From NCBI GenBank assembly GCA_015067635.1, contig SVMA01000003.1, positions 59,892-123,891 on the forward strand: 64,000 nucleotides of DNA, read 5' to 3'. Under the pieces are notes generated by a model. It searched no databases. It saw only the letters and a list, made by a program, of their open reading frames with translations, and was not told the origin of the DNA. The translations under genes and the position numbers were made by a program. Source of the stretch: Oscillospiraceae bacterium (lineage in GTDB: Bacteria > Bacillota > Clostridia > Oscillospirales > Oscillospiraceae). Below are positions 1-64,000 of the stretch, piece after piece; position 1 is the first letter of the stretch; each line of letters opens with the position of its first letter.

Positions 1-51
1 ATACACCATTTTCGCAAAAATGGAAAGAGTGATTTTTTGGCATTTACGCCA

Positions 52-77
52 AAAAGCCTCCCGCGTGGGAGGCTTTT
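52..77 (-). terminator. Intrinsic terminator downstream of asnB
   Basis: AAAAGCCTCCC-GCGT-GGGAGGCTTTT perfect hairpin with A/T flanks. Confidence 0.8.
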
Positions 78-110
78 ATTTATTCTTGGGAGTTCCCGCT
101 AAAATACCAC

Positions 111-1928
111 TCACCACAGAAGATTTACATGATACTGCTCCAGCCAACTGTTGATTTGCAGTAAATGAGCTATGGTTTGCGGCCGGCGCATCAGCTGCCC
201 GTACCATGGCCATGCGGGCTCCTCCAAAAGTAATTGCTGAACTTTTTCCCTTGCAACTAATGCAAACAGCGGAGCATTGGTCGTTTTTAACAAGTCCAGC
301 ATTCTGTCCCTGACCAGCGCGTAGTATTTGGGGTCCATGGTTTTCGGATAGGGACTTTTTTTCCGCCACAGGACCTTTTCCGGCAGGATTCCCTCCATAG
401 CGGTGCGCAAAAGCCCCTTCTCCTTGTTTCGATAGTCCTTGAATGCCCAGGGTACACCGTATAGATACTGCGCAATCCGATGGTCGCAAAACGGCACACG
501 GACCTCCAGACCGGAATACATGCTCATACGGTCCTTTCGGTCCAAAAGCGTCTGCATAAACCATCGCAGGTTCAAATTTACCATCTGCTTCATTCGTTTC
601 TCTTGGGCAGTACAATCCGGAAGAATATCACTTTCCGCGCAGGTTTTCTCATATTGAGCCCGCACAAAGTCCTCACCGTTGACTTTACTGCGCAAATCGG
701 ATGCCATCATCTCCGTTCTGTACGCTGTGTTCTGTGCCCACGGGAATCCGTCCTGATTGCGCACCTCCGGGTCACGGTACCATGGATAGCCTCCGAAAAT
801 TTCATCCGCACATTCTCCGGACAATGCAACTGTCACGTGTGGCTTTATCTTCCTGCAAAATGCCAGCAGGGAAAAATCCACATCCGCCATTCCCGGCAGA
901 TCACGGGCAAAGGTAGCATTGTCCAGCTCCGCTATAAGGTCCTCCGGTGACAGAATGCACCAGTGGTGCTCCGTGCGGAAAGTTTCTGCCATGAGACGAA
1001 TATATTCTCCATCGGAATTCGGCTGAAATTTATTCGGCACAAAATACTTGTCGTTATCCACATAGTCCACCGAAAACGTTGGTAACTGCTTCCTGCCCAT
1101 TTTCCTGGCGCAAATCGCTGTAATCAGGCTGGAATCCAATCCGCCTGACAAAAAAGCACCGATCGGCACATCCGACACAGTCTGCCGAAGCACGGAATCC
1201 AGTACCAGCATACGCACATGCTCAGCGGTTTCCTGAAAGTTTTCTCTGTGTTCACGATCCGTCAGGTACCAATACCGCCATACGTTCAGCCGGCTGTTTT
1301 CATAAAAAGCGCATTCTCCCGGCTGTAATTCCCGGATTCCGCGAAATACGCCGCTTCCTGGTATTCTTCCCGGACCCAGCAACAGAATTTGTGCCGCCCC
1401 TTCCGCATCCAGTTCCGCAGGCACACAGGGATGTGCCAGAATCGTTTTCATTTCTGATGCAAACAGCAAGCCGCCGTTTCGCTCTGTAAAAAACAGCGGC
1501 TTGACACCCATTCGGTCGCGCGCTAAAAACAGCCGCTTCCGTCCGGCCTCCCAAATCGCAAAAGCAAAAATTCCGTTGAGCTCTTCCAAACATGCTTCTC
1601 CCCACTGTGCATAGCAGTGAAGAAGCACCTCTGTATCCGAATTGCCTTCAAATTCATGTCCCAATTTGGAAAGGCGCTGACGAAGCTCCGGGGTATTGTA
1701 AAGCTCCCCGTTATATACGATCGTGTATTCCTCCTGCCCTGACCGCAGGGTCATAGGCTGACTGCCGCCCGAAGGATCGATAACTGCCAGCCTTGCATGC
1801 AAAAGCCACCCGTCGTCAACAGAGCAGAATCCCGTAGCATCCGGTCCGCGCCGACTCATAGTTGCAAGCATTTTCCGACATACGGCATCCTCCGTCGGGA
1901 TACCAAGGATTCCGGCAATAGCACACAT
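111..1928 (-). CDS. asnB: Asparagine synthase (glutamine-hydrolysing)
   Basis: MCAIAGILG N-terminus (class II GATase Cys), SGGLDSS PP-loop, GECADEIFGGYPW; start moved to the MCAIAG Met behind an AAAGGAGG-type SD. Confidence 0.95.
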   Translation of the reverse strand: MCAIAGILGIPTEDAVCRKMLATMSRRGPDATGFCSVDDGWLLHARLAVIDPSGGSQPMTLRSGQEEYTIVYNGELYNTPELRQRLSKLGHEFEGNSDTEVLLHCYAQWGEACLEELNGIFAFAIWEAGRKRLFLARDRMGVKPLFFTERNGGLLFASEMKTILAHPCVPAELDAEGAAQILLLGPGRIPGSGVFRGIRELQPGECAFYENSRLNVWRYWYLTDREHRENFQETAEHVRMLVLDSVLRQTVSDVPIGAFLSGGLDSSLITAICARKMGRKQLPTFSVDYVDNDKYFVPNKFQPNSDGEYIRLMAETFRTEHHWCILSPEDLIAELDNATFARDLPGMADVDFSLLAFCRKIKPHVTVALSGECADEIFGGYPWYRDPEVRNQDGFPWAQNTAYRTEMMASDLRSKVNGEDFVRAQYEKTCAESDILPDCTAQEKRMKQMVNLNLRWFMQTLLDRKDRMSMYSGLEVRVPFCDHRIAQYLYGVPWAFKDYRNKEKGLLRTAMEGILPEKVLWRKKSPYPKTMDPKYYALVRDRMLDLLKTTNAPLFALVAREKVQQLLLEEPAWPWYGQLMRRPQTIAHLLQINSWLEQYHVNLLW

Positions 1929-2018
1929 AAAATAGCCTCCTTTCATCAAAATCATCCTATGCAGTTTCACAAAAAATGGAACGGATAAATGCCAAGGTTC
2001 CCCGCATACTAAAAACAG

Positions 2019-2456
2019 GTGATGAAAATGAAAGACAGCAAAGATATTTTGTCATCCGTTCTGAAAACAACCCAAATGGGTCAGGTCGGAATCCGCAGTG
2101 TGGAAAAAGCCACCAACGGTGCACAGCTAAGAAAAGCACTCAAATCCCAACTCAGCGAGTACAACCAAATTGAGCAGGAGGCCTACGATCTGGCAAAGGA
2201 ACGCGGCTGGGAATTAAGTGAACTGAATCCTATGGCCCGATCCATGGCGGATATAGCTGCACGCAGTAAGCTGATGTATAACAAAAATGACTCTCGCATC
2301 GCCGAAATGATGGTGCAGGGAAACACCCGGGGTGTGATCAAAAGCTTGAAAAATCTCCACCGTTATCATCAGAACGACGGCAGTGTTACCGCCATTGCGC
2401 AGAAGCTGTTAAATTGTGAATATAATAACATCAAGCAGATGGAAGGATTCTTGTAG
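2019..2456 (+). CDS. Conserved hypothetical protein, possibly spore-associated
   Basis: 145-aa ORF with AGGTGATG SD; true start may be 2022 or 2028; lies next to spore-lysis genes. Confidence 0.6.
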   Translation: MMKMKDSKDILSSVLKTTQMGQVGIRSVEKATNGAQLRKALKSQLSEYNQIEQEAYDLAKERGWELSELNPMARSMADIAARSKLMYNKNDSRIAEMMVQGNTRGVIKSLKNLHRYHQNDGSVTAIAQKLLNCEYNNIKQMEGFL

Positions 2457-2460
2457 AAAA

Positions 2461-2497
2461 ATTGCAGTTTGGCGACAACGCACCGCCAAGCTGCAAT
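2461..2497 (+). terminator. Terminator-like hairpin
   Basis: ATTGCAGTTTGGCG...CGCCAAGCTGCAAT inverted repeat right after the 2456 stop. Confidence 0.5.
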
Positions 2498-2567
2498 TTG
2501 CATTATCGGGAACAAGTGGGTACTGCGGTGCATATAATAATGCGAATGTATGAAAGGAGTGATTATT

Positions 2568-2948
2568 CTGCCAGCAACGGGATACATACAGGTCCACGCC
2601 TACACAAGCTATGCGCAAATCCCTTTGGAGAATGTATCTGTCAGCATCACTGCTGAAGACGGCACCGCCATCGCACTGCGTCTGACTGACAAAAACGGTT
2701 CCTTTGCTCCCGTCCCGATCCCGGTCCCTGACCGGGCTGAAAGCTTGACACCGGATGTATCGGAGCAGCCCTTCTCCACCGTAAATATCATTGCCCGTTT
2801 GAGAGATTATGAACAGATTTTCGTGGATAACGTGCAGATTTTTGCGGATGTGATCACTGACCAGGAGCTTCAGATGATTCCCCTGTCTGAATTGCCGGAA
2901 AGCCGAAATAAGTCTGAGGTGTTTAACACACCGCGGCAAAATCTGTAA
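2568..2948 (+). CDS. Small protein with carboxypeptidase-regulatory-like fold, in the spore-cortex lysis cluster
   Basis: ORF 2550..2948; AAAGGAG at about 2553-2559 places a CTG start (MPATGYIQVHAY) at 2568 with ideal spacing; coupled to the SleC-like gene. Confidence 0.55.
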   Translation: MPATGYIQVHAYTSYAQIPLENVSVSITAEDGTAIALRLTDKNGSFAPVPIPVPDRAESLTPDVSEQPFSTVNIIARLRDYEQIFVDNVQIFADVITDQELQMIPLSELPESRNKSEVFNTPRQNL

Positions 2949-2960
2949 AGGAGGATAACT

Positions 2961-4214
2961 ATGCCGCCTGTCGTTTTACCAGCTATCCCCCAACGCATTA
3001 CCGTACATTTGGGTTCCCCTTCCTCTTATGCAGCCAATGTTACGGTTCCGTTTATCGACTATGTGAAAAATGTCGCCTCCAGCGAAATCTATCCCACCTG
3101 GGACGAAAGTGCCCTGCAAGCGAATATTCTCGCAATCGTGTCCTTTGCGCTGAATCGTGTTTATACAGAGTTTTATCGCAGCCGCGGCTATGATTTTGAC
3201 ATTACCAGCAGTACCGCCATTGACCAGGCCTTTGTCAACGGCCGCAGCTACTTTGATAACATTTCCCGCCTTGTGGATAATTTATTCAACGACTATCTGC
3301 GACGACCGGGATTTGTGGAACCACTGGCCGCGAAATTCTGCAACGGTACCACCGTAACCTGTGAAGGCTTAAGTCAATGGGGCAGTCAGAATCTCGCTGA
3401 GCAGGGGCTGTCATCCATTCAAATTCTTCGTAACTATTATGGCAATGTAGAAATTGTCAACAACGCCCCCATTCGAGGAATTACCTCCTCTTATCCGGGA
3501 ACGCCCCTGCGACGAGGAAGCTCCGGACCGGCCGTGGTGGTGGTTCAGGTGGAGCTGAACCGCATTTCGCAAAATTACCCGTCCATTCCAAAGCTCGCAA
3601 ATGTGGATGGAATTTTTGGAAGCCGCACAGAAGCTGCTGTGCGCAGATTTCAGGAGATCTTCAATCTTACACCGGACGGCATTGTAGGCAAAGCAACCTG
3701 GTATGCCTTGGTTCGCCTGTACACCGCTGTGACAAATTTATCCGAATTGCGCAGTCAGGGACAGCAGTTTTATTCCATTAACTGGGAGTATCCCGATCCC
3801 ATTCAGGAAGGGGATTCCGGTGACAAGGTGCGCCACTTACAGTACATGCTTTCCGTTCTGTCAGCCTATATTCAGAACATCCCCTCCGTAGCTGTGGACG
3901 GAATATTCGGTCCAGCCACCCGGGATACCGTAGTTGCCGCCCAACGTTGGTTTGGTCTGCCGGAAACCGGACAGGTGGATGACCGTACATGGGATGAGAT
4001 TTACGATCAATTTGCGGGGATTGAGAACACCAGTCTACGGGACGGTGAGGTATTCCCCGCCATTCGTCCAACCGCCGCAGCACAATCCGCAATGGCAGTT
4101 ATGGCGGGCAATAATCGCAACCGTTATTCCAAGACAACCACACTCAGGCAATTTCCCGGTGAGAATTTGCAATTAGGCCGGCAAGATCCTATTGTGCAGG
4201 AGGTGATTCGATGA
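2961..4214 (+). CDS. SleC-like spore cortex-lytic protein: SpoIID-type domain plus peptidoglycan-binding repeats
   Basis: SpoIID/LytB-like N-terminal region (YVKNVASSEIYPTW..ALQANILAIVSFALNR) and two PG_binding_1-type repeats (VDGIFGSRTEAAVRRFQ, VDGIFGPATRDTVVAAQ). Confidence 0.8.
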   Translation: MPPVVLPAIPQRITVHLGSPSSYAANVTVPFIDYVKNVASSEIYPTWDESALQANILAIVSFALNRVYTEFYRSRGYDFDITSSTAIDQAFVNGRSYFDNISRLVDNLFNDYLRRPGFVEPLAAKFCNGTTVTCEGLSQWGSQNLAEQGLSSIQILRNYYGNVEIVNNAPIRGITSSYPGTPLRRGSSGPAVVVVQVELNRISQNYPSIPKLANVDGIFGSRTEAAVRRFQEIFNLTPDGIVGKATWYALVRLYTAVTNLSELRSQGQQFYSINWEYPDPIQEGDSGDKVRHLQYMLSVLSAYIQNIPSVAVDGIFGPATRDTVVAAQRWFGLPETGQVDDRTWDEIYDQFAGIENTSLRDGEVFPAIRPTAAAQSAMAVMAGNNRNRYSKTTTLRQFPGENLQLGRQDPIVQEVIR

Positions 4215-4747
4215 GACCGGAAGAATCCTTTATCGGCCAGCCGGTGCGCAGTCTGCAAACCATGCTGCGCGTGATTGCAGAAAGCGATGAATTACAGCCA
4301 AGTGTCATCCCTGACGGCATCTACGGTCCGCAGACCATGACAGCAGTATCCACCTTTCAGCGCAGAAACGGGCTGCCCATTACCGGCATCACCAACCAAG
4401 AAACATGGGAGCAGATCGTCGCCGTATATGAATCGGCCCTGGTTGCTGTGGGTCCTGTAGAACCCCTGGAGATCATTCTGGACCCAAATCAGGTGATTCG
4501 TCAGGGAGAAGCAAATCCGAATCTTTATCTGGTTCAGGCAATCTTAATTGTATTGGCTGATATGTATGAAAGCATCTCTGCTCCGGCAGTCACCGGAATC
4601 CTGGACATTCCCACCGCCAACGCACTGACGGAGTTTCAGTCTTTGGCCCTTTTACCGGCCACCGGTGAGCTGGATCGGGAAACCTGGCGGCATCTTGCCC
4701 GCCATTATCCGATGGCAACCATCCCAAAAAAACAGAATAATTTATAA
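4211..4747 (+). CDS. Peptidoglycan-binding domain protein
   Basis: PG_binding_1 repeats (PDGIYGPQTMTAVSTFQRRNGLPITG); overlaps the upstream ORF by 4 bp. Confidence 0.8.
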   Translation: MRPEESFIGQPVRSLQTMLRVIAESDELQPSVIPDGIYGPQTMTAVSTFQRRNGLPITGITNQETWEQIVAVYESALVAVGPVEPLEIILDPNQVIRQGEANPNLYLVQAILIVLADMYESISAPAVTGILDIPTANALTEFQSLALLPATGELDRETWRHLARHYPMATIPKKQNNL

Positions 4748-4843
4748 AGTTTAATTTTTTTCCATTTTTGGTCTTGATTATCCGGAAAAAACACTATAAT
4801 ATATATTAGTGTATTGGTACAAAGTGCCTCCGGAGGAAATGGA

Positions 4844-5443
4844 ATGCTTAAGAAAGATTGGAAAAGAGATATTTTTACAATACCAAATATGCTCAGCCTG
4901 TTTCGTCTGCTGCTGATTCCCGTATACATCGTTATCTACCTGAACGCGCAGAAACCGGCAGATTATTATCTTGCAGCAGCTATTTTGGCGGTATCCTGTC
5001 TGACAGACCTGATTGACGGAAAGATTGCCCGTCATTTCAACATGATTTCCACTACCGGTCAGATTTTGGATCCCCTGGCTGACAAGGCTACGCAACTCAC
5101 CTTGATTATCTGCCTGCTGGTTAAGTATCCGGAAATTCTCTGGCTGATGCTGTTGTTTATCGTCAAGGAGCTATTTCAGATCATTGCCGCCTATGTGGCA
5201 CTTCGCAAAGGAAAAATGCTTACCGGCGCATTGATTTCCGGAAAGATTTCCACCACGGTACTGTTCATCAGCTTGATTATTTTGGTACTGCTTCCTCAGT
5301 TGGAGCGTGTATATGTGCATATTATTATTTGCATCGACGGTGTCCTGCTGCTGATTGCTTTTGCACACTATGCCCTTACCTATTTTACCGAAAGCTCTAT
5401 GATTCAGAGCTTCCGCCGGAAGGACAGCGAAGAAACGGAATAA
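4844..5443 (+). CDS. pgsA: CDP-diacylglycerol-glycerol-3-phosphate 3-phosphatidyltransferase-like (CDP-alcohol phosphatidyltransferase)
   Basis: TIPNMLSLFRLLLIPV and DLIDGKIARHFNMISTTGQILDPLADK motif; start moved to MLKKDWK. Confidence 0.85.
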   Translation: MLKKDWKRDIFTIPNMLSLFRLLLIPVYIVIYLNAQKPADYYLAAAILAVSCLTDLIDGKIARHFNMISTTGQILDPLADKATQLTLIICLLVKYPEILWLMLLFIVKELFQIIAAYVALRKGKMLTGALISGKISTTVLFISLIILVLLPQLERVYVHIIICIDGVLLLIAFAHYALTYFTESSMIQSFRRKDSEETE

Positions 5444-5448
5444 TTTTC

Positions 5449-5473
5449 AACCCCCAACGTCTGTTGGGGGTTT
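5449..5473 (+). terminator. Intrinsic terminator
   Basis: AACCCCCAAC-GTCT-GTTGGGGGTT then TTCTTC. Confidence 0.8.
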
Positions 5474-5679
5474 CTTCTTATATCCGTCAGGAACGTGTCA
5501 CGGACGCACTGTCGCCATATCCGCAGAATCCTCCGCGGCATCAGCTTGCCCCAATTCCCTTTATCCGTAAACAGTATAGCACCTGTGCTCTGTGAATCCG
5601 CGGGAAATTGGTCGCAGACGAATTGATTTGTGCCGGTTATTTCCTGTTGCTTTCTGGTATTATGTCCTTGCCTGTAATA

Positions 5680-5712
5680 AAAAACGGTGCAACGATACGT
5701 TGCACCGTTTTT
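5680..5712 (-). terminator. Intrinsic terminator of metA
   Basis: AAAAACGGTGCAACG-ATA-CGTTGCACCGTTTTT perfect 15-bp stem. Confidence 0.85.
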
Positions 5713-6642
5713 TTACATTTCTTCATCGCCAATGGCCATAATATCATAAGGTGTTGTTTGGTAAACGAAATAATTGAGCCAGTTGGAAAACAGCAGATTT
5801 GCATGACCGCGCCAACGCACAATGGGCTCCTTCGTATCATCGTCGTCCGGAAAATAATTCTCCGGCACTTGAATGGGCAGACCTTGATTTTTATCCCGCA
5901 AATACTCCCCCTTCAGGGTTTCCGGATCATACTCGGAATGACCGGTGACAAAAATCTGCCGTCCTCCCTTGTTCATCAGAGCATATATACCCGCCTGAGG
6001 AGAGGATGCCAGAATCTTCAGCTCCGGGACTGCCTCTATGTCTTCCCTGCTTACCGTAGTGTAGCGGGAATGAGGTGCCCAGAAGCAGTCATCAAAGCCC
6101 CGCAGCAATATTGCCCGCTTATATTCCACCTCATGGGGATAAACACCGAATAGCTTTTCCGGCAGATCCTGTTTGTCAATACCGTAGTGATAGTAAAGTC
6201 CTGCCTGTGCACCCCAGCAGATATGGAAGGTCGAATGGACATGGGTCTTGCTCCACTCCATAATTTGACAGAGCTCCTGCCAGTAATCCACGTCCTCAAA
6301 CGGCATTTGCTCTACCGGTGCACCGGTAATCACCATTCCGTCAAATTTCCGATTCTTCAGTTCGTCAAAGCTCTTGTAAAAGGAAAGCAGATGCTCCTGG
6401 GATACGTTCCTGGACCGGTGAGAAGTGGTATGCATCAGCTCCAAATTTACCTGCAAAGGCGTGTTTCCCAGCAATCGGCTGAGTTGGGTTTCCGTTACGA
6501 TCTTTGTGGGCATTAGATTCAGCAGCACAATTTCCAACGGACGGATATCCTGAGAAACAGCGCGGTTTTGGGACATTACAAAAATGTTTTCCTGCTGCAA
6601 AGTTCCGGCCGCAGGCAAATCATTGGGAATACGAATAGGCAT
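5713..6642 (-). CDS. metA: Homoserine O-acyltransferase (MetA family), predicted acetyl-CoA type
   Basis: [12 protein letters not shown]-terminus, [31 protein letters not shown]; start at MPIRIP after CGAGGAGGGA SD. Confidence 0.93.
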
Positions 6643-6673
6643 AAAATCCCTCCTCGGAGATGTTAGCTGTATT

Positions 6674-7648
6674 CTAACCCACATCTTGCATTTTGTCAAT
6701 TCTTGTTCCCGGATAATAGTGATTCAGAATTTCTGAAAGTGTTTTTGCGGAGCATGCCATTGCCTGTGCACCCGACTGGCTCATTCCGACCCGATGCCCT
6801 TTCCCAAGTGTTGTAATCCAGACCCCATCCTCTGCAGGAGCTACCGTAAAGGCTGTGGAATACAGCCCCAGCATACGTCTGAGATCCACGCCGCGATAGA
6901 TCGTACCGTCAAAATTCATTTTATCTACGCCGCCACCGGTGGTATAGGTAGTCCACCCCACCCAGTCTTTCGGAATTGAAGAAAGCTCCCTGCTGAGCTT
7001 TTGCTCCAAATTCTCCTTTGAGAAAAAGACCCGATCGGAAAAATGCTCCATATTCTCTTCTCCCGGGCTGTCAACCGACCGTAGATAAGGATAATCCACT
7101 CCCCAAACTGCCAGTGCTTCCTCCGTTCTGCCACCCGAGCAATGAAAATATGTGGCCTCAATCACAGAGCCCTGATATGTCAGAATCAATCCCTTTGTGG
7201 TCTCCACGGCTTCTTTTGCAATGCGGATATCTTCCTCATATCCCAAACCGTTCAAGTATTCCCCGTTTGTCAGATACGCCTGACAGCAGGCAGAATCTGT
7301 GCAAACGGCACCGTCTGCATGACGCTGTTCCATTTGCCTCTTGCACGCATAGGTGCGTGCTACGACGGCCTGAGCCTGCAGAGCCGTCATTTCATAAGTA
7401 GTTGGCATTTCTGCCAAAATCACCCCAACCAGATACTCCTCCATATTCATAATGCAATTTTCTCCCGATGGCAAAAGAACCGAAATACGGGTCACCGGTG
7501 CATCCGATACGCTCCCGGAAGTCACTTCACCCGGAGTGTCCTGTGGGTCGGAAGAAGGGACGGGCGGCTTACAAAGCTGTACCACCAAAAGCGGCATTAC
7601 CAATCCGATAAGTATCGCCATAATCACGCGCAAATAGCTTTCCTTCAT
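6674..7648 (-). CDS. spoIID: Stage II sporulation protein D
   Basis: Single [48 protein letters not shown]-terminal [17 protein letters not shown]. Confidence 0.9.
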
Positions 7649-7736
7649 AGCACACCCCCTTACGCCTATATTACCAAATATCCTTGGTGCAATTTGTCGT
7701 AAAAGGACGAAATTTTTTCCAAATCACAGGGAGTTC

Positions 7737-7765
7737 TTGACAGGCATACTGCCAGCCGTTATAAT
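7737..7765 (+). promoter_or_regulatory. Consensus sigma-A promoter (TTGACA-17-TATAAT)
   Basis: TTGACA 7737-7742, TATAAT 7760-7765. Confidence 0.8.
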
Positions 7766-7797
7766 TTATGTTAGATTACCTCGAAACGGAGCAAATT

Positions 7798-9507
7798 ATG
7801 AAAAGAATCATCAAACGCCTTCCACCAATCTTTTTGGGATTGGTTGTAATATGCAGTATTGTCTGGTATCTTCTGGTCTATGACCGCGGCTTTACTCAGG
7901 ATATTTTGTTAAGCAGTGCGAGATTTTTTGAAAGTCACGGCAATCAATCGATCGCTACATGGCTATACAACCAAGCGTATTTTCAAAGCGGTAACGACAA
8001 TGATGTGATCATCGAACTGGCCAACCGGTTCAAACACTTGGGTAATTATACCCAGGCTGAGGTAACGCTTTCCAATGCCATCGCAGAAAACGGGTCAGCG
8101 GATTTATACATTGCCCTTTGTAAGACCTATGTGGAGCAGGACAAGCTTCTGGATGCGGCAAATATGCTGGAAAATGTTACAAATCCGGATATCAAAGCAC
8201 AGCTGGATGCCCTGCGTCCCAAGACTCCCGTGGCATCTCCTGCTCCCGGCTTTTATAACCAGTATATCGATGTTCAAATCCGTTCCGAATCTCCGGGAAA
8301 ATTGTATGTCAGCATGAATGGAGATTTTCCCTCTCTTGAGAATCTTCTCAATGAGGATATCACGCTGGTTGGCGGTGAAAATAAGCTTTATGCCGTGGCC
8401 GTTGGCGAAAACGGCTTGGTCAGCACTCCTGCATACTTCGGATACACCGTAGGCGGTGTTATTGAAAAGGTCACCATCTCCGATCCTGTGCTGGATTCTC
8501 TTTTCAGAAGCCAGTTAAATGTAAGCGCTGACACTCAGCTGTACACAAATGACCTTTGGAAAATCACAGCCTTGACTGTCCCCGAGGGAGTGACAGACTA
8601 TTCCGACCTGGGCCGTCTTTCTTACCTGGAAAATCTGACAATGGAAAATCATAATCCTGATAATCTGCTGTCTCTTTCTTCCCTGACCCAGCTAAAGGAA
8701 TTGGTGATTCGGAACTGTCCCCTCTCCGCCGCAGATCTGACCACGATCGGCAATTTGCCGAATCTGGAAAAGCTGACTTTGAGTGGATGCAGTCTTTCCA
8801 ACATTTCCGGACTTTCCAATGCCTCCAATCTTACCTATCTGGATTTGAGCAGGAACGCCATCCGGGATCTGACACCGCTGGCATTTATGGAAAAGCTGTC
8901 CATGCTGGACCTGAACAACAACGCCCTGACGAACCTCAGTCCGTTAAGCGCGCTGGAGAGTCTGACAGTTCTGGACGTTTCCTATAACTCCATTGTATCC
9001 ATCGCCCCCTTAGCTCCTTGTACGGCATTGACCGGTTTGGTTATCAATAACAACCAGATTACCGAGATTCCTGTTTTCGATAATCCAAGCGTTTTAACCG
9101 TTTTAACCGCATCCAACAACAGTCTGACCAATGTGGATTCCCTGTCCCGGTACACCTCATTGACTGGATTGGACCTTTCCCACAACCAAATCACGGACAT
9201 CAGCTCCTTGGCTTCGTTGGAGAAATTGACTGCCGTTGATTTCTCCTATAACAAAATCACGAAGCTTCCCAAATTTGGTTCCATGTTGGTTGTGTTGGAG
9301 GGTGCACATAATAAGATCTCTTCTGTTACACCTCTGCGCAGTCTGCCGTTACTGAATAAGGTTATCCTGGATTATAACAAGATTTCCAATATCGACGCGC
9401 TGGCCGAGTGTCCTCTTTTGACACAGGTCGATGTTTTCGGAAATCCTGTACGGGATGTATCGAAGCTAACACAATACAGCATTATTGTGAATTATGATCC
9501 AACATAA
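7798..9507 (+). CDS. Membrane-anchored leucine-rich-repeat protein with TPR-like and chitobiase-C-like segments
   Basis: N-terminal TM, TPR-like helices, PVASPAPGFYNQYIDVQI..., then SDS22/internalin-type LRRs (LTYLDLSRNAIRDLTPLAFMEKLSMLDLNNNALTNL); start 7768 is too close to the -10, so 7798 preferred. Confidence 0.8.
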   Translation: MKRIIKRLPPIFLGLVVICSIVWYLLVYDRGFTQDILLSSARFFESHGNQSIATWLYNQAYFQSGNDNDVIIELANRFKHLGNYTQAEVTLSNAIAENGSADLYIALCKTYVEQDKLLDAANMLENVTNPDIKAQLDALRPKTPVASPAPGFYNQYIDVQIRSESPGKLYVSMNGDFPSLENLLNEDITLVGGENKLYAVAVGENGLVSTPAYFGYTVGGVIEKVTISDPVLDSLFRSQLNVSADTQLYTNDLWKITALTVPEGVTDYSDLGRLSYLENLTMENHNPDNLLSLSSLTQLKELVIRNCPLSAADLTTIGNLPNLEKLTLSGCSLSNISGLSNASNLTYLDLSRNAIRDLTPLAFMEKLSMLDLNNNALTNLSPLSALESLTVLDVSYNSIVSIAPLAPCTALTGLVINNNQITEIPVFDNPSVLTVLTASNNSLTNVDSLSRYTSLTGLDLSHNQITDISSLASLEKLTAVDFSYNKITKLPKFGSMLVVLEGAHNKISSVTPLRSLPLLNKVILDYNKISNIDALAECPLLTQVDVFGNPVRDVSKLTQYSIIVNYDPT

Positions 9508-9509
9508 TG

Positions 9510-9535
9510 AAAACCCCGCTTCACAGCGGGGTTTT
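9510..9535 (+). terminator. Intrinsic terminator, probably bidirectional
   Basis: AAAACCCCGCT-TCAC-AGCGGGGTTTTTT. Confidence 0.85.
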
Positions 9536-9655
9536 TTCTTTTGATTTTGTACAGCCTGTGCATTTTGCGCAATCTCCGCAGCAGCCTTTACGTTTCCCGA
9601 AAAAGAGAACGTAAATGCCGTAGGAAGCAATCGCTGCTATTAAAATCCAATCCAT
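9521..9655 (-). CDS. FeoB-associated Cys-rich membrane protein
   Basis: MDWILIAAIASYGIYVLFFGKRKGCCGDCAKCTGCTKSKEKTPL directly after feoB. Confidence 0.85.
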   Translation of the reverse strand: MDWILIAAIASYGIYVLFFGKRKGCCGDCAKCTGCTKSKEKTPL

Positions 9656-11661
9656 TATGCCCATAGAATGCCTCCCAGCAAATAAACGATCCATGCTGCG
9701 ACCCAAGCGATTATGCACTGCATTGCTACAATGCCAAGCGTCTTCCAGCCGGAGTTCATTTCCCTGCGGATGGTTGCAACTGCCGCCACGCAAGGCGTAT
9801 ATAACAGTGTAAACGTCAGGAAGCTGCAGGCGCTGCGCAGGTCAAACAGGCTGTGAAGAGCAGTTGTCAATTCATCGGTACTGACACCAAGAAGCACACC
9901 AAAGGTGCCAACCACCGCCTCCTTGGCGGTAAAGCCGGTTACCAGCGCCGCAACCTTTTCCCATTCTCCAAAGCCCAAGGGTGCAAATACCGGCGCCACA
10001 AATTTTCCGATACTGGCAAGAATGGAATCTCCGCTGTCTCCAACCACATTAAAACGCAGATCAAAATTCTGTAAGAACCAAATCAAAATGGTAATGACAA
10101 AAATGATTCCGAATGCACGCTGGAGAAAATCTTTCGCCTTTTCCCACATCAGCAAAAGAACGCTTTTTGCTGCCGGGAATCGGTAATTTGGCAGTTCCAT
10201 TACAAACGGAATAGGCTTTCCGCGGAAAGCTGTTGACTTCATCACCAGGGCCGCCAACACACCCACCAGCATGCCGCCAAAATACAATGCGATCATTGCC
10301 AGTGCTTCATAACCCGGGAAAAACGCAGCCGCAAATACCGAATAAATGGGAATCTTTGCAGAGCAGCTCATATACGGAGTCAACACAATGGTCATCTTCC
10401 GATCCCGTTTAGACGAAAGCGTCCGCGTCGCCATAATCGCGGGCACAGAGCATCCAAAGCCGATTAGCATTGGCACGAAGCTTCGTCCGGAAAGGCCGAT
10501 CTTTCTAAGCAGCTTATCCATAACAAAGGCAACACGCGCCATATATCCGGAATCCTCCAAAATGGACAGGAAGAAAAACAGCACCACAATAACGGGCAAG
10601 AAGCTAAGGACACTGCCCACACCTGCAAAAATACCTTCGATGATCAAGCTGTGGACAATCGGATTGATGCCGTAATTGCTTAGAAGCGCATCCGCGTGCA
10701 GAGTCAATTCATCGATCGCATAAGCCAGCAAATCCGAAAGCCAGGCACCGAAAACCTCAAAGGTCAGATAAAATACCAGTGCCATAATTCCAACAAACAC
10801 AGGTAATGCCAAAATCCGATGGGTCAGGAGCTTATCGATTTTTACACTGCGCCGATGCTCCTTGCTTTCCTTTGCCTTGGCTACACACTGCTCACACAAA
10901 TCCTCGATGAAATTATAGCGCATATCAGCCAATGCCGCATTCCGATCCAATCCGGTCTCATATTCCATTTCAATGAGAGAGTGCTCCAGCAGTTCCTTCT
11001 CATTCTGGCTCAGCTGAAGCATTTGCAGAAAGTCATCGTCATCTTCCATCAGCTTGATGGCACAGAACCGACGGGAAATGCCAACATTTCTGGCATGGTC
11101 CTCAATCAAATGGCTCACTGCATGAATACATCTATGTACCGGCCCGTCAGGACAAAAGTCGATTACCTTAGGCTGCTGCTGTGTCTTAGCCGTTCTTACC
11201 AAAGTATCCACCAGTTCGGAAACTCCCTCATGCTTTACTGCGCTAATGGGCACCACAGGAACACCCAAAAGCTCTCCCATTTTCTGAACAGCAACACTGC
11301 CGCCATTACCCCGAAGCTCATCCATCATGTTCAGGGCAATTACCATAGGAACGCGCAAAGCAAGCAGCTGCAAGGTCAAATACAGATTACGCTCCAAATT
11401 GGTAGCATCCACAATATTCAAGATTGCATCCGGCTTTTGCTTCAAGATAAAATCCCGGGTGATTACCTCCTCCTCAGAATAAGGACGGATTGAGTAAATA
11501 CCCGGCAGGTCCACAACCTGATGCTCTGTTCCGCGAACAACGCCGATCTTTTGATCCACCGTAACGCCCGGAAAATTACCCACATGCTGATTGGCTCCGG
11601 TCAGAGCATTGAACAGCGTTGTTTTGCCGCAGTTTTGATTACCTGCCAATGCAAAAATCAT
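9655..11661 (-). CDS. feoB: Ferrous iron transport protein B
   Basis: GNQNCGKTTLFNALTGANQHVGNFPGVTVDQK G domain; Gate motifs; GFGCSVPAIMATRTL. Confidence 0.97.
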   Translation of the reverse strand: MIFALAGNQNCGKTTLFNALTGANQHVGNFPGVTVDQKIGVVRGTEHQVVDLPGIYSIRPYSEEEVITRDFILKQKPDAILNIVDATNLERNLYLTLQLLALRVPMVIALNMMDELRGNGGSVAVQKMGELLGVPVVPISAVKHEGVSELVDTLVRTAKTQQQPKVIDFCPDGPVHRCIHAVSHLIEDHARNVGISRRFCAIKLMEDDDDFLQMLQLSQNEKELLEHSLIEMEYETGLDRNAALADMRYNFIEDLCEQCVAKAKESKEHRRSVKIDKLLTHRILALPVFVGIMALVFYLTFEVFGAWLSDLLAYAIDELTLHADALLSNYGINPIVHSLIIEGIFAGVGSVLSFLPVIVVLFFFLSILEDSGYMARVAFVMDKLLRKIGLSGRSFVPMLIGFGCSVPAIMATRTLSSKRDRKMTIVLTPYMSCSAKIPIYSVFAAAFFPGYEALAMIALYFGGMLVGVLAALVMKSTAFRGKPIPFVMELPNYRFPAAKSVLLLMWEKAKDFLQRAFGIIFVITILIWFLQNFDLRFNVVGDSGDSILASIGKFVAPVFAPLGFGEWEKVAALVTGFTAKEAVVGTFGVLLGVSTDELTTALHSLFDLRSACSFLTFTLLYTPCVAAVATIRREMNSGWKTLGIVAMQCIIAWVAAWIVYLLGGILWA

Positions 11662-11888
11662 TTCTGCTCCTCCTTTAAGTCAATCTTCATCGCATCCTCC
11701 CGACGAATCGTCAATTCATATCCCCGAATGCGGATTTGAATTGGATCTCCCATGGGTGCAATCTTCTGTAAGGTCACCTTTGTCCCGGGAATCAACCCCA
11801 TATCCAGAAAACGCAGCCGCAGCGGTCCTTCCCCGCCTACACGGGAAATTACCCCGCCCTCACCGAGCTTTAAGTCATTTATGGTCAT
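11658..11888 (-). CDS. feoA: Ferrous iron transport protein A
   Basis: FeoA SH3-like fold: LRFLDMGLIPGTKVTLQKIAPMGDPIQIRIRGYELTIRREDA; start at MTINDLK. Confidence 0.92.
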   Translation of the reverse strand: MTINDLKLGEGGVISRVGGEGPLRLRFLDMGLIPGTKVTLQKIAPMGDPIQIRIRGYELTIRREDAMKIDLKEEQK

Positions 11889-11934
11889 ATTCATCCTCCA
11901 TCTATATGTGGTTGCTGCAAACTGCCCCAGCAAG

Positions 11935-11954
11935 CAGTTTGCACCTGCTAACTG
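11935..11954. promoter_or_regulatory. Palindromic operator 1 upstream of feoAB
   Basis: CAGTTTGCACCTGCTAACTG, near-palindrome next to the minus-strand -10. Confidence 0.55.
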
Positions 11955-11959
11955 CCAGT

Positions 11960-11988
11960 ATTATATACTATCTTTTTCCAGTTTGCAA
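11960..11988 (-). promoter_or_regulatory. feoAB promoter: -10 TATAAT, weak -35 TTGCAA
   Basis: Minus strand TTGCAA (11988-11983), 17 bp, TATAAT (11965-11960). Confidence 0.55.
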
Positions 11989-11998
11989 TAGCTAACTG
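11979..11998. promoter_or_regulatory. Palindromic operator 2 upstream of feoAB
   Basis: CAGTTTGCAATAGCTAACTG; 17/20 identical to operator 1, overlaps the -35. Confidence 0.55.
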
Positions 11999-12063
11999 GA
12001 AAATTTTTTAAAAATTTTTACAGCTTTTTCCATCCCAACAATCTAAAACATTTGTATAAAAAC

Positions 12064-12089
12064 AACCGGCTGTGCTACCACAGCCGGTT
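12064..12089 (-). terminator. Intrinsic terminator
   Basis: AACCGGCTGTG-CTAC-CACAGCCGGTT with minus-strand T tract. Confidence 0.7.
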
Positions 12090-12094
12090 CATAA

Positions 12095-12556
12095 TCAACA
12101 GTTCTCCAAAATAAGCTCCAATGCTGCATTTACGGATTGAATCCGAACAAAGTCCCGATCCCCTTCAAACAAAAAACGGCGGGAAATGCAGATTTTTTCA
12201 TCCGCATATGCGATATACACCGTTCCCACAGGGTTTCCGTACTCATCCCCTGCCGGACCTGCCAATCCGGTTACCGATACCGCGACATCTGCATACAGCA
12301 TCTTTCTCGCGCCAACAGCCATCGCTTCCGCAACTGGTGCTGAAACCGCACCGTACTGCTCCAGAATTTCCGCGCTTACATGCAAAAGCTCCTGCTTGAC
12401 TTCATTACAATAGCTGACGATACCACCCTTATACACACGGGATGCACCGGCAACCGCTGTCAATGCAGCTCCCACTGCCCCACCTGTACAGCTTTCTGCC
12501 GTAGCAAGGGTTTTACCTTGCAGACGCTCTATAATCTCAAATGCGGGGCTCATCAT
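12095..12556 (-). CDS. pncC: CinA C-terminal-type nicotinamide-nucleotide amidase
   Basis: TLATAESCTGGAVGAALTAVAGASRVYKGGIVSYCNEVKQELL, TGLAGPAGDEYGNPVGTVYIA. Confidence 0.9.
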   Translation of the reverse strand: MMSPAFEIIERLQGKTLATAESCTGGAVGAALTAVAGASRVYKGGIVSYCNEVKQELLHVSAEILEQYGAVSAPVAEAMAVGARKMLYADVAVSVTGLAGPAGDEYGNPVGTVYIAYADEKICISRRFLFEGDRDFVRIQSVNAALELILENC

Positions 12557-13727
12557 GATACTTCACCTGAATACGTTCCACGGTTTCCACAGCCTTGTCG
12601 ATCATCGCCTGCCGATCCAGCTTTGCTTCTGCGTGAATCAGCTGACCGATGGTAGGCTTGGTTTTGGGATGCTTGGGTGTAAATACGGTACAGCAATCCT
12701 CATAAGGCAAAATTGAGGTTTCAAAGGCGCCGATCTTGCGGGATATCGTAACAATTTCCTCCTTGTCCATACCCACCAAGGGCATAAACACAGGAATGTC
12801 CACGACTGCGCCGGTCACGGTCATCGCTTCCATGGTCTGACTTGCTACCTGGCCCAGATTCTCACCGGTAATCAGGGCACCGCATCCGTCATGTTTTGCA
12901 AGACGCTGGGCGATCTCCATCATGAAGCGGCGCATGATCAGGGTGAAATATTCTTCGGGGCAGTTGTCCCGAATTGCCTCCTGTATCTCTGTAAAGGAAA
13001 CGATATTCACGGTCATACGACCGGAATATTTTGTCACCAAACGAGCCAATTCCAATACCTTGTCCTTAGCCAGCTGGGATGTATAAGGATAGGAAAAGAA
13101 ATGGACACATTCAATTTCCACACCGCGCTTGGCAATCATATAGGCCGCGACAGGAGAGTCAATACCTCCGGAAAGCAGACACATGGCTCGTCCGCCCACA
13201 CCGGTGGGCAGACCGCCGGCGCCGGGCTCTGCCGGACCGTGGACATATGCCGCCAGATCCCGCACCTCCACATAAACCGTATACTCCGGCTTGCGCACAT
13301 CCACCTTTACCGAAGGATGCGCCTCTGCCAATCTGCCGCCAATTTCCTGAGAAATCTGAATGGAATTCAGCGGGAATTGCTTATCAGACCGTTTGGACTC
13401 CACCTTAAAGGATCTTGCACAGTCCAGATCCTCTCCCAAATACTCCTCAATGGCATTGTAAATCGCATCCACATTCTTTTCACAGGGACGGCAACGGCAC
13501 AGACTGACCACACCGAAAATAGAATGACAGGCTTCCCAAGCCCCGTCCACGTCTGCATTTTCATCTTCCGGCACCACGTAGACCGTGGACTGCATAATGT
13601 ATACATCAAAGTTTCCGTAGTGCTTCATGCGACGGCGGACATTTTGCCGCAGCTTATTCTCAAACTGGCGCTTATTTGCACCCTTGAGTACAATTTCGCC
13701 CAATTTCATCAAAAAAATTTCGTTCAT
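12537..13727 (-). CDS. thiI: tRNA 4-thiouridine / thiazole synthesis sulfurtransferase
   Basis: THUMP domain, LLSGGIDSPVAAYMIAKRGV PP-loop, LPYEDCCTVFTPKHPKTKP. Confidence 0.95.
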   Translation of the reverse strand: MNEIFLMKLGEIVLKGANKRQFENKLRQNVRRRMKHYGNFDVYIMQSTVYVVPEDENADVDGAWEACHSIFGVVSLCRCRPCEKNVDAIYNAIEEYLGEDLDCARSFKVESKRSDKQFPLNSIQISQEIGGRLAEAHPSVKVDVRKPEYTVYVEVRDLAAYVHGPAEPGAGGLPTGVGGRAMCLLSGGIDSPVAAYMIAKRGVEIECVHFFSYPYTSQLAKDKVLELARLVTKYSGRMTVNIVSFTEIQEAIRDNCPEEYFTLIMRRFMMEIAQRLAKHDGCGALITGENLGQVASQTMEAMTVTGAVVDIPVFMPLVGMDKEEIVTISRKIGAFETSILPYEDCCTVFTPKHPKTKPTIGQLIHAEAKLDRQAMIDKAVETVERIQVKYHDEPRI

Positions 13728-13742
13728 CGCGTATTTCCTTCC

Positions 13743-15263
13743 TTATCGGTTTCCTAAGTTAACCGCCCTGTACTGAATTGCCTCGGCAATGTGCTGGGGC
13801 TGGATTTTCTCACTGTCATCCAGATCCGCAACTGTGCGGGCGACCTTTAATATTCGGTCATAGCTGCGGGCAGTCAGACCCATGGCATCAAAGGCCTGCT
13901 TCATCAGGCTCTCCCCTGCCTCGTCAAGCTGGCAGAAGCTGCGCATTTCATCCGGACCCATACGGGCATTGCACATTGTTGTGTTTTCACCGAAACGCTG
14001 ATGCTGCCGCTGACGTGCCGCATCTACACGCTTCTTGATTTCCCCGGAGGGCTCTGCCTCTGCTCTTGCACGCAGATCTTCAAAATGCACCGCAGGAACC
14101 TCTACTACAATATCGATTCTGTCCAAAAGCGGTCCGGAAATACGGCCGCGGTAATTTTCCACAGCCATTTCCGAGCAGGTGCATCGACCGGATACATCTC
14201 CGTACCAACCGCATTTACAGGGATTCATTGCGCACACCAGCATAAATTCTGCGGGATACGTCACCGCACCGGACACACGGGAAATGGTCACAGCCCCATC
14301 CTCCAGCGGCTGACGCATCATATCCAAAGTGTCCTTGCGGAATTCCGGCAGCTCATCCAGAAACAGAACGCCCTTATGCGCCATCGATATCTCGCCCGGC
14401 TTTGGGTTTGTACCGCCACCGGCAAGTCCCGCATTGGAAATGGTATGGTGCGGTGACCGGAAGGGTCGATGGGAAACCAAGGGTCTCTTTGCTGTCAGCA
14501 TCCCCATGACAGAATAGATCTGGCTGACCTCCAAGGCCTCATCCCAGGTCATATCCGGTAAAATAGACGGAAGCCGCTTGGAAAGCATACTCTTGCCGGA
14601 GCCAGGCGGGCCAATCAGCAGCACATTATGAGAGCCGGCTGCCGCCACCTCCAACGCCCGTTTCACATTTTCCTGTCCTAATACATCCTTAAAATCCAGA
14701 CCGACAACACTTTCCTGCTTCGGCTCCCAAAGAGGCTCAGCCTGCAGAACGGTTTCTCCGTTCAGACCTGCCGCCAAATCCCGCAGATGCTTGATGCCGT
14801 ATACCTCAGGACCACGGGCAAGGGTTGCCTCAGCCGCATTTTCTGCGGGAACAAACAATGCCTTAACGCCAGCCTTTTTCGCGGCCAGAGCCATGGGCAG
14901 GACACCGGAAATGGGACGGAGCTGTCCATCCAGGCTCACCTCACCCAGAAAAGCGCTGGTGGATTTGGGACGGCGAATACTCCCGGCTGCGCAGAGAATA
15001 CTCAGCAGGATCGGCAGATCATAATGCGTACCTGCTTTTTTCAGGTTCGCAGGAGCCAAATTGACCGTGATCCGACTGGCCGGAAAGGTCAGTCCTGAAT
15101 TTTTTGCCGCGGCACGGACCCGTTCCCTTGCCTCTTTCACCGCGGCATCCGGCAAGCCAACGATGTCAAAACCGGGTAAACCGTTGGAAATATAGCATTC
15201 TGCCACAACCTCTGTACCCCGGATGCCGGTAATTCCCAAGGTTCGGATACTGCAAATCATCAC
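13743..15263 (-). CDS. comM: YifB/ComM family Mg-chelatase-like AAA ATPase
   Basis: GLPGFDIVGLPDAAVKEARERVRAA, GPPGSGKSMLSKRLPSILP, RFRSPHHTISNAGLAGGG-like motif. Confidence 0.93.
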   Translation of the reverse strand: MMICSIRTLGITGIRGTEVVAECYISNGLPGFDIVGLPDAAVKEARERVRAAAKNSGLTFPASRITVNLAPANLKKAGTHYDLPILLSILCAAGSIRRPKSTSAFLGEVSLDGQLRPISGVLPMALAAKKAGVKALFVPAENAAEATLARGPEVYGIKHLRDLAAGLNGETVLQAEPLWEPKQESVVGLDFKDVLGQENVKRALEVAAAGSHNVLLIGPPGSGKSMLSKRLPSILPDMTWDEALEVSQIYSVMGMLTAKRPLVSHRPFRSPHHTISNAGLAGGGTNPKPGEISMAHKGVLFLDELPEFRKDTLDMMRQPLEDGAVTISRVSGAVTYPAEFMLVCAMNPCKCGWYGDVSGRCTCSEMAVENYRGRISGPLLDRIDIVVEVPAVHFEDLRARAEAEPSGEIKKRVDAARQRQHQRFGENTTMCNARMGPDEMRSFCQLDEAGESLMKQAFDAMGLTARSYDRILKVARTVADLDDSEKIQPQHIAEAIQYRAVNLGNR

Positions 15264-15474
15264 AAGTCCTTCTTTCTCTCAATTTAGGACATTGTACCGC
15301 ATTTTCACCAAAAAGACAAGTAGTATTATCCTTTCCTTGCAAATGCTCCTTCTCGCTCCATCCTAACAAATTTTACATTTTGTTAAAAGATATTATGTGT
15401 TCTCCCTTTTCAGAAATCTCCTTTTGCTGTATAGCATATATACCACGCAAAATTAAAAAGATAGGAGCTGTTAT

Positions 15475-15996
15475 ATGAAACCTCTGGGATTATTGATATG
15501 CTGTTTGACTTTGGTTTTGCTTTTGCCTTTTCTTTTCGGTTGTACTCCATCAGATTCCGTGGATAGCGTAAACATCACCCTCAACGGAGTATGGATGACA
15601 CATTCCGGTGAAATTATCGGTGAAGATGAATTATCAATCCGGGGAGAGCTCCCCAATAACCTTCCAAGCGGAGAAAATCGTACATGCACTCTTGATTTGG
15701 TATGGTTAAAGGATTTAGAGAACCTGAACAGTGATTTGGACCAGAGATGTGTTTTTTCTCCTTCAGAGGCATGGAATCTTCCTTACTGTGTTATCTGTTC
15801 CGAGCTATATTACGACGCTGATGCAAATTCTGCAGAAACAGGATATCTTTTGTTTTTCCCGAAGGAAGGGATGGCGTGTTATGCAAAAGACAACTTTGAG
15901 CTTTTCTTTGTCGCATCCACCGATACCAGTGCAGATTCTCAGCATCTGTTACAATATTATAGCGATATTCTTTATACAATTTATGACATTGACTGA
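15475..15996 (+). CDS. Hypothetical lipoprotein
   Basis: Signal peptide with lipobox (LLPFLFGC); TAGGAG SD upstream. Confidence 0.7.
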   Translation: MKPLGLLICCLTLVLLLPFLFGCTPSDSVDSVNITLNGVWMTHSGEIIGEDELSIRGELPNNLPSGENRTCTLDLVWLKDLENLNSDLDQRCVFSPSEAWNLPYCVICSELYYDADANSAETGYLLFFPKEGMACYAKDNFELFFVASTDTSADSQHLLQYYSDILYTIYDID

Positions 15997-16001
15997 ACAT
16001 C

Positions 16002-16031
16002 GCCCGCTGTCACACGGCAGCGGGCATTTTT
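16002..16031 (+). terminator. Intrinsic terminator
   Basis: GCCCGCTG...CAGCGGGC then ATTTTTAT. Confidence 0.75.
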
Positions 16032-16066
16032 ATACACCTTTTTCGCAAAAGAACGGGGAATATGAC

Positions 16067-16095
16067 TTTACAAATCGAATAGAAAGTGTTATGAT
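16067..16095 (+). promoter_or_regulatory. Promoter of PFOR gene
   Basis: TTTACA-17-TATGAT. Confidence 0.65.
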
Positions 16096-16137
16096 ATGTG
16101 GGTAAAAATTTGAATACTATTTAGGAGGTATTTCATT

Positions 16138-19100
16138 TTGGCAAGAAAATTCAAGACTATGGACGGCAATACTGCTGCCGCCCACGTTAGCTACGCCTTT
16201 ACAGAAGTAGCTGGCATCTACCCCATTACCCCGTCCAGCCCCATGGCTGACAACGTGGATCAGTGGTCCGCTGCCGGTCGGAAGAATATCTTCGGCGATA
16301 CCGTCAAGGTCGTTGAGATGCAGTCCGAGGCCGGTGCTGCCGGTACCGTTCACGGCTCTTTGGCCGCCGGTGCTCTGACCACCACCTACACCGCTTCTCA
16401 GGGTCTGCTGCTGATGATCCCCAACATGTACAAGATCGCCGGCGAGCTGCTTCCCTCCGTATTCCACGTTTCTGCCCGTACCGTTGCGGCACAGGCGCTG
16501 AACATCTTCGGTGATCATTCCGACGTCTATGCCTGCCGTCAGACCGGTTTTGCTATGCTGGCCGAGACCAACGTACAGGAAGTTATGGACCTGTCCGCTG
16601 TTGCTCACCTGGCATCCATTGAGGGTCGCGTTCCCTTTATCAACTTCTTTGACGGTTTCCGTACCTCCCACGAAATTCAGAAGGTCGCTATCTGGGATTA
16701 CGAGGATCTGAAGGAAATGACCAACATGGAAGCTGTGGAAGCATTCCGCAAGCATTCTTTGAATCCTGAGCGTCCCGCTATGCGTGGCTCCCACGAAAAT
16801 GACGACATTTTCTTCCAGCACCGCGAAGCCTGCAACCAGTACTACAATGCTCTGCCCGCCGTGGTTGAGAAGTACATGGGCAAGGTCAACGAAAAGCTGG
16901 GTACCAACTATCAGCTGTTTAACTACTACGGTGCTGAGGATGCTGACCGCATCATCGTCTGCATGGGCTCTTTCTGTGACGTAGCAGAAGAAGTCATTGA
17001 CTACCTGAACGCTCATGGCGAAAAGGTCGGTCTGGTGAAGGTCCGCCTGTTCCGTCCCTGGAGCTCCAAGCATCTGCTGGCCGCTATCCCCGCTTCTGTT
17101 AAGAAGATTGCTGTTCTGGACCGTACCAAGGAGCCCGGTTCTCAGGGTGAGCCTCTGTATCAGGACGTGGTCATGGCTTTGGCTAAGGCCGGCAAGAATG
17201 ATATCACTGTGATTGGCGGCCGTTACGGTCTGGGTTCCAAGGATACCCACCCCGCATCCGTATTCGCTGTTTTTGAAGAACTGGCTAAGGATGCTCCCAA
17301 GAATGAATTCACTCTGGGTATCGTGGACGACGTCACCAACCTGTCCCTCACTGAGAAGGTCTCCCCCAACACCGCAGCAGCCGGCACCATCGAGTGCAAG
17401 TTCTGGGGTCTGGGCGGCGACGGCACCGTCGGTGCAAACAAGAACTCCATTAAGATCATCGGTGACCACACCGGCAAGTACGTACAGGCTTACTTCCAGT
17501 ACGACTCCAAGAAGACCGGCGGCGTGACCGTGTCCCACCTGCGCTTCGGCGACAATGCCATCAAGTCTCCTTACTACATCAACAAGGCTGACTTCGTGGC
17601 TTGCCACAACCCCTCCTACATCACCAAGGGCTTCAAGATCGTTCAGGACGTAAAGCCCGGCGGCGTATTCCTCATTAACTGCCAGTGGAATCTGGAGGAG
17701 CTGGAGCATCATCTGGATGCTGCTTCCAAGCGTTACATCGCTGAAAACAACATTCAGCTGTACACCATCAACGCCATTGACCTGGCCATCAAGGTCGGCA
17801 TGGGCAAGCGCACCAACACCATTCTGCAGTCTGCTTTCTTCTCTCTGGCAAAGGTTATGCCTGCTGAGGAGGCAATCGGCTACATGAAGGATGCCGCTGA
17901 GAAGTCCTACGCCAAGAAGGGTATGGACGTTGTGGAATGCAACTGGAAGGCTATCGATGCCGGTGCTACCGCTTACGAGAAGATCACCGTTCCCGCTTCC
18001 TGGGCAACTGCTGAGGATGCCGCTGTTGAACTGAATCTGGAAGGTAATGCAGATACCGTTGCTGTTGTCAAGAACATCCTGACACCTGTTGGCAAGATGG
18101 ATGGCAAGAGCCTGCCTGTTTCCGCCTTCGTTGACTATGCTGACGGTCAGTTTGCTCTGGGTGCCGCCGCATACGAAAAGCGCGGTGTTGCTGTGACTGT
18201 TCCCGAGTGGGATGCAACCAAGTGTATCCAGTGTAACAACTGTGCCTACGTTTGTCCCCACGCTACCATCCGTCCCTACGCTTTGACAGAAGCTGAGGCT
18301 GCCGCAGCTCCCGCTGCCGCAAAGATCGTTCCTGTGAAGGCCGGCAAGGGCAAGGGTGTGTACTCCTACACCATGGCAGTATCTCCTCTGGACTGCATGG
18401 GTTGTGGCGTCTGTGTCGGCGTCTGCCCCACCAATGCCATTACCATGGTTCCTCAAGAAACTCAGCTGCCTCAGCAGGATGTATTCAACTACATGGTCTC
18501 CAAGGTTTCCACCAAGGAAGATATGCAGGATAACACTGTTAAGGGCAGCCAGTTCAAGCAGCCCCTTCTGGAGTTCTCCGGCTCCTGCGCAGGTTGTGCA
18601 GAAACCTCTTACGCCCGTCTGGTGACCCAGCTGTTCGGCGACCGGATGTATATCTCCAACGCCACCGGCTGTTCCTCCATCTGGGGCGGTCCTGCCGCTA
18701 CCTCTCCCTACTGTGTCAACGAGAACGGTCACGGTCCTGCTTGGTCCAACTCCCTGTTCGAGGACAACGCAGAGCACGGCTTGGGTATGTATACCGCACA
18801 GGCTGTGATTCGTGAATCTCTGGCCAATAAGGTACGTGCCGTGATGGACGACACCTGCTGTAAAGAACGCAAGGCTGTCTGCGCTGCATGGCTGGAAACC
18901 TTCAATGACGGCGAAGCAAATAAGGCTGCCACCAAGGCTCTGATCTCCAACCTGGAAGCAAAGGTCTGCTGTGACACCGTTAAGGATATCCTCTCCAAGA
19001 AGGAATACCTGTCCAAGAAGTCCGTTTGGATCTTCGGCGGCGACGGTTGGGCATACGACATCGGCTTCGGCGGTGTTGACCATGTTCTGGCTTCCAACAA

Positions 19101-19665
19101 GGATGTGAACATCTTTGTCTTTGACACCGAGGTTTACTCCAACACCGGTGGACAGGCCTCCAAGGCTTCCAACATCGGTCAGGTTGCTCAGTTTGCAGCC
19201 TCCGGTAAGGAAACCAAGAAGAAGTCCCTGGCCGAAATCGCAATGAGCTACGGTTATGTTTACGTGGCACAGATCGCCATGGGTGCAAACCAGGCACAGA
19301 CCATCAAGGCCATCACAGAGGCAGAAGCTTATAACGGTCCCTCTCTGATCATCGGCTATGCTCCCTGTGAGATGCACTCCATCAAGGGCGGCATGATGAA
19401 CTGCCAGGCTGAGATGAAGAAGGCTGTGGAATGCGGCTACTGGAATCTGTTCCGTTTCGATCCCTCCAAGGAGACCGGCAAGTTCACCCTGGACTCCAAG
19501 GCTCCCAAGGATGGCTATCAGGAATTCCTGATGAACGAAGCCCGTTACAGCCGTCTGACCCGTGAGTTCCCCGAGCGTGCAACCGAGCTGTTCGCTAAGA
19601 ACGAGGCTGCCGCCAAGGAGCGTTACGAGCACCTGCTGAAGCTGGTTGAGATGTATAAGGATTAA
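16138..19665 (+). CDS. nifJ: Pyruvate:ferredoxin (flavodoxin) oxidoreductase, TTG start
   Basis: YPITPSSPMAD, 2x[4Fe-4S] CIQCNNCAYVCPHA / CMGCGVCVGVCPTNAI, TPP domain GGDGWAYDIGFGGVDHVLAS; TTG after TTAGGAGG. Confidence 0.97.
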   Translation: MARKFKTMDGNTAAAHVSYAFTEVAGIYPITPSSPMADNVDQWSAAGRKNIFGDTVKVVEMQSEAGAAGTVHGSLAAGALTTTYTASQGLLLMIPNMYKIAGELLPSVFHVSARTVAAQALNIFGDHSDVYACRQTGFAMLAETNVQEVMDLSAVAHLASIEGRVPFINFFDGFRTSHEIQKVAIWDYEDLKEMTNMEAVEAFRKHSLNPERPAMRGSHENDDIFFQHREACNQYYNALPAVVEKYMGKVNEKLGTNYQLFNYYGAEDADRIIVCMGSFCDVAEEVIDYLNAHGEKVGLVKVRLFRPWSSKHLLAAIPASVKKIAVLDRTKEPGSQGEPLYQDVVMALAKAGKNDITVIGGRYGLGSKDTHPASVFAVFEELAKDAPKNEFTLGIVDDVTNLSLTEKVSPNTAAAGTIECKFWGLGGDGTVGANKNSIKIIGDHTGKYVQAYFQYDSKKTGGVTVSHLRFGDNAIKSPYYINKADFVACHNPSYITKGFKIVQDVKPGGVFLINCQWNLEELEHHLDAASKRYIAENNIQLYTINAIDLAIKVGMGKRTNTILQSAFFSLAKVMPAEEAIGYMKDAAEKSYAKKGMDVVECNWKAIDAGATAYEKITVPASWATAEDAAVELNLEGNADTVAVVKNILTPVGKMDGKSLPVSAFVDYADGQFALGAAAYEKRGVAVTVPEWDATKCIQCNNCAYVCPHATIRPYALTEAEAAAAPAAAKIVPVKAGKGKGVYSYTMAVSPLDCMGCGVCVGVCPTNAITMVPQETQLPQQDVFNYMVSKVSTKEDMQDNTVKGSQFKQPLLEFSGSCAGCAETSYARLVTQLFGDRMYISNATGCSSIWGGPAATSPYCVNENGHGPAWSNSLFEDNAEHGLGMYTAQAVIRESLANKVRAVMDDTCCKERKAVCAAWLETFNDGEANKAATKALISNLEAKVCCDTVKDILSKKEYLSKKSVWIFGGDGWAYDIGFGGVDHVLASNKDVNIFVFDTEVYSNTGGQASKASNIGQVAQFAASGKETKKKSLAEIAMSYGYVYVAQIAMGANQAQTIKAITEAEAYNGPSLIIGYAPCEMHSIKGGMMNCQAEMKKAVECGYWNLFRFDPSKETGKFTLDSKAPKDGYQEFLMNEARYSRLTREFPERATELFAKNEAAAKERYEHLLKLVEMYKD

Positions 19666-19681
19666 TCCGCAATAAACCCTT

Positions 19682-19711
19682 ACCCGCCCATGTTCCCATG
19701 GGCGGGTTTTC
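19682..19711 (+). terminator. Intrinsic terminator after nifJ
   Basis: ACCCGCCCATG-TTCC-CATGGGCGGGTTTT. Confidence 0.75.
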
Positions 19712-19721
19712 AGGAGATATT

Positions 19722-19877
19722 ATGTTTTGTACTGTAATAGATATGCGCGGCGATTACGCACTGATAAAATACAATGATACCGGTATCATATCGGAAGTAG
19801 CCATTGCGTTGCTTCCTGAGGGAATTGATACAGGCGATCAGCTTAAATTTGAGGACTTTGCGTTCACAACTTTATAA
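19722..19877 (+). CDS. Small DUF3006-like protein (51 aa)
   Basis: ATG after CAGGAG; MFCTVIDMRGDYALIKYNDTGIISEVAIALLPEGIDTGDQLKFEDFAFTTL resembles the DUF3006 pattern (VDR.EGDYAVLE..DG...VPLSLLPEG...GD.L); absent from the supplied ORF track because it is short. Confidence 0.7.
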   Translation: MFCTVIDMRGDYALIKYNDTGIISEVAIALLPEGIDTGDQLKFEDFAFTTL

Positions 19878-19892
19878 AATGTAAAAATGCAC

Positions 19893-19921
19893 TTGAAATT
19901 CGCAAATCAAAGTGATATAAT
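19893..19921 (+). promoter_or_regulatory. Promoter of the aro operon leader
   Basis: TTGAAA-17-TATAAT. Confidence 0.75.
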
Positions 19922-19954
19922 AGGGACAATTCCACCACGGGAGGCCATTTGTAC

Positions 19955-20020
19955 ATGGTTATCACAGGCTTTGCTGCACAGTTTTATTTTAACTATTACT
20001 TTTTTCGCAACAAGGAGTAA
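19955..20020 (+). CDS. Phe/Tyr-rich attenuator leader peptide (21 aa)
   Basis: ATG 17 nt after GGGAGG; MVITGFAAQFYFNYYFFRNKE*, FYFNYYFF run, followed by antiterminator/terminator. Confidence 0.85.
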   Translation: MVITGFAAQFYFNYYFFRNKE

Positions 20021-20026
20021 TAGCGT

Positions 20027-20109
20027 TTTGTGCTGCAAGGATTTCCCAAGGCTACGGTAGTATTTATGATGTGCCGCACGAATCGCCATTCGTGCGGCAC
20101 TTATTATTA
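20027..20109 (+). promoter_or_regulatory. Transcription attenuator (antiterminator/terminator) of the aro operon
   Basis: Terminator stem GTGCCGCACGAAT-CGCC-ATTCGTGCGGCAC (20071-20100) then TTATTATTA; competing pairing TTTGTGCTGCA (20027-20037) with 20072-20082. Confidence 0.8.
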
Positions 20110-20121
20110 GGAGATGTTATT

Positions 20122-21123
20122 ATGATTGCTGTTCTGAAACAAGGTACAACAGAAGCGCAAACCCAGCATTTAATTGAGTGGCTGAAAAACCAGCAGCTGG
20201 ATGTTCACATTTCACAAGGTAAAGAAGTGACCATCCTTGGTCTGATCGGTGATACCAGCCGTGTAGACATGGAGCTTCTGGGCTCATTGGATATTGTGGA
20301 AACCGTCAAGCGGGTTTCCGAACCGTTTAAGCAGGCCAACAGAAAATTCCATCCCTTGGATAGCATTGTTCGGGTTGGAAATGCTGAAATTGGCGGCGGT
20401 AATTTTGCTATGATCGCCGGACCCTGCAGTGTGGAGTCTGAAGAGCAGATCATTGAGGTAGCCACAGCAGTTAAAAGTGCCGGTGCCAATGTTCTGCGCG
20501 GCGGTGCTTTTAAGCCTCGCACCTCGCCGTATGCCTTCCAGGGCATGAAGGATGCCGGAATTGAACTGCTGGTAAAGGCAAAATATGCAACAGGTCTGCC
20601 CATTGTAACGGAAATTATGAACATCAGCACTCTGGATTTGTTTGCGGATGTGGATATGATTCAGGTCGGTGCCCGAAATATGCAGAATTTCGATCTGCTC
20701 AAGGAGCTGGGAAAAACAAAGAAACCCATCCTGTTGAAGCGTGGTCTGGCAAACACCCTTCAGGAGCTTCTGATGAGTGCGGAATACATCATGAGCGAGG
20801 GCAATGAAAACATTTTGCTGTGCGAACGCGGTATTCGTACCTTCGAAACCGTTACTAGAAATACATTGGATTTGTCTGCTGTGACTGTTTTGCAGGAACT
20901 GAGTCACCTTCCCGTCATTGTGGACCCCAGTCACGCAACCGGCAAGGCGCGTTTGGTTCCTCCCATGGCCCTTGCAGCCGCTGCCGCCGGCGCAGACGGA
21001 CTGATGATAGAGGTTCATAATAACCCGTCCTGTGCCTTATGTGACGGTGCGCAGTCCCTTACCCCTGTCCAATTTGCTGAGCTTTCGCAAAAGGTACAGC
21101 AAATTCGTGAGGTTATCCAATGA
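20122..21123 (+). CDS. aroF: 3-deoxy-7-phosphoheptulonate synthase (type I-beta with N-terminal regulatory domain)
   Basis: IAGPCSVESEEQ, GGAFKPRTSPYAFQG, VIVDPSHATGKARLV; the ORF-track start 20071 is a GTG inside the terminator hairpin, real start MIAVLKQ after TTAGGAGATG. Confidence 0.95.
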   Translation: MIAVLKQGTTEAQTQHLIEWLKNQQLDVHISQGKEVTILGLIGDTSRVDMELLGSLDIVETVKRVSEPFKQANRKFHPLDSIVRVGNAEIGGGNFAMIAGPCSVESEEQIIEVATAVKSAGANVLRGGAFKPRTSPYAFQGMKDAGIELLVKAKYATGLPIVTEIMNISTLDLFADVDMIQVGARNMQNFDLLKELGKTKKPILLKRGLANTLQELLMSAEYIMSEGNENILLCERGIRTFETVTRNTLDLSAVTVLQELSHLPVIVDPSHATGKARLVPPMALAAAAAGADGLMIEVHNNPSCALCDGAQSLTPVQFAELSQKVQQIREVIQ

Positions 21124-21950
21124 ATGTCGGCATTTTAGGATTAGGATTAATTGGCGGCTCTATGGCGCGTGCCTTTTCCAAAACCGGACACAGTGTTTTT
21201 GCCGCAGATCAGGACAGTTCCGTTCTTGGCTTTGCGGAGCTTTCCGGTGCTGTTCACGGAACGCTGGATGAAAGCACTGTCTCCCAATGCGCGCTTATCT
21301 TGCTGGCAGTTTATCCCCGGGATTGTATTGCTTGGCTGGAAAAGCATGCCATTTGTATTCAAAAGGATGCCCTTGTAATGGACCTGTGCGGTATTAAAGA
21401 GGAAATTTGCAATGCTTGCTTTCCGCTTGCCCAAAAATACGGGTTTACCTTCATCGGCGGACACCCCATGGCAGGCTCTCACAACGCCGGTTTTAAGCAC
21501 AGCCGTTCCAATTTATTCCAAGGCGCACCAATGGTTTTGGTGCCGCCGGTGTTTGATGATATGCAGCTGCTGGAACGGGCAAAAAACGCCTTATCTCCAT
21601 GCAATTTCGGCTCATTTTCCGTTTGCACCGCCCAAGAGCATGACCGCATGATTGCCTTTACCTCGCAAATGCCCCACATATTGAGCAACGCCTTCATCAA
21701 ATCACCTACTGCCCTGAAGCACAAAGGCTTTTCTGCCGGCAGTTATAAGGACTTAACCCGTGTCGCATGGCTCAATCCACAAATGTGGGCGGAGCTTTGC
21801 ATGGAAAACCGGGAGAATATGCTTTATGAACTGGACACCTATATCGAAAGCCTGCAGGAATACCGTCAGGCACTTATGAATAAAGACACCGCAACACTGC
21901 ACGCACTGTTGGATGACGGAAAAAAACGCAAGGAGGAAGTTGACGGATGA
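21120..21950 (+). CDS. tyrA: Prephenate dehydrogenase
   Basis: NVGILGLGLIGGSMARAF Rossmann, GGHPMAGSHNAGF. Confidence 0.93.
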   Translation: MNVGILGLGLIGGSMARAFSKTGHSVFAADQDSSVLGFAELSGAVHGTLDESTVSQCALILLAVYPRDCIAWLEKHAICIQKDALVMDLCGIKEEICNACFPLAQKYGFTFIGGHPMAGSHNAGFKHSRSNLFQGAPMVLVPPVFDDMQLLERAKNALSPCNFGSFSVCTAQEHDRMIAFTSQMPHILSNAFIKSPTALKHKGFSAGSYKDLTRVAWLNPQMWAELCMENRENMLYELDTYIESLQEYRQALMNKDTATLHALLDDGKKRKEEVDG

Positions 21951-22999
21951 ATATTATACCGGTAAACACTTCAACTGCATACGAAGTAAAAATCGGCACT
22001 TCCCTCTTGTCTTGCCTGGGGCGTGAAGTTGCAGCGGTAACCAAGTTTGGAACAGCCGTCCTGGTCAGCGACACCAATGTCTGGCCTTTGTATGGAAAAA
22101 ACGCCGAGGAAAGCCTGCAAATCGCAGGTTTTCATGTCCATTCCTTTGTTTTCCCTTCAGGAGAAGCCAGCAAAAATGCAGAAACCTATTTGAAGATTCT
22201 TCATTTTCTTGCGGAAAATCACATCAGTCGTTCGGACTGTTTGATTGCTCTGGGTGGCGGTGTTGTAGGAGATTTGACCGGCTTTGCGGCCGCTACATAT
22301 CTCCGGGGTATCCCTTACATCCAGGTTCCCACTTCCCTGCTGGCTATGGTGGATTCCTCTGTTGGCGGCAAAACCGCCATTGATCTGCCCAACGGAAAAA
22401 ATCTGGTCGGTGCATTTTACCAGCCGAAACTGGTTTTATGTGATACAGATACACTGAGCAGCCTGCCGGAGGATATCTTCCGTGATGGCTGTGCCGAGGT
22501 CATTAAGTACGGAATTTTGTACGATGCCCAACTCTTTGCCGCATTGGAAAAGGACGGCTTGGATTTTGAACGGGAGGCCGTCATAGCCCGGTGTGTGGAA
22601 TTAAAGCGGGATGTGGTTTCCCGGGACGAATTCGATACAGGTGCCCGAATGAAATTAAATCTTGGTCATACCATCGGTCACGGTGTGGAAGCCGGCAGTC
22701 ATTTCACCGTTTCTCACGGCAAGGCAGTCGCCATCGGGACTGCCATCATCAGCCGAACAGCGGCAAAACATGATATTTGCTCCCAGGAAACCTGTGATCG
22801 GATCCAACGCATTTTGGTGCAGTTTGGTTTGCCAATCTCCACGGATTGTTCCCCACAGGTGCTTTTCGATACCGCACTCTCTGACAAAAAACGAAGTGGC
22901 GGCACTGTCAATCTCATCATTCCCCGGCAAATCGGAGATTGTATCATTCGCCCCACACCGATTCAGGAAGTAAAAGCATTGATTGAAGAAGGACTTTAA
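21947..22999 (+). CDS. aroB: 3-dehydroquinate synthase
   Basis: ALGGGVVGDLTGFAAATYLRGIPYIQVPTSLLAMVDSSVGGKTAID, NLGHTIGHGVE. Confidence 0.96.
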   Translation: MNIIPVNTSTAYEVKIGTSLLSCLGREVAAVTKFGTAVLVSDTNVWPLYGKNAEESLQIAGFHVHSFVFPSGEASKNAETYLKILHFLAENHISRSDCLIALGGGVVGDLTGFAAATYLRGIPYIQVPTSLLAMVDSSVGGKTAIDLPNGKNLVGAFYQPKLVLCDTDTLSSLPEDIFRDGCAEVIKYGILYDAQLFAALEKDGLDFEREAVIARCVELKRDVVSRDEFDTGARMKLNLGHTIGHGVEAGSHFTVSHGKAVAIGTAIISRTAAKHDICSQETCDRIQRILVQFGLPISTDCSPQVLFDTALSDKKRSGGTVNLIIPRQIGDCIIRPTPIQEVKALIEEGL

Positions 23000-23000
23000 T

Positions 23001-24149
23001 ATGGACATTACCATTTATCCCCGCCAGCTGCGGGGTGAAACAGATGTGATTCCCTCAAAATCCCAGGCGCACCGCCTATTGATCTGCGCCGCATTTGCAG
23101 ACAACCCTACCCAGCTGGTCTGCAGAGAAACAAATCAGGACATCGAAGCGACTGTTGGATGCCTGCGTGCCTTGGGCGCACAGATCACGGAAACAGACTC
23201 CGGTTACACCGTAATTCCCACGCAGGAGATTCCCACATGTGCGGAACTGCACTGCAGGGAAAGCGGCTCAACCCTTAGATTTCTGCTGCCCATCGTGGGC
23301 GCATTGGGTGTTGACGGAACATTTATCATGGAAGGTCGCCTTGCTGACCGCCCGCTTTCTCCTTTGTGGGAAGAAATGGAGCGCATGGGATGCACCCTTT
23401 CCCGTCCATCCGAAAACACCTTACGCTGTACCGGAAAACTAAAAAGCGGTGCGTATCAAATCAACGGAAATGTTACCAGCCAGTTTATCACAGGCTTGCT
23501 CTTTGCCCATTCCTTAATGGGTGACTGCACCTTGACCGTTACCGGAAAATTGGAATCCAAACCCTATGTGGAGCTTACAAATGCAGCCCTTGCCCTGTTT
23601 GCGAATCGCCACTCCCCGGGATGTGTTTCCGTAGAAGGCGATTGGAGCAACGGTGCTTTTTGGCTGGTTGCCAACCGTCTGGGAAGCGAGCTGACTGTCC
23701 GCGGACTGTCCCGGGATTCCTTACAGGGAGACCGTGCCGTAGTGGAGATTCTGCAGTTGCTTCAAAGCAGTAAGCCCACCATTTCTGTTGCAGATATTCC
23801 CGATCTGGTGCCGGTTCTGTCTGTTGCTGCCGCCGCAAATCACGGGGCAGTCTTTACGGATATTCAGCGTCTGCGACTAAAGGAATCCGACCGTGTTGCA
23901 TCTGTAATCCATATGCTGCAAAGCTTGGGCGGCAAAGCCTACGCAACGGAGGATACCTTAACCATTCTCCCCTCCTCCTTAACCGGAGGTACTGTGGATG
24001 GCTGTAACGACCACCGCATAGTCATGGCAGCCGCCATTGCCGCCACCATTTGTACTGAGCCTGTGAGAATCCTTGGCGCAGAAGCAGTTCAAAAATCTTA
24101 TCCTGCATTTTGGGCGGAATACCGCCGATTAGGAGGTAATTATGAGTAG
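23001..24149 (+). CDS. aroA: 3-phosphoshikimate 1-carboxyvinyltransferase (EPSP synthase)
   Basis: IPSKSQAHRLLICAA, ESGSTLRFLLPIVGALG, RLRLKESDR, DHRIVMAAAIAA. Confidence 0.95.
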   Translation: MDITIYPRQLRGETDVIPSKSQAHRLLICAAFADNPTQLVCRETNQDIEATVGCLRALGAQITETDSGYTVIPTQEIPTCAELHCRESGSTLRFLLPIVGALGVDGTFIMEGRLADRPLSPLWEEMERMGCTLSRPSENTLRCTGKLKSGAYQINGNVTSQFITGLLFAHSLMGDCTLTVTGKLESKPYVELTNAALALFANRHSPGCVSVEGDWSNGAFWLVANRLGSELTVRGLSRDSLQGDRAVVEILQLLQSSKPTISVADIPDLVPVLSVAAAANHGAVFTDIQRLRLKESDRVASVIHMLQSLGGKAYATEDTLTILPSSLTGGTVDGCNDHRIVMAAAIAATICTEPVRILGAEAVQKSYPAFWAEYRRLGGNYE

Positions 24150-25233
24150 TACCTACGGAGAAAGTTTGAAATTGTCCATCTTTGGGCAATCCCACAGTGC
24201 CGGAATCGGCATGGTTCTGGACGGAATTCCTGCAGGCTTACCGGTGGATATGGTGGAGCTGCAGCAATTTCTCAACCGTCGTGCACCCGGACAAAATGAC
24301 TATTCTACTGCGCGCAGGGAGACCGACACTCCGGAGTTCCTCTCCGGTATTTCCGAAGGCTTCACCTGCGGTGCGCCCATATCCGCCGTTATCCGCAACA
24401 GCAACACCCGTTCCGGTGACTATGACGATCTTCGGGATTGTCCCCGTCCCGGTCATGCAGACTATACTGCACATATTAAGTACGGTGGCTTTCACGATAT
24501 CGCAGGCGGCGGCCATTTTTCCGGCCGTTTGACCGCACCACTGTGCATCGCCGGCGGCATGTGCAAGCAATGGCTCACAGAAATGGGAATTGAAATCGGC
24601 GCGCATATTACCAGAATCGGCTCTGTTGTCACGGAGGGCTTTTCCGAACAAAATCCGCAGCTTGGACGCATCGGAACGATTTTTCCCACTCTCACCGCTG
24701 AAGCCGCGGAAGCCATGCAGGAGGAAATCTCCCGTGCAAAAGCGGACGGTGACAGTGTGGGCGGTGTGATTGAATGCGCCGTTATCGGATTGCCTGCCGG
24801 TCTGGGAGAACCCATGTTTGGCGGAATCGAAAGCAAGCTTGCACAGATCCTCTACGGCATTCCCGCTGTGAAGGGTCTGGAATTTGGTGCCGGATTTGCC
24901 TCTGCCGCCTTGCGTGGCAGTGAAAATAACGATTCCTTTGCCGTTCAGGACGGCAAAATTGTAACAGTAACAAACCGCTGTGGTGCAATTCTTGGTGGTA
25001 TCTCCAACGGCATGCCGCTATTATTCCGCATAGCCATCAAGCCCACACCCTCCATCGCCAGAGAACAGCAGAGCATTTCTCTGTCTGCCATGGAGGAAAA
25101 GGCATTGGTCATTCAAGGCCGTCACGATCCCTGTATCGTCCCCCGGGCGGTGCCTGTGGTGGAGGCTGCTGCCGCTGTTGCAATTTACGATTTGATTCTG
25201 AGCAACACCCAAACCCAGAGGAGGAAACTGTAA
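24142..25233 (+). CDS. aroC: Chorismate synthase
   Basis: SIFGQSHSAGIGMVLDGIPAG, RRETDTPEFLSG, RPGHADYTAHIKYG, GRHDPCIVPRAVPVVEA. Confidence 0.97.
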   Translation: MSSTYGESLKLSIFGQSHSAGIGMVLDGIPAGLPVDMVELQQFLNRRAPGQNDYSTARRETDTPEFLSGISEGFTCGAPISAVIRNSNTRSGDYDDLRDCPRPGHADYTAHIKYGGFHDIAGGGHFSGRLTAPLCIAGGMCKQWLTEMGIEIGAHITRIGSVVTEGFSEQNPQLGRIGTIFPTLTAEAAEAMQEEISRAKADGDSVGGVIECAVIGLPAGLGEPMFGGIESKLAQILYGIPAVKGLEFGAGFASAALRGSENNDSFAVQDGKIVTVTNRCGAILGGISNGMPLLFRIAIKPTPSIAREQQSISLSAMEEKALVIQGRHDPCIVPRAVPVVEAAAAVAIYDLILSNTQTQRRKL

Positions 25234-26375
25234 TGAATTTGGAAGAATTGCGGTCACAGATCGATGAAATTGATGACCGTCTGATTGACCTTTTCTCTCA
25301 GCGGATGGATATTGCGGCAAAAATCGGAGACTACAAGAAGGAACATCGGCTTCCCATACTCGTTCCTGCAAGAGAACGGGAAAAGCTTTCTGATGTGGCC
25401 CAAAAAGCAGGACCGGAAATGGCAAACTATACCCGTGTGCTTTACTCCATGCTGTTTGAACTGAGCCGCAGTTATCAAAGCAAGCGCAACAATGCCCTTT
25501 CTGCCCTACACCATAAGGTTCAGGATGCCATTACCCATACCTCCAAGCTCTTCCCCACCGAAGCAATGGTAGCTTGTCAAGGCGTGGAGGGTGCGTATGC
25601 ACAGATCGCCTGCGAAAAGATGATAAAGAATCCCTCCATCATGTATTTTAAGAATTTTGAAGGTGTATTCAATGCGGTTGATCACGGTCTTTGCCAGTAC
25701 GGCATCCTGCCCATTGAAAATTCCACCGCCGGTTCTGTAAACAAGGTTTACGACCTGATGATCCATCATCAATTCTCAATCGTCCGCACTGCGCGGCTGA
25801 AGATCGACCACAATCTGTTGGCAAACGCCGGTACGAGTCTTTCCTCTATCAAGGAAATATATTCCCACGAACAGGCCATCAACCAGTGCAGTCAATTCCT
25901 TTCCACCCTTTCCGGTGTCAGGATCATCCCCGTGGAAAACACCGCAATGGCCGCGCAGTTGGTCGCAAAATCCGGACGCACGGACATTGCCGCCATCTCC
26001 AGCAGGAGCTGTATGGAGCTTTATGGACTTGTCAATTTATCCCCATCCATTCAGGATAAAGATAACAATCACACCCGTTTTATCTGCATCAGCAAAAATC
26101 TTGAGATTTATCCCGGATCCGATAAAACCAGCATTATGATGATCCTGAATCACCGCCCCGGCTCTCTGTATCGGGTTCTGGCACGGATGTATGCTCTGGG
26201 TATCAACGTGACTAAGCTGGAATCCAGACCGATTCCCGAACGTGATTTTGAGTTTATGTTCTACTTCGATTTGGACACCTCGATCTATTCTGACGAGTTT
26301 GTCCAGTTGATTTGCGAATTGGACGAGCTGTGCGAAGAATTCACCTATTTGGGAAGCTATAATGAGGTGGTCTGA
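25233..26375 (+). CDS. pheA: Bifunctional chorismate mutase/prephenate dehydratase with ACT domain
   Basis: AroQ mutase N-terminus, PDT motif GVEGAYAQIA..LPIENSTAGSVN, ACT with ESRPIPE. Confidence 0.95.
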   Translation: MNLEELRSQIDEIDDRLIDLFSQRMDIAAKIGDYKKEHRLPILVPAREREKLSDVAQKAGPEMANYTRVLYSMLFELSRSYQSKRNNALSALHHKVQDAITHTSKLFPTEAMVACQGVEGAYAQIACEKMIKNPSIMYFKNFEGVFNAVDHGLCQYGILPIENSTAGSVNKVYDLMIHHQFSIVRTARLKIDHNLLANAGTSLSSIKEIYSHEQAINQCSQFLSTLSGVRIIPVENTAMAAQLVAKSGRTDIAAISSRSCMELYGLVNLSPSIQDKDNNHTRFICISKNLEIYPGSDKTSIMMILNHRPGSLYRVLARMYALGINVTKLESRPIPERDFEFMFYFDLDTSIYSDEFVQLICELDELCEEFTYLGSYNEVV

Positions 26376-27598
26376 TGATTTGCGGACTGTTGGGTGAAAA
26401 GCTGGAACACAGCTACTCTCCGGCTATTCACAAAATTTTGGGCTATTACACCTATTCTCTTTTTGAAAAAAGTCCGGAAGAACTGGAAGATTTCCTAAAA
26501 AACGGAACTTTTACCGGCATAAATGTTACAATTCCCTATAAGAAGGCAGTCATCCCGTACTGCTCTGCTCTGTCCCCCGTAGCGCAGAAACTTGGAGCAG
26601 TGAATATTCTGGTGCGACAGCCGGATGGTTCTCTGATCGGTCACAACTCCGATTATTTCGGTTTTGAAACCATGCTTGACAACAGTGGACTGCAGGTGGG
26701 CAAAAAAAAGGTTTTGGTTCTGGGCTCCGGCGGTGCAGCTAACACAGCCATTGCTGTTTTGGAAGAAAAAGGAGCACAAGTGGTAACCATATCCCGCACC
26801 GGAAGCAATCATTATGGCAACCTTTCTTTCCATTCCGATGCTGCTGTGATTGTCAATGCAACGCCGGTAGGTATGTTTCCAAATGCCGGTGAAGCTCCGC
26901 TGTCGTTATCGCATTTCCCCCGTTTAGAGGGCGTACTGGATGCAATTTATAATCCTGCCCGTACCAAACTGTTATTAGACGCAGAGGCGCGGGGAATCGT
27001 GGCGATGAACGGACTCTGGATGCTGGTGGCTCAGGCCAAGGAGGCCTCTGAGTGGTTCTCAGGCAAAAAGATCCCTAACAAAACCATCGAAGATATCTAC
27101 CATTCTTTGCAACGACAAATGGAGAATATCATTTTGATTGGAATGCCCGGCTGTGGAAAATCTGCAGTGGGTAAGCTTGTGTCGCAGATAACCGGAAAAA
27201 AATTCGTGGATACTGATGCAGTCATTGCAGAAAGAGCCGGCTGTACCATCCCCGAAATCTTCGCCAACCAGGGAGAAGCCGCATTCCGAAAGCTGGAATC
27301 TCAGGTGCTTTCCGATTTTGGCAAAAAATCCGGACTGGTTATCGCAACCGGCGGTGGCTGTGTCACACAGCCTGAAAACTATCCTCTGCTTCATCAAAAC
27401 GGCAGACTGTTCCTGATAGAACGGCGTCTGGACAAATTGGCCACACAGGGCCGTCCCCTTTCAGAAAACGGAAAACTGGAGGAAATGTATCGCATACGCA
27501 AGCCTTTGTACGACGCCTTTGCCGATTATCAAATCGAGAATCAGGGTACTGTTGCTAAGGCAGCAGAGAAAATTCTTCGCATTTGGGAGGAAATTTGA
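26375..27598 (+). CDS. aroE/aroK: Shikimate dehydrogenase / shikimate kinase fusion
   Basis: N-half GLLGEKLEHSYSPAIHK..GINVTIPYK..GAVNIL (AroE); C-half IILIGMPGCGKSAVGK..DTDAVIAERAG..ATGGGCV (AroK). Confidence 0.95.
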   Translation: MICGLLGEKLEHSYSPAIHKILGYYTYSLFEKSPEELEDFLKNGTFTGINVTIPYKKAVIPYCSALSPVAQKLGAVNILVRQPDGSLIGHNSDYFGFETMLDNSGLQVGKKKVLVLGSGGAANTAIAVLEEKGAQVVTISRTGSNHYGNLSFHSDAAVIVNATPVGMFPNAGEAPLSLSHFPRLEGVLDAIYNPARTKLLLDAEARGIVAMNGLWMLVAQAKEASEWFSGKKIPNKTIEDIYHSLQRQMENIILIGMPGCGKSAVGKLVSQITGKKFVDTDAVIAERAGCTIPEIFANQGEAAFRKLESQVLSDFGKKSGLVIATGGGCVTQPENYPLLHQNGRLFLIERRLDKLATQGRPLSENGKLEEMYRIRKPLYDAFADYQIENQGTVAKAAEKILRIWEEI

Positions 27599-28035
27599 TG
27601 AAAATTCTTGTAATCAACGGGCCCAACATCAATATGCTGGGGATTCGGGAGCCGGGTATCTACGGTAAGGATTCCTACGGGGATCTGCTGGCGCTATTGA
27701 CCACAACCGGGCAAGAGCTTGGCCTTCAAATTGACCACTTTCAGTCCAACCATGAAGGCGCCATTGTGGACACTATTCAGGATGCTTATGAGAAATATGA
27801 TGCAATCGTCATCAATCCTGCCGCGTACACCCACACTTCGGTGGCCATTTTGGATGCGCTGAAAGCTGTTTCCATTCCCGCGGTGGAAGTACACATTTCC
27901 GATGTTTCCGCCCGGGAAGCTTTCCGCCAGATTTCCTACGCCGGAATGTATTGCGAAAAAACCATTAAGGGACAAGGGATTGACGGTTATCGCCAGGCCA
28001 TTGTCTACTTAAAAGAAAAATACGGCTGTCACTGA
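27598..28035 (+). CDS. aroQ: Type II 3-dehydroquinate dehydratase
   Basis: ILVINGPNINMLGIREPGIYG, NPAAYTHTSVAILDAL, VEVHISDVSARE. Confidence 0.96.
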   Translation: MKILVINGPNINMLGIREPGIYGKDSYGDLLALLTTTGQELGLQIDHFQSNHEGAIVDTIQDAYEKYDAIVINPAAYTHTSVAILDALKAVSIPAVEVHISDVSAREAFRQISYAGMYCEKTIKGQGIDGYRQAIVYLKEKYGCH

Positions 28036-28043
28036 CAGCCGTA
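28021..28043. terminator. Bidirectional terminator embedded in the convergent aroQ and gtrA-like 3' ends
   Basis: TACGGCTGTC-ACT-GACAGCCGTA with A-rich/T-rich flanks. Confidence 0.75.
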
Positions 28044-28454
28044 TTTCTTATTTTTCTTGATGAAAACCAGGAATTTACTACCAACATAGTTAATAATTAT
28101 CACCAAAACCGACGTTATAATCTTCATTAGATTTCCGTTCTGTGCCAAAAGGTCAACAGTAAGGAACAAAATAGCCGTTTGGATCCCCCACGAGCCAATC
28201 CGACAGCCAGCAAATTTCACTGCTTCCGGCCAGACAGTCTTCCACGACCAATCATGGCTGTGAAAAACCCACGGTTTATTTGTAAGAAATGCAACCAAAA
28301 CGGCGACCGTCCAGGAAACGGTATTACTGACCACCGACGGCCAACACAGCAGGTTATAACAAGGCCAAAACACCAAATAATCCACCGCTGTCGTCAGTAC
28401 ACCGAAAATCAAATACAGCAATATATCCCGGTATTTATGAATAAGCTTATTCAT
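28029..28454 (-). CDS. GtrA family membrane protein
   Basis: Four-TM GtrA pattern: YLIFGVLTTAVDYLVFWPCYNLL...TNKPWVFHSH. Confidence 0.85.
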   Translation of the reverse strand: MNKLIHKYRDILLYLIFGVLTTAVDYLVFWPCYNLLCWPSVVSNTVSWTVAVLVAFLTNKPWVFHSHDWSWKTVWPEAVKFAGCRIGSWGIQTAILFLTVDLLAQNGNLMKIITSVLVIIINYVGSKFLVFIKKNKKYGCQ

Positions 28455-28477
28455 ACTTTGCTCCTAACAGTATATCC

Positions 28478-29767
28478 TTAGATATCAAAAGAAATTCCCA
28501 GGTGCTTTTCCAGTGCAGCGAGCTTTAGGCTGACACAGAAGGCTTCCATCGCCAGCTGCAGCTCTTTAATGGGCGGCAGGCTGGGCGCAATGCGAATCAT
28601 AGAGTCCTGTGGATCCACCCCATAAGGATAGGTTGCCCCGGCAGGTGTAAATGTAACCCCCAGCTTTTGGCACAATTCCAAGGTTCTCTTTGCCGTTCCC
28701 GGCATGGCCGCAACACAGACGAAATAACCGCCCTGAGGATGATGCCAGTGGGCAATGCCCTTATTGGTAAGCTCCCCACGCAGCATTTTCAATACCATCT
28801 CAAACTTCGGTCCCATGATCGTGCTGTGCTTTTTCATCAGTTGCAGGGTATGCTCTTTATTTTGCAGGTAGCGGACATGGCGAAGCTGATTGACCTTATC
28901 ATAGGAAATGGTTTGTGCTCCCACGAGCTTCAGCCAATAGGCGATATTTTCTTCCGAAGTAGCCAGCACAGAGATGCCCGCACCCGGATAGGTTATTTTG
29001 GAAGTGGACGCAAATTCGTATATCATATTCGGTCGCCCTGCCTCAGCACAAAGGGCAATAATATCACGAAACGGCTGAAATTCTCCCTCAAACTCATGGA
29101 CACAGTAGGCATTGTCCCACATAATGACAAAATCCGGAGCCGCAGGCTTCAGATTGGCAAACCGGTCAACGGTCTCCTCTGAATATGTGTAGCCCTGAGG
29201 ATTCGAGAACTTCGGCACACACCAAATGCCCTTTACCGCGGCATCTTTAACCAATTCTTCCACCATATCCATATCCGGACCGTCCGGTGTCATTGGAACC
29301 GTAATCAGTTCAAAGCCAAAGGATTCCGTAATCCGGAAATGACGGTCATAACCGGGTGACGGGCAGAGAAACTTTATCTTCTCCTCCTTGCACCAGGGAC
29401 GGGGAGAATCCTTCAAGCCGTGGCTATACCCACGGGCAATCAGGTCATACATGAGGGTTAAGCTGGCATTTCCGCCCACAAAGGTCTGGGACGGCTTACA
29501 TCCCAACACATCTGCCCAATACGCACGGGCGCAGGGAAGCCCGGCCAGTTCGCCGTAATTGCGGCTGTCTGTGCCGTTGACAATGCATTCACTCTTATCC
29601 GTCAGAACTGTCAGAATATCGCTGACCAGATCAAGCTGGGCCGCACTGGGCTTTCCACGGGAAATATCCAGCTTCAAATTCTCTTGGCGAAGGTTGTTAA
29701 AGCGGGCGAGCAATTTTTCCGCCTCCATGCGGAGTTCTTCCGGTGTTTTGTTGGCGTAACCTGCCAT
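28478..29767 (-). CDS. Aminotransferase of the PF12897-type aspartate aminotransferase family
   Basis: LKLDISRGKPSAAQLDL, GTDSRNYGELAGLP, EFASTSKITYPGAGISVLA (PLP Lys). Confidence 0.85.
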   Translation of the reverse strand: MAGYANKTPEELRMEAEKLLARFNNLRQENLKLDISRGKPSAAQLDLVSDILTVLTDKSECIVNGTDSRNYGELAGLPCARAYWADVLGCKPSQTFVGGNASLTLMYDLIARGYSHGLKDSPRPWCKEEKIKFLCPSPGYDRHFRITESFGFELITVPMTPDGPDMDMVEELVKDAAVKGIWCVPKFSNPQGYTYSEETVDRFANLKPAAPDFVIMWDNAYCVHEFEGEFQPFRDIIALCAEAGRPNMIYEFASTSKITYPGAGISVLATSEENIAYWLKLVGAQTISYDKVNQLRHVRYLQNKEHTLQLMKKHSTIMGPKFEMVLKMLRGELTNKGIAHWHHPQGGYFVCVAAMPGTAKRTLELCQKLGVTFTPAGATYPYGVDPQDSMIRIAPSLPPIKELQLAMEAFCVSLKLAALEKHLGISFDI

Positions 29768-30004
29768 TTTATTCTCCCCTTCTTTCAAAAAAGCATCAAT
29801 ATTATGTCCTATTATATGTTATTTGCGCAAAAAATGCAATATCCAACAGTCCTAAATTTCATTTTTATGTCATGGTTTTTCTATGCAATATGTCAAATCC
29901 TTACAAAAAAGCACATTCCGGCCGCCGACGGAAAATTTCCCTTGCTTTTTTATCGGTTATGCCATAAAATTGAGTCATAATTTATTGGGAAAGGATGCGT
30001 CAAT

Positions 30005-32089
30005 ATGAGTCATCTCATCAATGTACCCGAGATTTTCGGCACCGATGTTTTCAATGAGGCCACCATGCAGCAACGCTTGGCGCCTTCTATATATAACGCA
30101 TGGAAGCAATGTATTTGCTCCGGCTCTCCCCTGTCTCTGGAGGTAGCAAATGAAATCGCTGAGGCGATGAAGATTTGGGCCATCGAAAAAGGCGCAACAC
30201 ATTACACCCATTGGTTCCAGCCCATGACCGGCATCACGGCGGAAAAGCACGATTCCTTTATCAGCCCCACCGGTGACGGCAGAGTCATCATGGAATTCTC
30301 CGGTTCCGAGCTAGTGCGCGGTGAGCCCGATGCCAGTTCCTTCCCTTCCGGCGGTCTGCGCGCAACCTTTGAGGCCCGGGGCTATACCGCATGGGATCCT
30401 ACTGCTTTTGCTTTTGTCAAGGACGATAGTCTGTATATCCCCACCTGTTTCTTCTCCTATACCGGAGAAGCTTTGGACAAAAAGACTCCTCTGCTGCGTT
30501 CTCTGGATGAAATTTCCCGGGAAGCTGTGCGCATTTTGCGTCTGTTTGGGGACAATGAAACACAGCGTGTGCGTGTATCCGTCGGACCGGAGCAGGAGTA
30601 TTTCCTGATTCCCAAATCCCTGTATGCACAGCGTTTGGATCTGCGGTTAACCGGCCGCACCCTGTTTGGTGCTCCGGCACCCAAGGGACAGGAGTTGGAT
30701 GACCATTATTTCGGAACGATCCGTACCCGTGTTTCCAACTTCATGAAGGATCTGGACGAACAGCTTTGGCGTCTGGGTATTCTGTCGAAAACAAAGCACA
30801 ATGAGGGAGCTCCCTGTCAGCATGAGCTGGCGCCAATCTATTCCGAAGCCGGCAATGCCTGTGATGCTAACCAGCTGGTTATGGAAATCATGAAGAAGTG
30901 CGCAGCCAAGCATGACATGGTTTGCCTGCTCCACGAAAAGCCCTTTGCCGGAGTCGCCGGCTCCGGAAAGCACAACAACTGGTCTTTGTGCACGGATTCC
31001 GGCAGAAATCTGTTTAAGCCCGGTCAAACGCCCCGGCAGAATGCCCAGTTCCTGGTATTTCTCGCCGCCTTTATCAAGGGTGTTGACGAGTATCAGGACT
31101 TCCTCCGTTCCACCGTCGCCTATGCAGGCAACGACCACCGTCTTGGTGTCACGGAAGCGCCTCCCGCCATTATTTCCATATTTCTGGGTGATGAACTGAC
31201 TGCTGTGGTCAATTCCATCATTGACGGAACGAACTACTCCGACCCTGAGAAAAGCCTGATGCGTATCGGTGTGGACGTACTGCCTTCCATTCCAAAGGAT
31301 ACCACGGATCGCAACCGTACCTCTCCTGTGGCTTTTACCGGCAACAAATTCGAGTTCCGTATGCTGGGCTCCTCCCAGTCCATCGCAGGACCCAATATCG
31401 CTCTGAACACCATCATGGCGGAAGAATTGGGCAAATTTGCCGACATTCTGGAAAATGCTGAGGATTTCGATGTTGCTTTGCAGAAGCTGGTTTGCGACAC
31501 ACTTACCGCCCACCAGCGGATAATTTTCAACGGCAACGGCTATTCCGATGCGTGGAAGAAAGAAGCAGTCGACCGCGGATTGAGTAATCTTTCCAATACC
31601 GCAGAAGCTCTGCCGACGTATATTTCTCAGAAAAATATCGATCTTGTTACCAAGCGCGGTATTTTTACAGAAGCAGAATTCCGGGCACGGTATGAAATTC
31701 ACATGCAGTCCTATGCCAAGCTGATTGCCATTGAAGGACGTACCTGCGTGGATATGGCTATGCATCAAATTCTCCCCTCCGCCATGCATTACACCCGGGA
31801 TCTTACCCAATCCATTCTGGATAAGAAGTCTGCCGGGATTTCCTGCAAGGCAGAACAGGCATTGGTGGAGCGTCTGTCTGCGGCGTGTGACAGTCTTTAC
31901 GAAAAAACACAGGCTCTGGCCGCCAGGCTGACTGCCATTCCCTGTGATACCAACGATGCTGCAAAGTACATGAGTGAAGTCATTGTCCCCGCAATGGAAA
32001 CGCTTCGTGGTGATGCAGACCTTTTGGAGCAGTTGACAGACAAAGCCTATTGGCCCTACCCCACCTACTCCGACATCCTGTTTTATTGA
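30005..32089 (+). CDS. glnN: Glutamine synthetase type III
   Basis: THYTHWFQPMTGITAEKHDSF, FPSGGLRATFEARGYTAWDPTAFAF, GPEQEYFLI, AGSGKHNNWSL. Confidence 0.96.
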   Translation: MSHLINVPEIFGTDVFNEATMQQRLAPSIYNAWKQCICSGSPLSLEVANEIAEAMKIWAIEKGATHYTHWFQPMTGITAEKHDSFISPTGDGRVIMEFSGSELVRGEPDASSFPSGGLRATFEARGYTAWDPTAFAFVKDDSLYIPTCFFSYTGEALDKKTPLLRSLDEISREAVRILRLFGDNETQRVRVSVGPEQEYFLIPKSLYAQRLDLRLTGRTLFGAPAPKGQELDDHYFGTIRTRVSNFMKDLDEQLWRLGILSKTKHNEGAPCQHELAPIYSEAGNACDANQLVMEIMKKCAAKHDMVCLLHEKPFAGVAGSGKHNNWSLCTDSGRNLFKPGQTPRQNAQFLVFLAAFIKGVDEYQDFLRSTVAYAGNDHRLGVTEAPPAIISIFLGDELTAVVNSIIDGTNYSDPEKSLMRIGVDVLPSIPKDTTDRNRTSPVAFTGNKFEFRMLGSSQSIAGPNIALNTIMAEELGKFADILENAEDFDVALQKLVCDTLTAHQRIIFNGNGYSDAWKKEAVDRGLSNLSNTAEALPTYISQKNIDLVTKRGIFTEAEFRARYEIHMQSYAKLIAIEGRTCVDMAMHQILPSAMHYTRDLTQSILDKKSAGISCKAEQALVERLSAACDSLYEKTQALAARLTAIPCDTNDAAKYMSEVIVPAMETLRGDADLLEQLTDKAYWPYPTYSDILFY

Positions 32090-32092
32090 CAC

Positions 32093-32123
32093 AAAAATCC
32101 GGACCCTGAGGTCCGGATTTTTT
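32093..32123. terminator. Bidirectional terminator between glnN and dut
   Basis: AAAAATCCGGACC-CTGA-GGTCCGGATTTTTT. Confidence 0.85.
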
Positions 32124-32559
32124 ATTTACCTGTGGAGCCAAAGCCTCCGGTGCCGCGACTGGTATCCGACAACTGGGAAACCTCTTCATAAACAGGCGTC
32201 AGCACCGGCGTGATCACCAACTGCGCGATGCGTTCCCCATGGGATATGGTTTGTGCAATCTTTCCGTGATTGTGGAGCACCACTCCGATTTCTCCCCGAT
32301 AATCACTGTCGATCACTCCAACCTTATTGGCAGGAGCCAGCCCACGCTTTGTTCCCAAGCTGCTGCGGGCATAGATCAGACCGGCACAACCCTTTGGTAC
32401 TTCCATAGCGATTCCCGTGGGAATGAATACGGTTTCTCCGGCACCAATGGTAACCGGCTCATCCAAACAAGCATACAAATCTGCACCGGCCGCTTCTGCA
32501 GAGCCATAGGTGGGCAAAATGGCAGTTTCTCTTACTTTTTTTACTGCAACGGTACTCAT
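32122..32559 (-). CDS. dut: dUTP diphosphatase
   Basis: GADLYACLDEP, YARSSLGTKRGL, GVIDSDYRGEIGVVLHN, GTGGFGSTGK. Confidence 0.96.
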   Translation of the reverse strand: MSTVAVKKVRETAILPTYGSAEAAGADLYACLDEPVTIGAGETVFIPTGIAMEVPKGCAGLIYARSSLGTKRGLAPANKVGVIDSDYRGEIGVVLHNHGKIAQTISHGERIAQLVITPVLTPVYEEVSQLSDTSRGTGGFGSTGK

Positions 32560-32617
32560 CCGCGTAATTCCTTTCCTCTAACACAGATATAGGATGATTA
32601 TATCACAGGATTTCCCA

Positions 32618-33544
32618 TTAAGCAACGGAAACTGCCAAATATTCTTCACACTGGTACGCCGCCACGGCGCCGTCTGCAGTGGCAGTGACAATCTGCCGCA
32701 CTGCCTTAGTCCGCACATCTCCCACAGCATAAACACCGCTTAGATTGGTAGCCGTGGATTCTCCTGCCACGATATAGCCTGCTTTATCCAATTCCAGCTG
32801 GCCGTCAAACAACGCTACAGCAGGCTCGCGACCGATACTTACAAATACGCCATCACAGGAAATCGGAAGCTCTTCGCCGGTTATCCGGTTGCGGAGAAGA
32901 ACTCCGTTGACATGGTCGGCATGCTGAAAAGAAACAACCTCTGAATTCCAGATAAATTCGATATTTTCTGCCTGCTGCAGGGACGCGTGATAAACCTTGG
33001 ATGCCCGCAGCGTATCTCTGCGATGGACCAGGATCACCTTTTCCGCAATACGGGAAAGAATCAGCGCATCCGCCACAGCGGAATTCCCGCCACCAACCAA
33101 AACAACTGTTTTTCCCCGGTAGAACATTCCGTCACAGGCTGCGCAATAATGCACGCCTTTTCCGGTCAGTTCCTGCTCTTTGGGCAGTCCCAGCTTTCGG
33201 GGATTTGCACCGGTGGCTACAATGACCGTCCGTCCGTAAAAAATGCCCCTGTCTGTGCGCAATTCCTTTACGTCCTGTGTCAGCTGTACCGATTGCACCT
33301 CTGCAAAAACCGTCTTTGCACCAAATCGCTCCGCGCCCTGCTGCATCTTCCTGCCAAGGGTGAATCCGTCCACGCCTTCTTCAAAACCCGGGTAATTGTC
33401 CACCTGATGGGTCAGGGCCATTTGTCCGCCTGCGGCAAGGCGTTCAATTACCAGCGTATCCAAGCCGGACCGTGCCGCATACAGTGCCGCTGTATATCCG
33501 GCCGGTCCGCCGCCCAAAATCAAAACATCATAGATTTTATCCAT
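32618..33544 (-). CDS. trxB: Thioredoxin-disulfide reductase
   Basis: DVLILGGGPAGYTAALYAARSG, YCAACDGMFYRGK, VYAVGDVRTKAVRQIVTATADGAVAA; start at MDKIYD. Confidence 0.96.
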   Translation of the reverse strand: MDKIYDVLILGGGPAGYTAALYAARSGLDTLVIERLAAGGQMALTHQVDNYPGFEEGVDGFTLGRKMQQGAERFGAKTVFAEVQSVQLTQDVKELRTDRGIFYGRTVIVATGANPRKLGLPKEQELTGKGVHYCAACDGMFYRGKTVVLVGGGNSAVADALILSRIAEKVILVHRRDTLRASKVYHASLQQAENIEFIWNSEVVSFQHADHVNGVLLRNRITGEELPISCDGVFVSIGREPAVALFDGQLELDKAGYIVAGESTATNLSGVYAVGDVRTKAVRQIVTATADGAVAAYQCEEYLAVSVA

Positions 33545-33610
33545 GCTCTTTCCTCCGTTTTTTTCTTCAGTATACCCGGAAAGCAGAAGAATTACTGTGA
33601 TTTTATCACA

Positions 33611-33640
33611 AAAAATGCCCACTGCCGAAGCAGTGGGCAT
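33611..33640 (-). terminator. Terminator between trxA and trxB
   Basis: ATGCCCACTGC-CGAA-GCAGTGGGCAT, minus-strand T tract. Confidence 0.75.
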
Positions 33641-33648
33641 TGGGCTTC

Positions 33649-33957
33649 TTACGGAAGCATTGCCAGGATCTGTTCCTTTGATTTTGCGCCGGTAGCCTGT
33701 GTCAGTACCTTGCCATCCTTCATAACCACAAGCGTGGGGATGCTGTAAACCTGGAACTGGGATGCCAACTCCGCCTGAACATCCACATCCACCTTGCCAA
33801 CCCGAATATCCGTATTTTCCTCGGCAATTTCATCGATGATCGGACTGACCATCCGGCAGGGTCCGCACCAGGTTGCGAAGAAATCCAGCAAAACAACCTG
33901 CTCGCTGTTCATGACTTCCTTTTCAAAATTTTCTTTCGTGATATTTCTTACTGACAT
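33649..33957 (-). CDS. trxA: Thioredoxin
   Basis: VLLDFFATWCGPCRMVSPIIDEIA. Confidence 0.97.
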   Translation of the reverse strand: MSVRNITKENFEKEVMNSEQVVLLDFFATWCGPCRMVSPIIDEIAEENTDIRVGKVDVDVQAELASQFQVYSIPTLVVMKDGKVLTQATGAKSKEQILAMLP

Positions 33958-34026
33958 ATTTCAGTCCTCCTTTTTTGTTTTGTAGCCCTAGTTTACCCTT
34001 TTTTCAGGAGAACTTCTGTGACAAAA

Positions 34027-35892
34027 TCACATTTCCTCTTCCTGCCCGAACTTTACGGCCTCGAATGCACTCCCGTCCACATTGGAGTCACCGAAAACAT
34101 ACAGATACTCGTCAATCACTACGCCACGCACATTATCCAAATTTCCGTTCATCTCTACCCGTTCCAGAACATGGAGATGATATCCGTCAAAATGGAGCAG
34201 AATATAGCCTTCCGTTGTGGGGATACCAAACAGATGATTCTCCCGATCAATCAGATAGGCTTTATAGGCTGTGGCAAAACCTGCCTTTTCCTCGTAACTG
34301 CAGACCGATACCACACGGCCTTCTCCTTCCTCATAGATTTCTACCTTCAGGAAGCCATCTGCACCAAAGCCGATGCCCATCAGAAAGCCGTCCCCCAGCT
34401 GAATGAGCGAGCTGGAATAACCCTCAATCACACCGGTATCCCGTGCAGTAATATGATTCAAATCCGTCATGTCAATAAAGAACACCGGATCTGTCATGGT
34501 CACTACCTCAGCCGTGCAAACATAGGCGTAGTTTCCGTCAAACCGGACGGACTCCACCGTTTCGCCTTCCGGTGCAAAGGCTTTCAGCTCTCCCAGCTTT
34601 TCCCATGTACCGACCTTGAAACAGGTAAGATTGGCATTCCGTTCCTGCTTCAGCATCGCAGAGGTGAATTCGTCTTCCCGGTGTTCCTGTAACTGCTGAA
34701 GATTTGTGGATGTGACGACACGGAAAACCCCATCCTTTTCATCCATGCTGTACTGATTTTTCACCGTTCCATCCACGGTAAAGGTACCTTTGGGTGTCAA
34801 GCCGTCCACACTGTATGCCATGCAGGATATCTCTGTGACCGCTTTGGTAACCGTAGTATTTTCTTCTGTTGTCTCACGCAGTGTACTGCCGCGAATTGCA
34901 TAGATGTTCTCCTTGGACACATAAAGCTCCGTAGAATAGGACATAAACGCACCGGTATCAATCAGGGAGAGATCCCGAGCGTCCAGCATGGTTACCACCG
35001 TATACAGCCGGTTTGTCAGCTTTTCAGGGATAACAATGTTATCTGCCGGAATGGGCTTCATGCTGCCCGGTCTGCCAATTTGGGGCAAATAGGTGGATGC
35101 ATCTTCAAAGTCAATCTGCGTGTTCATCCGGTACTGACTCATAAGCATCAGCTGATCTCCAACCATACGGGAGGTCAGGATGCTGCCTGTCAGGCAGATC
35201 TCACCTGCAAACTTAACATTGGTCGGATCACTGACATCCAGACTGATTACGGATACCAACGCACCATTCTTTTGGGAGACGTCATAACCGTAACTGACTA
35301 ACGTCAGCCGTCCGGCATCTGCAGACAGATACATTTCCGAATAGGAATCGAGCTGATTTACCTGCTTTTCCTGCTTCCATACTGCCACCTGCTCAGTAGC
35401 CCCACCGGCAATTTCATAAACGCTCAGCTCATCCCCGCGCAAATAGAAAATATGGGTCTGACTGCGTTGGATCAGGTCACTTTCCCGAACCCCGGCTACC
35501 TGGTGGTCAGTAATTTCTACTGAAGAATTTTGGATCGCCGTTCCCGGTGCTGTCGTAGCGCCTTCGTCAAAAGCTTGACCCAGTTCCCCCGCACTGCCAT
35601 ATAAAAGTGTGTCTCCGACTTCCTGCAGGGAAGGACTCCATTTTTCAAAATTGTTTTTATATTTGGGTGGTTGATAGGTATATTCATTGATCGCCTGAAT
35701 TACCTCGTAATAATCACTCCCGGCGTACATCTGAACACTTGGCGGTGTTGAAGAGTATGGTACAAACAGTACCGCCAGCAATATACAGAAACATAACGCA
35801 ACGGATGCTGTTGATGTGATAACCACCCGTCTCTTTTTTCGGATTGCCACCTTTTGATGGACCGCTTCTGCTCTTTCTTTATAAGTCTTCAT
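34027..35892 (-). CDS. Membrane-anchored C-terminal beta-propeller protein, candidate anti-sigma partner
   Basis: N-terminal cytoplasmic basic segment plus one TM (RKKRRVVITSTASVALCFCILLAVLFV), long extracellular beta-propeller; overlaps the ECF sigma gene by 14 bp. Confidence 0.8.
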   Translation of the reverse strand: MKTYKERAEAVHQKVAIRKKRRVVITSTASVALCFCILLAVLFVPYSSTPPSVQMYAGSDYYEVIQAINEYTYQPPKYKNNFEKWSPSLQEVGDTLLYGSAGELGQAFDEGATTAPGTAIQNSSVEITDHQVAGVRESDLIQRSQTHIFYLRGDELSVYEIAGGATEQVAVWKQEKQVNQLDSYSEMYLSADAGRLTLVSYGYDVSQKNGALVSVISLDVSDPTNVKFAGEICLTGSILTSRMVGDQLMLMSQYRMNTQIDFEDASTYLPQIGRPGSMKPIPADNIVIPEKLTNRLYTVVTMLDARDLSLIDTGAFMSYSTELYVSKENIYAIRGSTLRETTEENTTVTKAVTEISCMAYSVDGLTPKGTFTVDGTVKNQYSMDEKDGVFRVVTSTNLQQLQEHREDEFTSAMLKQERNANLTCFKVGTWEKLGELKAFAPEGETVESVRFDGNYAYVCTAEVVTMTDPVFFIDMTDLNHITARDTGVIEGYSSSLIQLGDGFLMGIGFGADGFLKVEIYEEGEGRVVSVCSYEEKAGFATAYKAYLIDRENHLFGIPTTEGYILLHFDGYHLHVLERVEMNGNLDNVRGVVIDEYLYVFGDSNVDGSAFEAVKFGQEEEM

Positions 35893-36439
35893 GAGAGATC
35901 CCCACCTTTTCCAACAATTTTCTCAAGGCAATCTTCGCACGCGCCAGCAAATTATACACCTGCTTTTTATTGCGCGACATGATGACACCGACCTCCTCGG
36001 GAGAAAAGCCCTCAAAATAGCTTAATGTCAAAACCTGACGATACTGCTCCGGCAGTGCCTGCATACAGGCATAAACCGCCCGATTTCGCTGAGCCACAAT
36101 GGTGTCATCCTCCATATTCCCCGCCCCGAGCACATTCTCCACGTCCTCCAGCGGAATATAATTCCGGTGACGGCGCAAATAATTAATGCAGCGATGGCGG
36201 ACAGCCTTGAAAAGATATGCCTTAAAATGGGCCTCATCCGCAAAATGCTTGCCCTTTATCAGCACATCTGCCATGGCATCCTCCATCAAATCCTCCGCAA
36301 CTGCCGCACTGCCCACATAACAGTAGGCAAACCGCACCAAGGGATCGGAATATGTAAGGATGAGCTCTTCCAGTGCCGCCATGTCACCTTTTCGGTAGCG
36401 GCAGTAGCTGCTTTCCGTGGATTGGGACATCACAATCAC
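35879..36439 (-). CDS. ECF-type RNA polymerase sigma factor
   Basis: Sigma-70 region 2 (FAYCYVGSAAVAEDLMEDAMADVLIKG) and region 4 (LPEQYRQVLTLSYFEGFSPEEVGVIMSRNKKQVYNLLARAK). Confidence 0.9.
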   Translation of the reverse strand: MIVMSQSTESSYCRYRKGDMAALEELILTYSDPLVRFAYCYVGSAAVAEDLMEDAMADVLIKGKHFADEAHFKAYLFKAVRHRCINYLRRHRNYIPLEDVENVLGAGNMEDDTIVAQRNRAVYACMQALPEQYRQVLTLSYFEGFSPEEVGVIMSRNKKQVYNLLARAKIALRKLLEKVGISHEDL

Positions 36440-36541
36440 CTCTCTGTCCCTTTAACACACAAAGTTCACAGATTACTCACAAAAAACTTAATCTTTTTTC
36501 AGTATAATATGGAACAAGAGAAAATGCAATCCTAACAGCGC

Positions 36542-36569
36542 TTGCATTTTCTTCAAATTGGGATATAAT
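36542..36569 (+). promoter_or_regulatory. Promoter of the zinc metallopeptidase gene
   Basis: TTGCAT-16-TATAAT. Confidence 0.6.
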
Positions 36570-36596
36570 AAAGACAAATCCAAAAAGGAGAATCCT

Positions 36597-37316
36597 ATGC
36601 TATTCGGTTATTATTACGGTTTTGATCTGACATATCTTGTTCTGGTGCTCCCCTGCGTCATTTTTGCCATTATCGCCAGTGCCAGAGTTAACTCCACCTT
36701 CAAGCGCTATTCTCAGCAGCTTTCTCAGCGGCGCTTATCCGGCGCACAGGCGGCGGAGCATGTTTTGCGTGCCAACGGCGTTTACGATGTAAAAATCGAG
36801 CGTGTTTCCGGAAATCTGACAGACCATTATGACCCCAGAACCAATGTGATCCGCCTGTCGGACAGTGTGCACGACTCCACGTCCGTTGCCGCGATTGGTG
36901 TTGCCTGCCATGAAGCCGGACATGCGGTGCAGTATGCCCATCACTACGGACCCATCAAGCTCCGTGCAGCCATCATTCCCATCACAAGCATTGGCAGCAA
37001 ACTAGCTATGCCGCTGATTCTGTTGGGCATTCTGTTCAGCTTTGGCGAAACGGTTTCCTATGGCTTTGTGTATGCCGGCATTGCCTGCTTTGCCCTGTCC
37101 TTGGTTTTCCAGCTGGTAACGCTTCCGGTGGAATTCAATGCCAGTCATCGGGCTCTGCATGCCATCAATGGCATCGGTCTGTTAACGCCTGAAGAGCAAA
37201 AGGGTGCGAAAAAGACTCTTTCTGCCGCCGCTATGACCTATGTTGCCGCCACAGCCGTTGCTCTGGCACAGCTTCTGCGCCTGCTTCTGATTTTTGGGCG
37301 CCGCAATAACGACTGA
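36597..37316 (+). CDS. YugP-like zinc metallopeptidase (Zn_peptidase_2 type)
   Basis: VACHEAGHAVQYAHHYGPIKLR HExxH-type motif, multi-TM; start moved to MLFGYYYG. Confidence 0.88.
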   Translation: MLFGYYYGFDLTYLVLVLPCVIFAIIASARVNSTFKRYSQQLSQRRLSGAQAAEHVLRANGVYDVKIERVSGNLTDHYDPRTNVIRLSDSVHDSTSVAAIGVACHEAGHAVQYAHHYGPIKLRAAIIPITSIGSKLAMPLILLGILFSFGETVSYGFVYAGIACFALSLVFQLVTLPVEFNASHRALHAINGIGLLTPEEQKGAKKTLSAAAMTYVAATAVALAQLLRLLLIFGRRNND

Positions 37317-37331
37317 GATTATTAAATTTTT

Positions 37332-37372
37332 CCGCCCCGGGTATTGACATCCGGGGCGGTTTTTTGTATAAT
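37332..37372 (+). promoter_or_regulatory. Overlapping intrinsic terminator and sigma-A promoter
   Basis: CCGCCCCGG-[GTATTGACAT]-CCGGGGCGG-TTTTTT terminator; TTGACA (37344-37349)-17-TATAAT (37367-37372). Confidence 0.8.
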
Positions 37373-37415
37373 TTCCGTTGTGTGAAAAGTATGAAAAATG
37401 TGAAAGGGGAACACC

Positions 37416-37655
37416 ATGGCTGGCGGTAAACATATTTTGGGCAAAGCCAATGCCCGTCGGGTTTTTGGCACTGCCAAGGTCGGTGACAGGGGGCAAATTG
37501 TCATCCCTAAGGAAGCCCGGGAATTGTTCGGTATTCAACCCGGCGACACTCTGCTGATCGTGGGTGAAAGTGAAACGGGCTTGATTGTTTCCCGTCCGGA
37601 GGCTCTGAATGATCTGGCTGATAAGATTTTGAATAACATAGGTAAAGAGGAATAA
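37416..37655 (+). CDS. AbrB/SpoVT-type swapped-hairpin transcriptional regulator
   Basis: GDRGQIVIPKEARELFGIQPGDTLLIVGE. Confidence 0.9.
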   Translation: MAGGKHILGKANARRVFGTAKVGDRGQIVIPKEARELFGIQPGDTLLIVGESETGLIVSRPEALNDLADKILNNIGKEE

Positions 37656-37658
37656 GAA

Positions 37659-38942
37659 ATGGAAGAATTATTGGAACTGTATAGCGGCATGGGAATCTCC
37701 CCCCCTGTTTATAATTACGGAGAATCCGTACTGGAAAAACTTTCCGAACGTTTTGCCGCCATTGATCAAATTGCGGAATACAATCAGGCAAAGGTCGTTT
37801 CTGCCATGCAGAAAAACCGCGTTTCTGCCGCTTGCTTTGCCGCTACTACCGGCTATGGCTATGATGATATGGGACGGGACAATCTGGAGCGTGTCTACGC
37901 AGATGTGTTTCATACCGAGGCGGCTTTGGTCCGTCCGCAAATCACCTGTGGCACACACGCGTTAACTGTCGCTTTATCTGCGAATCTTCTGCCCGGGGAT
38001 GAGCTTCTTTCCCCCGTCGGTCTGCCCTATGATACCCTGCAGGAGGTTATTGGTATTCGTCCAAGCCCCTGCTCTCTGGCAGAATACGGTGTCACCTATC
38101 GGCAGGTGGATTTACTTCCCGACGGCACTTTTGACTACGAAGGCATCCGCAAAGCCATGAATGCAAAGACCAAGCTGATTACCATTCAGCGCTCCAAGGG
38201 CTATGCCACACGTCCCACCTTCTCTGTTGCCCAGATCGGTCAGCTGATTGTCTTCTGTAAGGAAATCAAGCCGGATGTTCTGGTAATGGTGGACAACTGC
38301 TACGGAGAGTTTGTGGAGACTCTTGAACCTTCTGATGTAGGCGCTGACATGACGGTCGGTTCTCTCATCAAAAACCCCGGTGGCGGTCTTGCTCCCATCG
38401 GTGGATATATTGCCGGCACACAGGAATGCATTGACCGGTGCGGTTACCGTCTTTCTGCTCCCGGCCTGGGACAGGAAGTAGGTGCAAATCTCGGATTGAT
38501 GCCCGCCCTTTACCAAGGCTTTTTCCTTGCTCCCACTGTGGTCGCCGGCGCGGAAAAGGGAGCGATCTTCGCCGCCAATCTTTACGAGCCTTTGGGCTTC
38601 CGCTGCGTACCGAACGCAACCGAAAGCCGCCACGATATTATCCAAGCCGTGGAGCTGGGCAGTGAAGCCGGTATGGTTGCCTTTTGCAAGGGCATTCAGG
38701 CGGCAGCACCTGTGGATGCCTTCGCCACTCCCATTCCGGGAGACATGCCCGGTTATGACAGCAAGGTCATTATGGCGGCCGGTGCTTTCGTACAGGGCTC
38801 GTCCATTGAGCTGTCTGCTGACGGTCCTATCCGTCCACCTTACGCAGTATACTTCCAGGGTGGCTTGACTTGGTACCACGCCAAATTGGGCATTCTGATG
38901 AGCGTTCAAAAAATGATAGATGCAGGGCTGATTTCCCTGTGA
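37659..38942 (+). CDS. Methionine gamma-lyase-like PLP protein ('aluminium resistance' family)
   Basis: TGYGYDDMGRDNLERVYADVFHTEAALVRPQITCGTHAL, QRSKGYATRPTF, SLIKNPGGGLAPIGGYIAG. Confidence 0.88.
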   Translation: MEELLELYSGMGISPPVYNYGESVLEKLSERFAAIDQIAEYNQAKVVSAMQKNRVSAACFAATTGYGYDDMGRDNLERVYADVFHTEAALVRPQITCGTHALTVALSANLLPGDELLSPVGLPYDTLQEVIGIRPSPCSLAEYGVTYRQVDLLPDGTFDYEGIRKAMNAKTKLITIQRSKGYATRPTFSVAQIGQLIVFCKEIKPDVLVMVDNCYGEFVETLEPSDVGADMTVGSLIKNPGGGLAPIGGYIAGTQECIDRCGYRLSAPGLGQEVGANLGLMPALYQGFFLAPTVVAGAEKGAIFAANLYEPLGFRCVPNATESRHDIIQAVELGSEAGMVAFCKGIQAAAPVDAFATPIPGDMPGYDSKVIMAAGAFVQGSSIELSADGPIRPPYAVYFQGGLTWYHAKLGILMSVQKMIDAGLISL

Positions 38943-38958
38943 GAAAGAGAGATGTATT

Positions 38959-39864
38959 ATGACTTGGTTTTGGTTTGCAATCGTCGCACTTCTGTGCTGG
39001 TCCGGCTCTGACTTCTTCTCAAAATTAGGCTGCCGTGACGGAAAAGATAAGTATAGCCAGTTCAAAATGGTGATGGCCGTCGGTCTGGTGATGGGTATTC
39101 ACGCGCTATACGAGATTATCAACGGTGTGGAAATTTCCTGGCAGGTAATCTGGGCTTATCTGCCCGTTTCTCTGCTGTACATCGGCTCCATGGCCTTGGG
39201 CTATGTGGGACTTCGCTACATTGAACTGTCTATATCCTCCCCCATCTGCAACGCCTCCGGTGCCATGGTGGCCATTATCGCCATCCTCACCGGCACATCG
39301 GATGTTATGCAGTGGCCGCAATACCTGGCGATTGCATTGGCCTGTGCAGGTGTGATCGGACTGGGCTTCATTGAAGCCTTTGAGGACACCGAACTGCGGG
39401 CAAAGCGTCAGGAAGCCTCCAATTACAAATACGCCAAGTCCTGGCTGGCTCTGGCATTGCCCATCGCATACTGTCTGTTGGACGCCGCCGGCACCTTTGC
39501 TGATGACATTGTATTGGAGACTCTAAACGAGGACTCTGCCAACGTGGCTTATGAGCTGACTTTCTTTGCCGCCGGTGTGCTGTGCTTTGTCTATACGGTA
39601 CTGATTAAAAAGCAACCCTTGATTGCCAAGGTGGAGCGTCCCAAGTACATTGGTGCTATCTTTGAAACAGTTGGCCAGTTTGCCTATGTGATGGCACTTG
39701 CCACCGGTAATGTGGCTCTGGCCGCGCCCATTATCTCCTCTTACTGCATGGTTTCTGTTTTGTGGAGCCGCCTGTTCCTGAAGGAGAAGCTGAGCTGGAT
39801 GCACTATGCTGCTATTCTTGTCACCTTTGCAGGCATCGTCATTATGGGTGTCTATGATATGTAG
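38959..39864 (+). CDS. EamA/DMT-type transporter
   Basis: Ten-TM duplicated EamA-type hydrophobic pattern (FWFAIVALLCWSGSDFFSKLG ... SVLWSRLFLKEKLSWMHYAAILVTFAGI). Confidence 0.85.
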   Translation: MTWFWFAIVALLCWSGSDFFSKLGCRDGKDKYSQFKMVMAVGLVMGIHALYEIINGVEISWQVIWAYLPVSLLYIGSMALGYVGLRYIELSISSPICNASGAMVAIIAILTGTSDVMQWPQYLAIALACAGVIGLGFIEAFEDTELRAKRQEASNYKYAKSWLALALPIAYCLLDAAGTFADDIVLETLNEDSANVAYELTFFAAGVLCFVYTVLIKKQPLIAKVERPKYIGAIFETVGQFAYVMALATGNVALAAPIISSYCMVSVLWSRLFLKEKLSWMHYAAILVTFAGIVIMGVYDM

Positions 39865-39866
39865 CC

Positions 39867-39896
39867 AAAAGTCGCCGAATTTTCGGCGACTTTTTT
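39867..39896 (+). terminator. Intrinsic terminator
   Basis: AAAAGTCGCCGAA-TT-TTCGGCGACTTTTTT. Confidence 0.85.
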
Positions 39897-39910
39897 ATTG
39901 CAATGTTTGG

Positions 39911-39939
39911 TTGACAGGCTCTTTGTTTCGTGGTATAAT
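39911..39939 (+). promoter_or_regulatory. Consensus sigma-A promoter of the pyr operon
   Basis: TTGACA-17-TATAAT. Confidence 0.85.
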
Positions 39940-39990
39940 TGTGCGGATAATGAAAGTTACATATTCCCGATTCGAAAGGAGCTTAAAACT

Positions 39991-41220
39991 ATGCAGAATC
40001 AGAACACACCGATGTTGGATGCCCTTTGCGGCGAAGGTGTCCGTGTTTCTATTTTGGATCGTTTGGCATCTGTTGACTTGTGTACTTTCAACTCCCCTGA
40101 ATACGCTGTTTTTCCCGGCTTTTGTGATGTGCATGTGCATTTCAGAGAGCCGGGTTTTTCATATAAAGAAACCATCTTTTCCGGTTCTTTGGCAGCGGCT
40201 CACGGTGGGTACACAGCAGTCTGCACCATGCCAAACCTCAATCCCGTGCCGGATGACAAGATGCACCTCAAGGAACAGCAGGAGCTTATTATGCAGGATG
40301 GTTTGATCCATATCTATCCCTACGGGGCCATCACAACAGAGCAAAAAGGCGAAACGCTTTCCGATATGAAAGGACTTGCCCCCTTGGTCATCGGCTTTTC
40401 AGATGACGGCAAGGGCATCCAAAGAGACGATCTCATGCGCTCTGCCATGAAGCAGGCAAAACAGCTGAACAAATTAATTGTTGCCCACTGCGAGGACAAT
40501 TCCCTTCTGAACGGCGGCTATATTCATGACGGAAGCTACGCGCGGGAAAACCATCACCGCGGCATCAGCAGTGAAAGTGAATGGAAGCAGGTTCAGCGGG
40601 ATCTGGCTTTGGTCAAAGAAACCGGCTGTGCCTATCACGTATGTCATGTCTCCACCAAGGAATCTGTTGAACTGATCCGCAAAGCCAAACAGGAAGGCTT
40701 GAACGTTACCTGCGAAACCGCCCCTCACTATCTGATTCTGGACGACTCCTTTTTGCAGGAGGACGGTCGTTATAAAATGAATCCCCCTCTGCGTGACAGC
40801 TCCGATCGGGAAGCTTTGATTGCGGGTATTATAGACGGTACGATTGACATGATCGCCACTGACCATGCCCCTCACTCCGAGGAAGAAAAGAACATGGGTC
40901 TGGACGGAAGCAGCTTTGGCATCGTGGGTCTGGAAACCGCATTCCCTCTGCTGTACACGTACCTTGTAAAAGAAGAGATCATTTCCCTTGAAAAGCTGCT
41001 GCAGCTGTTGGTTACCAATCCCAGAAAGCGCTTCCGCATTCCCATGACCACGGATTTTTCCGTGTGGGATATGCGCCAAAGCTATATCATTGACCCCGCA
41101 GAATTCCAGTCTCAGGGAAAATCCACTCCCTTTGCCGGATGGCGTGTTTGGGGCAAATGCATGGCCACTGTCTGCGACGGCAAACTGGTTTGGTTAGAAA
41201 AAGTACGAAACGGCAAATAA
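39991..41220 (+). CDS. pyrC: Dihydroorotase
   Basis: FPGFCDVHVHFREPGFSYKET, AHCEDN, ATDHAPHSEEEK; start at MQNQNT behind AAAGGAGC. Confidence 0.94.
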   Translation: MQNQNTPMLDALCGEGVRVSILDRLASVDLCTFNSPEYAVFPGFCDVHVHFREPGFSYKETIFSGSLAAAHGGYTAVCTMPNLNPVPDDKMHLKEQQELIMQDGLIHIYPYGAITTEQKGETLSDMKGLAPLVIGFSDDGKGIQRDDLMRSAMKQAKQLNKLIVAHCEDNSLLNGGYIHDGSYARENHHRGISSESEWKQVQRDLALVKETGCAYHVCHVSTKESVELIRKAKQEGLNVTCETAPHYLILDDSFLQEDGRYKMNPPLRDSSDREALIAGIIDGTIDMIATDHAPHSEEEKNMGLDGSSFGIVGLETAFPLLYTYLVKEEIISLEKLLQLLVTNPRKRFRIPMTTDFSVWDMRQSYIIDPAEFQSQGKSTPFAGWRVWGKCMATVCDGKLVWLEKVRNGK

Positions 41221-41247
41221 TATAGTTGAATTCACGGAGGTTTTTTT

Positions 41248-44200
41248 ATGGCAAAACGTACTGATATCAAGAAGATTATGATTATCGGCTCCGGCCCCAT
41301 TGTTATTGGCCAGGCCGCAGAGTTTGACTATGCCGGCACGCAAGCCTGTCTTGCATTAAAGGAAGAAGGTTATGAGGTTGTATTGGTAAACTCCAATCCT
41401 GCCACGATTATGACGGATACTTCCATTGCAGATAAGGTCTATATGGAGCCCCTGACCCTGGAATACGTTGCCAAAATCATCCGCTACGAACGTCCCGATG
41501 CTATTGTTCCCGGCATCGGTGGTCAAACCGGACTGAATCTTGCCATGCAGCTGGAAAAGAAGGGAATTTTGCGGGAGTGCCGCGTTAAGCTTCTGGGCAC
41601 TTCCAGCGCCTCAATTGAACAGGCAGAAGACAGAGAGCTGTTTAAGCAGCTGTGCCAGTCCATTGGCGAGCCGGTAATCCCCTCTGAAATCACTTATTCC
41701 ATCGAAGAAGCCAAGGCTGCCGCATTGCGCATTGGCTATCCTGTCGTGCTCCGTCCCGCCTTCACTCTGGGCGGAACCGGCGGCGGTTTTGCATATAGCG
41801 AAGAAGAACTGATTGAGATCGGACTCAACGCCTTCAAGCTCTCCCCCGTCCATCAGGTTTTGGTGGAGAAATCCGTGAAGGGCTACAAGGAAATTGAGTT
41901 TGAAGTTATGCGGGACGGAACTGACCACGCCATTACCATCTGCGGTATGGAAAACATCGACCCCGTTGGTGTTCACACCGGTGACAGTCTTGTGGTTGCT
42001 CCCATCATGACTCTCAGTCAGCAGGATCTGAAAATGCTGAATGATTCCGCCCTGAAGCTGATTCGCAAACTGAAAATTGAAGGTGGCTGTAACGTACAGT
42101 TCGCTTTGAATCCCAATTCCTCCGAATACTATTTGATCGAGGTCAACCCCAGAGTATCCCGTTCCTCAGCCTTGGCATCCAAGGCATCCGGCTATCCCAT
42201 TGCAAAGGTTACTGCCAAAATTGCCGTTGGCATGACCCTGGAGGAAATCAAAATTGCCAATACAAATGCCGCTTTTGAGCCGGCGCTGGATTATGTCATT
42301 GCGAAGCTGCCGCGCTTTCCCTTTGACAAATTTGCATCCGCTACCAATTTGCTGGGCACGCAGATGAAGGCTACCGGTGAGGTTATGGGAATAGGCTCCA
42401 CTTTGGAGGAATGTCTGCTGAAATCTGTTCGCTCTCTGGAAATTGGCTGCTGCCATTTCTATCTGCCGAAATTCGACGGAATGACCGACGGTGAGCTTTT
42501 GGAATATATCTCCCAATTCCGGGACGATAACATGTTTGCCATCGCTGAATTGTTCCGTCGCGGTACACCCATCGAGAAAATCCACAGCGCCACACAAATT
42601 ACAGCCTATTTCCTGGAATCCATTGCCAAAATTGTAGCAATGGAGCAGCAATTAAAGGAAAATATCGGTTGTCCTGCCACCCTGAAAGCAGCAAAGGTTA
42701 TGGGCTTCAGCGATAAATTCATTGCAAAGCTCTGGAAGCAAAAAGAAATCGGTATTTACAATATGCGAAAAGAAAACGGACTTTCTCCGGTATTTCGCAT
42801 GGTGGATACCTGCCATACAAATGCCTATATCCCTTATTTTTACTCGTCCTATACCGGCGAAAATGCTTCTGTATTGACAGACAAAAAGAAAATTATTGTG
42901 CTGGGTGCCGGTCCTATCCGTATCGGACAGGGTGTGGAATTTGACTATTCCACCGTTCATGCCGTGATGACCATTAAAAAGGCCGGATATGAAGCCATTA
43001 TTATCAACAACAATCCGGAAACAGTTTCTACCGATTACACCACTGCGGACAAGCTGTATTTTGAACCCCTGACCACAGAAGATGTGATGAACATCATCGA
43101 ATTTGAAAAGCCCATGGGCGTTATTGCCTCCCTGGGCGGCCAAACTGCCATCAATTTGGCACAGCCGCTGACGGAACGGGGTGTCAAAATCATCGGTACG
43201 GACTGTGCCGCCATTGATAAGGCAGAGGATCGCAACGCCTTTGAAAATCTGCTGAACGAACTGGATATTCCCCGGGCCAAAGGACAGGCCGTAACAAAAA
43301 TCGAGGATGGCATCCATGCCGCCGCGGAAATCGGCTATCCTGTATTGGTCCGTCCGTCCTTTGTTCTGGGCGGTCGTGCCATGCAAATCGTTGCCAACGA
43401 GGAGCAACTGCGGCATTATCTGAAAACTGCCGTAGAAATTGATGAGGACAAGCCCGTCCTGGTGGATAAATATATCGAAGGTCGCGAGGTAGAGGTTGAT
43501 GCCATTTGCGACGGTACCAACGTCTTTATTCCCGGAATCATGGAACTGGTGGAACGCACCGGTGTCCATTCCGGCGACTCCATCTCTGTTTACCCCTCCT
43601 TCTCGATCTCCAATAAGGTGAAGGGTACTATTCTCCAATATGCGAAGAAGCTGGGCTTGGGCATCGGCATCGTCGGTCTATACAATATCCAGTTTATTGT
43701 GGACAAGGATGATAACGTATTCATCATCGAGGTCAACCCCCGTTCTTCCCGTACGGTGCCCTTCCTGAGCAAGGCTACCGGCTATTCCCTGGCAGATATT
43801 GCCACAGAGGTTATCCTGGGTAAGAGTCTGAAGGAGTTGGGCATCTTTGATATCTATCCTGATGAAAAAGAACGCTGGTATGTCAAGGCTCCCGTATTTT
43901 CCTTCAACAAAATCCGCGGGCTGGACGCCTATCTTTCTCCCGAGATGAAGTCAACCGGTGAAGCAATCGGCTATGACAAGACCATGACCCGTGCACTTTA
44001 CAAGGCGCTTCAGGCGGCAGGTACACACCTGCAAAATTACGGCACAGTTCTTGCTACCATTGCCGACAAAGACAAGGAAGAAGCACTGCCTCTCATTCGC
44101 CGGTTCTATCAGCTGGGCTTCAACATTGAAGCCACCGGCGGCACCGCAAGATTCCTGAAGAAGAACGGCATCCGCACCCATACCCTTGGCAAAATCAGCG

Positions 44201-44415
44201 AAGGAAGCGATGCCATTCCCAACGCCTTGCGACAGGGGCATATTGCCTACGTTATCAACACCCGCAACCCCGGCTCCAACGAGAAGGACGGCTACTATAT
44301 CCGCCAGATTTCCACAGAGCATAATGTTACCATCTTCACCGCGCTGGACACCGTTAAGGTTCTTTTGGACGTTCTGGAAGAAACCACGTTAACGATTTCT
44401 ACCATTGACGCTTGA
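41248..44415 (+). CDS. carB: Carbamoyl-phosphate synthase large subunit
   Basis: IMIIGSGPIVIGQAAEFDYAGTQACLALKEEGYEVVLVNSNPATIMTD; second half IRIGQGVEFDYSTVHAV. Confidence 0.97.
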   Translation: MAKRTDIKKIMIIGSGPIVIGQAAEFDYAGTQACLALKEEGYEVVLVNSNPATIMTDTSIADKVYMEPLTLEYVAKIIRYERPDAIVPGIGGQTGLNLAMQLEKKGILRECRVKLLGTSSASIEQAEDRELFKQLCQSIGEPVIPSEITYSIEEAKAAALRIGYPVVLRPAFTLGGTGGGFAYSEEELIEIGLNAFKLSPVHQVLVEKSVKGYKEIEFEVMRDGTDHAITICGMENIDPVGVHTGDSLVVAPIMTLSQQDLKMLNDSALKLIRKLKIEGGCNVQFALNPNSSEYYLIEVNPRVSRSSALASKASGYPIAKVTAKIAVGMTLEEIKIANTNAAFEPALDYVIAKLPRFPFDKFASATNLLGTQMKATGEVMGIGSTLEECLLKSVRSLEIGCCHFYLPKFDGMTDGELLEYISQFRDDNMFAIAELFRRGTPIEKIHSATQITAYFLESIAKIVAMEQQLKENIGCPATLKAAKVMGFSDKFIAKLWKQKEIGIYNMRKENGLSPVFRMVDTCHTNAYIPYFYSSYTGENASVLTDKKKIIVLGAGPIRIGQGVEFDYSTVHAVMTIKKAGYEAIIINNNPETVSTDYTTADKLYFEPLTTEDVMNIIEFEKPMGVIASLGGQTAINLAQPLTERGVKIIGTDCAAIDKAEDRNAFENLLNELDIPRAKGQAVTKIEDGIHAAAEIGYPVLVRPSFVLGGRAMQIVANEEQLRHYLKTAVEIDEDKPVLVDKYIEGREVEVDAICDGTNVFIPGIMELVERTGVHSGDSISVYPSFSISNKVKGTILQYAKKLGLGIGIVGLYNIQFIVDKDDNVFIIEVNPRSSRTVPFLSKATGYSLADIATEVILGKSLKELGIFDIYPDEKERWYVKAPVFSFNKIRGLDAYLSPEMKSTGEAIGYDKTMTRALYKALQAAGTHLQNYGTVLATIADKDKEEALPLIRRFYQLGFNIEATGGTARFLKKNGIRTHTLGKISEGSDAIPNALRQGHIAYVINTRNPGSNEKDGYYIRQISTEHNVTIFTALDTVKVLLDVLEETTLTISTIDA

Positions 44416-44425
44416 GGACATGCCC

Positions 44426-45157
44426 ATGAATCAGAGTATTTTTGAGATTATCCGCAATGACGCGCTGACAGAAAACGTATTTCAGATGGTTTTACGCGGA
44501 GATACTTCTGCCATCACTGCGCCGGGTCAGTTTGTAAATATCCGGATAGACGGACTTTTTCTGCGAAGACCCATTTCCGTCTGTGATTATGACGCAAATA
44601 CCCTTACCCTGATCTACAAGGTCGTGGGCAAAGGCACTGCCGCTATGGCAGGGCTTTCCACCGGCAGTCAGTTGGATATCCTCACCGGATTGGGAAACGG
44701 CTATGACCTGTCTCTCAGCGGCGACTTTCCTGTGCTGTTGGGTGGCGGTGTAGGTGTTCCGCCCTTGTACAATCTGGCAAAAAAACTGATTGCTGAGGGC
44801 AAATCCGTTTCTGTCATTCTCGGCTTCAACACCGAAAATGAGGTGTTTTATGAAGATCAATTCCAAGCATTGGGCTGTGCCGTTACCGTCACAACTGTTG
44901 ACGGCTCCCACGGCACCAAGGGCTTTGTCACGGATGCGCTTCCGGAAAATTACAGCTATTTTTATACCTGCGGACCGGAACCCATGCTGAAGACCGTATA
45001 CCGTATGACACACACCTCCGGACAGTTGAGCTTTGAAGAGCGCATGGGGTGTGGCTTTGGCGCGTGCATGGGCTGTTCCTGCCAAACCATCACCGGCTAT
45101 AAGCGCATTTGCAAAGAAGGCCCCGTGATGAAAAAGGAGGAAATCTTATGGGATTAA
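44426..45157 (+). CDS. pyrK: Dihydroorotate dehydrogenase electron transfer subunit
   Basis: FLRRPISVCDYD, LLGGGVGVPPLYNLAK, CGFGACMGCSCQT [2Fe-2S]. Confidence 0.93.
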   Translation: MNQSIFEIIRNDALTENVFQMVLRGDTSAITAPGQFVNIRIDGLFLRRPISVCDYDANTLTLIYKVVGKGTAAMAGLSTGSQLDILTGLGNGYDLSLSGDFPVLLGGGVGVPPLYNLAKKLIAEGKSVSVILGFNTENEVFYEDQFQALGCAVTVTTVDGSHGTKGFVTDALPENYSYFYTCGPEPMLKTVYRMTHTSGQLSFEERMGCGFGACMGCSCQTITGYKRICKEGPVMKKEEILWD

Positions 45158-46062
45158 CTGTAAATCTTTGCGGCATTGAACTGAGTAATCCTGTCATTCC
45201 CGCCTCCGGCACCTTTGGTTACGGCTATGAATTTGCTGAACTGTATGACATCAATGAGTTGGGCACTTTTTCCTTCAAGGGAACAACAAAAGAACCCCGT
45301 TTCGGCAACCCCACACCGCGTATTGCGGAATGCCCCGGCGGCATGATCAATGCAGTTGGACTGCAAAATCCCGGCGTGGATAAGGTCATTGCCGAAGAGC
45401 TTCCCAAACTGAAGGCCTGCTTTTATAAGCCGGTCATGGCTAACGTTTCCGGCTTTTCTGTGGACGGTTACGCTTATACCTGTGAAAAGCTTGACAAAGA
45501 ACCGCAGGTCGGCTGGCTTGAGGTCAATATCAGCTGTCCCAACGTCCATGGCGGTGGTATGAGCTTCGGCACTCAGCCGGAAGCTGCCGCGGCAGTCACC
45601 AAGGCTGTTAAGGCAGTTACAACAAAACCGGTTATCATCAAGCTCTCCCCCAATGTCACAAACATTGTTGCCATTGCAAAGGCTTGTGAGGATGCCGGTG
45701 CTGATGGCATCAGCCTGATTAACACCATGCTGGGAATGCGCATCAATCTTCACAACCGGAAGCCTGTTATTGCAAACACTATGGGCGGTTATTCCGGTCC
45801 CGGAATCTTCCCGGTTGCTCTGCGCATGGTCTATCAGGTCGCACAGGCCGTTTCCGTCCCCATCATCGGCATGGGCGGTGTCAGTTCCGCTGAGGATGTG
45901 ATTGAAATGATGCTGGCCGGTGCAACCGCCGTGGAGGTTGGTGCCGCCAATCTCGTTAATCCGTATATCTGTCGGGATATCATTCGGGATTTGCCCCGGG
46001 TGATGGAAAAATACAAAATAAACAACTTGCAAGAAATTATAGGAGGCGTTAACCATGGGTAA
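45148..46062 (+). CDS. pyrD: Dihydroorotate dehydrogenase (type 1B, catalytic)
   Basis: NPVIPASGTFGYGYEFAELYD, EVNISCPNVHGGGMSFG, GMGGVSSAEDVIEMMLAGATAVEVG. Confidence 0.95.
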   Translation: MGLTVNLCGIELSNPVIPASGTFGYGYEFAELYDINELGTFSFKGTTKEPRFGNPTPRIAECPGGMINAVGLQNPGVDKVIAEELPKLKACFYKPVMANVSGFSVDGYAYTCEKLDKEPQVGWLEVNISCPNVHGGGMSFGTQPEAAAAVTKAVKAVTTKPVIIKLSPNVTNIVAIAKACEDAGADGISLINTMLGMRINLHNRKPVIANTMGGYSGPGIFPVALRMVYQVAQAVSVPIIGMGGVSSAEDVIEMMLAGATAVEVGAANLVNPYICRDIIRDLPRVMEKYKINNLQEIIGGVNHG

Positions 46063-46753
46063 GGACGTCATTATTGCCTGTGACTTTTCATCCAGAGAGG
46101 CAACTCTTTCTTTTTTGGATAAGTTTCAGGGTAAAAAACCCTTCGTAAAAATCGGCATGGAGCTTTACTTCGCGGAAGGGCCAGACATCGTACGGGAAAT
46201 CAAAGCCAGAGGTCATAAGATTTTTCTGGATCTGAAGCTTCATGATATCCCCAACACCGTAAAAAAGGCAATGGCTGTTTTGTCAAATCTGGATGTGGAT
46301 ATTTGCAATCTGCATGCCGCCGGTACCGTCAACATGATGGAACAGGCCCTGGAAGGTCTGACACGGGCAGATGGCACCCGTCCCCTGCTTATTGCTGTTA
46401 CCCAACTGACGTCCACAGATCAGGAGAGTCTGGAAAGGGATCTGATGATTCATGCGCCCATGGATGAAGTGGTCATGCACTACGCCCAAAATGCAAAGCG
46501 TGCCGGCTTGGACGGTATCGTATGTTCTCCTTTGGAAGCAGGCAAGGTTCACGATATCTGCGGCAGAGATTTCCTAACCGTCACACCCGGTGTGCGTTTT
46601 GCCGACGGAGATGTAGGCGACCAAAAGCGCGTCATGACCCCTGCCGCTGCAAAAGCCATCGGCTCTGACTACATCGTAGTCGGCCGACCCATTACCGGAG
46701 CAGCCGACCCTGTCGCCGCCTATGGACGCTGTGTTGCTGAATTCTGTGACTGA
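46055..46753 (+). CDS. pyrF: Orotidine 5'-phosphate decarboxylase
   Basis: IFLDLKLHDIPNTVKKA, TPGVRFADGDVGDQKRVMTPAAA, YIVVGRPI. Confidence 0.96.
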   Translation: MGKDVIIACDFSSREATLSFLDKFQGKKPFVKIGMELYFAEGPDIVREIKARGHKIFLDLKLHDIPNTVKKAMAVLSNLDVDICNLHAAGTVNMMEQALEGLTRADGTRPLLIAVTQLTSTDQESLERDLMIHAPMDEVVMHYAQNAKRAGLDGIVCSPLEAGKVHDICGRDFLTVTPGVRFADGDVGDQKRVMTPAAAKAIGSDYIVVGRPITGAADPVAAYGRCVAEFCD

Positions 46754-46763
46754 GGAGAGAAAT

Positions 46764-47420
46764 ATGGAAGCTTATAAGAGAGAATTTATCCAATTCCTGC
46801 AGGGTGCGGGCGTGCTGAAATTCGGTGACTTCACCGCAAAATCCGGTCGCAAAATCCCCTACTTTATCAATGCAGGCATGATTAAAACCGGCGAAGAAAT
46901 TGCCAAACTGGGCGAATTCTATGCCAAGGCATATTTTGAGAAAATCGGCAACAAACCCACCGTCCTCTACGGACCGGCATACAAGGGCATCTCCATTGCC
47001 GTATCCGCCGCTGTGGCACTGAGCAAAAACAATCTGAACGTCCCCTTCTTCTTTAACCGTAAGGAAATCAAGGATCACGGTGAAGGCGGCGTATTTGTGG
47101 GTTATGTACCCCAAGCCGGTGAGGAAGTCGTAATTGTTGAAGATGTCATCACAGCCGGTACAGCGATTCGCGAGAGTATGGCCATTCTCAGCACTCTGGA
47201 GAATGTAAAAGTGGCCGCAACCTTTGTCATGGTAGACCGGAAGGAAAAAGGACAGGGAGAAAAAGGTGCCATGCAGGAAATCGAAGAGGAATTTGGCTTC
47301 CCTGTGTACTCCGTGGTTGATGTTTATGATATCATCGAGTACTTGCAGGAAGATCCCGCCAATGAGGAAAATGTCACACGTATTCAAAACTATCTTGCCG
47401 TGAACGGAGCGAAAGTATGA
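46764..47420 (+). CDS. pyrE: Orotate phosphoribosyltransferase
   Basis: [49 protein letters not shown]. Confidence 0.95.
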
Positions 47421-48499
47421 GAAGCTTGATCAGTATTCTGGATTTTTCGGTGGAGGAACTGGACAAGCTGATCTCCACCGCAAAGGACATCATTGTCCAT
47501 CCCGAAAACTATGTTGAAAAATGTCGGCACAAAAAATTGGCGACCCTCTTTTTTGAACCGTCTACCCGCACCCGTCTGAGCTTTGAAGCCGCGATGCTGG
47601 AGCTGGGCGGTGACGTTCTTGGCTTCAGCGATTCCAACTCTTCTTCTGCCGCCAAGGGAGAAAGCATGGCAGACACTGCCGCGGTTTTGTCCTGTTATGC
47701 GGATATCATGGCCATTCGGCACCCAAGAGAGGGCGCGCCTTATGTTGCATCCAACAATGCAACCATTCCCGTTATCAATGCCGGTGACGGCGGTCATAAC
47801 CATCCCACTCAGACTCTGGCGGATATTCTCACCATATCCCGGGAGATGGGCCGTTTGAATGATCTGACCGTAGGCCTGTGCGGCGATTTGAAATATGGTC
47901 GCACGGTACATTCCCTTATAGAAGCCATGGCACGCTACACCGGTGTCAAATTTGTGCTAATCTCCCCGGAGGAATTGAAGGTTCCCGGCTTCATCCGCTT
48001 TAATGTTCTGGAACGGTACGGCATCCCTTACCAGGAGGTTTCTTCCCTGGAAGATGCAATGCCCAAGCTGGATGTGCTGTATATGACCAGAATCCAGCGG
48101 GAGCGTTTTGACTGTGCGGAAACTTATGAACGTCTGAAGGACAGCTACATTCTGGATACGGCAAAGATGTCTCAAGCGAAGGAAAAAATGTGCGTTTTGC
48201 ATCCCCTGCCCCGGGTCAACGAAATCAGCGTTGCGGTGGACAGCGATCCCCGCGCGGCCTACTTCCGTCAGGTTCTGAATGGCAAGTATATGCGTATGGC
48301 ACTGATTTTGATGCTTTTGGAGGAAGCACAGCGAGATCCCATTCGGCGCGGTGTTGACACCAGCGGCTATCTGCGTGACCGTGTCTGTACCAATCCCAAG
48401 TGTATTTGTCAGGTAGAGCAGGAACTCCCCCAATTGGCAAAGCTTACTGACCCAGAAGCGAATATTTACCGCTGTATTTACTGCGAAAGCAAAGTATAA
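47417..48499 (+). CDS. pyrB: Aspartate carbamoyltransferase with C-terminal PyrI-like zinc domain
   Basis: [36 protein letters not shown]-terminus [12 protein letters not shown]...[10 protein letters not shown]. Confidence 0.94.
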
Positions 48500-48504
48500 A
48501 AAAT

Positions 48505-48536
48505 CGGATGTGCAAGCACCATTGCACATCCGTTTT
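48505..48536. terminator. Intrinsic terminator of the pyr operon / recR
   Basis: CGGATGTGCAA...TTGCACATCCG TTTTC. Confidence 0.75.
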
Positions 48537-48537
48537 C

Positions 48538-49137
48538 TTATATTTCTTGCCTGCCTTCCAGCGCACGCGACAGCGTAACCTCATCGGCATATTCCAGTTG
48601 GCTGCCCACAGGCACGCCGTAAGCCAGCCGGGTCACTTTGATTTCCATCGGCCGTAGCAGGCGGGAAATGTACATAGCGGTGGCCTCACCCTCAGTATCG
48701 GGATTTGTTGCCATAATGACTTCCCGCACTTCGCCGGATGCCACACGCATCAGCAACTCCTTAATGCGAATATCGTCCTGCGTCACATGATTCAGAGGAG
48801 AAATCACGCCGTGAAGCACATGATAAAGACCGTTAAATTCGCGGCTGCGCTCCATCGCAATCACATCTCTCGGCTCTGCCACTACGCAGATGATCGAACG
48901 GTCCCGAAGCTCGTTATCACAAATGGGGCAAAGCGCCCTGTCTGTCAAATTCTGACAAACCGGACAGGTATGTACCGTCTGCTTTGCCGTTAATATCGCC
49001 TCCGCAAATGCCTTCGCATCCTCTTCCGGAAGCTCCAGTACATAAAATGCCAGTCGCTGGGCAGTTTTTCCGCCAACACCGGGAAGCCGGGCAAATTGGT
49101 CTGCCAGTTCCTGCAAGGCCGTAGGAAAATACTGCAT
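48538..49137 (-). CDS. recR: Recombination protein RecR
   Basis: LPGVGGKTAQRLAFY, C4 zinc CPVCQNLTDRALCPIC, Toprim ATNPDTEGEATAMYI. Confidence 0.96.
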   Translation of the reverse strand: MQYFPTALQELADQFARLPGVGGKTAQRLAFYVLELPEEDAKAFAEAILTAKQTVHTCPVCQNLTDRALCPICDNELRDRSIICVVAEPRDVIAMERSREFNGLYHVLHGVISPLNHVTQDDIRIKELLMRVASGEVREVIMATNPDTEGEATAMYISRLLRPMEIKVTRLAYGVPVGSQLEYADEVTLSRALEGRQEI

Positions 49138-49481
49138 CAGAACAGGCCTCCCAGATTCAAGCCACCAGTCAGTCTGGACATGTTGCTGGCGGCATCGGCA
49201 TCGGCACTGCGCATAGCCTCATTCACCGCCGCGATCACCATATCCTGCAGCATTTCCACATCATCAGGATCTACTGCATCCGGCTTGATTTCCAAATTTA
49301 CCAGCTCATGCTTACCGTTGACGGATGCGGATACCATGCCGCCACCGGAGGTTGCGGTATAGACCTTATTCTCCTGTTCCTCCTGCATCCGCAACAGTTC
49401 CTGCTGCATTTTTTGCGCCTGCTTCATCATTGCGGCCTGATTCATACCACCGGGCATTCCCCGGAAATTATTTTTTGCCAT
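49137..49481 (-). CDS. YbaB/EbfC nucleoid-associated protein
   Basis: QAQKMQQELLRMQEEQENKVYTATSGGGMVSASVNGKHELVNLEIKPDAVDPDDVEMLQDMVIAAVNEA. Confidence 0.93.
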   Translation of the reverse strand: MAKNNFRGMPGGMNQAAMMKQAQKMQQELLRMQEEQENKVYTATSGGGMVSASVNGKHELVNLEIKPDAVDPDDVEMLQDMVIAAVNEAMRSADADAASNMSRLTGGLNLGGLF

Positions 49482-49492
49482 GACAATTCTCC

Positions 49493-51106
49493 TTAGTTGT
49501 CCTTGATGTTCACGATATTGCTGTGAGCGCGGCCAAAATCCATCAGACGCTTCATTTTCTCACCGGTCTGCGGCTTTGTCGTCATATCCTCCGCCCTTGC
49601 GTTTACGTTCTGTCCCAAAATGGCCGATGCTTTTCTTGCAATAACAGCGAGAATTTCCGCCTTATTGATCATATCATACATGAAGCTGTTTGAGCATTGC
49701 AGAACCACCTGATTGTTTCGCAGGATTCCCTTCACCGGCGCATTTTCACTGGTGGTAAAGAAGCCGACGTAGGGCGGTTTCATTTCCTGTCTGATGGCGC
49801 TGACCAATTCTGCCCAAAAGCCCACAGGTGCTTCTATTGTATCCGGAAGCGGTTGTTCTACCGGCTCAGGCTCGTCCACAGTATCTGAAATCGGCTGAGG
49901 CTCCTCTTCCTTTTCCGGAATCATCTGCATCGGCGGATTGGATACAAAGCTACCGCTTTTTATTTGTTCTTCCATACGGGTCAACCGAGCATTGAGGCTT
50001 TGTGTATCCAGTTGCAGCTCCGGCTGGCAAAGACGGATCAGACACAGCTCTGCATCCATTCTCCTGCTGGCACTGCGTGTAAAGCCTGACATCGTAGCCT
50101 CCAGGAGCTCCATCATCAGCACCAGTTCTCCGGAAGAAAGCGCCTTGGAAAGTCCGAACGCCTCTTTATCGGTTGCCACACCGGAAAGCATGGTAAGTCC
50201 CGCCTCCGGCGCCGTTTTCAGAATCAGCAGATCCCGGCAGAGACAGGCAAGCTCATCCAAAAGCGCGCCCATTTCTTTTCCGTCTGCGTACAGCTGATTG
50301 AAAAGGGCCAAAGCCTTTGCCGTGTCATGGGCCGCAATATAGCCCATAAGCTCTGCAGTTTTGCGTTCTCCCGCAATTCCCAGGCAGGCATATACCCGTT
50401 CTGCCGTCAATTCGCCAACAGTAGCCGATGCACACTGATCCAAAAGGCTTAATCCGTCGCGCATACCTCCGTCTGCCATCCGGGCAAGGACACGGGCAGC
50501 AGAATCATCCAAATCGATATTCTCTTGATAGGCTACGTATTGCAGTCTTGCCGCAATATCCTCCTGACTGATGCGTCGGAAGGAAAAACGCTGACAACGG
50601 GACAAAATCGTAGCGGGAACCTTGTGCAGCTCCGTCGTTGCCAGGATGAACAGCAAATGCTCCGGCGGCTCTTCAATAATCTTCAGCAATGCATTGAATG
50701 CCGAAATTGACAGCATGTGCACTTCGTCAATGATATACACACGCATTTTCACCTGGGAAGGCGTATAGATGGCATCATCCCGCAAATCCCGGACATTATC
50801 CACACCGTTGTTGGAAGCCGCATCAATTTCCAGCACATCCATGCAGGCACCGGAGTCAATCGCCTGACATGCCGAGCAGCAATTACAGGGATTTCCATCC
50901 TGAGGATTCAGACAGTTTACAGCCTTAGCCAGAATTTTTGCACAGCTGGTCTTGCCCGTTCCCCGGGAACCGGTGAACAGGTAGGCATGGCTCATTTTAC
51001 CGCTGATAAGCTGGGTTTTCAGCGTTTGCGTAACCGCCATCTGACCGGAAACATCGTCAAAGGTCTGGGGACGGTATTTCCGATAAAGAGCTTGATAAGC
51101 GGACAT
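49493..51106 (-). CDS. dnaX: DNA polymerase III subunits gamma/tau
   Basis: YQALYRKYRPQTFDDVSGQ, FTGSRGTGKTSCAKILAKAVNC, VYIIDEVHMLSISAFNALLKIIEEPPEHLLFILATTE. Confidence 0.96.
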   Translation of the reverse strand: MSAYQALYRKYRPQTFDDVSGQMAVTQTLKTQLISGKMSHAYLFTGSRGTGKTSCAKILAKAVNCLNPQDGNPCNCCSACQAIDSGACMDVLEIDAASNNGVDNVRDLRDDAIYTPSQVKMRVYIIDEVHMLSISAFNALLKIIEEPPEHLLFILATTELHKVPATILSRCQRFSFRRISQEDIAARLQYVAYQENIDLDDSAARVLARMADGGMRDGLSLLDQCASATVGELTAERVYACLGIAGERKTAELMGYIAAHDTAKALALFNQLYADGKEMGALLDELACLCRDLLILKTAPEAGLTMLSGVATDKEAFGLSKALSSGELVLMMELLEATMSGFTRSASRRMDAELCLIRLCQPELQLDTQSLNARLTRMEEQIKSGSFVSNPPMQMIPEKEEEPQPISDTVDEPEPVEQPLPDTIEAPVGFWAELVSAIRQEMKPPYVGFFTTSENAPVKGILRNNQVVLQCSNSFMYDMINKAEILAVIARKASAILGQNVNARAEDMTTKPQTGEKMKRLMDFGRAHSNIVNIKDN

Positions 51107-51151
51107 AATGTCCCCTCCTTCTCACTTAGAATAATGACCGGCCTATAACAA

Positions 51152-51421
51152 GATCGCACACCCACATTTGAACCTGCTGTGTATCCGGTATCAGCGTAGC
51201 CAGCTCAGAAACGGCAACCTCGCGGCACACGGAACAATCCGCTTAATGCTGCTTGGTTCCCCACCTGACATGGTTCACGGGATTCCGTTGCGCAAGACCG
51301 GTTCTTCAACACCGCTTGCCCCGTCCGGACGATACACAAACAAGCCCGGGTGTGGGAATTCATCCCTGCTGTAGCGGATTGCAGGTAACAGGGCACCGCT
51401 ATCTCCCCGATTAGTGCGACC
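51152..51421 (-). ncRNA. ffs: Bacterial large-type signal recognition particle RNA
   Basis: Minus strand has Alu-type GGGGAGATAGCGGTGCCCTGTTACCTGCAATCCGC and domain IV CCATGTCAGGTGGGGAACCAAGCAGCATTAAGCGG; terminal helix GGTCGCAC/GTGCGATC sets the ends; upstream of dnaX, a common Firmicute location. Confidence 0.92.
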
Positions 51422-51465
51422 TTATTATAAGCCGGTCAGCCATAATAAGGCTATTTTGTTAATAA

Positions 51466-51687
51466 TCAGTTTACCTTGGAATCAATGAATGCTGCAAGTT
51501 CACCGAAGGTAGCAATCTTCTGCTCCTCCAGTTCCAGTTCCACACCCAGCTCGGACTCCAGATCCATGATCATCTCAACGATGTCCAAAGAGTCAATACC
51601 AAGGCTTTCAAAGCTGCTTTCGGGAGTAATTTCCGCAGGATCCAATTCCAGTTGCTTTGCAGCGTAGGAAACCAGTTTTTCGTACAT
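51466..51687 (-). CDS. acpP: Acyl carrier protein
   Basis: SFESLGIDSLDIVEMIMDLESELGVELELEE (phosphopantetheine DSL). Confidence 0.96.
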   Translation of the reverse strand: MYEKLVSYAAKQLELDPAEITPESSFESLGIDSLDIVEMIMDLESELGVELELEEQKIATFGELAAFIDSKVN

Positions 51688-51753
51688 AATTTATCCCTCC
51701 GAATTGCATTGATTTTCTCTGTGTATTTTAGTATAAGATGCGGCATTTGTCAA

Positions 51754-52989
51754 TCACGAATTCTCGTTTTCTTGATTCGCTGCCGCGATTGCCGCCGCAT
51801 GGGCCGTTGCCCAGGCGATCTGAAGATTGAATCCACCGGTGTAGGCATCGCAATCAATGATCTCGCCGGCAAAATACAAACCGGAAACCAGTTTGGATTC
51901 CATCGTCTTCGGATCGATCTCCGATATCTTTATTCCACCGGATGTGATGATTGCCTCAGCCACCGGTCGTTTTCCTGTAATTTCCAGGGAAAATGCCTTC
52001 AATAGCTCCACCAAATCCCGGCGATGCAGACGGGTCAGGGAATTTGCCTGCATTGCAGCATCTATGCCCAGTCTGCGCAAAACCACAGGAATCATACTTC
52101 TAGGAAGCAGATCGGTTAAAGCATTTTCCATGCTTCGGTTCTGATACATTTCCAAATCCCGTAAAATCCGGGCATCCAATTTCCCTTCATCCAAAGCAGG
52201 CTTCAAATCAATTACCAGTCTGCAATTTCCTTTAATATGGGCACTTGCCGACAGGACCGTCGGTCCGGAAACACCGAAATGCGTAAATAAAAGCTCTCCA
52301 AAATCTTTAAATAGGACCTTATTCTTCTCATTCACCAGCTTTACAGCCACATTTCGCAAACTAAGTCCCTGCATATCCCGGCAGTCACTTTCCGCCGTTT
52401 CCAGAGGCACCAGGGACCCAACGCATTCCACAACGGTGTGACCCAATGCTCCTGCCATAATGTAGCCATCACCGGTAGAGCCGGTGGTTGGATAACTCAG
52501 TCCGCCGGTTGCCAGAATGACCTTGCTGCACTTATGCGTTCCCTGCTGCGTTCTTACCCCGCAGACTCTGCCGTTCTCCGACAAAATCTCCAGAACCCGT
52601 TCTGTTTTCACAACCACATGGCATCGGCGCATTTCCTCCCGCAGGCAATTCAAAATCGACATTGCCTTATCGGAGACCGGAAAAACCCGATTGCCGCGTT
52701 CTGTCTTTAGCGGACACCCACGCTTCTCAAAAAAATCCATCACTGCCTTGGGTGGAAGCGCTGCCATGGCACTGTACAAAAACCGACCGTTGCGGGGAAT
52801 GTTTTGCAGCACTTCCGAAGCCTCGCAGTCATTGGTCACATTACAACGACCCTTGCCGGTTATCAACAGCTTTTTGCCCAGGCGGTCATTTTGTTCCAAC
52901 AGCAATACACTGCATCCGTTTTGTGCGGCGGTAATCGCTGCAAACATACCGGCAGGTCCGCCGCCGATGACGATAACATCCAAGCTCAT
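51754..52989 (-). CDS. HI0933/YhiN-like NAD(P)/FAD-dependent oxidoreductase
   Basis: DVIVIGGGPAGMFAAITAAQNG, KKLLITGKGRCNVTND, GGIKISEIDPKTMESKLVSGLYFAGEIIDCDAYTGGFNLQIAWATA. Confidence 0.92.
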   Translation of the reverse strand: MSLDVIVIGGGPAGMFAAITAAQNGCSVLLLEQNDRLGKKLLITGKGRCNVTNDCEASEVLQNIPRNGRFLYSAMAALPPKAVMDFFEKRGCPLKTERGNRVFPVSDKAMSILNCLREEMRRCHVVVKTERVLEILSENGRVCGVRTQQGTHKCSKVILATGGLSYPTTGSTGDGYIMAGALGHTVVECVGSLVPLETAESDCRDMQGLSLRNVAVKLVNEKNKVLFKDFGELLFTHFGVSGPTVLSASAHIKGNCRLVIDLKPALDEGKLDARILRDLEMYQNRSMENALTDLLPRSMIPVVLRRLGIDAAMQANSLTRLHRRDLVELLKAFSLEITGKRPVAEAIITSGGIKISEIDPKTMESKLVSGLYFAGEIIDCDAYTGGFNLQIAWATAHAAAIAAANQENENS

Positions 52990-53864
52990 GTACTCTCTTC
53001 CTGCTTCTCATAGATATGATATTCTTCCCAGATATGCTCCAGCTCCTGGAAGGTCTTGGAAAGCTCTTTTTCCTTTTGGGCAGCAATCGCCACGATCAAT
53101 GCGTTGACAACACTCAAAGGTGCTACCAGAGAATCCACCAGGGAAACCATATTGCTTTTTGCCGCCAGCACATGATCGCTGCACTCACCCAAGGGAGACA
53201 GCTTTGTATCTGTCACACCAATGACCGTTGCACCGGTACTGCGGCAATACTGTGCCGCCTTCAGTGTGGTAGCGGAATACCGCGGGAAGCTGAATGCAAT
53301 TACCGCGTCCTGAGAGTTGACACCAACGATCTGCTCAAACACCTCGCTGGCACCGGAAGCGGTCAGAATATGGACATTGTTGAACATATAGTTCAGATAG
53401 TAACCCAAAAAATTAGCCAAAGGTGCCGCGGAACGCACTCCGAGAATATACACTCTTTCTGCCCCCAGCACCGCCTTCACTGCCGCGTCAAAAGCCGATC
53501 TGTCCACCGTCTCTCCGGTTTGACGCAGTTTCTCCATGTCGGATTGAATCACCATATCCAGTACATTTTGGTTGCCGATACGGTCATTGGTCACTTCAAT
53601 GCGTTGTACAGAGGTAAGCCGGTTGACTACCATTTCCTGCAATGCTTTTTGCATGCTGGGGTAACCGTCAAAGCCCAACTCCACCGCAAAACGAACAACG
53701 GTGGACTCGGAAATCCCCACTGCTTTTCCCAAGCGGTTAGCTGTCATAAATGCGGCTTTGTCGTAAAATTCCAAAATATATTGCGCAATTCGGCGCTGAC
53801 CCTTGGAAAAAGTCGGCTCCTGCGCTTTCAAAAGAGAAATGATATCCTGACGCATATCCAACAC
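52986..53864 (-). CDS. MurR/RpiR family transcriptional regulator (HTH + SIS)
   Basis: N-terminal HTH_6 (KGQRRIAQYILEFYDKAAFMTANRLGKAVGISESTVVRFAVELGFDGYPSMQ) and SIS domain. Confidence 0.92.
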   Translation of the reverse strand: MLDMRQDIISLLKAQEPTFSKGQRRIAQYILEFYDKAAFMTANRLGKAVGISESTVVRFAVELGFDGYPSMQKALQEMVVNRLTSVQRIEVTNDRIGNQNVLDMVIQSDMEKLRQTGETVDRSAFDAAVKAVLGAERVYILGVRSAAPLANFLGYYLNYMFNNVHILTASGASEVFEQIVGVNSQDAVIAFSFPRYSATTLKAAQYCRSTGATVIGVTDTKLSPLGECSDHVLAAKSNMVSLVDSLVAPLSVVNALIVAIAAQKEKELSKTFQELEHIWEEYHIYEKQEEST

Positions 53865-53947
53865 CTCGCAGTTTTTCGATATCTCAAATATAACAGAATT
53901 CCGTCATTTTTGCAAGAGTTATTGCAAAAAATGAAAAAGCGGAGCGA

Positions 53948-54646
53948 TTATAGCCCCGCCAATTCCTCATTTGTAAGATACCGCCATTTCCCCAACGGCA
54001 GTGTTCCCAGTGTAAGTGTCCCCTCCGAGATACGCCGCAGACGCACTACGTTCATGCCTGCAGCCTCGCACATCCGCCGCACCTGGCGATTGCGTCCCTC
54101 ATGGATGGTAACCAGCAGTTTCCCGCGGTTTCCTTCGGCACGGAGGAGCTTGACCTTCGGTTTGCGGATCTGATATCCGTCCAGCGTAATCGGTCTTCCC
54201 AGCAAGGCAACAGCCGCTTCATGATATCCGGTTACAGAAACCTCGTAGGTTTTATTCACCTCATGACTGGGGTGCATCATACGATTGGTAAATTCCCCAT
54301 CATTGGTCAGCAGCAAAAGGCCTTCACTGTCCATGTCCAGCCGTCCTACGGGATAGACGCGGACGCCGCAGTCCTCCACAAGCTCAGCGACGTTGCTTCT
54401 ACCCTTTTCATCCGACAGGGTAGTTACGTACCCCCGGGGTTTATTCAGCATGATGTACACATATTCCTGTCCGGACGGGATTGGTCTCCCGTCCAGCAAT
54501 ATTTCGTCTTTCTCCGGATCTGCACTGCTGCCCAGGGCAGCCACAACGCCGTTGACTGTCACCCGCCCGTCCAGTATCCACTGCTCTGCCTTACGCCGAG
54601 AGGCAACGCCCCTGTCAGAGAGGATTTTTTGTAATCTGAATTTCAT
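53948..54646 (-). CDS. Pseudouridine synthase (RluB/RsuA family)
   Basis: S4 domain, YPVGRLDMDSEGLLLLTNDGEFTNRMMHP. Confidence 0.93.
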   Translation of the reverse strand: MKFRLQKILSDRGVASRRKAEQWILDGRVTVNGVVAALGSSADPEKDEILLDGRPIPSGQEYVYIMLNKPRGYVTTLSDEKGRSNVAELVEDCGVRVYPVGRLDMDSEGLLLLTNDGEFTNRMMHPSHEVNKTYEVSVTGYHEAAVALLGRPITLDGYQIRKPKVKLLRAEGNRGKLLVTIHEGRNRQVRRMCEAAGMNVVRLRRISEGTLTLGTLPLGKWRYLTNEELAGL

Positions 54647-55734
54647 TTGCCGCCTCCAAATAAACGCTCCCAGAAGCCCGGTTTCTCTTTCTGCACAATA
54701 CGCTCTATTGTTTCGCTGTAAATCAGCTTGACCCTACCCACTGCCACATCTCCGATGCATACATAAGCATATCCGGCCTCCTTGCCCTTCACCACCGGTG
54801 CATAGGCAAAGCCCGGTCCGGAAATAACGATCTGCGCCCTTTCATCTGCACTTAGCGGATAAGAGAAGTCCTTTGTTGCAATCAGTGACACCTTCTCTTT
54901 GCTGCCGGAAAATACTGTTATTTCCCCCAAATGCTCACCGGAACGAATAATGCTTTGTACCGTATAACCGGAAAAGCCTTTTTCCAACAGGGTGCTGTGA
55001 TCCTTCCAGTCATCGCCATCATTGATGGTCACACAGATCAACCGCCGCCCATCCCGTGTCGCGCTGGACACCAAAATCCGACCGGCAGCCTTGGTATAGC
55101 CGGTCTTTACACCGTCTGCACCATCCACACGCCAAAGCAGCTTGTTGTGATTCTGCATGGTCCGGTTCCCAACGCGCACTGACTTTGTGGAAACCGTTTG
55201 ATAGAAAATCGGATTGCGCATTGCATAGGCTGTAAGCTTCGCCAGATCCCGGGCAGTGGAGTAATGATTTGGGCCGTCCAGGCCGTTGGGGTTTTGGAAA
55301 TGTGTTCCCTCCAGTCCCAGCAGCCGCGCCTTGTCGTTCATCATAGCCACAAAGCCCTCCACTGTGCCGCCACAGTAGATTGCAAGCGCAACCGCGGCAT
55401 CATTGCCGCTTCGCAGCATCAGCCCGTACAGCAGCTCCTGAAGGCTGAGAACCTCACCCTCCTGCAAATACATGGAAGAGCCCTCGATTCCAACAGCCTC
55501 TTTGGGAATTTTCATTCTGTCCAGCACATTGCATTGCTCACAAACCAGAAGTGCCGTCATAATCTTTGTTGTGCTGGCAATCAGGCTGCGGCTGTCTGCT
55601 GCTTTTTCATAGAGTACACGACCAGTTTGGGCATCCACCAAAATTGCCTTTTGTGCAGAAATTGCCCCCACAGGAATGGTTAAAAACAGGACGGCGGCCA
55701 ACACAACCGCCGTCCCGGCAAAAAATCGTTTCAT
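54643..55734 (-). CDS. D-alanyl-D-alanine carboxypeptidase (DacF-like)
   Basis: SLIASTTKIMTALL (SxxK), RSGNDAAVALA (SxN), VKTGYTKAAG (KTG). Confidence 0.93.
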   Translation of the reverse strand: MKRFFAGTAVVLAAVLFLTIPVGAISAQKAILVDAQTGRVLYEKAADSRSLIASTTKIMTALLVCEQCNVLDRMKIPKEAVGIEGSSMYLQEGEVLSLQELLYGLMLRSGNDAAVALAIYCGGTVEGFVAMMNDKARLLGLEGTHFQNPNGLDGPNHYSTARDLAKLTAYAMRNPIFYQTVSTKSVRVGNRTMQNHNKLLWRVDGADGVKTGYTKAAGRILVSSATRDGRRLICVTINDGDDWKDHSTLLEKGFSGYTVQSIIRSGEHLGEITVFSGSKEKVSLIATKDFSYPLSADERAQIVISGPGFAYAPVVKGKEAGYAYVCIGDVAVGRVKLIYSETIERIVQKEKPGFWERLFGGGK

Positions 55735-55773
55735 TTCTCTCACCCGGCGTTAGTTTGACCGGGCTAGCAAAAA

Positions 55774-56166
55774 TTATTCTTCGTTTTTCTTGGAACGCGT
55801 ATCCATATAATTGGTAATGCGATCCAGCGTGTCGGGAATCATCTCTACCAAACGGTCAGCTGCCGTATTGGCAGGTACTGCCACAGGCAGGACACGAACA
55901 CTTCCCTCTTTGATAACCAAAAAAGCAATAGGTGTCACCTTTGCACCGCCGCCAATACCGCCGCCAAAGGGATACTCCTGTCCGTTGGCATTTTTGGATG
56001 CAAAGTCTGTACCACCGCCGGCGAAACCAACACTCACATTGGAAATCGGAATGATTGTCACACCGTCGGGCGTGGTAATCGGGTCGCCGACAACAGAATT
56101 GGCATCCACCATTTCGCGAATTTTCGTAAGGGTGTTTTCCAGCATATTGGGAAGATTTTTACTCAT
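55774..56166 (-). CDS. ytfJ: Sporulation protein of the GerW/YtfJ family
   Basis: VGDPITTPDGVTIIPISNVSVGFAGGGTDF...GGGIGGGAKVTPIAFLVIKEG. Confidence 0.9.
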   Translation of the reverse strand: MSKNLPNMLENTLTKIREMVDANSVVGDPITTPDGVTIIPISNVSVGFAGGGTDFASKNANGQEYPFGGGIGGGAKVTPIAFLVIKEGSVRVLPVAVPANTAADRLVEMIPDTLDRITNYMDTRSKKNEE

Positions 56167-56737
56167 TTTCAGCACCGCCTTTATTATCATTGGTTTTTAT
56201 AATTGCTTTAATGGCACGCCAGCCATACTTTGCGATCAGACTTAACAGTCTCCACAGGGTTATCGTGATATCTGCCCGAAAATATACCTTAGTATCCTCG
56301 GCTTCAAAATCACAGCCCACCTGAATATTCCGTTTCTTTATGGTAAATAACTGCTCCAGCGGCGACATAAGCAATCCGACTGCCACCCAGGCCTGTCCGT
56401 AATGAACTGCCGCATCGTAAGGGCTGTCTCCTGCCGCTGTCACTTGAAGCTCCAACCGTTTTACGCGGATTTTTCGCCGGAGCTCTCCGAAAAATTCCAG
56501 TGCTATTTTGAATATAGACAACAGCGTCTTTAAGCTGCCGCCTTTTTTGATGGCCGCGTCTCCGATTTTCGAAACCAGCTGCTTATCCTTATCATCGTCC
56601 TCATCAAGAACCTTGAAGGACGCAAAAGAGGCTTCTGTTTTGAAACCGGCTTTGGAGTATCTCAGCCTGACCTTCAGTGGAATAAATCCCAGTGAAAATA
56701 TCAACGCCAAGATGCCCAGAGCAATCCACCAGCCCAT
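56159..56737 (-). CDS. DUF2953-like membrane protein
   Basis: N-terminal TM; neighbour of ytfJ and scpB; C-terminal amphipathic region. Confidence 0.7.
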   Translation of the reverse strand: MGWWIALGILALIFSLGFIPLKVRLRYSKAGFKTEASFASFKVLDEDDDKDKQLVSKIGDAAIKKGGSLKTLLSIFKIALEFFGELRRKIRVKRLELQVTAAGDSPYDAAVHYGQAWVAVGLLMSPLEQLFTIKKRNIQVGCDFEAEDTKVYFRADITITLWRLLSLIAKYGWRAIKAIIKTNDNKGGAENE

Positions 56738-57318
56738 CAGACTGCCCCCTCTTCCACCGGCTCCTGAATTTCTGTTTGCTCCACAACTTCAACAGGTTCT
56801 CCGAAATTCACCTTCTCAATGGAAGGTAATTCTTCCAGTGAGGATATGCCAAAGGTGCGTAGAAAATCCGGTGTGGTTTGATACTGAATGGGACGTCCCG
56901 GCACATTCAGCCGTCCGGCCTCTTCAATCAATTTCTTGTTGAGCAGTGCCGAAACGGAATAAGAGCTATCCACACCGCGGATCTGCTCGATCATTGCCTT
57001 TGTCGCCGGCTGGTAATACGCAACAATGGTCAAGGTCTCCAACTGGGAAGCAGACAGTCTGGGCGGCTTTCTGGTCTCCAACGCCTTGGTTACATATTCC
57101 GCCATTTCACCGGAGGAAACCATCTGATAGCCGTTTTCCAACTTCAAAATCCGAATACCCTGACGGTCAAAAGCAAGGGCATCCGCCAATGCATCTGCCG
57201 CGGCAACCACATCCTTTATGTCGATTTCCAGCGTTTCTGCCAATCGTTTGACTTCTATCCGTTCACCGGCCGCAAAGAGGATCGCCTCAATGGCACGCTG
57301 CACTTCATTCAGTTCCAT
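56737..57318 (-). CDS. scpB: Segregation and condensation protein B
   Basis: VQRAIEAILFAAGERIEVKRLAETLEI...TLTIVAYYQPATKAMIEQIRGVDSSYSVSALL. Confidence 0.95.
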   Translation of the reverse strand: MELNEVQRAIEAILFAAGERIEVKRLAETLEIDIKDVVAAADALADALAFDRQGIRILKLENGYQMVSSGEMAEYVTKALETRKPPRLSASQLETLTIVAYYQPATKAMIEQIRGVDSSYSVSALLNKKLIEEAGRLNVPGRPIQYQTTPDFLRTFGISSLEELPSIEKVNFGEPVEVVEQTEIQEPVEEGAV

Positions 57319-58115
57319 CAGGTTGCCTCCTCTACATTCGTATTGCTGCTATCCATCAAACGGACGTTGGGATTCTCCCCGTCTACATCGTCCTCCAAAC
57401 TGACAGAATTGGTTTTGCAAAGCTCCAAAACCGCCAGAAAGGTTGCTACGATTTCCGAACGGCTCTTATTTCCCTTAAACAGATTCTTCAGGCGCTCCAC
57501 GCCCCGAAGCACCAATCGCCTTACCACTTCTGCCGCTTTCTTTGTAACGGGATAACGTTCCTTACCTACAATGCCCTTAAAATTCACTGTTGGCGGTGGC
57601 AGGCACTGTTCATTTCTTTCTGCAATATTATCCAGAGCCAACAGCAGATCCTGGATTTCGTGCTGATAACGGTAGGTCTGATCCCTGCGCAGTGGCTCGG
57701 GCTCTTTCGTAAACAGGCAGCGGCCAATCTCATTACGCGGCTCCAGCCAGGTAACTGCCAGTCGGATCTGCTCAATAGCCTCCTTGCGCTGACGCTCAAT
57801 TAAGGACTGCCGCAACAGATCCAGCTCACTCTCCGCCTCGGCCTGCTCTGCCGCCGAAAGGAGCATCTTTGTCTTAATCAGCATCAGATGGGATGCCATA
57901 GTAATAAACTCGCTGGCAATTTCCATATCCAGACGCTTCATCTCATCCAGATACGCCAAATACTGCTCCAAAATGGAGGTGATGGACACATCCTGGATCT
58001 CTATTTTATTTTTGCTCAGCAGCAGAAAAATAACATCCAAGGGTCCTTCAAAATCCTCCATCCCCTCACTGCGGGTACGGACGATGCCCTCCAGGCGGTA
58101 CTGCGGTTGTCCCAT
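57318..58115 (-). CDS. scpA: Segregation and condensation protein A
   Basis: FEGPLDVIFLLLSKNKIEIQDVSITSILEQYLAYL...ASEFITMASHLMLIKTKMLL. Confidence 0.94.
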   Translation of the reverse strand: MGQPQYRLEGIVRTRSEGMEDFEGPLDVIFLLLSKNKIEIQDVSITSILEQYLAYLDEMKRLDMEIASEFITMASHLMLIKTKMLLSAAEQAEAESELDLLRQSLIERQRKEAIEQIRLAVTWLEPRNEIGRCLFTKEPEPLRRDQTYRYQHEIQDLLLALDNIAERNEQCLPPPTVNFKGIVGKERYPVTKKAAEVVRRLVLRGVERLKNLFKGNKSRSEIVATFLAVLELCKTNSVSLEDDVDGENPNVRLMDSSNTNVEEAT

Positions 58116-58238
58116 ATGATCTCCTTACGCATAGTCTTCCACGTTAATTTTACTTATTATACCATTGAACACACTATTGTGCAAGTATTTCCACTTATTT
58201 AATTATAGAAAAGTCTCAAAACAGTCTCCGCTTAAACG

Positions 58239-58266
58239 AAAAAACGCACCCTGGGGTGCGTTTTTT
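58239..58266. terminator. Intrinsic terminator
   Basis: AAAAAACGCACC-CTGG-GGTGCGTTTTTT. Confidence 0.85.
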
Positions 58267-58273
58267 ATACGGT

Positions 58274-59446
58274 CTATATCAGCTTCTCCAGCATTTTATC
58301 CGTTGCATATTGAGCATACCGATCAAACCAGCCCTTATCCCGCAAGTAGAACAAGACGGTATATCGGTCCCGCAGAATCAGTCCTTTTTGGATTCCGGTC
58401 AGGATTTTCTCTTTTTCTGTAACCACACTGGGAACCTTCATTTTGGTGCAAAATTCCTCCACCGCATCGAAATACGGCAGGTACTTCTCAATCAAAGCTT
58501 TGAGGTGCAAATCGTCGGTCTCTTCCAGCAAAAGTCTGTACATCTCCATAACTACTCTGGTTGCCTGGCATACCTCCAGACCGTGCAGATTTGGCTTTTT
58601 CCCCTCTGCGACATCCTCCAATTCCCATGCATGGGCAATAATGTGCTCACTGCCGGATGCGGGGCGGGAGTTCCCTGTGTAGGCCATTCCCAAACCAGTA
58701 ACCATGAATCCCTCCATGATATTGGCAATGGTTTGCGGATCCCGCTGCTGCAGCTTGTAGCCATTTTCCAGGCAAAGATTCGTCGCCTCAATAACATTAT
58801 TTACAATATTGGCGCAGTAATACTCCCCTGCATAGTCCCTTGCCAATTCCCAGTCCAGCATGCCGGTATATTTCCCGAACATATCTCCGATACCGGCAAG
58901 CAGCATATCATACGGCGCATCCTTCAATACATCCGTATCGGCAATAATATACCGTGGCGTGGTGCACTTGATGGTCTTTTTTGTGCCGTCACAGAGAAAG
59001 GGTGTTCCTGCCGATGCATACCCATCCATGGACGGTGCGGTTGCCGCCACTGCGTAGGGAATTCCCAAACGGTAGGACGCCAGACCGCAGCTGTCATTGA
59101 TTGTTCCCGAGCCTACTGCAAGAATAAAATCCGGTCGGGGCGAAAAGCCGCTTTCCGAGGCATCTGCCTCCAAGGGATATAAATGAGTCAGAATATTCCC
59201 AACGGTTTCATAGTCCGGCAAAGGATTCTTCTTCAGAACCAGCTTATGGGAGAATTTACCGCTGTTTTTCAGAATTTCCTCCACCCTTGCCCCCAATACA
59301 GCATAGGTGTCCTCATCGCAGACCATGTAAACGGAACAGTAATCTTTCAAAAATACAGGAAGCTTTTGAATGGCACCGCTTTCAATGATATACGCTTCCA
59401 GAGGCGCTTTATGCTCTCTGCCGCAGTTACATTTCATTCTTAACAT
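58274..59446 (-). CDS. egsA: sn-glycerol-1-phosphate dehydrogenase (EgsA/AraM family)
   Basis: FILAVGSGTINDSCGLASYRLGIPYAVAATAPSMDGYASAGTPF; HAWE metal-binding His region. Confidence 0.88.
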   Translation of the reverse strand: MLRMKCNCGREHKAPLEAYIIESGAIQKLPVFLKDYCSVYMVCDEDTYAVLGARVEEILKNSGKFSHKLVLKKNPLPDYETVGNILTHLYPLEADASESGFSPRPDFILAVGSGTINDSCGLASYRLGIPYAVAATAPSMDGYASAGTPFLCDGTKKTIKCTTPRYIIADTDVLKDAPYDMLLAGIGDMFGKYTGMLDWELARDYAGEYYCANIVNNVIEATNLCLENGYKLQQRDPQTIANIMEGFMVTGLGMAYTGNSRPASGSEHIIAHAWELEDVAEGKKPNLHGLEVCQATRVVMEMYRLLLEETDDLHLKALIEKYLPYFDAVEEFCTKMKVPSVVTEKEKILTGIQKGLILRDRYTVLFYLRDKGWFDRYAQYATDKMLEKLI

Positions 59447-59457
59447 ATATTGCTCCT

Positions 59458-60474
59458 TTATACGCCCATGCACCAAACAACGATCAAGGCAGTTATGGTC
59501 ACCAGAGTGTCAATGGTAACGCCGTAAAACATTGGTGCCAAGCCTGCATTCCTGAAATCCCGGAAACTGGTATTCAAACCGATTGCCGCCAATGCGGTCA
59601 CCATCAGGAATTTACTGGTCGTCTTCATAATCACGGAAACGTTATCCGGAATGTAGCCAAAGCTGTTACATACCGCCAGTGCCAAAAAGCCCACGATAAA
59701 CCAAGGAATGATTTTCAGAACCTTGACCTTTTTGCCCACATTGTCCGTTTGCAGTTCCTTTCTCTTCATGCGGATGCCGATGTAGGCGAAAACAAGCACC
59801 GTAGGAATAATTGCAATGGTGCGGGTGAGTTTTACCATGGTTGCAAAATCTCCGGCAGCTTCCGAAAAAGCATAGCCCGAGGCAACGACGCTTGCCGTAT
59901 CGTTGACAGATGTTCCTGACCAAATACCGTAACCAATGTCTGTCAGACCCAACAATTTGCCCATAATGGGATACAGCGCTACCATCACCATATCGAAGAT
60001 AAAGGTCGAGGACATTGCAAACGCCACATCCTTATCCTCTGCATCAATTACCGGTGCGATTGCTGCCACCGCAGAGCCACCGCAAATTCCCGTGCCTGCA
60101 GAAATCAGATTGGACAGCTTCCAGTTCAGACCGAACAGCTTGCGAATAAAATATCCGCCACCAAAGCACATCAAGAAGGTAAATACCATCACCAGAAGGG
60201 TCATCTTTCCAACGGAAACCACAACATGGATGGACAAGGATGCGCCCAACAAAATAATGGCAAGCTTCAGTATTTTCTTGGATGTAAATTTCAGGGCTGG
60301 TCCCACCCATTTCGGATGGAAAAAGCTATTGATCACTGTACCCATAAACAGCGCAATAATGGATGCGCCCAACAAGCCGCCGGGAATCCAGTGCTCCAGC
60401 AAAACAGATACCGCCGCAACTGCAAAGCAGATGAGAACGCCCAGAATAAACAAACCGGATTTCTTAAAATCCAT
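59458..60474 (-). CDS. YeiH-family putative sulfate exporter/membrane protein
   Basis: ILKLAIILLGASLSIHVVVSVG, SAGTGICGGSAVAAIAPVI, NDTASVVASGYAFSEAAGDFATMVKLTRT. Confidence 0.9.
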   Translation of the reverse strand: MDFKKSGLFILGVLICFAVAAVSVLLEHWIPGGLLGASIIALFMGTVINSFFHPKWVGPALKFTSKKILKLAIILLGASLSIHVVVSVGKMTLLVMVFTFLMCFGGGYFIRKLFGLNWKLSNLISAGTGICGGSAVAAIAPVIDAEDKDVAFAMSSTFIFDMVMVALYPIMGKLLGLTDIGYGIWSGTSVNDTASVVASGYAFSEAAGDFATMVKLTRTIAIIPTVLVFAYIGIRMKRKELQTDNVGKKVKVLKIIPWFIVGFLALAVCNSFGYIPDNVSVIMKTTSKFLMVTALAAIGLNTSFRDFRNAGLAPMFYGVTIDTLVTITALIVVWCMGV

Positions 60475-60618
60475 ACTACCCCTCAATGTAATTTTTGTTT
60501 CTAAATTACTGCTTTCACGACAATGTGCAGTCTATATAAAGCAGAAAGACACATTGCATTTAATATATCACAGCAACCAGAAATTTGCAAGGTTTTCACC
60601 CGCATTCATACTGTGTGG

Positions 60619-60685
60619 CAATATTATATTCGCTACCAAAACTGCCCAAAGAGCGATATCCCTCGCCAAAGGCGAATTACATTGA
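60619..60685. repeat. Decayed copy of the GTGATATT/AATATCAC hairpin array
   Basis: Aligns with 63361-63460 (ATTATATTCGC..., ACTGCCC, GATATC, CTCGCCAAAGGCGAAT) with about two units missing. Confidence 0.65.
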
Positions 60686-60716
60686 AAAAACCTCGTTCCG
60701 AAGAACGAGGTTTTTC
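60686..60716. terminator. Intrinsic terminator
   Basis: AAAAACCTCGTTC-CGAA-GAACGAGGTTTTT. Confidence 0.8.
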
Positions 60717-60787
60717 TGTCTCTCGTGTCCAAAAAAGAACTGGGCGAAAACCGAAAAATTTGATTATTTCTTTACAAAATGAACCTT

Positions 60788-61975
60788 TTATTTTAAAAAG
60801 TTTAAAGCGGTAGCAACATAGACTGCCACGCCTTCCCATAAAACCGACTCATCAACATCAAAACATGGGTTATGGTTGGCCGCAACAATACCTTTTTCTA
60901 TATTATTTGTATGCAAGAAGAAATAGGTGGATGGAATTTTAGATGCATAATTAGCAAAATCATCTGATCCCATTAAAGCTGAGGTCGTCTTGGTAACCAC
61001 TTTGTCCTTGTCCAGTACTTCTGCCGCGGTTTTTGCTACAAATTCGCTAATCTCCGAATCATTCATAACCGTCTGAGAGCCTTTTATTATATTCACATCA
61101 CACCCAGCACGAAAGGCAGAAGCTATGCTTTGTGAAATGCACGTTAGTCTTTCCCCAATAAAATTTCGTATCTTTTCATCTTGAACACGTATACTTCCCC
61201 TAAGCACAGCCTTATCAGGAATGGTGTTATGATCCTCTCCGGCGTGAAAACTACCAAAGCTCAAAACAGCGGCTGTTCCCGCCGGCAATTCTCTGGACAT
61301 GATTTCTTCGCATGCATTTACAATTCGTGAAGCCACCAAAATAGGATCAATTCCCTTTTCCGGAAAAGCTGAATGCGTGCCTTTTCCCAGAACGGTAATC
61401 GTAAATTTATCTTTGCTTGCGCTTACCGGCCCTGGTAAAACAATCAAATTTCCGGCTTTATGGTCATCGCCGGCCAAATTTCCAACATGCAAAGCGCAGA
61501 CAGCATCAACGCCATCCAAAGCTCCTCGCTGTATCATATGTTTTGCACCTGTACCGGTTTCCTCACCCGATTGAAACAAAAATCTGACAGTGCCGTTGAA
61601 CTTATCCTTCTGTTCATTAAGTATTTCTGCCGCAACTAAAAGCATTGCTGTATGGGCATCGTGGCCGCAAGCGTGCATTTGTCCGTTAATTTGCGAATGA
61701 TAAGACACGTCAGTTTCTTCATTGATATGTAGTCCGTCCATATCTGCGCGAAAAGCTAATATTTTCCCGTCATTTATACCTTTGATCTCGGCAACCAAAC
61801 CGTCATCATTCGTGTTTAATGTATATGGAATCTCTCTTTTATCTAACCAATCACAAACGATTTTTCGAGTTTTAGGCAATTCACCGCCGATTTCGGGAAC
61901 TTTATGCAGCTTTCTTCGTAAAGTTACCAAAGCCTCTTCCCGTTCCTTGCAAATATCGACTATCGCTTTCTGCAT
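60788..61975 (-). CDS. M20 family amidohydrolase/peptidase
   Basis: RKLHKVPEIGGELPKT, MHACGHDAHTAMLLVAAEIL, GSDDFANYASKIPSTYFFLHTNN. Confidence 0.92.
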   Translation of the reverse strand: MQKAIVDICKEREEALVTLRRKLHKVPEIGGELPKTRKIVCDWLDKREIPYTLNTNDDGLVAEIKGINDGKILAFRADMDGLHINEETDVSYHSQINGQMHACGHDAHTAMLLVAAEILNEQKDKFNGTVRFLFQSGEETGTGAKHMIQRGALDGVDAVCALHVGNLAGDDHKAGNLIVLPGPVSASKDKFTITVLGKGTHSAFPEKGIDPILVASRIVNACEEIMSRELPAGTAAVLSFGSFHAGEDHNTIPDKAVLRGSIRVQDEKIRNFIGERLTCISQSIASAFRAGCDVNIIKGSQTVMNDSEISEFVAKTAAEVLDKDKVVTKTTSALMGSDDFANYASKIPSTYFFLHTNNIEKGIVAANHNPCFDVDESVLWEGVAVYVATALNFLK

Positions 61976-62119
61976 TCAAAACACCTCTTCTCTTGGAAAA
62001 GATTATACCACACCAACAATAAAAATGCAATAAAATTGATGTTAACCGCAAGTGGAATGATGTTCTCTCGGCTGTTAATCAGGGATACACAGACCAAATT
62101 CGTGAAAAATAATAAAAGA

Positions 62120-62148
62120 AAACGGACTCCCGCACGGGAATCCGTTTT
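62120..62148. terminator. Intrinsic terminator
   Basis: AAACGGACTCCC-GCAC-GGGAATCCGTTTTT. Confidence 0.7.
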
Positions 62149-62198
62149 TCTTTGGGACCGACACTCAAAATGGAACCGGTCTAAAAACCTGATTATCT

Positions 62199-63227
62199 TT
62201 ATTTTTGTGATTTTTTCAATATATCTTTTATGTGTTTTGACAAATTTTCAAAATAATATTCAAAGCCCTCATCGTTTGGATGCAACCTTAAATCGGCAAA
62301 TAAATCTTCATTTTGCGGAACAAATTCAAAACCTTGAATAACCGAAATGTTGCTAAATGCAGCTGTTTGTTTTTGAATAATCTCCCCCGCACTCTTAAAA
62401 TCTCCAAATGGTCTGCTTTCGTTCATATCCTTGCGCCATATAGGAGTGATTACATAAATTTTAGCATTGGGGTAATTATTACTTAAATTGCAAAGAAAAT
62501 CTTTACAATTGTGCGTTAACTCTTCCTTTGAGCGCTTGCTCCAATCGTTTGTACCATATGCTACAGTAATATAATCCGGTTCAAAATCTTCTTTTGTTGC
62601 TGCAAGCGCAGGAAAGAATACTTCACCGCCGATGGCTTTGTTATACTCCCCTGCATTCAGCATATCGGCAAGCTTTGTAATATACTTGTTGCTGGGATAT
62701 AAAGCATCATAACCATGGGTAATCGAATCACCAAAGCATAACAATTTTTTGTTTGGTTTGACGGGTTTAATGAATGAATCATCATCAATTACAAACTCTT
62801 TTAATGTCGCCTTTACTGACCAAGGAAAATATACACAAACTTCTTTTTCGCCTATTCCAAGATCAAATTCTTTAGAAAACTCTCCGAGAGGAAAATTAAG
62901 CGTTGTATAATTCTGAGGAATATCTATATCAGAAAAATTGTCCAACGTATCTATCTTCACACCGTTAACAAACACATCAAATGCGAAATAAGATCTGCTG
63001 CTTCCGCCAGTGATTTCCGTCCTTAAAAACAATGTTTGACTATTTGTATGAAAACAAATTTTTATCCCTGATGTAGCAAATGTTTTTGTGTAAAAATCAT
63101 TGCTACGATTCTTATAGAGCTCCTCTTGCTGTTTTGTAAAACGATAAAAATGAATACCGTTATCAATTTCTTCAATCCTAACCGCACCTGTGGTTATATC
63201 TCTGATTTGTGATAAATTTAAATTCAT
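62199..63227 (-). CDS. SGNH/GDSL hydrolase with N-terminal beta-sandwich (CE2-like esterase)
   Basis: KLLCFGDSITHGYDAL, YGTNDWSKRS, DLRLHPNDEGF catalytic blocks. Confidence 0.82.
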   Translation of the reverse strand: MNLNLSQIRDITTGAVRIEEIDNGIHFYRFTKQQEELYKNRSNDFYTKTFATSGIKICFHTNSQTLFLRTEITGGSSRSYFAFDVFVNGVKIDTLDNFSDIDIPQNYTTLNFPLGEFSKEFDLGIGEKEVCVYFPWSVKATLKEFVIDDDSFIKPVKPNKKLLCFGDSITHGYDALYPSNKYITKLADMLNAGEYNKAIGGEVFFPALAATKEDFEPDYITVAYGTNDWSKRSKEELTHNCKDFLCNLSNNYPNAKIYVITPIWRKDMNESRPFGDFKSAGEIIQKQTAAFSNISVIQGFEFVPQNEDLFADLRLHPNDEGFEYYFENLSKHIKDILKKSQK

Positions 63228-63286
63228 ATATTCCCCATCTCCTTAGGTGTATTATAGCATAAAAGCGGTGGAGGGGCAAGATATTA

Positions 63287-63458
63287 GTGATATTCTGTGC
63301 TTCGCAAAGAGTGATATTATGCCTTACGGCATAGTGATATTTTTGCCGTTGGCAAAAGTGATATTATATTCGCCTCTTAACTGCCCGAAGGGCAATATCA
63401 CTCGGCGTTAGCCGAATATCACTGCGTAGCAATATCACTCGCCGAAGGCGAATATAAC
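63287..63458. repeat. Nested array of GTGATATT and AATATCAC units with intervening mini-hairpins
   Basis: GTGATATT at 63287, 63311, 63334, 63358; AATATCAC at 63394, 63415, 63431, degenerate AATATAAC at 63451. Confidence 0.85.
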
Positions 63459-63460
63459 TA

Positions 63461-63493
63461 AAAAACTCCTTGAGAAATCTCAAGGAGTTTTTT
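63461..63493. terminator. Intrinsic terminator adjoining the array
   Basis: AAAAACTCCTTGAG-AAAT-CTCAAGGAGTTTTT. Confidence 0.8.
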
Positions 63494-63495
63494 CT

Positions 63496-63720
63496 GGCGC
63501 CTCAAACAGGGCTCGAACCTTGTTTTGCTTGACTGCCGAGTTTTAAATTTATATTCGGCTTCGTGTGGTCGACACTTGCGGTACCCGAAAGTTGCTTACC
63601 TCTTGGGGCGAGAGCAACTTTCGACCGCTACGCCTTTCCGCCCTTCTCTGCTTCTCACACCGTGAGCGTTCGGGCGGAAACTACCAACTGAGCCCGCTCA
63701 GTCGGTAAACCAAGGCGGCT
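63496..63720 (-). ncRNA. Candidate structured RNA / degenerate tRNA-like element
   Basis: Minus strand carries tRNA-like GGCTCAGTTGGTAG and AGGTTCGAGCCCTGTTTGAGGCGCCA separated by strong inverted repeats; terminator follows. Confidence 0.35.
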
Positions 63721-63758
63721 AATCACGATATCATAGACTGGAGCCTTATTAAAATGCC

Positions 63759-63796
63759 AAAAAGAAAAACCATCCACTAGGGATGGTTTTCTTTTT
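63759..63796. terminator. Intrinsic terminator
   Basis: AAAACCATCC-ACTAG-GGATGGTTTTCTTTTT. Confidence 0.75.
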
Positions 63797-63848
63797 GGGT
63801 GTTTTGGACTTAATGACACGAATAAAATGTGCCTGAAAACCATTTTTG

Positions 63849-63998
63849 TTATCCTGTTACCTCTATTTTTTTTATTTTAGTATATTGTGATATAATCCAA
63901 TACACTGCGGTTTGCATATCAATTTCATGACCACCGTCAAAAATATCAAGATAAACCGAAGCATCTGGATATTTTTCCATTAAAGCGTTATAAAGTTT
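63849..63998 (-). CDS. C-terminal fragment of an alpha/beta-hydrolase-like protein, truncated by the window edge
   Basis: Minus frame: ...KLYNALMEKYPDASVYLDIFDGGHEIDMQTAVYWIISQYTKIKKIEVTG*; DGGHE looks like a catalytic His loop. Confidence 0.6.
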   Translation of the reverse strand, partial: KLYNALMEKYPDASVYLDIFDGGHEIDMQTAVYWIISQYTKIKKIEVTG

Positions 63999-64000
63999 AA

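Follow-up and report, generated by a model that had tools for sequence, protein, structure and literature searches.

A two-armed array of linkers and mini-hairpins in an Oscillospiraceae genome as a probable non-autonomous copy of an IVP/S23p-based mobile element

Introduction

How the intervening sequences (IVSs) of bacterial rRNA move, and what the S23/IVP protein does, has been an open question since about 1990 (PMC4990558). The classical 23S IVSs of Coxiella and Leptospira encode an IVP of the family PF05635, have inverted ends and are inserted in a hairpin; in the Coxiella rRNA IVS, heptameric repeats precede the S23p ORF (PMC4990558). The elements related to the array described here likewise encode a PF05635 IVP, have inverted ends and are inserted in hairpins, and the window (the whole 64,000-nt stretch of DNA analyzed) carries inverted arrays of ~7-nt repeats, with a linker that matches a subclade of IVP. 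However, the array targets transcription terminators rather than helix 45 of the 23S rRNA, its spacers are mini-hairpins, and the window copy has no IVP ORF.

Several other systems share features with this array. Gut-1 (Rfam RF01706), which was described from human-gut metagenomes as a candidate ncRNA (PMC2864571), has sequence units in common with it, namely GUGAAAU plus a hairpin. Gut-1 is, however, a single arm with three hairpins, filed as a human-gut ncRNA, whereas the element is a two-armed palindrome with about nine linkers, is also found in ruminant-gut genomes and is tied to IVP genes. The heptameric repeats of Xanthomonas and Nostoc (GGGAATC, GGGGA(C/T)T) are over-represented, with 70-75 inverted pairs per Xanthomonas genome, and were reported without explanation; that report discusses G-quadruplexes and makes no mention of S23 or four-helix proteins (PMC4692102). 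The 7-nt period is the same, and inverted heptads also flank the IVP genes of Nostoc plasmids. REP/REPIN sequences are, like the array, short, intergenic, non-autonomous palindromic hairpins, but the foot of the array is GTGATAT rather than GTAG-type, its stems are variable, and it has two arms of about five units and a different partner protein. The Avd protein of DGRs resembles PF05635 (PMC10053308), and the DGR target hairpin has a conserved structure and a variable stem (PMC3240598); the arrays, in contrast, had no associated reverse transcriptase in the genus genomes and the window genome that were searched. In the open-access literature, we found no work joining IVP to such arrays, to terminators, to mobility or to Gut-1.

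Results

Anatomy of the array

The array occupies positions 63287-63459 of the window and is most naturally read on the minus strand, as a terminator, a left arm, a center and a right arm; the units below are given in that strand and order. The intrinsic terminator hairpin, HP0 (AAAAAACTCCTTGAGATTTCTCAAGGAGTTTTTT, 63460-63493), is a constant companion of the array, which begins directly after the T-run of HP0; the same hairpin also precedes the copies at loci L060 and L058. The left arm consists of five 7-nt linkers with four mini-hairpins between them, i.e., L1 GTTATAT (63452-63458), HP1 TCGCC-TTC-GGCGA (63439-63451), L2 GTGATAT (63432-63438), HP2 TGC-TAC-GCA (63423-63431), L3 GTGATAT (63416-63422), HP3 TCGGC-TAAC-GCCGA (63402-63415), L4 GTGATAT (63395-63401), HP4 TGCCC-TTC-GGGCA (63382-63394) and a fifth, degenerate linker GTTAAGA (63375-63381), assigned from the parse of 106 copies. 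The center, GGCGAATATA (63365-63374), is complementary to L1 together with the 5′ arm of HP1 (TATATTCGCC, 63447-63456). The right arm comprises four inverse linkers, all ATATCAC, with three hairpins between them: R1 (63358-63364), HP5 TTTTGCC-AAC-GGCAAAA (63341-63357), R2 (63334-63340), HP6 TATGCC-GTAA-GGCATA (63318-63333), R3 (63311-63317), HP7 TCTTTGC-GAA-GCACAGA with one mismatch (63294-63310) and R4, the last unit of the array (63287-63293). The array is naturally divided into units of one 7-nt linker and one hairpin with a closing T-A pair, and all stems of the window copy have such a closing pair.

Seen on the plus strand, the GTGATATT units start at 63287, 63311, 63334 and 63358, the inverse units lie on the other side, and the center TATATTCGCC (63365-63374) is perfectly complementary to the terminal GGCGAATATA (63447-63456). 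The first-pass annotation had drawn these units and mini-hairpins, including CTGTGC-TTC-GCAAAG with one mismatch, as well as the pairing between the center and the terminus, and all were found as drawn. The decayed copy that it placed at 60619-60685 is a true remnant (60617-60715, minus strand), which retains the terminator (CCTCGTTCTTCGGAACGAGG), the first hairpin, one linker, the last hairpin and the left-arm center.

The array sits between its terminator and a promoter-like sequence, TTGCCC-N17-TATAAT (63251-63279, minus strand), that leads into a GDSL-lipase gene (62199-63227). This gene is the neighbor of the window copy, which has no adjoining IVP gene, and the promoter-like sequence belongs to the host flank, with no clear sign that the element includes it. 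The idea that the element generally carries an outward promoter was considered and rejected, as promoters were found at the R end of 8 of 85 copies compared with 5.0 expected by shuffling, which is not significant. A stretch containing the promoter and a ribosome-binding site (GCTTTTATGCTATAATACACCTAAGG; window 63251-63279, L306, L060, L312 and L311) recurs before unrelated genes in the genus, and the promoter/SD that the copies in the window, at L060, at L306 and in C37 have in common is also found where there is no array. Directly upstream of the window terminator is a fragment resembling a tRNA 3′ end (GGTTCGAGCCCTGTTTGAGGCGCCA, 63495-63519, minus strand). A search for a complete tRNA at this fragment found none; the fragment is possibly an attachment-site remnant beside a hairpin-rich stretch of 200 nt. 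A bacterial large SRP RNA is located elsewhere in the window, at 51154-51419 on the minus strand.

Folding and stem covariation

The pattern AGTGATATT-N6..22-AGTGATATT occurs 6 times in the 1.55-Mb genome, and its reversed control does not occur. Both strands also fold far more strongly than shuffled sequences, with z-scores of -9.2 and -8.0 for the two strands as RNA, and of -10.6 as DNA. Based on the pattern counts and the folding z-scores, we conclude that the array is not a product of chance.

Covariation of the stems was measured on spacers that had been cut out by their flanking linkers only, and that were thus not chosen for pairing; as a control, the 3′ half of each spacer was taken from another spacer of the same length. 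In the left arm (71 distinct spacers), 0.96 of the inner positions pair, compared with 0.61 for the swapped 3′ halves; in the right arm (157 distinct spacers), these values are 0.94 and 0.41, respectively. That is, the stems covary among relatives, which supports the earlier proposal that structure rather than sequence is maintained. The complementarity between the center and L1 plus the 5′ arm of HP1 was counted in 88 of 106 copies, each time over at least 10 of 11 nt, and this pair changes jointly between subfamilies (TATATTCGCC/GGCGAATATA, and the AAATCC, CCGTTC and TTGTTCC types). Exactly five left-arm linkers, allowing the last to be degenerate, were counted in 86 of the 106 copies; the arms were parsed automatically, with a loss of some copies and especially of right arms, and copy counts do not represent independent events. 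In copies from several genomes (L106, L107, L119 and L350), a much longer stem (CTTTTGGAAATATCTCGCC...) takes the place of one mini-hairpin, as if hairpin modules had been exchanged.

Relation to Gut-1

The Rfam Gut-1 model matches the array at 63390-63460 on the minus strand, with 60.3 bits (cut-off 50). It also matches the opposite arm, at 63285-63369 on the plus strand, with 39 bits, and many relatives are matched as +/- pairs. Judged by these alignments, Gut-1 is one arm of a two-armed repeat element.

Dispersal and insertion target

The genome, which comprises 1.55 Mb in 37 contigs, contains two more full copies of the array (C37:~223-394 and C22:~56626-56797) in addition to the remnant at 60617-60715. 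Related arrays are present in many assemblies of gut Clostridia/Oscillospiraceae. Gut-1 matches were found in 40 of 201 genomes of the family, several of which have 20 or more, and their distribution is sporadic; the CGCC subtype is present in only 18 of 136 genus genomes, at up to eight places per genome. In viral contigs, matches to the bare pattern looked mostly like chance. These dispersed copies, together with the covariation of their stems, support the first-pass interpretation of the array as a non-autonomous palindromic element. The multibranched RNA 3′ end that it offered as an alternative is unlikely for the window copy, because the array is downstream of the terminator. Neither the terminator target nor the protein partner described below was within the scope of that annotation.

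Copies of the window type start where an intrinsic terminator ends, and this terminator often belongs to a tRNA or tmRNA gene. The figures on insertion within loops and on identity within a genome come mainly from the sister subfamilies S1-S3 rather than from the window subtype, and are as follows. In the S1 type, the element is inside the loop of a host terminator, and its left and right flanks together make up a single terminator, one arm each, e.g., AAAAAAGAGCGAAACG / CGTTTCGCTCTTTTTT at L141 and AAAACGGACCGA / TCGGTCCGTTTT at L052. The pairing scores of these arms in 25 S1 copies reach 20, compared with a mean of 7.4 and a maximum of 12 for mismatched pairs, and the right terminator arm is found at a near-constant distance. 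S2 and S3 copies are in terminator loops in 4 of 5 and 5 of 9 cases, respectively; in the S1-S3 types, the two flanks by themselves make an intact terminator. Another type, found in genome G061, likewise occupies terminator loops. The S1 copies of genome G333 are 79-97% identical to each other, whereas their flanks are 32-41% identical, i.e., unrelated. The S1 subfamily therefore has near-identical copies with unrelated flanks, as in MITE-like elements.

Some further observations were made around these insertions. At L335, L343, L349 and L375, the terminator palindrome ahead of the array reaches into the upstream tRNA gene: for four different tRNAs, an inverted copy of exactly the final 20 nt of the tRNA follows the terminator, which looks like foldback copying during insertion. 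A palindrome of this kind was also seen at L374 and L014. The genes between neighboring arrays (L283 and L284) were considered as transposase candidates, and were rejected as ordinary proteins by eye.

Linkage to IVP genes

In several window-type copies, the gene immediately following the array encodes PF05635, the 23S rRNA-intervening sequence protein (E=2.9e-28). Window-type arrays are directly upstream of an IVP gene at L101, L328, L331 and L335, and in other families at L484, L486, L490 and L495. Among the copies examined, the IVP gene is on the R side and the same strand in 4 of 85, on the opposite strand in none, and on the terminator side in 0 of 94.

IVP genes are present in 95 of the 136 genus genomes, and nearly all of the inspected loci are flanked by repeat arrays. 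An order-wide sample gave the same picture, with arrays at 29 of 30 genes (13 plain heptad arrays and 16 hairpin arrays, the latter judged by eye). At the plain-type loci, the best period is 7 nt. A strict threshold for period-7 identity was passed by 31 of 66 upstream and 32 of 66 downstream IVP flanks, counting all types, and by 0 of 52 control stretches. The upstream array of the plain loci is complementary to the downstream array, with a score of 22.0 compared with 7.0 for mismatched pairs. These arrays modally contain five 4-nt cores (23 of 39 upstream and 28 of 39 downstream) separated by 3-nt spacers, as in AATT GAC AATT GAC AATG GAC AATT GAC AATT. Inverted heptad arrays were also found at plasmid IVP genes of Nostoc, Planktothrix, Euhalothece, Treponema, Bernardetia, Chlorohelix and Monoglobus, and the IVP gene of a Bacteroidales contig has the same flanking arrays. 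On the plasmids of Bernardetia, Euhalothece and Planktothrix (L457, L460 and L462), the arrays beside IVP are expanded to 10 or more units.

Most hairpin-type IVP loci have both arms upstream of the gene, an arrangement that also fits an operator or autoregulation reading. At L127, L472 and L488, hairpin arms are found on both sides of the IVP gene; therefore, the plain and hairpin layouts are linked. At the level of whole genomes the correlation is moderate, as an IVP gene is present in 17 of 18 array-bearing genus genomes and in 78 of the 118 others (p=0.013). The only IVP gene found in the window genome, which is 86% complete, is at G000:C25:101949-102263 (L437); it belongs to another clade, is flanked by plain heptad arrays and carries one in-frame TGA. 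On account of this different clade and the in-frame TGA, the window copy may now be stranded.

Co-evolution of linker and protein

The IVPs associated with hairpin arrays form a single clade of 18 rows with a support of 100/98, in which the labels of four rows (L101, L328, L410 and L454) were assigned by eye. The linker types GTGATAT, GCTAAAT, TGAAAT, TGATGY and TGAAGY map onto the subclades of this tree with 6 changes, compared with a minimum of 5 and a shuffled mean of 24.2; row L410, which does not fit, probably represents another IVP of the plain type at that locus. All 11 IVPs with GTGATAT linkers are on one side of a branch with a support of 95/95, and the window linker belongs to this subclade. 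Quasipalindrome correction could contribute to the pairing of the stems, but not to this agreement between linker and protein.

The number five recurs in the protein. S23p of X. campestris is described as having crystallized as a homopentamer (Lin et al. 2006, as cited in PMC4990558), and the PDB entry 2rld has five chains. Given the pentameric homologues and the prevalence of five left-arm linkers, our working view is that one arm would serve one IVP pentamer.

Discussion

From the comparisons presented here, we consider it probable that the array in the window is a non-autonomous copy, devoid of an IVP gene, of a mobile element centered on the four-helix-bundle protein IVP/S23p (PF05635). 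We infer that this element moves, and that IVP both binds and mobilizes it, with one pentamer on each arm. The two inverted arms would be its working parts, with short recognition linkers lined up along each of them. Most IVP elements have plain heptad linkers on both sides of the IVP gene, with a mode of five 4-nt cores and spacers of 3 nt; in the clade of the window array, each spacer would have turned into a mini-hairpin that loops out and draws the linkers together. An IVP homopentamer would bind the linkers of one arm around its ring, on single-stranded or extruded DNA or on RNA, and two such rings would synapse the two arms. Insertion would be directed to transcription terminators, either beside the T-run or in the hairpin loop, and the IVP-less window copy would rely on an IVP of the GTGATAT subclade for movement in trans. 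Because IVP has, to our knowledge, no known catalytic activity, a host enzyme or a foreign polymerase would have to take part. Points against this interpretation are that the window copy lacks an IVP gene, that the single IVP found in its genome is of another clade and has an in-frame TGA, that both arms precede the gene at most hairpin-type IVP loci, that IVP and arrays correlate only moderately across genomes, and that the right arm of the window copy has four linkers, not five.

A structured non-coding RNA, Gut-1, made and used as RNA, would be consistent with the filing of RF01706 as an ncRNA candidate (PMC2864571), with the strong RNA folding and with the covariation of the stems. The Gut-1 model is, however, one arm that matches both strands of a single element, and many relatives as +/- pairs; the window copy follows a terminator, other copies interrupt terminator loops, more than 20 variable copies in a genome look like a repeat, and the fixed position upstream of IVP genes fits a protein-bound site. 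We therefore regard this explanation as quite improbable. An immobile site is unlikely as well, whether it serves IVP-type proteins as an operator or RNA leader or acts as an insulator that separates a terminator from a promoter, with quasipalindrome correction keeping the stems paired. The position of arrays directly upstream of the gene in most hairpin-type IVP loci and the location of the window array between a terminator and a promoter-like sequence would both be explained, but most copies are away from IVP genes (adjacent in 4 of 85), near-identical copies are found in unrelated terminators, and the enrichment of R-end promoters is not significant over all copies.

The first-pass annotation suggested a REP-associated transposase; in that case, a RAYT (REP-associated Y1 transposase) would move the array as an element of the REP/REPIN kind. 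Its units are indeed palindromic, intergenic hairpins with a constant foot, and Y1-family genes are found in 16 of 18 array-bearing genus genomes and in 63 of the 118 others (p=0.004), so that Y1 transposases track these genomes no less than IVP does. Y1/RAYT genes do exist in these genomes, but 0 of the 20 loci inspected are flanked by such arrays. Many of them are instead between GTAG-type palindromes, the classic RAYT substrate (e.g., GTAGGGGACGGGTTTCCCGTCCCCTAC and GTAGGGAACGACACGCAGGTCGTTCCCTAC), whereas the array has no GTAG foot and its stem sequences are not conserved; this mechanism thus appears very improbable. RAYT genes of the genus often adjoin GTAGGG... palindromes (L498, L500, L502, L505 and others), apparently a separate REP system. 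It is also unlikely that the array is the passenger of a retroelement, either a group IIC intron or a DGR-like reverse transcriptase, with IVP as an Avd-like cofactor. Group IIC introns insert after terminators. Since PF05635 resembles the DGR protein Avd (PMC10053308), and DGR targets need a hairpin or cruciform whose stem sequence may vary (PMC3240598), a reverse transcriptase is a natural candidate. However, RVT_1 is not associated with the arrays (9 of 18 compared with 50 of 118 genus genomes, p=0.61), and no RVT_1 reverse transcriptase was found in the window genome (86% complete).

The interpretation of the array as a copy of an IVP-based mobile element leads to a broader proposition, for which we see an even balance of probabilities: IVP elements would be a widespread, undescribed mobile class, in which a pentameric, Avd-like four-helix-bundle protein would recognize inverted arrays of about five short sites, either plain heptads or linkers spaced by hairpins, and would carry the element into nucleic-acid hairpins. 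The targets would be transcription terminators in the present case and 23S rRNA helices in the classical IVSs. If true, this proposition would jointly explain Gut-1, the intervening sequences of rRNA and a part of the bacterial heptameric repeats that have so far had no explanation.

In several phyla, the IVP protein is now tied to a cis-element of defined form, namely inverted arrays with about five short sites each; linker and IVP evolve together, and terminator hairpins provide the target rule. An Rfam family of ncRNAs can be reread as one arm of a repeat element, and a possible explanation is at hand for some heptameric repeats. The binding of IVP to the arrays, its stoichiometry and the mobility of the element thereby become directly testable.
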